Of a stretch of 34,986 bases of DNA, positions 1-34,986 are shown piece by piece. The stretch spans positions 1 through 34,986 of the forward strand of contig JTLC01000025.1 of the NCBI GenBank assembly GCA_000798955.1, written 5' to 3'. Source of the DNA: Firmicutes bacterium ZOR0006. Lineage in GTDB: Bacteria > Bacillota_I > Bacilli_A > Culicoidibacterales > ZOR0006. Every line of letters starts with the position of its first letter. Within the stretch, counting starts at the first letter, position 1. Made by a program: the position numbers and the translations under genes. The notes under the pieces are model-generated. The model had not been told where the DNA came from. It made no database searches and was given only the letters and a program-made list of their open reading frames with translations.

Positions 1-90
1 TTTTGAATCCAGTCATTTCCTTATTTTCGTCGCCATTGCTTTTTCACCATGTATCCTTGGGGTGAAAACCGGCTTTAGCGCTCTCTATTC
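1..90 (-). repeat. Structured 143-bp repeat family, locus I (cut by the window edge)
   Basis: This is part of one unit of the repeat family seen at 8879-9500, 19020-19760 and 34238-34576. The hairpin arms next to the core are 41-48 (TTTTCACC) and 61-68 (GGTGAAAA) with a 12-nt loop. The core follows at 69-90 and overlaps the stop codon of the ABC-F gene at 85-87. The TTTTCGTCGC segment at 24-33 matches 19406-19415 and, with one change, 9005-9014. The other arm of the long stem would lie left of base 1. The unit reads in the same sense as the upstream minus-strand gene, as at the other loci. Confidence 0.7.
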
Positions 91-1977
91 TTTTTCCATT
101 AGGTATTCCCAACGTTCATATTTAGCTTCTAGTGTGGCTTCGACTTCGGTCTTGCTTGCCATTAATGTCTGTAGTGTTTGGTAGTCAGCTGCATGTGTAA
201 TCATGTCTGCTTCTAGTTGAGCGTTTTGTTGTTCTAAGGCTTCAATTTCATCATCAATAGTCTCTTTTTCTTTCCGCTCATGATATGTCAATTTATTGCT
301 CGTTGCTTTCGGTTTACTGGCTTCTTGTTGTTGCTTCGCTTGGACTTTTTTTTCTTGTTGTACTTGTTGCTCGAGTTGCTGTTGGCGTTGATAATATGCT
401 AAGTACTCTTGATAATTACCTGTATAAATCATAATCTTCCCGCGACCTTCATACGCAAAAATCTTATTACAAATACGATCGAGAAAATACCGATCATGAG
501 AGACCGTAATCACAACTCCGGCATAGGTATCAAGGTAATCTTCTAAACGGCGTAGTGTTTCGATATCTAAGTCATTCGTTGGCTCATCAAGTAATAATAC
601 ATTGGGTGCACTCATCAAAATTCGTAACAAGTACAAGCGGCGACGTTCACCACCTGACAAGTCGCCAATACGTGAATATTGCATGTGTCCATCAAATAAG
701 AAACGTTCACATAATTGTGATGCTGTAATTGTTTCTTTATCGCTAGTTTCGACAAGTTGGGCTACTTCTGTAATATAATCAATAGCTCGCATATTCGCAT
801 CCATACTACCTGTGTCTTGAGCAAAATAGCCAATTTTCACTGTCTCGCCTATTTCAAGATGGCCGTTTTCGACAGCATGCTCACCGGTCATGATGCGCAT
901 TAACGTTGATTTCCCAATTCCATTTGGACCAACAATACCAATCCGATCACTTTTTGCCAGTGTATATGTAAAATCTTTGATCAATTCTTTGCCGTCAAAG
1001 GTTTTACTAATATTGTGAAACTCAATAATTTTCCGACCAAGTCGGCTTGATGTCAGTGCAATTTCAACTTGCGCAACTTCTTTGAAGCCTGCTTGATTAC
1101 TCAAATCTTCAAAACGATCTAATCGGGCTTTTTGCTTTGTCGTTCGGGCTTTTGCTCCACGTTTTACCCACGCTAATTCTTTACGCAATAAATTTTGGCG
1201 CTTTTGTTCACTCGAAGCTTCAAGCTGCACACGTTCCATTTTTTTCTCAAGAAAATAACTATAATTTCCTTCATAACTGAAGAGGCGTCCACGATCGATT
1301 TCTAATACCCGATTTGTTACATGGTCTAAAAAGTAACGATCATGGGTAATCATGACAACTGCCTCTTTGCGGGCATTCAACATCACTTCTAATTTATCAA
1401 TCATTTCATTATCTAAATGGTTGGTTGGCTCATCAAGAATCAACAATTCACTCGGAGTAATTAATGCTGATGCTAAGGCGACTCGCTTACGTTGTCCACC
1501 TGAAAGTAAGCCCATTTTCGCATTGACATCATTGATGCCTAATTTAGAGAGCGTAGCTTTTGCTTCTGATTCTAAATCCCACAAGTGCAAGCGATCAATT
1601 TCTGCTTGGTACGTCAATAATTTCGCACCGAGTACTTCATCGTAATTTCCACTTAAATGTTGAAGGAGTTGCTCATATTCACGCAACAAAACCATTTCTT
1701 TGGTCTCACCTTTGAAAACTTGTTCAATAACTGTGGCTTGCGGATCAAATTCAGGGTCTTGTGCTAAATATTCCACACGAATTTGCGTTCCTTTAATTAC
1801 TTGTCCGGTTTCCGGTGTTTCTTTTCCAGCTAAAAGCTTAAGTAATGTCGACTTTCCTGTTCCATTGACACCGATAATCCCGATTTTCTCTCCTTGATGG
1901 ATTCCAAAAGAAAAATTTTCAATGAGCGTTTTCATACCATAACTTTTACTAATATTTTCAACTGACACGATATTCAT
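85..1977 (-). CDS. yfmR: ABC-F family ATPase (YfmR/Uup type)
   Basis: A soluble ABC-F protein with two ATPase domains and no membrane segment. Proteins of this type act on the ribosome; YfmR/Uup is linked to relief of stalled translation. Domain 1 has Walker A GVNGTGKST (about residues 36-44), signature LSGGQ and LILDEPTNHLD. Domain 2 has GPNGIGKST, LSGGERRR and LLLDEPTNDLD. The linker is rich in Arg/Lys (RRGAKAR-like region), and a C-terminal Gln/Lys-rich coiled coil of about 90 residues matches the Uup-type C-terminal domain. Length (630 aa) is normal. I use the ATG at 1977, which has AGAAGTG about 9 nt upstream, rather than the GTG at 1989, whose ribosome site would be too close. The stop codon lies in the core of a structured repeat (1-90). 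The family call is firm; the choice between YfmR and another Uup-like paralogue is less so. Confidence 0.9.
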   Translation of the reverse strand: MNIVSVENISKSYGMKTLIENFSFGIHQGEKIGIIGVNGTGKSTLLKLLAGKETPETGQVIKGTQIRVEYLAQDPEFDPQATVIEQVFKGETKEMVLLREYEQLLQHLSGNYDEVLGAKLLTYQAEIDRLHLWDLESEAKATLSKLGINDVNAKMGLLSGGQRKRVALASALITPSELLILDEPTNHLDNEMIDKLEVMLNARKEAVVMITHDRYFLDHVTNRVLEIDRGRLFSYEGNYSYFLEKKMERVQLEASSEQKRQNLLRKELAWVKRGAKARTTKQKARLDRFEDLSNQAGFKEVAQVEIALTSSRLGRKIIEFHNISKTFDGKELIKDFTYTLAKSDRIGIVGPNGIGKSTLMRIMTGEHAVENGHLEIGETVKIGYFAQDTGSMDANMRAIDYITEVAQLVETSDKETITASQLCERFLFDGHMQYSRIGDLSGGERRRLYLLRILMSAPNVLLLDEPTNDLDIETLRRLEDYLDTYAGVVITVSHDRYFLDRICNKIFAYEGRGKIMIYTGNYQEYLAYYQRQQQLEQQVQQEKKVQAKQQQEASKPKATSNKLTYHERKEKETIDDEIEALEQQNAQLEADMITHAADYQTLQTLMASKTEVEATLEAKYERWEYLMEKE

Positions 1978-2005
1978 TTTGTTAATCACTTCTTTCTCGT
2001 TCTCT

Positions 2006-2014
2006 ATTATACCA
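2006..2014 (-). promoter_or_regulatory. Extended -10 promoter of the ABC-F gene
   Basis: The minus strand reads TGGTATAAT, a perfect -10 with the TGn extension, about 30 nt upstream of the ATG at 1977. No good -35 is visible, as expected for an extended -10 promoter. Confidence 0.65.
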
Positions 2015-2169
2015 AAAAACTCTGTTTGCGGTGCATCTGTTTACATATCGAGCCGCTTTTTTCAAACAAACTCTTAACAAAATCGTGATGATTTTAACAG
2101 TAATTTTTGAGATACTTAAGGTGTTGGTACCACAACCCCTTGTGACTCCATCGTTCTTCATGTGGGAAG

Positions 2170-2208
2170 CCACGCATTCGTTTACTAAGCGAGTGTGTGG
2201 TTTTTTTT
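2170..2208 (+). terminator. Orphan intrinsic terminator on the plus strand
   Basis: Stem 2170-2180 with 2190-2200 (11 bp including two G-T pairs), then eight T at 2201-2208. No plus-strand gene lies upstream: 1990-2391 contains no convincing ORF on either strand. It could end a small RNA starting in 2030-2160, or stop antisense transcription. Confidence 0.5.
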
Positions 2209-2278
2209 ATTTGATCTGAGACTAGCACGTAGACCTACGCTTACTAACCGTTCATGCCATTGTTATATTTTTCCGAAG

Positions 2279-2355
2279 AAAAAGCACCCCAGTCTAACTG
2301 TTACTTCTTGCTATCGATTTGATAGCAGTAAATAACTACTGTGAAGATGCTTTTT
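2279..2355 (-). terminator. Long imperfect hairpin / terminator after the phosphoesterase gene
   Basis: Outer arms AAAAAGCA (2279-2286) and TGCTTTTT (2348-2355) and an inner perfect GCTATC/GATAGC hairpin (2310-2315 with 2321-2326) enclose a partly paired middle. The T-run on each strand makes it bidirectional in principle. It starts 36 nt past the stop of the minus-strand phosphoesterase gene, so it most likely ends that transcript. Confidence 0.55.
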
Positions 2356-2391
2356 GCTTTATTTCCTAAGATTCACTCTTTGGCTTTCTAT

Positions 2392-5300
2392 TTATACTTT
2401 TTTCGTTTTACGTCGTAAGATTATTGCTCCAATCGTTGCTAAGACAATCCCCATTCCGCCGATTGTTGCAACTGCTTGTTCACCTGTATTCGGTAGTTTA
2501 CTCGCAGTATTTTCATCCGGATTTGGTGATGTTGAATTGTCTGGTGTTGTTCCTGATGATGGTGGTGTTGGGTTGGTTTCACCATCTGGTAGCGGATTTT
2601 CATTTGAATCTTTTTCAACTAATTGTTCGAAAGCTGTACGTAATTGTGCGACTGTCTCATCAACAATTTTTTGAGTTGCCGCTTCATCATTGAGAACTGC
2701 TTGTGCCGTAGCGAGTGCCTGCATTAAGCGATCTTGACTTGCTGTTGTGTACGCTGACAAATCAACTGTGCTGATTACTTGAACTAGCTCTGATAGCTCT
2801 GTTTTATTGACTTCTGGCGCAATCTCAACTTTTTCTTCTAGTGCATCAATGGCTGCTTGTAATGTTGTTTGGCTTGTCTGCACCTGTGCTACCGTTGGTA
2901 CTTGAAGATTGAGCGTTGCTTTTGCTGCTTCAATTGCTGTCTGCAGTTCAGCTACGGTCGCCGCCGTATAATGTGTTGGATCAATTGCTTCTGCCGTTTC
3001 AATTAACGTTTGTAACGTTGATAGCGCTCCTACTGTTGCGACTTCAATGAGTGCAAATTTCCCTAGCACTTGTGTTTCAAAGAGAAGTTGTTGTGCCCCC
3101 GTCACCTGAACTGGTACTTCCACTGCTGTTAAGCCATCGGCAGCAATTTGGAATAATTTATGATTTTCATTCAAAACAAAATCAGTCATATCTACGATTA
3201 CTTGGAGTGTACCAGTAAAAGTTGCTGGAATCTTGTCTAAATATGCTTCGATGGTAAACATGCCTTGTTCTGAATCACTATGTGGCCAAGCCTCTAATGT
3301 TGTACCTAATTCAAAGTATGGCTGTTTATCCATGTGCTCCATTTCAATTTGTGCTCCGGTAAATGTTGCCGTAACTTTGCCATCAGTCGTTGTGAGTGAC
3401 GTCACTTGAATTGCCAGTCGCGCCGCTTCAATTTTTGTGATGATTTCACTTGGTAATACCGCTTGTTCTTCGGCAGTAAATTCTGCATAAATTGCAAGAA
3501 TTGCTTTTACAGTTGGAACATCCGCTGCTGTCAACGCTTCTGCTTCTGGTAATTGTGTGACTTGTTCAATGAAATTATCCATGACAATACCACTTTGTTC
3601 ATATGCTTGAGTTAAATTAGCAATTAAATTCGTATAAAAACTCACACGCTCACCATAGAGTGTATGTTTCATCGCTGCAAACTCCGTTTGAATTGCTTCA
3701 ATACGTGCTAAACTTTCGGCACCGTAGCGAATATCATCCACAGTTGGTAAGGCTTGCATTGTAAATGTGACTTCCGTTTTATTTCCTGCTTCATCTGTAG
3801 CCACAACGGTATAGGTTTTAGCTTCATGTGTTGCCGGAATTTCATATTTCTCATCTACTGGCACACCATTAATTGTTACCTCAGCGATGTTTGTGTTATC
3901 ACTCACTTGCACAGTTCGATCAATATAATAATTACCGTTCGCTTCAACTCCAGTAATGACTGGCGCAATCGTATCGGCTTTTGCTTCAGCTTTTTCAATT
4001 GCAAAACTATCAATTATCGTCGTTGTTTGTGTCGCTAAATTCATTTCGTGAGCGGTATATGTGAGATAATCACCATCAACACTGATAGAAGCAAAGACAG
4101 GATTTTGAATGTCTGGTGTGTATGCCAACGGCAAGCCCGTTTCTTGTGGTTGATAAAACTTTGGTCCTGTTGTTCCGGTAATAGCATACACTGTTCCTTG
4201 TGGATTCATTGCTGTCTCATAAGTTGCCCCATTGATTTCACGTATTTCTTTGACTAAATCAGTTTCAATTTCACCGTTGACCAAATATTCTGAGCGGGCA
4301 TAAGTATGATCGTGGCCTTCTAATACAAAATCAATGTCTAATGCTGTCATTAAACTATCAAATTGCTCGCGAATCGCAATCACGTCTGCATCTTTATAAT
4401 GTGATCCATTTGAATACGGTGCCTTGTGCGTTTGGATTATTTTCCATTTGGCATCTGATTCATTTGCTGTTTGCGTCAACCACTCTACCTGATCAGCTGA
4501 TAAGGCTTGATCATCACCAAGATTATTCGTGTTCACCACCATGACGAGCACATTACCATAATCAACTTTATAATATGCCCCTGTCTCTAAATCTTGTACT
4601 GGTAAGTCTTGAATATTGAAATGTTTTGTGTGAGCCTCACCAGAGTCTTCATGATTGCCACTCGCTGTTACAATCGAGGTATTCATCAAATCTGCTTGTG
4701 GCTTATTTAAGAACCATTGCCATTGCAATTCATTTTTCCCATTATCAACCATATCACCAGCATGTGTGGCAAATTTCGCCTCTGGATACAAGCTAAAAGC
4801 TTCCTCAACGATTGCTCCCCATTGCTCGTATTCACTTTCAAGCATACTTTGCGTATCAGCAAAATTCAAGAATGTGAACGCATCATCATTTGTTTGTGCT
4901 GTTTCAAATGTCGCAGTATCAGTGAAAATACCTGTTGTCGCATCCCCAACACGATAATAGTATGTTGTCCCCGGTTGCAACCCATCAATCACGACCTGGT
5001 GGCGTGCGACTTCTTTATCTTTCGTAATCGCAATAATTCCTAAATCAATCGTCGGAAATGATCGCTTTACTATTTCTGAATCAGCATTGATGCTCGTGGC
5101 ATGCGTAAAGTCAATTTCACCATTTGCTTGTGTGACTACTTCATTCGCTTTAACAAATTGAATTTCATTTGTTGGAACATTTTTCCCTGTATACCAACTA
5201 AATGCTTTTTGTGTTGTCTCGTCAGCACCAAAGGTAACAGCAACTGAATGTGGCAATAAACCATTGCTGATTGATGGTGCTTGTGGCTGAACACCTTCAT

Positions 5301-7422
5301 ACGTTAAAATTCGTGCTGCCCCATCAATTGCATCATCTTGCGTATCATCACCAGCTAAACCATAAATTAAATCCCCAATTAAAACACCCATTTGCTTTTC
5401 AAAGCTTGGCGTAATATACGCTCCTAAATATTCATCAAGTGGTTGTTTAATCACATCAACAAGGTTAATCCCCAATTTATCAAGGGCATTATACAGTGAC
5501 TTATCTTTGCCTAGTAACATATTAATTGCCAACTGTAAAAATTTATCCGTTGTCAACGTTGTGACATCTACTTCTACTTTGTTCAATAAAGTAGGAATCA
5601 ACTCAAGTAACGAACCGATGACATTATCAATCAACTCTGAAATTCCTTCACCAGTCTGTAATTGATCCAATAACTCTTGTGCCCACCCTGAAAGGTCTTC
5701 TGCACCAAGAAAATGATCAATTAAAAATAAATTCAAGACATCTTGTAAAGTTTTATCCTCACCTGCACTTGATTCAAAAACAGTGATATTTAAAATATTG
5801 GTAATTAAGTTTTGAATTTCACCATTTAAAACTCCGGCATCCAATACTTGCTCGTCAATTTTTTTGACAATATCTTTGATAAAAGCTTCTAGAGTAAATT
5901 CTGCTCGGACGTTGTTTGCGCTATCTAGTGCAGTCATCACTTGCGTTTTCGCATCATACTTAAACGTCAGTTTCCCATATTCAGCCGTTTTGATTTGCTT
6001 TCCATCAAATGCTTGAGCGAGCGATGCTGTCATTTCTGTGAAGAACGCTGGTGTATCTTGCTCTTCAATGAGTGGAGCAATGTGTGTTTGGGCATATGTC
6101 GCGAGTGCCGCTACATCTTCTGAGGTTTGACTAGCATGTGCAATCACATCATTCACATCTGCCGCTCCAAAGATAAGTTCATATAAATTGATTTCAGCTA
6201 AGCTATTTACGAGTGATTCCAGAGCACCACCTAATTTAATTTGTAAATATTGGCTATCTTTGTAAATCGAGTCGTAAATGTAGGTTTGTAAATCAGCAAT
6301 ATTTTCTGTTGCTTTGACACTCTCAGAACGAACATGCACAGTTTCCTTGATTGTCTCCTCACCGGCCTTTTTTGTTTCCTGCTTCGTGAACTCAACTGTA
6401 CGTACTGGTGAACCATATGACGGTGTTGCAGCTGTTTCTATATCATAAATCGTATTTCCTGTTGGCGTCGTAAACTCCGCGATATCATTTTCATGCATGT
6501 GTCCAGTAAAGACATACCGTAACCCCGCATCTGCCAAACGCGTAGCAACCTCTTCATAATTATTGATGATGGCATCACCAACGGCTAATTCTGAAGATAA
6601 TGCGTGTGGCAAAAGTCCTTGGTGCATCATAGCAATAACCGTTTCACCATTCGCCTCGGCTTCTTTAATTTGTTGTTCGGCCCACTGCAATAAATCTTCA
6701 TTGAAGCCGGCACCATTCATTTTTATTTGACCATTCGCATCTGTTGTAAACAGTTGTGAATTCAGGGCTAAGATGACATATCCTGATTTTGGGCGAGCTA
6801 CGTATGACAGTTCTGGGTGAATTGTTGCATTGACTTCATCAGGATTGTCGCCAAAATATACCGTTTGAAACTGTTGTTGTTCATCTTGATAGCCAAAGTT
6901 TGCATATTGCTCTTGATAGGCTTCATACGAAACATGTTCGACTGCTTGTTTATCGCCATTTGGTCCATTAAATGCAAACGCCCCACTATATAAATCATGA
7001 TTCCCATTGACAACAAACACATCAATTCCTGTTGCTTTTTCAAACTCGTTGAGCAAATATGCTACTTCTTGGGTCCCAATGACTTCACCATTTTTTGTCA
7101 CATCACCAGGAATTAATAAAATATCCGGATTGCCACTAGCTGCTTGTTTTAAGGCCGCAACAAAAATTTCATCGGCTTCCTTTAAAAGATAAAGTTCTTT
7201 CGCCATGTAATTTTGATACTGTTCATTTTCAGTATTTGTCACTAATGCGCTCGGAAAATAATGTGGATCCGACAGGACAGCAACTTTTAAATTATCCAAT
7301 TCCGTATTTTCCGTCACTTCTGCAGCAAATGCTTGGATTGTTGGTAGTGAATATTGTGAAAATAGTGCCACTGCTGCTCCAACCATGATGGCTTTTTTCC
7401 CCTGTTTTTTATATTTCAACAT
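2392..7422 (-). CDS. LPXTG-anchored surface protein with two metallophosphoesterase domains
   Basis: 1676 residues. An N-terminal signal peptide ends near Ala33-Ala34 (AFAA). The first calcineurin-like metallophosphoesterase domain (about 45-345) has SDPHY (D52, H54), GD 106-107, GNHD 140-143, MHQ (H267) and GHMH 307-310. A helical region (about 375-700) has no fold I recognise. Next come a purple-acid-phosphatase-type FN3 domain (about 715-843) and a second catalytic domain with FADTQ (D856), GD 889-890, GNHE 922-925, H999 and GHDHTYAR from 1036. Then an Ig-like segment (about 1150-1222), FIVAR-like helical repeats (about 1465-1602), a Pro/Thr/Asn-rich wall spacer, LPNTG at 1643-1647, a membrane helix and the basic tail RRKTKKV. 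Both active sites look complete. It probably releases phosphate from organic esters or nucleotides outside the cell; the substrates are unknown. An AGAGGAGG site lies 8 nt before the ATG. It has no operon partner. Confidence 0.9.
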   Translation of the reverse strand: MLKYKKQGKKAIMVGAAVALFSQYSLPTIQAFAAEVTENTELDNLKVAVLSDPHYFPSALVTNTENEQYQNYMAKELYLLKEADEIFVAALKQAASGNPDILLIPGDVTKNGEVIGTQEVAYLLNEFEKATGIDVFVVNGNHDLYSGAFAFNGPNGDKQAVEHVSYEAYQEQYANFGYQDEQQQFQTVYFGDNPDEVNATIHPELSYVARPKSGYVILALNSQLFTTDANGQIKMNGAGFNEDLLQWAEQQIKEAEANGETVIAMMHQGLLPHALSSELAVGDAIINNYEEVATRLADAGLRYVFTGHMHENDIAEFTTPTGNTIYDIETAATPSYGSPVRTVEFTKQETKKAGEETIKETVHVRSESVKATENIADLQTYIYDSIYKDSQYLQIKLGGALESLVNSLAEINLYELIFGAADVNDVIAHASQTSEDVAALATYAQTHIAPLIEEQDTPAFFTEMTASLAQAFDGKQIKTAEYGKLTFKYDAKTQVMTALDSANNVRAEFTLEAFIKDIVKKIDEQVLDAGVLNGEIQNLITNILNITVFESSAGEDKTLQDVLNLFLIDHFLGAEDLSGWAQELLDQLQTGEGISELIDNVIGSLLELIPTLLNKVEVDVTTLTTDKFLQLAINMLLGKDKSLYNALDKLGINLVDVIKQPLDEYLGAYITPSFEKQMGVLIGDLIYGLAGDDTQDDAIDGAARILTYEGVQPQAPSISNGLLPHSVAVTFGADETTQKAFSWYTGKNVPTNEIQFVKANEVVTQANGEIDFTHATSINADSEIVKRSFPTIDLGIIAITKDKEVARHQVVIDGLQPGTTYYYRVGDATTGIFTDTATFETAQTNDDAFTFLNFADTQSMLESEYEQWGAIVEEAFSLYPEAKFATHAGDMVDNGKNELQWQWFLNKPQADLMNTSIVTASGNHEDSGEAHTKHFNIQDLPVQDLETGAYYKVDYGNVLVMVVNTNNLGDDQALSADQVEWLTQTANESDAKWKIIQTHKAPYSNGSHYKDADVIAIREQFDSLMTALDIDFVLEGHDHTYARSEYLVNGEIETDLVKEIREINGATYETAMNPQGTVYAITGTTGPKFYQPQETGLPLAYTPDIQNPVFASISVDGDYLTYTAHEMNLATQTTTIIDSFAIEKAEAKADTIAPVITGVEANGNYYIDRTVQVSDNTNIAEVTINGVPVDEKYEIPATHEAKTYTVVATDEAGNKTEVTFTMQALPTVDDIRYGAESLARIEAIQTEFAAMKHTLYGERVSFYTNLIANLTQAYEQSGIVMDNFIEQVTQLPEAEALTAADVPTVKAILAIYAEFTAEEQAVLPSEIITKIEAARLAIQVTSLTTTDGKVTATFTGAQIEMEHMDKQPYFELGTTLEAWPHSDSEQGMFTIEAYLDKIPATFTGTLQVIVDMTDFVLNENHKLFQIAADGLTAVEVPVQVTGAQQLLFETQVLGKFALIEVATVGALSTLQTLIETAEAIDPTHYTAATVAELQTAIEAAKATLNLQVPTVAQVQTSQTTLQAAIDALEEKVEIAPEVNKTELSELVQVISTVDLSAYTTASQDRLMQALATAQAVLNDEAATQKIVDETVAQLRTAFEQLVEKDSNENPLPDGETNPTPPSSGTTPDNSTSPNPDENTASKLPNTGEQAVATIGGMGIVLATIGAIILRRKTKKV

Positions 7423-7517
7423 GATAAAATCCTCCTCTAAATTCCATGTCCGGCTTCTGCTTTTTGTTTATTTTCAGTTTTTATTTTTTATTCTTTAAGC
7501 TTGAACCTTTGAAATGA

Positions 7518-7550
7518 GTTTATCATGAAGAAGTTTATTTTCTGTTTATC
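7518..7550. promoter_or_regulatory. Three GTTTAT(C/T) direct repeats upstream of the phosphoesterase gene
   Basis: GTTTATC at 7518-7524, GTTTATT at 7533-7539 and GTTTATC at 7544-7550 lie about 100-130 nt upstream of the start codon at 7422. They could be a regulator site. The spacing is uneven (15 and 11), the region is AT-rich, and I could not place a good promoter for this gene, so the call is weak. Confidence 0.25.
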
Positions 7551-7619
7551 ACTGACTCTTTTCTTGTAATGATTCTGTTGTTTTTTTGTAAAATCAACTT
7601 CTTTCTTTTTAGCGTAACG

Positions 7620-7648
7620 TTGACAAATGGGCTGAAACATTTTAAGCT
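7620..7648 (+). promoter_or_regulatory. Possible glycerate kinase promoter
   Basis: A perfect -35 TTGACA (7620-7625) is followed, after 17 bp, by a poor -10 TAAGCT (7643-7648), ahead of the start at 7683. Only the -35 is convincing. Confidence 0.35.
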
Positions 7649-7682
7649 GTTGTCATCTTGAAAAAAAGGCAATGGTATCACT

Positions 7683-8852
7683 ATGAAATCCTTCCACTTT
7701 TTAGTCGCTCCTGATTCCTTTAAAGAATCTCTGAGTGCCCAAGCCGCGACTGCTGCTATCAGTAATGGGCTAGCACGTGCTTTTTCTGGCTTAGAAGCAC
7801 AGCTCACGATTACACAATTCCCCTTAGCCGACGGTGGTGAAGGCACAATGACATTACTAGCCAATCATTTTGCTGCTACAAAAAACGACATCGAAACCAT
7901 CGGACCATTGGGCGAATCACGGCACAGTTATTACTTCAGCAATCCAGATTCTCACATTGCAATTATTGAAAGTGCTGAATTGTGTGGCTTACCGCTCGTT
8001 CCGCCTTCTAAACGTAATCCCCTGAATACAACGAGTTACGGACTCGGTGTAGCTATCAATCACGCTCTTGCTGCTGGTGCTAAAAAACTATTTGTTGCTT
8101 TAGGTGGTTCCGCAACAAACGATTGTGGTATTGGCATGCTTACGGCACTTGGAGCAAGATGTGTCAATCAATATGGACAGATAATTTCTCCTCTGACTGC
8201 CCATGATTTAGCAAGCATCTCTCACTGTGATTTGACACCAATTTCAGCAAAATTAATTGGGATTGAGCTTATCGTCTTGTGTGATGTCCAAAACCCTTTA
8301 CTTGGTCCGCAAGGAGCTAGTTATATTTTTGCACCGCAAAAAGGTGCAACAGCAGCAATGTTACCACTATTAGAGCATAATCTTCACCATTTTAGCCAAA
8401 TTTTAGAAGCTACTAGTCAAAAATCATTTGCACACAAGCCCCAAACTGGTGCTGCTGGTGGTATTGCTGCCGCTCTCTTCGCACTTGGTGGTCACTTACA
8501 AAGTGGCAGTCAATTCATAATTGAACAACTTCAGCTTGAAACACTGCTCCCTGATGTTGACTATATTTTCACTGGAGAAGGCCAAATTGATGAGCAAACA
8601 TTACAAGGGAAAATCATTTCAGCAATTGTCACGACTGCCAAAAAATTTTCAATTCCCATTATTGTCTTAACTGGTTCAACACAGGCAAACCTCCAGCCGC
8701 TCTACGATTCTGGTATTTCTGCTATTTTCGGAATTACACAACAACCTCAATCACTCACAGAAGCACTTACACAAAGTGAAGAGGCCCTAACCAAAGCAGC
8801 TGAAAATGTTGGTCGACTGATTCGCACACTTGAAACACAAAAAAACTCCTAA
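7683..8852 (+). CDS. glxK: Glycerate kinase (GlxK/GarK family)
   Basis: 389 residues, the usual length for this family. It phosphorylates D-glycerate with ATP, feeding phosphoglycerate into glycolysis. The N-terminus APDSFKESLSA matches the family's APDSFKGSLSA motif. Further family blocks are FPLADGGEGT, LGGSATNDCGIGML, CDVQNPLLGPQGAS, FAPQKG, GAAGGIAAAL and FTGEGQIDEQT. The ATG fits the family N-terminus although the ribosome site is poor (AAAAAGG 13 nt away). It is a monocistron: divergent from the phosphoesterase gene, with a strong terminator at its stop codon. No glyoxylate, glucarate or serine-cycle gene is nearby to show the source of glycerate. Confidence 0.92.
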   Translation: MKSFHFLVAPDSFKESLSAQAATAAISNGLARAFSGLEAQLTITQFPLADGGEGTMTLLANHFAATKNDIETIGPLGESRHSYYFSNPDSHIAIIESAELCGLPLVPPSKRNPLNTTSYGLGVAINHALAAGAKKLFVALGGSATNDCGIGMLTALGARCVNQYGQIISPLTAHDLASISHCDLTPISAKLIGIELIVLCDVQNPLLGPQGASYIFAPQKGATAAMLPLLEHNLHHFSQILEATSQKSFAHKPQTGAAGGIAAALFALGGHLQSGSQFIIEQLQLETLLPDVDYIFTGEGQIDEQTLQGKIISAIVTTAKKFSIPIIVLTGSTQANLQPLYDSGISAIFGITQQPQSLTEALTQSEEALTKAAENVGRLIRTLETQKNS

Positions 8853-8881
8853 TTTTACTTCGGTAAAGTTAGGAGTTTTTT
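8841..8881 (+). terminator. Intrinsic terminator of glycerate kinase
   Basis: Stem 8845-8858 with 8863-8876 (ACTCCTAA...TTAGGAGT), TTCG tetraloop, then a T-run. The flanking A-run could let it also work on the other strand. The end of the T-run is shared with the last hairpin of repeat array II. Confidence 0.9.
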
Positions 8882-8901
8882 CACTCTAGTCATCTTGCTG
8901 T

Positions 8902-9078
8902 GAAACACTGGTATCATCACTCTGCTTGAAACCTGTCTTAGCCTAGTAATTGTTGAAAATCAAAAATGCTGCACTCATTTTCTTGAGATTCCACCATTTT
9001 CTTGTTTTCGTCACAATTACTTTTTCACTTTAATTACTTTGATGTGAAAATCGGCCTCGCCACTCTGCTTGAAACGTG
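8902..9078 (+). repeat. Direct repeat copy A (177 bp, partner at 9189-9365)
   Basis: The segment is repeated 287 bp downstream with three substitutions that I can see. The 287-bp step is two 143-bp units, so the duplication probably arose by unequal exchange between units. Confidence 0.85.
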
Positions 9079-9188
9079 TCTCTACCTTCAGCTTCTTCGT
9101 CAAGCTCGTCATTGACTCTTTATATCTCTCAAGCTGTCATGACTACCACTTGAACACCAGCAGCTGATGTTTCCCTTCTCTCTCTGAT

Positions 9189-9365
9189 GAAACACCGGTA
9201 TCACCACTCTGCTTGAAACCTGTCTTAGCCTAGTAATTGTTGAAAATCAAAAATGCTGCACTCATTTTCTTGAGATTCCACCATTTTCTTATTTTCGTCA
9301 CAATTACTTTTTCACTTTAATTACTTTGATGTGAAAATCGGCCTCGCCACTCTGCTTGAAACGTG
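9189..9365 (+). repeat. Direct repeat copy B (177 bp, partner at 8902-9078)
   Basis: Near-identical to 8902-9078. Both copies end at GAAACGTG, after which the two following units diverge completely. Confidence 0.85.
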
Positions 9366-9486
9366 CTTTGTGCTTCAAATCTCGCGAAAACACAATGATG
9401 ATTATCCACAGCTTATGGTATCATCACTATTCCTTTTTTCGCCTACCGATTTGATGCCAACTTGAAGATTTGTTTTGGCAACGCAC

Positions 9487-10368
9487 TCACCACTCTGCTT
9501 TTTTGCGGAATTGGGCTGGTGTTTGTTCGTACTTTTGCTTAAAGCACCGGATAAAATAGGAAACATTATCAAATCCATACGTACTCGCGAGTTCCGTAAT
9601 AGGGCGATCACTCTGAATAAGTGCTTGTGCTGCTCGTTCTAAACGGTAGTTATTAATATATTCAATACACGTCATGCCTGTTTCTTGTTTAAAAAAGCGT
9701 GCAAAATGAAACTCACTGTAATTTGCAACTTTCGCAAGTTCGTCTAAACTCAATGGTCGATGGTGATACTTTTCAATATAAGCGATAACTTCTTTAATTG
9801 TTTTGACTTTTTTTCGTTGCATTGCACTGAGCTTTGGGAGCGTCTTCGTATACCCATGCCGGAAGAGTTGCATGACAAAAAGTAATAAGTGACTTTTAAT
9901 TTCTAATTCATATGCAAGTGGCTTCTCGCGATAACTTGCTAGTATTGCTATTAAATGCTGTTGTAGTTGCTCATAACCGGCAGCATTAGGTTGAATATAG
10001 GGCTTAAAACTCATCTTTTCTTGTTGAATGGGCTCAATATATGTTAAATACCCCCGATCAAGAACTGATGCACTTAATAAATTCAAATCAAAAACAAACG
10101 CCCAAACTTGAACATCTTCACCTTCAACCTCTTGAAAGTGATGGAGTTCACCTTTAGGAATTACTAAAATTTCTCCGGCTTGTAAATAATAACTTTGAAA
10201 ATCAGCTTGGCAACGAATCTTGCCTCTCTCAACATAAATAATTTCCATTTCTGGATGCCAGTGCAGATGACCTTCCCAAATCCCACAACTTAAGTTAATG
10301 GCATAGATTTGAAAGGGAAATAAGCTTTCGCCATGGACAACTGCTTCTCGCATTGATGATTTCGCCAT
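9487..10368 (-). CDS. AraC-family transcriptional regulator with N-terminal cupin
   Basis: 293 residues. The N-terminal cupin sensor domain (about 15-160) carries the HLHWHPEME motif at residues 34-42 and an IPKGELHHF strand, typical of sugar- or metabolite-binding AraC proteins. The C-terminal AraC/XylS DNA-binding domain (about 188-290) has two helix-turn-helix motifs (LSLDELAKVANYSEFHFARFF, then ITELASTYGFDNVSYFIRCF) and the closing TPAQFRK. AAAGGGG lies 7 nt before the ATG. The gene is divergent from the MATE transporter gene, and a perfect inverted pair of 12-bp sites lies between them, so control of the transporter and of itself is a reasonable inference. The last residues (AEW) and the stop codon are encoded by the core of repeat array II, so the 3' end has probably been reshaped by the repeat. 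The inducer is unknown. Confidence 0.88.
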   Translation of the reverse strand: MAKSSMREAVVHGESLFPFQIYAINLSCGIWEGHLHWHPEMEIIYVERGKIRCQADFQSYYLQAGEILVIPKGELHHFQEVEGEDVQVWAFVFDLNLLSASVLDRGYLTYIEPIQQEKMSFKPYIQPNAAGYEQLQQHLIAILASYREKPLAYELEIKSHLLLFVMQLFRHGYTKTLPKLSAMQRKKVKTIKEVIAYIEKYHHRPLSLDELAKVANYSEFHFARFFKQETGMTCIEYINNYRLERAAQALIQSDRPITELASTYGFDNVSYFIRCFKQKYEQTPAQFRKKAEW

Positions 10369-10438
10369 AAAATGTCCCCTTTTTCCGCAAAATTGTGTGA
10401 TTTTTGAGCAGTTTTAGCCAAGAATCCTCTTTTTATTT

Positions 10439-10467
10439 ATAGTATAGTATGAATTGCAAAAGCGCAA
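10439..10467 (-). promoter_or_regulatory. Promoter of the AraC-type gene
   Basis: On the minus strand, -35 TTGCGC (10462-10467), 17-bp spacer, -10 TACTAT (10439-10444). The -35 lies inside one half of the 12-bp inverted repeat, which suggests autoregulation. Confidence 0.5.
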
Positions 10468-10514
10468 GTCTTGTTTTTGATTAGCTTTCTCATGTATATG
10501 GATTGCGCTTTTGC
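10456..10514. promoter_or_regulatory. Inverted 12-bp operator pair between araC-type and MATE genes
   Basis: GCAAAAGCGCAA at 10456-10467 is perfectly repeated in inverse at 10503-10514. The left half overlaps the -35 of the regulator gene. The right half lies just past a weak plus-strand promoter (TTGTTT 10471-10476, TATATG 10495-10500) for the MATE gene. This is the arrangement expected for a regulator acting on both divergent promoters. It could also be a hairpin in the MATE leader. Confidence 0.5.
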
Positions 10515-10543
10515 TTGCTGATAAAATGAAAGGAGCTTTCTTT

Positions 10544-11932
10544 ATGGCTCATTTACGAGATTACTCTTATAAAACGCTGGCAATGATTACTTGGCCACTT
10601 TTTTTTGAATTATTTTTCTACATGTTTATGTCGAGTGCCGATACTTTCATGTTGAGTATGTATTCTGACTCTTCTGTCGCTGCGGTCGGTATGGCGAATC
10701 AGGCCTTATTCTTTGTTTCTGTGATGTTTAACTGTGTAGCGATGGGAACATCCGTACTCATGACCCAAAACTATGGCGCAAAACGCCCTGAGGCAGCCAA
10801 AAAAATTGCTTCAATGTCAATTTATGTCAATCTTGCTTTTGGTCTTTTCATTAGCCTCCTCATTTTCACGTTTGGTGGCTTCTTACTCAAATTTATGAAT
10901 ACACCAGCAGAAATCTATGAAACTTCACATAGTTACTTGAAGATTGTGGGATCAATGCTCTTTTTAGCTGCTCTCGGTCCCGTTTCAAGTGCGATTTTAC
11001 GGAGTAGTGGCGATACAAAGACACCGATGAAAATTGTCCTCTTTGGAAATGCCTTAAATATTTTAGGAAATGCTTTATTTATTTTTGGCTTATTTGGCTT
11101 TCCCGCAATTGGTCCCGTTGGAGTCGCACTTTCAACCGTCTTTGCTCGTTTTGTTCAAGTCATTATTGCCTTTACGATTATTTTTACTCGTTTGAAAATT
11201 TCTTGGCGCTTCCAGTTTGATCGCCATTCATTCAAAAACATTTTAGCCATCGGCGTTCCCGGTGCCCTTGAACAATTTTCTTACAGTGGTTCTCAAATCT
11301 TCTTAACTGCTTTTGTTGCGACACTTGGCGTTGCTAGTATTACAACCCGAACATATGTGAATAACATTACTATGTTTGTGTATTTGTTTGCAGCTTCTGT
11401 ATCCCAAGCCAATGAATTGATGGTTGGTCATATGGTTGGTGCACAACTCAAAGATCTTGCTTATAAACGTGTCTTGCGAGTTGATTTGATTGCACAAAGC
11501 GTTTCTGCTGTTCTTGGATTTGCTGTTTTTGCGGCTGGTCCACTCTTATTACCAATTTTCACTTCTGATCCTGATGTCATTGCTCTTGGTCAACAAGCTA
11601 TGTTAATTATTGCGATTTTAGAACCTGGGCGTGCCATGAACCTAGCATTTGTTGGTGCCTTACGTGCCACTGGTAATGCCCGTGTCCCAATGGTTGTTGG
11701 AATCTTAGGGATGTGGCTCATTGCTGTCCCTGTTGCCTATATTCTTGCGATTCCGCTCGGCCTTGGTTTAATCGGTATTTATATCGGTATGATGGCTGAT
11801 GAATGGGTGCGTGGCTTAGCATTTTTGGTCATCTGGCGTCGGAAAAACTGGATGAATCGTTCGAATATTCAACTTCGCTCTGAAGAAGAAATTATGCAAC
11901 AAGATGAACTTGGCGTTGTGCCAATGGCATAA
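10544..11932 (+). CDS. MATE family efflux transporter
   Basis: 462 residues with about 12 predicted membrane helices in two related halves: the family's cation/drug antiporter fold. Typical features are the N-terminal block with WPLFFELFFYMFMSSADTFM, AVGMANQ, MGTSVLMTQNYGAKRPEAA, LRSSGDTKTPM and, in the second half, GVPGALEQFSYSG and ALRATGNARVPM. A short charged cytoplasmic tail follows the last helix. The start is the ATG at 10544 with GGAG 8 nt upstream; the TTG at 10511 has no ribosome site and lies inside the operator. It is divergent from an AraC-type regulator that probably controls it. The substrate cannot be read from sequence. No terminator is seen before the IS element begins 30 nt past the stop. 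Confidence 0.93.
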   Translation: MAHLRDYSYKTLAMITWPLFFELFFYMFMSSADTFMLSMYSDSSVAAVGMANQALFFVSVMFNCVAMGTSVLMTQNYGAKRPEAAKKIASMSIYVNLAFGLFISLLIFTFGGFLLKFMNTPAEIYETSHSYLKIVGSMLFLAALGPVSSAILRSSGDTKTPMKIVLFGNALNILGNALFIFGLFGFPAIGPVGVALSTVFARFVQVIIAFTIIFTRLKISWRFQFDRHSFKNILAIGVPGALEQFSYSGSQIFLTAFVATLGVASITTRTYVNNITMFVYLFAASVSQANELMVGHMVGAQLKDLAYKRVLRVDLIAQSVSAVLGFAVFAAGPLLLPIFTSDPDVIALGQQAMLIIAILEPGRAMNLAFVGALRATGNARVPMVVGILGMWLIAVPVAYILAIPLGLGLIGIYIGMMADEWVRGLAFLVIWRRKNWMNRSNIQLRSEEEIMQQDELGVVPMA

Positions 11933-12015
11933 GCGAGTATTTCCCTCATCCCATCCCCCAACAAAAAAACCCGTCAAAAGTGTGATGAACCCAATTATTT
12001 GGACAGTATAAAATT

Positions 12016-12870
12016 TTAAGTAAGTAAGGATTGATTTCTGTATTGAACAGGAGTCAGTCCTTTTAATTTTACCGAAATACGTTCGGTATTGTAATACTCG
12101 ATATATGTTTCAATTGCGAGTTGTAAATCTTCCAGTGTTTCAAACTCATTTTCATGACCAAAAAACATCTCGTTTTTTAAAAGGCTAAAGAAATTTTCCA
12201 TTGGAGAATTGTCCAGACAATTCCCTTTACGAGACATAGATTGATGAATTCCTCGATTTTGTAACGCCTCACGATATTGCTGCATTTGATATTGCCAACC
12301 TTGATCAGATTGGAAAATCAAGCCTTCTAAATTTTCATACTGTTCAAGTGCTCCAGTTAACATTGTCATTGTTTGTTCAAAGTTAGGTGATGTTGAAATA
12401 TTTACCGAAATAATATCGCGTGAATGTAAATCTAAAATTGGTGATAAATAGAGTTTTCCTGCCGCAATCTTAAACTCACTGACATCTGTTGACCAGATTT
12501 GATTTGTTTGTGTTGTTGTGAATTTTCGTTGATAATATGTTACATTTTTCTTCTCATCGACAACTTTTTCAAGCAAGAGATTTTTACACGTTCCATTTAA
12601 ATCACCTTGATACGAATTGTAACGTTTCTTTGTCTTTGGGTGTTTTCCATACAACTTCAACTCACTCATAATCCGTTTCACTCGCTTATGATTGATTTTA
12701 AAACCTTTATTCTTTAATTCAAGCGCAATCCGGCGGTATCCATATCGACCTTCATGATAGTGAAAGAGTGCTTTAATTTCCTCGATTAGTTCCACTGTTT
12801 CAGCACTTACCGTTTTATTTCGTTGGTAGTAAAATGTTGAACGACAGATTTCAATGACTTTCAGAACCAT
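12016..12870 (-). CDS. IS3-family transposase OrfB (DDE integrase domain)
   Basis: Catalytic subunit of the IS150-group transposase. The N-terminal part has CRSTFYY, followed by an HTH_21-type segment (YHEGRYGYRRIALEL). The rve/DDE core has D in WSTDVSEF, D in FQSDQGWQYQ and E in NSPMENFFSLLKNE, so the triad is complete. The family C-terminus (YYNTERISVKLKGLTPVQYR) is also present. The frame is open upstream of this ATG to the frameshift site, reading AEKVKLGNELRQKYPLE, so the natural product is an OrfAB fusion made by -1 slippage near 12912-12917; the internal ATG is only the first in-frame one. The protein cuts and joins the element's ends. Confidence 0.92.
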   Translation of the reverse strand: MVLKVIEICRSTFYYQRNKTVSAETVELIEEIKALFHYHEGRYGYRRIALELKNKGFKINHKRVKRIMSELKLYGKHPKTKKRYNSYQGDLNGTCKNLLLEKVVDEKKNVTYYQRKFTTTQTNQIWSTDVSEFKIAAGKLYLSPILDLHSRDIISVNISTSPNFEQTMTMLTGALEQYENLEGLIFQSDQGWQYQMQQYREALQNRGIHQSMSRKGNCLDNSPMENFFSLLKNEMFFGHENEFETLEDLQLAIETYIEYYNTERISVKLKGLTPVQYRNQSLLT

Positions 12871-12908
12871 TTCAAGTGGATATTTTTGCCGTAACTCATT
12901 GCCTAGTT

Positions 12909-13415
12909 TTACTTTTTCAGCGGTTGTTGGCTGCGTTTCTGAATTACGGCTTCTAACTTTTTTAAGTACTCTACTTCCAACTCTAAGTATAAATTTTTAT
13001 TTTCTAAATATTTGATTTTTTCGCTTTCAGTCATTTGTTCGTATTTTTTGGTTGGTTTTTTCATAGTAGCTCGTCTCCCTTTGGTTTTCTCTACTATAAC
13101 ATATCCTTCCAATTTATACTGCCTTATCCAGTTACATAACATTCCACGACTAAGCAAACCGTATTCAACTGCTGTGCTAATAAGCGATTTTTGATGAACC
13201 AACACTTGATCAATAATTTGTTGTTTCGTTTTCGGATCATAGTATGTTTTACATTTTTTATCCAAAATTTCTATTCCGTGGTGGTTTAGTAATCTTATCA
13301 AATATTCAATGTTCTTTCTATTTATTTTATATACTAGCGCTAATTGACTTATAGCTTCTCCTGATTTATATCTTGTATACATTTCAATTCGTTGTTCTTT
13401 TGTTAATTTCGCCAT
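12909..13415 (-). CDS. IS3-family transposase OrfA (helix-turn-helix)
   Basis: 168 residues. Two helix-turn-helix segments (from KLTKEQRIEMYTRYKSGEAI and from YGLLSRGMLCNWIRQYK) bind the element's ends. A leucine zipper (ENKNLYLELEVEYLKKLEAV) forms the dimer interface. The start is the ATG at 13415 (MAKLTKEQ), preceded by GGGGTG. An upstream ATG at 13457 is in frame but lies inside the 13426-13457 hairpin and has no ribosome site. The frame ends CTG AAA AAG TAA; the AAAAAG run at 12912-12917 is the likely -1 frameshift site into OrfB. Confidence 0.88.
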   Translation of the reverse strand: MAKLTKEQRIEMYTRYKSGEAISQLALVYKINRKNIEYLIRLLNHHGIEILDKKCKTYYDPKTKQQIIDQVLVHQKSLISTAVEYGLLSRGMLCNWIRQYKLEGYVIVEKTKGRRATMKKPTKKYEQMTESEKIKYLENKNLYLELEVEYLKKLEAVIQKRSQQPLKK

Positions 13416-13425
13416 ATAAAAACAC

Positions 13426-13457
13426 CCCATTATTTGTGTCCAAATAATGGGGTGCAT
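13426..13457 (-). other. 14-bp hairpin in the leader of IS orfA
   Basis: CACCCCATTATTTG and CAAATAATGGGGTG form a perfect 14-bp stem with a TGTC loop. On a transcript entering from outside, the hairpin would fold over the GGGGTG ribosome site of orfA and block its translation. Several insertion sequences are protected from read-through transcription this way. A transcript started inside it would not form it. Confidence 0.6.
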
Positions 13458-13487
13458 CGCAAAGTTGACGGGTTTTTTTGCGATATT

Positions 13488-14669
13488 TTATCGTAAATAG
13501 TATTCACGAATTTGACTATAATTCAATAATTGTAAAATGACATGTTGAAGCTCTGGTGTTTCTCCTTGTAATAAACAATTTGTCGGTAGTGCAGCAAAAC
13601 GAATTCGGCCATCAACGAGTAGATCAGGACTTTCTTCAGCAATTTTTGCAAGTAATGCTTCAGTAATCATCTTTTCATCACGACGTTTCGCAAGACGACC
13701 ATTATGCCAAAGTACATATTCTTCCGTTTCGCGATTTAAGTCCGCACTCCGGTTTAAATCAAGTTGTAAAACTTGATAGCTTTCTCGTTCATCATCAAAC
13801 AAACAATATAAAGCCGTTGTCTGTTTATTACCAATCGTAGCTACTGCCACCAAGAATGAGGCAATCTGGTAGTTTCCAGCTTGATCATGAATCAAAAGCG
13901 TCCGATAATGTCCTGCTGGTGCTACACCTTGAATGTGACTCTCGCGCAATTCTCGTAATCCCAAATCTTGAACTAGCGTCACTGCTTGCTGTGTCAATGG
14001 TGAAAAGTGGCTTTGGCTATCAAAAAGTGCTTCTGCCAGATTCACGACAACAGGTACAAGCTCATCTTTGACACTTGCCCCAATTGTGTACCAATCTTGT
14101 TCATAATCTAATTGACGTAAATATTCGCTTTGTTGGAGTTGCTCTAAGTTTTGGCGAACAAATGGCTTTGTTTGCTCTTGGAGTCCCGCTTTCTCAGGAA
14201 TAAGCTGGGCATAAGGCTGTAATTCACATGGTTCGTAGTCCGTTCCAAGTTGATTTAATTGAGCAAAATAAACAGTTGTTCCATTCGTTAAAAGTAAGTA
14301 ACGACTCCCAAGTTCCATTGCTGATTCGTGAGCTTTTGTATACATGCTCGGCAATAATTCTTGGTGCTGATTACTACATCTCACATAGATAAGTGGTTTT
14401 AATTTTCCTTGGCGATAATACTCGACGACAAAGTCTCCTACTCGCTCTGAGGGAATACGATATGTACGGAATGGCATTGCACTCTGAATCATCGTTGTTG
14501 GTACGGTAAGCGTCGTCACTAAGTATGTCCCGATATATTGTTTTAACGTTTGAAAATCATTGATTGGAACAAAACGTTTCTGCCAGATATCAAGATAATG
14601 TTCTTCTTGCTGATGCATATATATTTTTGGTGCTGGTGCTGTTGCTAAATTGGGTTGGAGCTTCTCCAT
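13488..14669 (-). CDS. HsdR-N-like (HSDR_N_2) domain protein with lost catalytic residues
   Basis: 393 residues. The N-terminal 40-145 region resembles the type I restriction R-subunit N-terminal fold (HSDR_N_2, a PD-(D/E)xK nuclease): RVGD at 76-79 (the family's R-x-x-D strand), PLIYVRCS at 92-99, a helix with KAHESAMELGSRY, then LLLTNG at 125-130. Where active members have E-C-K, this protein has R-C-S (97-99), so Glu and Lys are gone and cleavage is unlikely. The rest (150-393) is unrecognised. There is no helicase domain and no hsdM/hsdS nearby, so it is not a restriction enzyme. The ATG follows the stop codon of the EAL gene by one base, with AGGG inside that gene's last codons: translation is coupled and the two probably work together. 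Similarity was judged by eye only. Confidence 0.5.
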   Translation of the reverse strand: MEKLQPNLATAPAPKIYMHQQEEHYLDIWQKRFVPINDFQTLKQYIGTYLVTTLTVPTTMIQSAMPFRTYRIPSERVGDFVVEYYRQGKLKPLIYVRCSNQHQELLPSMYTKAHESAMELGSRYLLLTNGTTVYFAQLNQLGTDYEPCELQPYAQLIPEKAGLQEQTKPFVRQNLEQLQQSEYLRQLDYEQDWYTIGASVKDELVPVVVNLAEALFDSQSHFSPLTQQAVTLVQDLGLRELRESHIQGVAPAGHYRTLLIHDQAGNYQIASFLVAVATIGNKQTTALYCLFDDERESYQVLQLDLNRSADLNRETEEYVLWHNGRLAKRRDEKMITEALLAKIAEESPDLLVDGRIRFAALPTNCLLQGETPELQHVILQLLNYSQIREYYLR

Positions 14670-14670
14670 G

Positions 14671-17031
14671 CTATTCCCTACTTTCTTCTTTTATTATTTT
14701 TAACGCTTCGGATTCTGCTAATGGTTTTGAGAAATAGTACCCTTGAATGGCATCAACGCCGGATTGCTGTAAAAAGGCAAGTTCTTCAGCACTTTCCACC
14801 CCTTCTGCTAAAATTGGCAGTTGTAATGAATGGACAGCGTCAATCATCATCTGTACCAATGTGCGATACTGGGAACTCGTTGTCAATTCACGAATAAAAC
14901 TCCGATCAATTTTGACTTTTGAGAGTGGCAGTTTCACTAAATAATTTAATGATGAGTATCCGATGCCAAAATCATCGAGTGAAATTGTCATACCAAGATC
15001 TCGAAGTTGCGCAAGTTTGGCAACATTCGCTTCGATGTCCTCAAGTAAAACTGTTTCTGTTATTTCCAATTCAAGTAATTCGGGAGCAATCCCAACTTCT
15101 TGTAATAACCGTTCCACCATACTCACAAAATTATCCGCCATCACTTGATGGGCAGAAATATTGATTGCGACACTGAGTGGTCGGTCATGTTGTTCATTGA
15201 TTCTTTTGGCGAACTGCATTGCCTTACGCATGATATATTCACCCATTTCATGAATCAGTTGCCCTTTTTCAATTAATTCAATCATTTGTAATACCGTTAA
15301 ATACCGATATTTATCACTTGACCACCGAAAGAGTGCTTCAAAACCAATCAACGTTTTTTCACATGTATATTGTGGTTGATAAAATAAAATCACTTCTTCT
15401 TTGCTGAGTGCCGATTTAAAATCTTGACTAAATTCTTCATACAAACGTCGCTTAGCATCGAGGCTTGGCGTATAGAAGCAAATTTTATTTACTCCCATTT
15501 TTTTAGCCGCTTGGCGAGCTGTTTCCCCGCGGAGAATAATCTCATCAATTTGATCATGACTCATAGCTTGTTGAACAATTCCGACACGAAGTGAAATATG
15601 ATAACTTTCATTATTTTTGAGAATTGGTCGTTCTAATTTTTCAAGTATTGTCTCAACATGTTGCTGTAACATCTCGATTTCCTGTTGTGTCTGCATTGCT
15701 GTTAAAATTGTAAATTTATCACCATCATCACGGACAACAAGCGCTTGTGGGAAAGCAATTTGCAGCCGTTTTGCTAATGTTTGTAAAACTAAATTTCCCA
15801 TTGAATGACCATACTGATCATTAAACCGTTTAAAATTATCAATATCAAAAAAAATCATGGCTGCATGCTGTGGCTTTTGATAGTGAGTGTGTAAATGTTG
15901 GTATAACCCACTACGATTCATAACTCCAGTTAATGTATCTTCGTAGGCTAATTTTTCCATGATGGCTTCTTGAGCGACTGCTTTGGTAATATCTCGTAAA
16001 ATCACAATAATGCCTTCTGTTTTTTTATCGATGCCAAAGAAAGGGGCTTTATGAAACTCAAATATTCGCTCACTACCATTTTTGAATACTTTTGCCCGAT
16101 AGATAATCGGCTCACCTTTTTCTAACACTTGCAAGTCTTGCTTGCGAATACGTTCACGATCTAGTGTACTCGCGACAAATTTCGCATCATAAACACTATC
16201 ACCAATATGAATTGGTTGATCAACATGTTGCTGGTACTTCGAATTCATATTGATTAATTTACCTTCACGATCACGAATACACACGGCAAAAGGCAAGTTT
16301 TCTAACACTTTTTCAAGTTTATTTTGCTCATTGATCGCATCAGTAATATCTTTTGCAATTCCGATTGTGCCAATGACACTCGCTGTCTCGTCAATAACTG
16401 GTGCTTTATACACATGAAATTTGCGATAACCAAGTTTTCCAGGAATCATCTCATCAAATACAATTTGTTGCCGCTCATTCATCACTTGCAAGTCAAATTC
16501 TCGACAACGTTCACCAATTTGTCCATCCCAAACGTAGGCATCACCACGTTGATAGATTTCAGACATCGTTTTTCCACAATGGGTTTGAAAATGTTGATTT
16601 GCCCGAATATACTGGCTCTCTGTATTTTTAAACCAAGCCATATACGGAATATTCTCTAATAACGTATTGAATTGTAGTTCAGTGCTTGCTGCTTCTTCTA
16701 GCAACATTTGCCATCGCTGTCCTCGTTTTTGACAAATTTGCCATTGTTGATGTGTGAATGGTTGGTATAGATAATCAACATAATTGCTTGTATTTTCATA
16801 TGTTAACACTGATGTCATATCATTAGAAAGCACAATGAAAATCCACTGTGTTGGCTGAAGTTTTAGATTTTTAAAATGTTCGATTGCGCGTTGATTGACG
16901 ATAACAATGTCATACATTGTAATTGTGTGTGTATCAACCGTCGTGGCATCTTGAAAATCTAAAATGTGTTCCGTTTCTAAAAAGGTAAAGTCTTGCTGTG
17001 TCTCTAACACATCTATCAATAAAATTTTCAT
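14671..17031 (-). CDS. PAS-PAS-GGDEF(degenerate)-EAL cyclic-di-GMP phosphodiesterase
   Basis: 786 residues, no membrane segment. The order is a receiver-like N-terminal domain (1-105) without clear phosphorylation residues, PAS 1 (about 118-232), PAS 2 (about 240-352), GGDEF (about 362-520) and EAL (about 535-780). The GGDEF signature is DGDKF (436-440): the catalytic Glu is Lys, so cyclase activity is unlikely, though GTP might still bind and act as a regulator. The EAL domain is complete: EAL 565-567, NIS 624-626, ELEITE 654-659, DDFG 686-689, K707, E743 and QGYYFSKP from 763, so it should hydrolyse c-di-GMP. GAGGA lies 9 nt before the ATG. It is transcribed with the overlapping HsdR-N-like gene. 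The PAS domains suggest input from a small ligand or redox signal; which one is unknown. Confidence 0.9.
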   Translation of the reverse strand: MKILLIDVLETQQDFTFLETEHILDFQDATTVDTHTITMYDIVIVNQRAIEHFKNLKLQPTQWIFIVLSNDMTSVLTYENTSNYVDYLYQPFTHQQWQICQKRGQRWQMLLEEAASTELQFNTLLENIPYMAWFKNTESQYIRANQHFQTHCGKTMSEIYQRGDAYVWDGQIGERCREFDLQVMNERQQIVFDEMIPGKLGYRKFHVYKAPVIDETASVIGTIGIAKDITDAINEQNKLEKVLENLPFAVCIRDREGKLINMNSKYQQHVDQPIHIGDSVYDAKFVASTLDRERIRKQDLQVLEKGEPIIYRAKVFKNGSERIFEFHKAPFFGIDKKTEGIIVILRDITKAVAQEAIMEKLAYEDTLTGVMNRSGLYQHLHTHYQKPQHAAMIFFDIDNFKRFNDQYGHSMGNLVLQTLAKRLQIAFPQALVVRDDGDKFTILTAMQTQQEIEMLQQHVETILEKLERPILKNNESYHISLRVGIVQQAMSHDQIDEIILRGETARQAAKKMGVNKICFYTPSLDAKRRLYEEFSQDFKSALSKEEVILFYQPQYTCEKTLIGFEALFRWSSDKYRYLTVLQMIELIEKGQLIHEMGEYIMRKAMQFAKRINEQHDRPLSVAINISAHQVMADNFVSMVERLLQEVGIAPELLELEITETVLLEDIEANVAKLAQLRDLGMTISLDDFGIGYSSLNYLVKLPLSKVKIDRSFIRELTTSSQYRTLVQMMIDAVHSLQLPILAEGVESAEELAFLQQSGVDAIQGYYFSKPLAESEALKIIKEESRE

Positions 17032-17077
17032 AATTCCCCATCCTCTAACACATCATCTATCTTGAATTATTAGCTTT

Positions 17078-17106
17078 ATTTTATCATATTTTCGCGATTG
17101 ACTAAA
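17078..17106 (-). promoter_or_regulatory. Promoter of the EAL gene pair
   Basis: On the minus strand, -35 TTTAGT (17101-17106), 17-bp spacer, -10 TAAAAT (17078-17083) with a TGA extension. It lies just past the rplS terminator. Confidence 0.5.
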
Positions 17107-17116
17107 CACTGAGAAT

Positions 17117-17149
17117 GAAAAAAAGCCTGAAGTTTAACAACTTCAGGCT
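17117..17149 (-). terminator. Intrinsic terminator of rplS
   Basis: Perfect 11-bp stem AGCCTGAAGTT/AACTTCAGGCT (17124-17134 with 17139-17149), 4-nt loop, then at least six T on the minus strand. Confidence 0.92.
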
Positions 17150-17172
17150 GGCATCGAACTGGTAAGCAGTTA

Positions 17173-17517
17173 TTAGCGAATCTCTTTGATACGAGCTGCT
17201 TTTCCACGTAATGCACGTAAGTAGTATAGACGTGCACGACGTACTTTACCACGACGTAATACTTCGATTTTTTCGATTTTTGGTGAGTGTAATGGGAAGA
17301 TACGCTCTACACCAACGTTGTTCGAAATTTTACGAACTGAGAACGTTTCTTGGATTCCACCGTGTTGACGTTTAATAACAACACCTTCGAATACCTGGAT
17401 ACGCTCACGTGAACCCTCGATGATTTTAACGTGTACTTTTACAGTATCCCCAGATTTGAATGTAGGGATGTCAGTTTTTAATTGTGATTCCACAACTTTG
17501 TTCATTAATGCTTGCAT
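17173..17517 (-). CDS. rplS: 50S ribosomal protein L19
   Basis: 114 residues, the usual length. L19 sits at the 30S-50S interface near bridges B6/B8. Family blocks are visible: [51 protein letters not shown] and the basic end [17 protein letters not shown] lies 9 nt before the ATG at 17517, which decides against the internal ATG four codons later. Unlike the common arrangement in which it is read directly with trmD, it has a strong promoter and a structured leader of its own, so it is probably expressed separately. Confidence 0.97.
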
Positions 17518-17524
17518 GTTTGCA

Positions 17525-17610
17525 CGCTCCTTCTAATCTAAAACATACGTAACAAAACCTGTTTGCGTTTGCCAGCGGTACATTCGTAATGTATGACTCT
17601 ATTCGTCACC
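17525..17610 (-). ncRNA. Putative L19 leader (autoregulatory mRNA structure)
   Basis: The rplS 5' untranslated region of about 90 nt contains a short ACATT/AATGT hairpin and complementary CATAC/GTATG segments that can close a larger structure ending just before the ribosome site. Bacillota are known to carry an L19 leader at this place. I infer identity from position and these pairings, not from a covariance-model match. Confidence 0.4.
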
Positions 17611-17615
17611 AAAAT

Positions 17616-17643
17616 ATTATATCATAATAATGTTATTTTTCAA
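17616..17643 (-). promoter_or_regulatory. Promoter of rplS
   Basis: TTGAAA (17638-17643), 16-bp spacer, TATAAT (17616-17621) with a TGA extension: a strong promoter between trmD and rplS. Confidence 0.8.
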
Positions 17644-17661
17644 GTTTTTCTTGATAAAAAA

Positions 17662-18411
17662 CTACTTTTTTTGCACTGATGACGACACTGTTAAAAATGG
17701 TGCAATCAATTGTTGTTCATCAGCTGTCAATGTTATATTGGCCAGTAAATCTGGACGCCGCTTGGCTGTACGGATCAATGCCTGTTCATGACGCCATTGT
17801 TCGATATTTTTATGGTGTCCACTTAAGAGTACGTCTGGTACTGCCATTCCCTGATAGTCAGCTGGACGTGTATAATGTGGATACTCCAACATTCCCATAC
17901 TAAATGAATCATTTGCATGAGAATCGTGTTCAATCACATCATCAAGCAAACGCACGACCGCATCGGTGACAACCATCGCCGCGAGTTCGCCTCCGGTTAA
18001 GACATAATCACCGATTGATAGCTCATCATCTGCTAAATGCTCGACAATTCGCTCATCAAACCCTTCATAATGCCCACAAACAAGAATTAGATGCTCTTCT
18101 TGCGCGAGTTCTTCAGCAATTTTCTGGGTAAATGGACGACCTTGCGGTGTCATCAAAATCACTTTTGGTGTACATTCACTCTGTGCTTTTAAGTCGGCAA
18201 CCGCATCAAAAATCGGCTGTGGTGTCAGCACCATACCGGCACCTCCACCGTATGGATAATCATCAACCTTATTATGTTTATTTGTTGTATAGTCCCGAAA
18301 GTTAACAACGGCAAAGTCAACTTCACCTTTTTCCTGTGCTCGTTTCATAATTGATTCATGTAAAACACCTTGGAACATTTCTGGAAATAAACTTAAGATT
18401 TCAATTTTCAT
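17662..18411 (-). CDS. trmD: tRNA (guanine-N1-)-methyltransferase TrmD
   Basis: 249 residues. It methylates N1 of G37 in tRNAs with G36, using SAM bound in a trefoil knot, and so prevents +1 frameshifting. The N-terminus [13 protein letters not shown] is diagnostic. Knot and active-site blocks are present: [53 protein letters not shown] and the C-terminal domain with EYPHYTRP. Its ATG overlaps the rimM stop codon (ATGA), so the two are translationally coupled, as in most Bacilli. Confidence 0.97.
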
Positions 18412-18926
18412 CCTAATAACCCCGGCACTGGAATAATAACTACTTTTTTCGCTTCAACATCAATGCTATCAACAAAGTCATCAACGTACGGTACAAGTAC
18501 ATTTGCTTGGCCCTTACGTTTAATGACCCAAACATCATTCGCTCCAGTTTCCATAATATCAGCGACTTCACCAATGACTTCACCGCTTGTTGTTACTGCT
18601 TGGCATCCAATAATATCTTCATAATAAAATTCATCAGCTGCTAACACATCTTCTTTTTTATCTTTAGCAAATTTAACAATCATTGTTTTAAATTGTTCGA
18701 CAAGATTGATATTTTCTAATCCTTCAAAAACAACTTGATCAAAGTTCTTGTGTTTACGGTGTGATTTTACAACAACCGTTTCAACTAATTCATTTTTACT
18801 GTTGAAAATATATAATGTACTTCCTTTTTTAAAACGTTCTTCAGCAAAATCAGTTGTTGCCATAATCCGAACTTCTCCACGAATCCCGTGTGTATTGACA
18901 ATTTTCCCGACACGTACATATTCCAT
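18408..18926 (-). CDS. rimM: 16S rRNA processing protein RimM
   Basis: 172 residues. RimM binds r-protein S19 and helps mature the 3' domain of the 30S subunit. The N-terminal RimM domain has [19 protein letters not shown]; the C-terminal PRC-barrel has [34 protein letters not shown] and [10 protein letters not shown]. The start is set at the ATG at 18926 (MEYVRVG), with AAAGGTGG 8 nt upstream; the GTG at 18938 lies inside that ribosome site. The gene has its own promoter at 18963-18990 because khpA, its normal upstream partner, is cut off by a terminator and repeat array III. Confidence 0.95.
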
Positions 18927-18962
18927 ATCTTTTGCCACCTTTCTCTGTTCCTTGTTTTAACT

Positions 18963-18990
18963 ATTTTACCATCATTGAAAAGCATGTAAA
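18963..18990 (-). promoter_or_regulatory. Promoter of rimM-trmD
   Basis: TTTACA (18985-18990), 16-bp spacer, TAAAAT (18963-18968) with TGG in front: a good extended promoter between the repeat array and rimM. Confidence 0.65.
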
Positions 18991-19019
18991 ACCTTGTTAC
19001 CACTTATTTTTAAATTCTT

Positions 19020-19761
19020 ATACTCTAACACGTCTCCGTCTTCGTAAAGCTATCAGAAATTCCAAGCCACTCATTTCAATTCTCCCTGAAAATGAGTGGC
19101 TTTCCACATCTGTACGCTTTCCGATACTTCCTTTGGTTGCTTTGATGAAGTACCGACGTCAAACGCTCACTTGGCTCGGCATGCTTCCACCTTCTACTTC
19201 TTTGCCAAGCTCGTCACGGCGACTTTTCGTTTTACTGTCCCAAAGTCTGCCCTGACTACCACTTGGACACCAGAAGTAGATGTTTCCTTAAAATCCTTTT
19301 TTGAAACACCGGTGTCAGCACTTGGCTATAACACGCCTCTACCTAGCGATAGCTGAAAATCGTTTCATTGTGACCAAGTTATCATAACCTGCCAAATGAA
19401 ACTTATTTTCGTCGCTATCGCTTTTTTACCTTAAATAATTGGGTGTAAAAATCGGTATCAGCGCTCAGCTTATTTAACGTGTTTCATGCTTCAAGTCTCG
19501 TGAAAACGCAACAAATGTATGAATAACTCTTCTCACATTTATTCCTTTTTTCACATACCGACTTGATGCTGTCTAATATCCTTTTTTGACAGCACCGCAT
19601 TCAAGCACTCACTTGGCTCGGCATGCTTCGCACTTCACTTCCTTGCCAGACATCTTCATCAATTTGACTACCTTTGTGCAATTTCTGAAGATTTTCTGGC
19701 ATCTGGAAGTGATTTTACCTTAAATACTTGGTTTGTAAAACCGTGCTCAGCACTTGGCTAT
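19020..19761 (-). repeat. Structured tandem repeat array, locus III (five units)
   Basis: No credible gene lies in 18939-19787; five repeat units fill it. Cores (CACTTGGCT or CGCTCAGCT) lie at 19168, 19319, 19462, 19610 and 19751 (steps 141-151). P3 hairpins: 19125-19130/19147-19152, 19281-19286/19303-19308, 19423-19429/19445-19451, 19567-19573/19588-19594 and 19713-19718/19735-19740, with loops of 14-16 nt. Long stems: 19064-19076/19090-19102; 19193-19201/19272-19280; 19345-19353/19414-19422 with 19362-19369/19395-19402; 19492-19497/19560-19565 with 19500-19506/19548-19554; 19635-19642/19705-19712 with 19644-19650/19695-19701 and 19652-19658/19686-19692. The array starts directly after the khpA terminator, in khpA's sense. 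Confidence 0.87.
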
Positions 19762-19789
19762 AAAAAAAGCCACCTTGTGGGTGGCTTTT
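19762..19789 (-). terminator. Intrinsic terminator of rpsP-khpA
   Basis: GCCACC/GGTGGC stem (19769-19774 with 19780-19785) extended by A-T pairs, overlapping the khpA stop codon, then a run of seven T on the minus strand. Confidence 0.88.
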
Positions 19790-20042
19790 AAAATTCCTCA
19801 ATGTTAATCTTCACCCGTTTGCCTAGTTGCTTTCCTGCACCTTGCGCGATTGTTCGGATGGCTTTCGCCATTTGTCCGTTTTTCCCAATCATTCGCCCCA
19901 TGTCCTCTTTATTCACTAAAAAGTGAAAATTGATTTCTTGTTCATTTGCTGTCGGCATCTCGCGAACGGTTACACTCTCGGGATGTGAAACAACACTTAA
20001 CGCGAGTGTTTCTAGCAATCCTTGAAGTTGATTATGATTCAT
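19788..20042 (-). CDS. khpA: KH-domain RNA-binding protein KhpA
   Basis: 84 residues, a single KH domain. KhpA pairs with KhpB/EloR, binds RNA and affects cell elongation in Gram-positive cocci. The GxxG loop is visible in GRMIGKNGQMAKAIRTIAQ (GKNG), followed by KRVKINIEEF. It starts 7 nt after the rpsP stop codon. The nearest Shine-Dalgarno-like sequence (AGGA) is in the last rpsP codons and rather far, so translation probably depends on coupling to rpsP. Confidence 0.92.
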   Translation of the reverse strand: MNHNQLQGLLETLALSVVSHPESVTVREMPTANEQEINFHFLVNKEDMGRMIGKNGQMAKAIRTIAQGAGKQLGKRVKINIEEF

Positions 20043-20049
20043 ATATTGA

Positions 20050-20322
20050 TTATTTTCCTAATTTCATTTCGTGGAATTTTTTCATAACTCCAGCTTGTGA
20101 AAGAATGTTACGAACTGTATCAGTTGGTTGTGCACCATTTGATAATAATTCTAATGCTAATTCTTCGTTAATTGTGATTTGTGCTGGCTCAGTAACTGGG
20201 TTGTAAGTTCCTAAAGTTGCTAATACTTTTCCATCACGACGTGAACGAGAATCTGCTGCTACCACACGGTAGAATGGTGCTTGTTTTGCACCCATGCGTT
20301 TTAAACGTAATTTAACTGCCAT
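20050..20322 (-). CDS. rpsP: 30S ribosomal protein S16
   Basis: 90 residues, the family's usual length. S16 binds 16S rRNA early in 30S assembly. Diagnostic blocks are [26 protein letters not shown] (written here only as a name for residues 1-26), [13 protein letters not shown] and [14 protein letters not shown]. The ATG at 20322 has GGAGGT 8 nt upstream. Longer in-frame starts upstream would cross the promoter. First gene of a two-gene unit with khpA. Confidence 0.97.
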
Positions 20323-20365
20323 AATTAATGACCTCCGAGTTTGTTTTTTTTTATCAACATTGATT

Positions 20366-20394
20366 ATTTTAGCGGTTTTTTGGAATACTGTCAA
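20366..20394 (-). promoter_or_regulatory. Promoter of rpsP-khpA
   Basis: Perfect -35 TTGACA (20389-20394), 17-bp spacer, -10 TAAAAT (20366-20371): one of the best promoters in the window. Confidence 0.85.
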
Positions 20395-20461
20395 GGCTTT
20401 TTACTTAACACCCGCTTTATTTTTATTTTCTCATTTTACGACGCTTTTTTCAAGCATTTTC

Positions 20462-21511
20462 TTATTTTTCTAATGTAATCTGCGTTGTTGACCCCAAATC
20501 GTGAATAAGCTTCAGTGTCCACTGCATATTTGCATTATTGATCGGCGAAACATTCACTTCCCATTGATAACTATTTTGGTTAATACTCGTGACAACGACT
20601 CGGATTGGAACAAATTGATCACGACTAAAGTCTCGAATATACAATTGCCATGGTTGCAGTCCCGTTTTACTTTTCGCCAAAATAAACTGCCACGGCTCAT
20701 CAGCTGCTATTTGAAGCCATTCTTGATAGACTTGAGAATAAACTTGTAAGTCTTCGGTAAAACTCACTTCAAAAACATCATATGTATAATTTTTCGTCGG
20801 GACATTGGCAAGTTCTTCCGGCAGAAAAAATATTTCTGCTAAATTTGAGTATTCCCACTGACTCAAGCTAATCGCTTGTTGATTTTCTATTCGCATCGTT
20901 AATTGTTGCTCTAAAATTTTTTGTTCAATTGTATCCTTTAAAATAACCTCTTTAATACACGTGATGTCAAAACATTTATTCGTCACTGTATTATGAACAT
21001 ACATTGTGAATCCGCCAGCTAAAGCGACGCCACCAAGTAAGCTGAGTAGCTTCATAGTTGGATGGGTAATAATCGCTTCACTCATCTCCGGTTGACTTCG
21101 ACTGAGGCGATCAATAATTGTTCGTCCCGTTAACAAACCTGCCGCTGCATTCACAAGGCTAAATAATCCAATACTTACGATATGAAGTGAGATACCAAAG
21201 AACGCACGAAAAATAACCGTTGTCGTATTGAATTTTTGCAAACTTATTTGCATAAAGTACTGTCCGATTGTTCGATGAAACAGCAGATATCCAATTGTTT
21301 CATACAAAATATAGATGAGTGGAAACAAAAAGACAAAGTAGAGACCAAGGCTATATTCATTAACAAATAAAACAAATTCTAGCGCATCAACGTTCGTACT
21401 TACCCAATGGACACTCTCATTATAAGCAATGACACTTAACCAAAATACAAACGGAAATAAAAAAATGACATCGAGCACAACTGCTAACATTCGCCGTAAT
21501 TGTTGAAACAC
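20462..21511 (-). CDS. RDD-like membrane protein of unknown function
   Basis: 349 residues from the GTG at 21511. The N-terminal half has about four membrane helices with an RDD-like pattern: LRRMLAVVLDVIFLFPFVF near the start and RTIGQYFMQISL after the second helix pair. After a fifth helix (about 148-165) comes a long soluble domain of about 180 residues with no motif I recognise, probably extracellular. The start is set by AAAGGTGG, 8 nt before GTG 21511; the GTG at 21523 is inside that site. The gene has its own extended -10 promoter and follows the ffh terminator. Its place between ffh and rpsP is not usual in Bacilli, so it looks like a lineage-specific insertion. RDD membership was judged by eye. 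Confidence 0.65.
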   Translation of the reverse strand: MFQQLRRMLAVVLDVIFLFPFVFWLSVIAYNESVHWVSTNVDALEFVLFVNEYSLGLYFVFLFPLIYILYETIGYLLFHRTIGQYFMQISLQKFNTTTVIFRAFFGISLHIVSIGLFSLVNAAAGLLTGRTIIDRLSRSQPEMSEAIITHPTMKLLSLLGGVALAGGFTMYVHNTVTNKCFDITCIKEVILKDTIEQKILEQQLTMRIENQQAISLSQWEYSNLAEIFFLPEELANVPTKNYTYDVFEVSFTEDLQVYSQVYQEWLQIAADEPWQFILAKSKTGLQPWQLYIRDFSRDQFVPIRVVVTSINQNSYQWEVNVSPINNANMQWTLKLIHDLGSTTQITLEK

Positions 21512-21535
21512 TGCTTCCACCACCTTTCTTTTTCT

Positions 21536-21544
21536 AGTATAACA
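21536..21544 (-). promoter_or_regulatory. Extended -10 promoter of the RDD-like gene
   Basis: The minus strand reads TGTTATACT. The transcript would have a leader of only about 15-20 nt, just enough for the ribosome site. Confidence 0.5.
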
Positions 21545-21581
21545 AAGAAAAAAGGTGAACCATAGCTTTTTCGGTTCACCT
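21545..21581 (-). terminator. Intrinsic terminator of ylxM-ffh
   Basis: AGGTGAACC/GGTTCACCT stem (21553-21561 with 21573-21581), then six T on the minus strand. Confidence 0.9.
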
Positions 21582-21599
21582 GTCTCTTAGCTTTAATTC

Positions 21600-23084
21600 T
21601 TAAAACGGAAAGCCACCTTTTCCGCCTTTACCACCCATTCCTGGGAAGCCACCTTTGCCACCGAGCCCTGGAAGACCACCAAGCCCTGGTAATTTTCCGC
21701 CGGCTGGCATATTTGGCATTTGTCCGAGATTTGGCATCCCTTTTTTGCCTTTTTTGCCTTTTTTACCACCTGGCATTTGGTTCCCCATCATTGAACTCAT
21801 TTGCTTCATCATTTTCTTCGACTGTTCAAATTGTTTTAAAAGACGGTTAATTTCTGGTACACCACGACCACACCCTTTGGAAATTCGTAGCTTACGTTTA
21901 TGATTCAGTAAACTTGGATTTTTGCGTTCTTCTGGGGTCATCGAATAAATAATTGCTTCAACATGAGCCATTTGCTTTGGATCAATATTCACTTTATCTA
22001 ATCCCATTTGACCAGCACCTGGTAGCATCTTTAAAATTCCTTCTAGCGGGCCAAGTTTTTTCATTTGTTGCATTTGTGCGAGGAAATCTTCTAAATCAAA
22101 TTGTCCGCTCAACATTTTCTCAGTTGATTTCATTGCGACATCTTCATCAAGATCTTCTTGGGCTTTTTCAATTAAGCTGAGGACGTCTCCCATTCCAAGG
22201 ATTCGCGATGCCATTCGTTCTGGATAGAATGGTTCTAATGCAGCTAATTTTTCACCAGTACCGATGAATTTGATTGGAATACTCGCCATTTGACGAATTG
22301 AGAGTGCTGCCCCCCCACGTGCATCACCATCTAATTTTGTTAAAATTGCCCCACTTAAACGGAGGTGATCATGGAAATGAATTGTCACATTAATCGCATC
22401 TTGTCCTGTCATCGCATCGACAACCAGTAAAATTTCGGTTGGATTAATTTCCGTTTTAATTGCTTGAAGCTCATCCATCAAGGCTTCATCAATATGAAGG
22501 CGTCCAGCCGTATCGACTAAAACATAATCACACCCTTGTTCGACTGCAGCAGCAATCCCTTGTTTCGCAATTTCTACTGGTGAGACGTTCGTTCCCATAT
22601 CAAAAACTGGAACATCAAGTTGACGTCCTAGCGTCTTTAACTGTTCAACTGCGGCTGGACGATAAATATCGGCAGCAACAAGCATTGGTTTTCCATTGAG
22701 ACGTTTCCGAATATGATTCGCTAATTTTCCTGTTGAAGTTGTTTTCCCCGAACCTTGTAATCCGACCATCATAATAACTGTTGGACTCGTTGGTGCTTTC
22801 AGTAACGGAACATTTTCCGCTCCCATTAATTCTGTTAATTCATCATTAACAATTTTAATCACTTGTTGGGCTGGTGTCAGTGAGGTCCAAACCTTTTCAC
22901 CAATTGCTTTCTCTTTCACTGTTTGCATGAAAGATTTAACAACGATGTAGTTGACATCGGCTTCTAGCATTGCCAAACGTACTTCGCGTAAGGCTTGGTC
23001 AACGTCCTTTTCATCTAATTTCCCTTTTTTTGTCATGTTTTTGAAAATATCTTGTAAGCGATCTGATAAACTTTCAAATGCCAT
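21600..23084 (-). CDS. ffh: Signal recognition particle GTPase Ffh
   Basis: 494 residues. Ffh binds 4.5S/scRNA and signal sequences and delivers ribosomes to FtsY at the membrane. N domain 1-95. The G domain has Walker A GLQGSGKTT (108-116), DIYRPAAVEQL, DTAGR, TKLDGDARGG and the closing GTGEK loop. The Met-rich M domain follows (about 325-432), with LRISKGCGRGVPEINRLLKQF. After it comes a tail of about 63 residues (432-494) made almost only of Gly, Lys, Pro, Met, Leu and Phe, much longer than the short Met/Gly tails usual in this family. The ATG overlaps the ylxM stop codon (TAATG), so the two are coupled. Confidence 0.97.
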   Translation of the reverse strand: MAFESLSDRLQDIFKNMTKKGKLDEKDVDQALREVRLAMLEADVNYIVVKSFMQTVKEKAIGEKVWTSLTPAQQVIKIVNDELTELMGAENVPLLKAPTSPTVIMMVGLQGSGKTTSTGKLANHIRKRLNGKPMLVAADIYRPAAVEQLKTLGRQLDVPVFDMGTNVSPVEIAKQGIAAAVEQGCDYVLVDTAGRLHIDEALMDELQAIKTEINPTEILLVVDAMTGQDAINVTIHFHDHLRLSGAILTKLDGDARGGAALSIRQMASIPIKFIGTGEKLAALEPFYPERMASRILGMGDVLSLIEKAQEDLDEDVAMKSTEKMLSGQFDLEDFLAQMQQMKKLGPLEGILKMLPGAGQMGLDKVNIDPKQMAHVEAIIYSMTPEERKNPSLLNHKRKLRISKGCGRGVPEINRLLKQFEQSKKMMKQMSSMMGNQMPGGKKGKKGKKGMPNLGQMPNMPAGGKLPGLGGLPGLGGKGGFPGMGGKGGKGGFPF

Positions 23085-23431
23085 TATAGTTCACGTCCTT
23101 CAAATTTATTTAATGCTTGCATAATATGTTGGCTTTGTTGCTGATCACCTGCAGTAATTGCGACTGCCAATTGATCATAATAGTGTGCACGTTGTTTGTT
23201 TTTAGCTACTAACTGTAACTTTGTTTCATACATTTCAAGTTGCTGTTCACCGCGCTTGAGTTGATCATGAATTGCTGCGCGACTCACATTTACTTCTTCA
23301 GCAATCTCAGCCAATGATAAATTATCACCATAATACCGATCCATATAATCGTATTGTTTTGGTGTTAAAAGCTGTCCGTACAGATCTAACAAGAGATTCA
23401 TCCGTAGTACTTTTTCTAATTGTAGTTCCAT
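23084..23431 (-). CDS. ylxM: YlxM/p13-like SRP-associated DNA-binding protein
   Basis: 115 residues. A UPF0122/YlxM protein with a sigma-70 region-4-like helix-turn-helix: LTPKQYDYMDRYYGDNLSLAEIAEEVNVSRAAIHDQLKR. In streptococci YlxM binds SRP and modulates its GTPase. AAAGGAG lies 8 nt before the ATG, and its stop overlaps the ffh start. It is the first gene of a two-gene unit with its own promoter, separated from ftsY by a terminator. Confidence 0.92.
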   Translation of the reverse strand: MELQLEKVLRMNLLLDLYGQLLTPKQYDYMDRYYGDNLSLAEIAEEVNVSRAAIHDQLKRGEQQLEMYETKLQLVAKNKQRAHYYDQLAVAITAGDQQQSQHIMQALNKFEGREL

Positions 23432-23450
23432 CTTTTTTTCTCCTTTACCA

Positions 23451-23464
23451 AAACGCGAGCGTTT
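23451..23464. promoter_or_regulatory. 14-bp palindrome in the ylxM-ffh leader
   Basis: AAACGCGAGCGTTT, 6+6 bp around a 2-bp centre, sits between the promoter and the ribosome site. It may be an operator or a short leader hairpin; nothing in the window tells which. Confidence 0.35.
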
Positions 23465-23494
23465 ATCATTTTTACATGCTGATAATCAAGGTTA

Positions 23495-23523
23495 ACTATA
23501 TCATTTTCTCATCATTTGGTCAA
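23495..23523 (-). promoter_or_regulatory. Promoter of ylxM-ffh
   Basis: TTGACC (23518-23523), 17-bp spacer, TATAGT (23495-23500) with a TGA extension. Confidence 0.7.
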
Positions 23524-23546
23524 TTTTCCCCTAGCAATTTTCCCAT

Positions 23547-23573
23547 AAAAAAAACGCCATTGGCGTTTTTTTA
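23547..23573 (-). terminator. Bidirectional terminator after ftsY
   Basis: ACGCCA/TGGCGT stem flanked by A- and T-runs, overlapping the ftsY stop codon. It ends the recG-plsX-rnc-smc-ftsY unit. Confidence 0.85.
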
Positions 23574-24785
23574 AAAGAGATCTGCAAAGAGTCCGTATAA
23601 ATAACTTTCGACATCAAATGGTTGTAAATCTTCTGGTTTTTCCCCTAAACCAATAAACTTGACTGGTGTTCCTAAATCAGCACGAATCGCTAAGACAATC
23701 CCACCTTTTGCTGTTCCATCAACTTTTGAAAGAACCACGCCAGTGATTGGTGTTACTTCGGTAAATGCTTTCGCTTGGCTTAAACCATTTTGTCCCGTTG
23801 TTGCATCAATGACTAGTAAGGTTTCATGTGGTGCCCCTGGTAACTCACGTTGAATAATACGATTAATTTTATCAAGTTCATTCATCAAATTTACTTTATT
23901 TTGTAAACGGCCGGCAGTATCACACAAAACAATATCGATACCTTCCGTTTTAGCTCGATGAATTGCATCAAACATAACGGCAGAAGGATCACCATTTTGC
24001 TTTGTTTTTACCACTTCAACACCAAGGCGGTCTCCCCAAACTTGTAATTGATCAACAGCCCCAGCTCGGAATGTATCTCCGGCTGCCATGATGACACTTT
24101 TCCCTTCCACTTTAAAGCGGTGCGCCAGTTTCGCAATCGTTGTCGTTTTCCCGACACCATTGACACCGACAAATAAAATTACAGTCGGTCCTGTTGCTTG
24201 TAAATTTAATCCTGGTTGATCTTCGCCATTACGGTGATAAATTTCGTACATTTTTTCGACAATGACTTCATTTAACTCTTTTGGATCACGGACATTTCGG
24301 ACTTTGACTTCGTGTCGGAGTTGATCAGTTAATTCCATTACCGTTTGGACCCCAACATCGGCCATAATGAGAATATCTTCGAGTTCCTCAAAGTATTCCT
24401 CATCTACTGTCCGGAAACGGGCCATTAAATCATTAAATCCTGTGAGCAATCCTGATCGTGTTTTTCCCATTTTATCATGATAGTTATTCGCGCGTTGCTC
24501 TTGGAGTGATTGCGTGGCTACTACTGGGGATTCTTCCACTGGTGTTGGTGTTGGTGCTACCACTTCAGTTTCCTCAGTTTCGTTACTCCAATCATAATAC
24601 ACAACATCTGTTGCTTCGTGAGTATCTGCTTGTGACAAGGTCGGATCAGGTATTGCTACCGGGGCTTCAACTACTAACTCATTCGTTGGTTCCGTGACAA
24701 TTACACGAGATTCAACTTCTTGTTGAACAGGTTCTTCAGTTTGCGGTGTTTGAAACATTTTTTTGAATTTATTAAATAATCCCAT
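23571..24785 (-). CDS. ftsY: Signal recognition particle receptor FtsY
   Basis: 404 residues. The SRP receptor GTPase docks Ffh-ribosome complexes at the membrane. A short basic amphipathic start (MGLFNKFKKMF), likely a membrane anchor, is followed by an acidic, Pro/Val/Glu-rich A region (about 13-95), then the NG domain with Walker A GVNGVGKTT (207-215), GDTFRAGAVDQL, CDTAGRLQNK, LSKVDGTAKGG and FIGLGEKPEDLQPF. AGGAG lies 8 nt before the ATG. It starts 17 nt after smc, as in Bacillus, and is the last gene before a terminator. Confidence 0.97.
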   Translation of the reverse strand: MGLFNKFKKMFQTPQTEEPVQQEVESRVIVTEPTNELVVEAPVAIPDPTLSQADTHEATDVVYYDWSNETEETEVVAPTPTPVEESPVVATQSLQEQRANNYHDKMGKTRSGLLTGFNDLMARFRTVDEEYFEELEDILIMADVGVQTVMELTDQLRHEVKVRNVRDPKELNEVIVEKMYEIYHRNGEDQPGLNLQATGPTVILFVGVNGVGKTTTIAKLAHRFKVEGKSVIMAAGDTFRAGAVDQLQVWGDRLGVEVVKTKQNGDPSAVMFDAIHRAKTEGIDIVLCDTAGRLQNKVNLMNELDKINRIIQRELPGAPHETLLVIDATTGQNGLSQAKAFTEVTPITGVVLSKVDGTAKGGIVLAIRADLGTPVKFIGLGEKPEDLQPFDVESYLYGLFADLF

Positions 24786-24802
24786 GGAAGCATCTCCTTT
24801 TT

Positions 24803-27793
24803 TTAGCTTTGAATCATTTTTTGTGCTTCATCGAGGCGGACAGACACAAGCGTTGAAATTCCGGCTTGCTGCATCGTTACCCCATATAAAGCATCGGCCA
24901 TCTCCATTGTTCCTTGACGATGTGTGACGACAATAAACTGTGAGTCTTGGCTATAACTATGCACGTATTTGGCAAAGCGATTAACATTATGTTCATCTAG
25001 AGCGGCTTCAACTTCATCTAAAATCGAAAATGGTACTGGACGAACACGAATAATCGCAAATAATAAACAGATTGCAGTTAAAGCTCGCTCCCCTCCTGAA
25101 AGTAACGAGAGATGTTGCATCTTCTTTCCTGGTGGTTGGACATGAAGCTCAATTCCACGTTCATCTTCATATTCAGCATCAGTGAGTACGAGACGTGCTG
25201 TACCACCACCAAACATTTGCGCAAAAACATCAGCAAAAGCCGTTTGAATTTGGGTAAATGTAGTTTGAAAACGTTGGTTCATTTCTTGATCCATCTCTTC
25301 AATGATGGCTAAGAGATTATCCCGTGCTATCGCTAAATCGCCACTTTGCACTTCTAAATCAGTATAGCGTTCTAATAAACGTTCATACTCTTCAATTGCA
25401 CCAAGGTTCACTGTTCCAAGTCGCTTTAATTGGGTCTGCAATTGGAACACTTTTTCTCGTGCTTGTGCTGGTAATTGTTCTTGGCCAATTTTGGCATCTG
25501 CTGCTTCAAAAGTGAGTTGATAATTTTCCGTCAATTGATGTAATTGCGTTTGCAATGTCACTTCAGTTCGATTCATCTCAATTTCTGTCGCTCGCAGTTG
25601 TGTACTGACATCTTTGGTTTGAATCCGCAATGCCTTAATTTCAACTTGCTCATTGGCAATTGCTGTCTGCAACTCAACTTTTTGACTTTGTAATCCTTGG
25701 AGTTCTTCGCTCTGTCGTGCTAAATCAGCAACCTGATACGCAATCTTCTCATGATGTTCGGCAATTGCCGCAGTCAGTTCTTGCTGTTCTGCCTCAACTC
25801 GCTCAACTTCACGTGCTAAACGCTTTTGTTCTTCTTGAAAATGTCGATGTTGTGATTTCAGTTGTAATTTCTGCTCATCTTTTGCGGCTTTATGTGTTTG
25901 CACACCAACAAGATCAAATTTGACTTGTTGTAATTTAGCTTCGGTAAGCGTCAATTTTTCTTGTTGTGTTTGCACAGCTTGTTCTTCAGTCATGATTGTT
26001 GCACTGAGTGCTTCAATTTCTGTCTGTAACGTCTCAAGTTGATGCCTTTGCGTTAATAAACCATTGCGTTGGTTGTTTTGTCGTCCACCAGTAAATGATC
26101 CACCAGCATTGATGACTTCACCATCAAGCGTGACGATTTTCACTCGATAATTGAGTTGTTTCGCAAGTGGCATTGCGAGTTGTAAATTTTCCATCACAAC
26201 TGTTTGTCCAAGTAAATAGTCAATAATTGGTTGATATGCAGGATTTGTCTGCACGATTTGACTCGCCAGCCCAATAAAACCCGGTGCTTGTTGGGCTTTA
26301 TTGACTAAATCATGAGCTAATGTCCGCGGTTTCATCGTATTCAGCGGCAAAAATGTTGCTCGCCCTCGTTGCTCACGCTTAAGATAGTTAATTGCTTGTT
26401 GGGCATCGGTATCACGTTCAACAATAATATGTTGCAGTGCACCACCTAAAGCTGTTTCTAAGGCGAGGTCATAACGCGAATCTGCTTCGATTACTTCAAC
26501 AACAGCACCACAAATTCCTGGTAGTTTTGCTTGTTGCTTCGCCAATAACACGTGTTTCGTTCCAGCATGCATGTTTTTAAAAGAATCCGTAATTTGTTGC
26601 AGTGCTGATAATTCTGCTTGCTTTTGTGTGCGACGTTGCTGGTTTTGTCGAACTTGTTGCTGCTCTCGTAGCACCGTTTTGCTTAATTCCGCAGCAAGTT
26701 GCGTGTACTCAGTTTCTTGGAGTTGCAGTCGCGTGATTTTTTGTTTAAGGCTTTGATTTTCATCTTGCAATGTTTGCAATGACATCGTAAAGCTCTCAAC
26801 TTGTCCCTTCATTCGCAATTCGTCTTCTTGATGACGTGTGACAGTCAATTGTAACGTTTGTTGCCGCTCATCTAAGACTCGTTGTTGGGCTTTTTCCGCT
26901 TCGAGTTGTTGTGTTGCACGATTAAACTGGTGCTGACTATCGTCAATGTGGTGTTCTAGTTCGCTAATCAATATTTGTTGCTGATTGATTTTTTGTTCCA
27001 ATTGATCAAGTGCAATGAGTGCTTGAGCATCACTGGCTTGCCATTGTGCTAACTGTGCTTCTAATTGCTGATAGTGAGTATGTTGTTGGCGAATATCGGT
27101 TACGAAAACATGCAGTTGTAAATGTTCTAGTTTGGCTTGAATAGCAACATATTCCTTTGCTGTTAAAGCTTGCTTTTCTAAGGCCTGAACCTGAGTATGT
27201 AGTTCTTGCATGATATCGTGTACTCGTACGAGATGTTCTTGTGTTTGGCGAAGTTTTTTCAGTGCCTGCTCTTTTCGTGTTTTATACTTTAAAACTTGAG
27301 CTGCTTCTTCAAAAATAGCTCGCCGTTCTTGTGGTTTACTATCCAAGATTCGCGCTACTTGTCCTTGTCCGATAATACTAAATGATGATTTCCCAACTCC
27401 AGTATCCAAAAAGAGTTGGTGAATATCTTGCAAACGTACTTGTTGCTTGTTGAGTAAATATTCACTCTCACCACTTCGGTACACTCGGCGCGTCACGCTC
27501 ACTTCGCGATAATCAAGTGGAAGTGTTTGATTGTGATTGTCAAAAACAAGGGTAACTTCCGCAAAGTTTAATTGTCGTTGGCTATCACTGCCTTTGAAAA
27601 TCACATCATTCATTTTCGCCCCGCGAAGTGTTTTCGCCGATTGTTCTCCTAGTACCCAACGTACGGCATCGACAATATTGCTCTTTCCACTTCCATTTGG
27701 TCCAACGATTGCGCTCATCCCTGAAGTGAAATCAATTGTTGTTCGCTTCGCAAAGGTTTTAAACCCATAGAGCTCGAGGCGTTTTATTTGCAT
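24803..27793 (-). CDS. smc: Chromosome condensation protein SMC, with short coiled-coil arms
   Basis: 996 residues. SMC forms the ATP-driven loop-extruding condensin with ScpA and ScpB. Head: Walker A GPNGSGKSN (31-39), IGQGQVARIL near 141; C-terminal LSLLSGGERAL signature and FSILDEVEAALDE Walker B. The hinge (about 424-580) includes GICGAVVEVI, QRGRATFLPL and VINAGGSFTGG. Bacillus SMC has about 1186 residues with the hinge near 500; here the hinge begins about 90 residues earlier and the C-terminal arm is shorter by a similar amount. The sequence looks intact with no frameshift, so the arms are truly short on both sides. AAAGGAG lies 9 nt before the ATG. It starts 6 nt after rnc. Confidence 0.96.
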   Translation of the reverse strand: MQIKRLELYGFKTFAKRTTIDFTSGMSAIVGPNGSGKSNIVDAVRWVLGEQSAKTLRGAKMNDVIFKGSDSQRQLNFAEVTLVFDNHNQTLPLDYREVSVTRRVYRSGESEYLLNKQQVRLQDIHQLFLDTGVGKSSFSIIGQGQVARILDSKPQERRAIFEEAAQVLKYKTRKEQALKKLRQTQEHLVRVHDIMQELHTQVQALEKQALTAKEYVAIQAKLEHLQLHVFVTDIRQQHTHYQQLEAQLAQWQASDAQALIALDQLEQKINQQQILISELEHHIDDSQHQFNRATQQLEAEKAQQRVLDERQQTLQLTVTRHQEDELRMKGQVESFTMSLQTLQDENQSLKQKITRLQLQETEYTQLAAELSKTVLREQQQVRQNQQRRTQKQAELSALQQITDSFKNMHAGTKHVLLAKQQAKLPGICGAVVEVIEADSRYDLALETALGGALQHIIVERDTDAQQAINYLKREQRGRATFLPLNTMKPRTLAHDLVNKAQQAPGFIGLASQIVQTNPAYQPIIDYLLGQTVVMENLQLAMPLAKQLNYRVKIVTLDGEVINAGGSFTGGRQNNQRNGLLTQRHQLETLQTEIEALSATIMTEEQAVQTQQEKLTLTEAKLQQVKFDLVGVQTHKAAKDEQKLQLKSQHRHFQEEQKRLAREVERVEAEQQELTAAIAEHHEKIAYQVADLARQSEELQGLQSQKVELQTAIANEQVEIKALRIQTKDVSTQLRATEIEMNRTEVTLQTQLHQLTENYQLTFEAADAKIGQEQLPAQAREKVFQLQTQLKRLGTVNLGAIEEYERLLERYTDLEVQSGDLAIARDNLLAIIEEMDQEMNQRFQTTFTQIQTAFADVFAQMFGGGTARLVLTDAEYEDERGIELHVQPPGKKMQHLSLLSGGERALTAICLLFAIIRVRPVPFSILDEVEAALDEHNVNRFAKYVHSYSQDSQFIVVTHRQGTMEMADALYGVTMQQAGISTLVSVRLDEAQKMIQS

Positions 27794-27799
27794 AATTTT

Positions 27800-28513
27800 T
27801 TACTCCTTTTGTTCCGTCACAGCCAATTTTGCTAATGCTGCTCGTGCTGCTTGTTGTTCGGCATCTTTTTTTGTTCGACCGTCACCAGTTCCAAAAATAA
27901 TACCATCTACAATCACATTTGCCACAAAAACTTTCGCATGTGCTGGTCCACTTTCGCTGGCAATTTGATAGACAACATTACGAGTTGCATCAGTTTGCAC
28001 CAGCTCTTGTAATTGACTTTTAAAATCTTGGTATTCACGTTGGCGAACAGTTGAAACTTCAGGAAAAACGACTTTTTCCAAAATAGTTTGGACAGTTTCA
28101 ATCCCTAAATCGAGGTAAATTGCCCCAAGTAATGATTCAAAGGCATCGGCAATAATGGCTGGGCGTTGACGTCCACCAGTTTGTTCTTCACCACGGCCTA
28201 AAAATAGCATATCGCCTAAGCCTAATGTTGTTGCATAAATGACAAGTGATTCTTCACGAACAATCTGCGCTCGGAATTTTGTCATCTCACCTTCAGCCAT
28301 TTTGGGATAATGTGTATATAAGAACTTCGAAGTTTGTAACTCTAAAACGGCATCACCTAAAAATTCTAATCGTTCATTACTTTCAAGCACTTGGCTTTCC
28401 TCGTTAACGTATGATGTATGCATGAATGCCCGGTGCAATAATTTAACATCTTGAAATGGCAATTCCCACTTCTTCATAAACTGTGTAATTTGATCTCCTG
28501 TTGGACGTCCCAT
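27800..28513 (-). CDS. rnc: Ribonuclease III
   Basis: 237 residues. It cleaves double-stranded RNA in rRNA precursors and regulatory duplexes. The catalytic domain has the signature NERLEFLGDAVLEL, GEMTKFRAQIV and DAFESLLGAIYLDLG with the second acidic pair. The C-terminal dsRNA-binding domain starts at about 160 (DFKSQLQELVQ) and has GRTKKDAEQQAARAAL. It lies between plsX (14-nt gap) and smc (6-nt gap). Its products could include the folded RNAs proposed elsewhere in this window, but nothing shows this directly. Confidence 0.97.
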   Translation of the reverse strand: MGRPTGDQITQFMKKWELPFQDVKLLHRAFMHTSYVNEESQVLESNERLEFLGDAVLELQTSKFLYTHYPKMAEGEMTKFRAQIVREESLVIYATTLGLGDMLFLGRGEEQTGGRQRPAIIADAFESLLGAIYLDLGIETVQTILEKVVFPEVSTVRQREYQDFKSQLQELVQTDATRNVVYQIASESGPAHAKVFVANVIVDGIIFGTGDGRTKKDAEQQAARAALAKLAVTEQKE

Positions 28514-28527
28514 TTTCGCCCTCCTCG

Positions 28528-29544
28528 CTAAACTTCTTTTGTTGTTGCTGTAATTGCTTCAGCAATAGCGGCTGTTAATTCTTTTTCAACGACCATAACC
28601 GCCATTGAGAGTGCGCTTGTGAAGGCCTCTGTATCCGAACCACCGTGGGCTTTAATCGCTGGGGCTTTCAACCCAACCATCATTGCTCCACCAATTTTGC
28701 GGTAATCTAAGCGATTTTTGAGACCACGTAATGCTGGTTTCATCAAAAGATAGCCAATTTTTGCTGCAAAACGTTGTTTCACTTCTTGAGTTAATACTTC
28801 TGTAAAGACTTTTTGCATGCCTTCAAGTGATTTCAAAGTAATATTACCCGCAAATCCCTCACAAGTAATGACATCACAATGACCATCAAACATTTCACGT
28901 GGTTCAATATTTCCCACAAAGTTAATTCCAGCTGGTTTGTCAGCTAGTAATTTATGAGCCTGAACATAAATCTCACTACCTTTTTTCGTCTCAGTTCCAT
29001 TATTCAATAAGGCAACTCGTGGTGTTGGTACATCTAGTAAGATTTTTGCCATTTCTTGTCCCATAATAGCATTTTGAACAATGTTGACTTCTGTCCCATC
29101 ACTAATCGCACCAAGATCAAGAAAGATTAAATTTTTGCCAGCTGTTGTTGTTGGCATTGTTGAGGCTAAGGCAGGACGGTTAATTCCCTTTAAACGCCCG
29201 AGCAATAAAGTTGTTCCTGATAAATAGGCACCTGTATTCCCGCTTGAAATAACGGCATCTGCTTGTTTTTGGCGAACTGCCATAATTGCTTGTGCCATCG
29301 ACGATTGCTTTTTGACACGCACTGCAGTTGCAGCATCATCATTCCCCGTAATGACATCTTCGCAATGAATGACTTCAATTCGTGTGTGTGGTGTTGGTAA
29401 GTATTGGGCAATTTTCTCTTGATCACCGTATAACTTCACTGTTACTTGTGGAAATTTCTCGACGACTTGTAAGACCGCTTCAACCTCAGTTTTCGGCGCC
29501 TGATCACTGCCCATCGCATCAACAGCTAATGTATATTGCTTCAT
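28528..29544 (-). CDS. plsX: Phosphate acyltransferase PlsX
   Basis: 338 residues. It turns acyl-ACP into acyl-phosphate for PlsY, the first step of phospholipid synthesis in Gram-positives; peripheral membrane protein. Family blocks: AVDAMGSDQAPK at the N-terminus, VISSGNTGAYL, RPALASTMPT, LDLGAISDGT, PREMFDGHCDVITCEGFAGNI and KAHGGSDTEAF. AGGAG lies 9 nt before the ATG. In Bacillus, fabD, fabG and acpA follow before rnc; here rnc follows at once, so fatty-acid synthesis genes must be elsewhere or missing. With fakA in the next transcription unit, exogenous fatty acids could feed PlsX. Confidence 0.97.
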   Translation of the reverse strand: MKQYTLAVDAMGSDQAPKTEVEAVLQVVEKFPQVTVKLYGDQEKIAQYLPTPHTRIEVIHCEDVITGNDDAATAVRVKKQSSMAQAIMAVRQKQADAVISSGNTGAYLSGTTLLLGRLKGINRPALASTMPTTTAGKNLIFLDLGAISDGTEVNIVQNAIMGQEMAKILLDVPTPRVALLNNGTETKKGSEIYVQAHKLLADKPAGINFVGNIEPREMFDGHCDVITCEGFAGNITLKSLEGMQKVFTEVLTQEVKQRFAAKIGYLLMKPALRGLKNRLDYRKIGGAMMVGLKAPAIKAHGGSDTEAFTSALSMAVMVVEKELTAAIAEAITATTKEV

Positions 29545-29615
29545 AAAATTCGTCTCCTATTCATTGTATTCATCACGCTCCATTATACCATCAATTACCG
29601 AGTGACGCAAAGGCG

Positions 29616-31640
29616 TTAATCGTTTTGCTGATGGCTAGTCAAGACTGGTTCCACATATGCTTGCAGTGTCGGTGTGAGTTTGTGTTGAAAAGCAATCTCA
29701 TACGCATCTGCTCGGGCAAAATTCAAAATAACTTGATCCTCGATTAAATCGGCGAGTCTAAATTGTGGCAATCCACTTTGTTTCGCACCAAAAAAATCAC
29801 CTGGTCCTCGAAATTCTAAATCGTACTGCGCAATTTCAAAACCATCTGTCGTCTTTTCCATTACTTCTAAGCGTTCTCGGCTTTCACTTTGACCATCTGG
29901 CCCAACAATTAAACAATATGACTGGTGTTCACCACGACCAACACGACCACGTAGTTGGTGTAATTGTGAAAGACCAAAGCGATTTGCATCGTAAATCACC
30001 ATTACAGTGGCATTGGGTACATTGACGCCAACTTCAATCACCGTCGTCGAAACAAGAATATCTGTTTCATGACGTTTAAATTTTTCCATTACTTCATCTT
30101 TTTCGCTAGGTGCGAGACGACCGTGCATCAATCCTACCTGTCGTTTTGGAAGTGTTTGTTTGATATTTTCAAAGAGTGCAATCGCATTTTGCACATCTAA
30201 CGTTTCCGATTCTTCAATCAATGGACAAACTAAATAGGCTTGTCGTCCTTTCGCAACTTCACGTTCCAAAAAGGCAATGATTTCATTCCAATGTTTTTTG
30301 GTCACAACCTTCGTCGTAATTGGTTTTCGCCCTGCCGGTAATTGATCAATAACAGAAACATCCATATCTCCCCAAGCAGTCATTGCTAATGTCCGTGGAA
30401 TTGGTGTAGCACTCATATAAAGGACATCTACTGCTTCACCTTTATTTCGCAACCGTTGCCGTTGTTTAACACCAAAACGGTGCTGTTCATCGACAACGAC
30501 ACACCCAAGCTTTGCAAAAACAACCGGGTCTTCAATCAATGCATGGGTACCAATCAAAATATCAATCTCACCACTTGCCAAAGCTGCTAACAGTTCTCGG
30601 CGTGCTTTCACTTTTGTTGAACCAGTTAAAATCGCAATATTCAAGGATGTTTGCGCAAAAAATTGTTGTAATGATTGATAATGTTGCTGGGCTAAAATTT
30701 CTGTCGGGGCCATGAGTGCACTTTGATAGCCACTGCTAACCGCTCCAAACATTGCGAGTGCTGAAACGACTGTTTTTCCACTCCCAACATCACCTTGAAG
30801 CAATCGATTCATGAGCCAAGGTGCTTGTAAATCCTGTAAAATTTCTCGAACAACTTTTTGCTGAGCACTTGTAAGTTCAAACGGGAGTGCTGCTTCAAAA
30901 TCGCGAAGTTGTAAAATATCTAATTGCTTTGGTGTCCCAACTTGTGTTTGTTTTTGACACCGACTTTTTATCGCTAACTTAAGTTCAAACAGAAAGAATT
31001 CAAGGTATTTAATTGTTCGTTTTGCATGTTTTAACTGTTGAGCATTTTGCGGAAAATGCAACCATGTCAGAGCATTCGCGAGTGGGATTAATTTATAACG
31101 TTCGCGAATGTCATCAGGAAGATATTCCGGTATTTGCTGACAGTAATCTTGCAGTGCTTGAGCGATGAATTCACGAAAATAACTTTGTTTCATCCCCACG
31201 GGCAAACTATAAACCGGGACAAATTGTGCGAGTTGTTCTGGTTGATAAGCTTTTATTTCATCAAGTTGAACACTTTGATTTTTGGCTTGATATTTTCCGG
31301 TCACTAACACTTGATCACCACTGTGAAACTGTTGCGCTAAATATGCTCTTCCGAAGGCCTGAACAGCAAAAACAATCCCGTATGTTTGGACATTAAACTT
31401 GACGAGCACTTTAGCACGTGGGCGACTAATTACGAGGGGACTCACAATCGTCGCAATCATTGTCACTTTTTCGCCATCAATAAATTGATCGATTGGTGTC
31501 GGTGTATAATCACCATACCGATACGGAAAGTGCATGATTAAATCACCAACTGTCCGAAATCCAGCATCATTCAAGCGCTGTTGGGTTTTTGGACCAATAC
31601 CTCGGAGTTGTTCTAACGGAGTAGGAAATAAATTTTCCAT
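29616..31640 (-). CDS. recG: ATP-dependent DNA helicase RecG
   Basis: 674 residues. RecG regresses stalled forks and moves branched DNA. The wedge/OB domain occupies the first 200 or so residues (opening LEQLRGIGPKTQQRL). Helicase motif I is GDVGSGKT (283-290), DEQH at 384-387 (the RecG form of the DEAH box), followed by SATPIPRT, STTVIEVGVNVPNA, QLHQLRGRVGRG and the C-terminal FRGPGDFFGAKQSGLP block. AGGAG lies 9 nt before the ATG. It heads the unit recG-plsX-rnc-smc-ftsY with its own promoter. Confidence 0.97.
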   Translation of the reverse strand: MENLFPTPLEQLRGIGPKTQQRLNDAGFRTVGDLIMHFPYRYGDYTPTPIDQFIDGEKVTMIATIVSPLVISRPRAKVLVKFNVQTYGIVFAVQAFGRAYLAQQFHSGDQVLVTGKYQAKNQSVQLDEIKAYQPEQLAQFVPVYSLPVGMKQSYFREFIAQALQDYCQQIPEYLPDDIRERYKLIPLANALTWLHFPQNAQQLKHAKRTIKYLEFFLFELKLAIKSRCQKQTQVGTPKQLDILQLRDFEAALPFELTSAQQKVVREILQDLQAPWLMNRLLQGDVGSGKTVVSALAMFGAVSSGYQSALMAPTEILAQQHYQSLQQFFAQTSLNIAILTGSTKVKARRELLAALASGEIDILIGTHALIEDPVVFAKLGCVVVDEQHRFGVKQRQRLRNKGEAVDVLYMSATPIPRTLAMTAWGDMDVSVIDQLPAGRKPITTKVVTKKHWNEIIAFLEREVAKGRQAYLVCPLIEESETLDVQNAIALFENIKQTLPKRQVGLMHGRLAPSEKDEVMEKFKRHETDILVSTTVIEVGVNVPNATVMVIYDANRFGLSQLHQLRGRVGRGEHQSYCLIVGPDGQSESRERLEVMEKTTDGFEIAQYDLEFRGPGDFFGAKQSGLPQFRLADLIEDQVILNFARADAYEIAFQHKLTPTLQAYVEPVLTSHQQND

Positions 31641-31666
31641 TTTTCATCGCTCCTTTCTTTTGTTTC

Positions 31667-31695
31667 ACTATCGCAAAAAAAACCTTATTTGTCAA
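31667..31695 (-). promoter_or_regulatory. Promoter of the recG-plsX-rnc-smc-ftsY unit
   Basis: Perfect -35 TTGACA (31690-31695), 17-bp spacer, -10 GATAGT (31667-31672), just past the fakA terminator. Confidence 0.75.
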
Positions 31696-31705
31696 TTCGA
31701 CACAG

Positions 31706-31739
31706 AAAAAAAGCTATTTTCCAACGAAAATAGCTTTTT
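31706..31739 (-). terminator. Intrinsic terminator of asp23-fakA
   Basis: AAAAGCTATTTTC/GAAAATAGCTTTT stem with a 4-nt loop and a T-run on both strands. Confidence 0.88.
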
Positions 31740-31745
31740 CTTCTT

Positions 31746-33374
31746 TTATTCAACGGCAAGTAAGTAATGATAGACTGGTTGTCCACCGTATACGACTTCA
31801 ACTTCGATATCTTCGAATGTTGTTTCTAAATATTCAACAATTGCATCAGTTTGTTCTTCAGTTGCCTCTTCGCCAGAGAAGAGTGTCACTAACTCACTAT
31901 CTTCATCAATCATTGCTTGTGCTAAGGTTTCGAAAGCTGCTTGTAAACTTGGTTCTGAAGCAACAATTGCTTTCTCAAAAATCCCCATGAAGTCATCAGC
32001 TTTAATTTCTAAACCATCGATGTTTGTATCACGAACCGCATATGTGATTTGTCCAGTTTTAACATCTGTAATCCCTAAACTCATCATTTTGGCATTTTCG
32101 CTCACATCTCGTTCAACATGATACTTCATCAATGCTGACATTCCTTGAGGAATCGATTTTGTTAACACAACTTCGACAGGAATGTCGACAAGTGCTTTTA
32201 CTTGCTCAGCGGCCATAATGATATTTCCGTTGTTTGGTAAAATCAAAACAGCATCTGGTTGCATTTTTTCAATCGCTTCTAAGAAATCTTGTGTTGATGG
32301 GTTCATTGTTTGTCCACCTTCAATCACATAATGACTTCCCATATCACGGAACATCTTCGCAATCCCACTTCCAGCAGCAACACTAATAACTGCTGTTCCT
32401 TCAACCTTCTTTATTTCTGGTTGACGTTCAATCGCATCGTTATTTTCAAACTGCTCTTGCATGTTTTCTGACTTCAGTGTCACAAATTCACCAAGTTTTG
32501 ACGCTAACGCAAAAACTTCAAATGGTGTTTCCGTGTGAATATGAACTTTCATAATGTCTTCATCCGCAACAACAACGATTGAATTTCCGTACTCTTCAAG
32601 AGCAGCATGGAATGTCACTTCGTTAAATGCTTTTGGATTTTCGAGACGAACAATAAATTCAGTACAGAATCCAAACTCATCTTCGCTGTGCTCATCTTCA
32701 AAATCCCATGTGTTTACATTTTGGAATTGAACTGGTTCATACGTCGTAAATGTTGTATCGCCTTTTAATTTGGCCACCATTCCTTCAAAAATAATCACAA
32801 GACCTTGCCCACCACTATCGACAACACCAACTTCTTTCAAAATTGGTAAAAAATCTGGTGTGTGTGTTAATGAAACTTTTGCAGCAGCAAGTACTGCTTC
32901 CATAAACGGAATAAAATCCGTATGCTGTAACGCTAATTGTTCAGCAGCATTTGCTGTATCTTTAATAACCGTTAAGATTGTTCCTTCTACTGGTTTCATA
33001 ACTGCCTTATATGCAACGTCACGCCCATGACCTAACGCAGCAGCAAACGTTGGAATATCACATGTTTCGTGATCTTCTAACCCTTTCGCAATTCCACGGA
33101 AGATTTGTGATAAAATAACACCTGAATTTCCACGTGCACCCATTAATAGACCACGTGATAACTTTTTAGCAACTTCACCAATATGGTTTGTTGCTAGGTG
33201 TTGAATATCTTTGACACCTGAGCTTGTTGTTAAGTTCATATTTGTTCCTGTATCTCCATCTGGAACAGGGAACACATTTAACGAGTTAACAAACTCGACG
33301 TTATTTGTAAGATTTGCTGCTCCAGCTAAAAACATCTCACGATAGAGATTTCCATCAATGAATGTATTTGACAT
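31746..33374 (-). CDS. fakA: Fatty acid kinase FakA (DAK2/YloV family)
   Basis: 542 residues. It phosphorylates fatty acids bound to FakB (DegV-type) proteins; the acyl-phosphate is shared with PlsX. The N-terminal DhaL-like ATP domain has NSLNVFPVPDGDTGTNMNLT with Asp39 and Asp41 for Mg-ATP, then GARGNSGVILSQIFRG (about 95-110) and VDSGGQGLVIIFEGM. The middle and C-terminal EDD-like domains have FCTEFIV, DEDIMKVHIHT and LILPNNGNIIMAAEQ. GGAGG lies about 8 nt before the ATG. It is 13 nt after the asp23-like gene, the common YloU-YloV pair. No fakB is in the window. Confidence 0.93.
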   Translation of the reverse strand: MSNTFIDGNLYREMFLAGAANLTNNVEFVNSLNVFPVPDGDTGTNMNLTTSSGVKDIQHLATNHIGEVAKKLSRGLLMGARGNSGVILSQIFRGIAKGLEDHETCDIPTFAAALGHGRDVAYKAVMKPVEGTILTVIKDTANAAEQLALQHTDFIPFMEAVLAAAKVSLTHTPDFLPILKEVGVVDSGGQGLVIIFEGMVAKLKGDTTFTTYEPVQFQNVNTWDFEDEHSEDEFGFCTEFIVRLENPKAFNEVTFHAALEEYGNSIVVVADEDIMKVHIHTETPFEVFALASKLGEFVTLKSENMQEQFENNDAIERQPEIKKVEGTAVISVAAGSGIAKMFRDMGSHYVIEGGQTMNPSTQDFLEAIEKMQPDAVLILPNNGNIIMAAEQVKALVDIPVEVVLTKSIPQGMSALMKYHVERDVSENAKMMSLGITDVKTGQITYAVRDTNIDGLEIKADDFMGIFEKAIVASEPSLQAAFETLAQAMIDEDSELVTLFSGEEATEEQTDAIVEYLETTFEDIEVEVVYGGQPVYHYLLAVE

Positions 33375-33387
33375 TTAAATTGCCTCC

Positions 33388-33753
33388 TTAGACGTTATCT
33401 GTAACCCGTACATCTTGAATGAAGACATTCACGCTTCCGAGTTGGAAGTTTAATTTGTTTTCAACTTCATATTTCACACGATTTTGAATTGATGTCACGA
33501 TTTCTGAAATTTTCACTCCGTAGCTGACGATGACATACAGATCAATGTGAATTGTACCTTCTTCATTACGAACAATAATTCCACGTTGATAGTTATCACG
33601 ACCAAGCAACTCTGCTAATCCATCTTTTACTAATTGTTTTGAAGCCATTCCGACAACACCATAGCATTCTACAGTTGCCCCACCAGCAACTGACTGGATT
33701 ACAGCTTCAGAAAAGCGGATTTTCCCTAATTCATTTTCTAAAATAATTGACAT
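33388..33753 (-). CDS. yloU: Asp23/Gls24 family envelope-associated protein (YloU)
   Basis: 121 residues, a single Asp23/DUF322 domain: GKIRFSEAVIQSVAGGATVECYGVVGM, then IHIDLYVIVSYGVKISEI and VNVFIQDVRV. Family members are cytoplasmic proteins found near the membrane and in envelope stress; this single-domain form next to fakA is the housekeeping YloU. GGAGGG lies 9 nt before the ATG. Divergent from rpmB and transcribed with fakA. Confidence 0.93.
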   Translation of the reverse strand: MSIILENELGKIRFSEAVIQSVAGGATVECYGVVGMASKQLVKDGLAELLGRDNYQRGIIVRNEEGTIHIDLYVIVSYGVKISEIVTSIQNRVKYEVENKLNFQLGSVNVFIQDVRVTDNV

Positions 33754-33783
33754 ACGACAATTCCCTCCAATCTATTTACGCTT

Positions 33784-33792
33784 ATTTTACCA
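33784..33792 (-). promoter_or_regulatory. Extended -10 promoter of yloU-fakA
   Basis: On the minus strand TAAAAT (33784-33789) with TGG in front; the -35 is weak. Confidence 0.5.
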
Positions 33793-33852
33793 TAAAAAAA
33801 ACTTTTTTCCTATGCTTGCACGTTTTTTTTGATTTTTAATCAGTTCAGCTAG

Positions 33853-33881
33853 TTGTAAAAATAAATAAAGTATGCTAAAAT
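33853..33881 (+). promoter_or_regulatory. Promoter of rpmB
   Basis: TTGTAA (33853-33858), 17-bp spacer, TAAAAT (33876-33881), giving a leader of about 80 nt. Confidence 0.65.
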
Positions 33882-33966
33882 TTGTAATTGTGATTTAGAT
33901 TTATATTTTGTGATAGTGACTCTGAAAACTATATCGTTGAAAATAGCCAATAAAGGAGGAACTCAT

Positions 33967-34155
33967 ATGTCACGTGTATGTTTCATTACAGGAAAAAAAC
34001 CATCTACTGGTAACAAACGCTCACATGCGATGAACGCTTCTAAGCGTCGTTGGAATGTTAATCTTCAAAAGGTACGTATTCTTGTTGACGGGAAACCAAA
34101 AACAGTTTATGTATCAGCACGCGCTTTAAAATCTGGAAAGATTGAACGCGTTTAA
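33967..34155 (+). CDS. rpmB: 50S ribosomal protein L28
   Basis: 62 residues, the usual length. Family start [21 protein letters not shown] with the conserved GNKRSHA block, then [13 protein letters not shown] and [13 protein letters not shown]. Only one Cys is left, so this is the zinc-free form. The ATG at 33967 has AAAGGAGG 7 nt upstream; the frame is open further upstream but those starts lack a ribosome site. Monocistronic, divergent from yloU-fakA. Confidence 0.97.
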
Positions 34156-34208
34156 GATTAGCTGAGCACCATTGCTGTGTTGCAGCGATGATTATAATCT
34201 TATACAAG

Positions 34209-34237
34209 AAGGCACCTCGTGATTTGGGTGCCTTTTT
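34209..34237 (+). terminator. Intrinsic terminator of rpmB
   Basis: GGCACC/GGTGCC stem around a 9-10 nt loop, then six T. Repeat array IV begins directly after the T-run, as array III does after the khpA terminator. A separate 8-bp hairpin at about 34168-34188 lies between the stop codon and this terminator. Confidence 0.88.
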
Positions 34238-34576
34238 TGTGCGAGCGATGACTGCGTTCCAATATTCTAGGCAACTTAGATTGGATCAACTGCTGGTGTC
34301 CAATTGGTAGCACGTCAATTGGTTTCATAATTCATAACACCAATGACTTGCGAGATTGGCAAAGCAGTTGAAGCAGGAATCGCGTTTTGTGCGAGCGATG
34401 AACACGGTGCAACACCAAATTTTCCAGGTTGCATCAGGAGAAGCGACAGAAAAGTGAATAATGGTAGCATTCTGAGAATGCGGCCACCATTGTTTACGTT
34501 CTGTCCACTCCTGAAGTGTGAATCGCGTTTTGTGCGAGCGATAAACACGGTGCAACGCCTCGGTTCCGAAGTTGCA
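34238..34576 (+). repeat. Structured tandem repeat array, locus IV
   Basis: Same family as loci I-III but in plus orientation, again the sense of the upstream gene (rpmB). GCGAGCGAT cores at 34241, 34391 and 34534 (steps 150 and 143). P3 hairpins: TCCAAT/ATTGGA (34258-34263/34280-34285, 16-nt loop), TGCAAC/GTTGCA (34408-34413/34428-34433 and 34551-34556/34571-34576, 14-nt loops). Long stems: 34286-34294/34363-34371 (9 bp) with 34318-34323/34339-34344; 34434-34440/34508-34514, 34445-34451/34499-34505, 34460-34465/34486-34491 and 34467-34472/34476-34481. The array ends after a core-P3, as array II does. I see no credible ORF; the plus-strand open frame through here has no ribosome site or family features. 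Confidence 0.85.
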
Positions 34577-34584
34577 TCTAGGAA

Positions 34585-34922
34585 TAGAAAAAGAGCATGT
34601 CTAGCGACATGCTCTTTCAATAGGCCGTTTCTTTTTTTCTACACGAAGTTTCCTATCTCCGCTCACACTCAGAAGCAAATATTAATTTTGTGCACGGAGC
34701 TTTGCTTAGACTCACGCTTTAATCAACAGATGTTTGATTTTCTACACGGAGCCATCTGCCCTCCGCTTTGACACAATCGTTTTTTTTCTTTACGCGAATA
34801 ACGATCAGATTCGCTTTACCCCCGAACAGTACATAGATTTTACGTGGATGTACTTCGGCTCCACTGACTCTGGAGATGTTTCACTTCTCTACGCGAGGAA
34901 CATCATCGCCTCGCTTTGGCCT
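34585..34922 (-). ncRNA. Putative non-coding RNA of six tandem H-type pseudoknots
   Basis: About 330 nt between a promoter and a terminator, with no ORF. Six modules repeat every 48-52 nt. Each has stem S1, a loop whose bases pair with the linker 3' of S1 (S2), and an A-rich third loop starting GTA(G/A)A or TGCACA. S1 pairs, in transcript order: 34914-34909/34898-34893; 34864-34860/34848-34844; 34814-34809/34799-34794; 34765-34761/34751-34747; 34716-34711/34699-34695 (one bulge); 34661-34657/34648-34644 (one G-U). S2 pairs: 34904-34899/34880-34875; 34858-34849/34833-34822 (two-base bulge); 34805-34800/34781-34776; 34758-34753/34732-34727; 34707-34701/34679-34673; 34656-34652/34624-34620. Loop 1 is 0-4 nt, loop 2 is 0-1 nt in five modules, loop 3 is 10-19 nt: textbook H-type geometry. 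Pairing sequences differ between modules while pairing is kept. Function unknown. Confidence 0.72.
34586..34617 (-). terminator. Intrinsic terminator of the pseudoknot RNA
   Basis: Perfect 11-bp stem AAAGAGCATGT/ACATGCTCTTT (34590-34600 with 34607-34617), 6-nt loop; on the minus strand it runs into TTTTTC. The plus-strand T-run is only three bases, so it points to minus-strand transcription. Confidence 0.85.
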
Positions 34923-34928
34923 GTACTT

Positions 34929-34958
34929 AATATACCATACTCACCAAAAGAAATGCAA
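34929..34958 (-). promoter_or_regulatory. Promoter of the pseudoknot RNA
   Basis: On the minus strand, -35 TTGCAT (34953-34958), 18-bp spacer, -10 TATATT (34929-34934) with TGG in front. Predicted start near 34922, directly before the first module. Confidence 0.6.
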
Positions 34959-34968
34959 GCGTTTTCAA
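34954..34968 (-). promoter_or_regulatory. CcpA cre operator
   Basis: TTGAAAACGCTTGCA on the minus strand fits the cre consensus WTGNAANCGNWNNCA at every fixed position. It overlaps the -35, the usual place for CcpA repression, so the pseudoknot RNA is predicted to be low on preferred sugars. Confidence 0.65.
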
Positions 34969-34986
34969 TAAAAAACTTTTTTTTTT

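Follow-up and report, generated by a model that had tools for sequence, protein, structure and literature searches.

Phosphodiesterases of the MorA, DosP and PdeR type are GGDEF-EAL composites, in which PAS, GGDEF and EAL domains follow one another in this order and the catalytic motifs of the EAL domain are intact. A special group among the active EAL enzymes are the trigger phosphodiesterases, which bind and hydrolyze c-di-GMP and thereby control a bound macromolecule (PMC5052742). Examples are PdeR and PdeL of E. coli, each proposed to control a macromolecular partner. From a different field, the type I restriction enzymes are known for the N-terminal nuclease domain HSDR_N_2 (PF13588), which in HsdR subunits is followed by a helicase. 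The two neighboring genes described here consist of such ordinary, known parts, in a combination that is apparently undescribed. In open-licence papers on HSDR_N_2, on HsdR together with c-di-GMP, and on the genus, we found nothing on the pair, and no description of an HSDR_N_2 family carrying the C-terminal domain presented below.

The window, a stretch of 34,986 nucleotides from contig JTLC01000025.1 of Firmicutes bacterium ZOR0006, encodes both genes on its minus strand. Open reading frames and Pfam matches define a PAS-PAS-GGDEF-EAL gene of 786 aa (14671..17031) and an HSDR_N_2-type gene of 393 aa (13488..14669). A single base (14670) lies between the stop of the former and the start of the latter, as the initial annotation had stated. 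The segment 14670..14684 (minus strand) holds the Shine-Dalgarno-like AGTAGGGA, which overlaps the last part of the EAL gene, together with the TAG stop of this gene and the single base before the ATG; in this genome, the ribosome-binding site of the 393-aa gene falls within the EAL gene. On the other side, a terminator-like hairpin after rplS (17124..17149, minus strand) parts the pair from the ribosomal-protein genes. The sister species has an equivalent site, and thus transcription of the pair is probably separate from that of these genes. We infer that the two genes form a small co-transcribed unit behind the rplS terminator. A few bases beyond the stop of the 393-aa gene lies an IS3-family element with 44-bp inverted ends (11962..13480, strand not assigned), the only full copy detected in this genome. 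Rfam families were absent from both the window and the sister-species locus. Elsewhere in the window (2392-7422), a 1676-aa protein carries a purple acid phosphatase N-terminal domain, a calcineurin-like phosphoesterase domain, and FIVAR domains.

In Pfam, the 786-aa protein matches two PAS_4 stretches, GGDEF (8.1e-31) and EAL (3.8e-62). Aligned with MorA (4rnh, Protein Data Bank), its EAL domain (14722..15426, minus strand) shows the complete catalytic motif set: EAL itself, the N in NISAHQ, the two acidic residues of EITE, DDFG, the K in KID, the E in AEGVE, and the Q in QGYYF. Judged by these motifs, the domain should be an active c-di-GMP phosphodiesterase. The GGDEF domain (15487..15948, minus strand) has DGDKF in place of the GG[DE]EF active-site signature when aligned with that of MorA, and an RxxD I-site is absent at the usual distance; therefore, cyclase activity is not expected. 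Both the Pfam matches and the MorA alignment agree with the initial annotation, which had read the protein as PAS-PAS-GGDEF-EAL with a DGDKF signature and a complete EAL domain. Likely membrane segments were found neither in this nor in the 393-aa protein, and the phosphodiesterase is predicted to be soluble. Compared with the MorA, DosP and PdeR type, it thus differs by the DGDKF signature, the lack of a membrane segment, and an extra receiver-like N-terminal region. The latter (residues 1-110, tentatively 16702..17031, minus strand) has no Pfam match. Within their first ~110 residues, the EAL protein and two relatives show a receiver-like pattern, for example VDYL-x-x-P, and a profile of the three sequences matched response regulators from the Protein Data Bank at E 0.2-0.6, behind CalpL chains at 0.11. 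These weak matches suggest that the region, which the initial annotation had not mentioned, may be a degenerate receiver.

The 2-Mb genome encodes 13 GGDEF and 7 EAL domains, which indicates that c-di-GMP signaling is in use. As no match to a PilZ receptor was detected in the same genome, c-di-GMP must be read in another way. One EAL paralogue (L070 1916-4294) has the same architecture, with 36% identity over its length, and also an altered GGDEF signature (RDSDEF). No partner of the 393-aa type was found beside it. The paralogue is convergent with the gene of a GGDEF protein of intact signature. Two further genomes from the same order were searched, and neither has a counterpart of the EAL gene or of the 393-aa gene, nor any EAL match.

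The N-terminal half of the 393-aa protein matches HSDR_N_2 weakly (E 9.4e-5, 22.9 bits by hmmscan; 25.4 bits by genome search), the curated Pfam cut-off being 25 bits. Among its relatives, the sister-species orthologue scores just above this cut-off (25.4 bits), and a homologue from Hymenobacter canadensis matches strongly (79.2 bits). In the genome of the window, one HSDR_N_2 protein only scores over the cut-off. Besides the weak profile match, a conserved D79 and a TNG segment are shared with this domain family. The remaining ~200 residues have no match in Pfam, NCBIfam or the Protein Data Bank, and no helicase match was found in the protein. By profile comparison, it is probably a divergent HSDR_N_2 domain, of the PD-(D/E)xK kind, joined to a conserved C-terminal domain of ~200 aa. 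It differs from type I enzymes by the loss of E-x-K, the lack of a helicase, and this separate C-terminal domain. AlphaFold2 models made without an alignment were unusable (mean pLDDT 34.5 for the whole protein and 36.1 for the C-terminal domain). An identity as Csx19 was set aside, the match being limited to one species at E 0.007.

Full-length relatives of the 393-aa protein are few. By tblastn, one was retrieved from a plasmid of Hymenobacter canadensis, WP_269562310.1, annotated as a type I restriction enzyme HsdR N-terminal domain protein. It is 23% identical over 345 residues, across both halves (E 1e-21 in a single comparison). Matches of database contigs to the Hymenobacter protein were rejected, because they covered only its first 13-18 residues, which overlap an IS5 transposase. 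A third full-length relative, from another Bacilli genome (G402), has a frameshift near its N-terminus, and its two pieces were joined for alignment only. Scans of genomic and viral contigs with the 393-aa family gave no true relatives.

In the alignment, the codons of R97-C98-S99 (14373..14381, minus strand) stand where E-x-K would be, while the upstream D79 is retained. The sister-species orthologue reads K-C-T at this position. In contrast, the motif is intact in the distant full-length members, as D...V-E-C-K (WP_269562310.1) and D...I-E-C-K, and the HsdR-like proteins from the same scans read V-E-A-K, L-E-A-K or I-E-A-K. Being absent in both members of the genus and present in distant homologues, E-x-K was truly lost, probably before the two species diverged. 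The 393-aa protein is predicted to be a nuclease fold unable to cut by the usual mechanism. The HsdR N-terminal resemblance, the exchange of E-x-K for R-C-S, and the pseudo-nuclease reading, all put forward in the initial annotation, are supported by these comparisons.

The sister species (G001) was the sole other species of the genus in our comparison. Its gene order is that of the window: AraC regulator, MatE transporter, a variable interval, the 393-aa protein, the EAL protein, rplS, trmD, rimM, and ffh. Absence of the pair from every other genome had been named beforehand as a refutation of the initial annotation, but the pair is found in the sister species, at the same place. The variable interval after MatE holds the IS3 element in the window and spermidine-type genes in the sister species; the latter resemble speA, speD, speE and speB of polyamine synthesis (the spermidine, trmD and rimM names were assigned from the sequences). 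Between the two species, the 393-aa protein is 53% and the EAL protein 49% identical; trmD and rimM are more similar, at 82% and 86%. In both genes of the pair the differences are concentrated in third codon positions (0.37, 0.28 and 0.55 differences for the three positions of the 393-aa gene), showing that both proteins are under purifying selection. However, the EAL protein of the sister species has an intact GGDEF signature (RDGGDEF), and 108 nt separate its gene from the partner (L013 9355-9463, minus strand). Hence, the dead GGDEF domain and the tight coupling, both of which the initial annotation relied on, are not conserved. The gap contains hairpins far more stable than those of shuffled sequences (z -5.7), followed by a U-rich stretch, and has no Rfam match.

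Outside the genus, the pair was not found in about 1,180 genome scans at phylum and class level (three partly overlapping draws of 392, 395 and 391 genomes). The only other full-length relative of the 393-aa protein in these scans was that of G402. No EAL gene was seen beside it, but the relative lies at a contig end with its upstream gene out of view, and the genome is 85% complete. Its three EAL genes are all on other contigs, kilobases from the contig ends. Also beside the Hymenobacter canadensis homologue, no EAL gene was seen.

Based on gene order and motif states, we tentatively favor a unit in which a soluble c-di-GMP phosphodiesterase is co-transcribed with a nuclease-fold partner that lacks catalysis, possibly arranged as in trigger phosphodiesterases. 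The PAS domains, perhaps together with the degenerate receiver, would take the signal, and the non-catalytic GGDEF domain would be at most regulatory. The EAL domain would hydrolyze c-di-GMP. The 393-aa protein would most likely bind nucleic acid or the phosphodiesterase, and its state would be set by the latter in the trigger fashion. Different from PdeR and PdeL, the supposed partner is the adjacent pseudo-nuclease, and the proposed link is drawn from gene adjacency. In favor of a linked unit, the order was kept while the two proteins diverged to about half identity and trmD and rimM stayed above 80%; the genes are adjacent on the same strand, with a terminator-like site upstream in both species and an intact EAL domain. 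Against it speak the restriction to one genus, the hairpin gap of the sister species, the unpartnered EAL paralogue, and the relatives seen without an EAL gene. The two-protein signaling unit of the initial annotation therefore holds only in part: the pair and its order are kept within the genus and the one-base gap is real, whereas the tight coupling is absent from the sister species, and no pairing was seen with the distant homologues. A more specific version, in which the non-cutting protein is a dedicated target or co-sensor of the phosphodiesterase, forming a local and so far undescribed switch by which c-di-GMP acts on DNA or RNA, is unlikely.

Nearly as likely as the linked unit is that the two genes are independent neighbors. 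The phosphodiesterase would be an ordinary member of the c-di-GMP network, and the other gene would encode a standalone protein of the HsdR-N type that was acquired, lost catalysis, and took an unrelated role, their linkage reflecting common descent. This explanation stays so close because the whole region is syntenic, from AraC and MatE to ffh, and only two species are available, which makes linkage in both weak evidence. The differences in gap length and GGDEF state, and homologues not paired with EAL genes, point the same way. On the other hand, the pair is contiguous in both species though the interval just beyond it differs, and in this genome one gene carries the ribosome-binding site of the other.

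Two other explanations concern the 393-aa protein itself. Catalytic residues are known to migrate within the PD-(D/E)xK superfamily, and D79, E83 and E104 are identical in both species; the protein could still be a nuclease with relocated catalytic residues, regulated by or with the phosphodiesterase. We consider this improbable, since in both species a basic residue stands in place of the E of the motif and a hydroxyl residue in place of its K. Least credible is a decaying, functionless gene, as the lost motif and the IS element at the 3' end might suggest, given the full-length reading frame in both species, the purifying selection already observed, and a C-terminal domain conserved in another phylum.

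If the link between phosphodiesterase and nuclease-fold protein is real, a pseudo-nuclease would join the targets of c-di-GMP signaling, in a genome without a detectable PilZ receptor.
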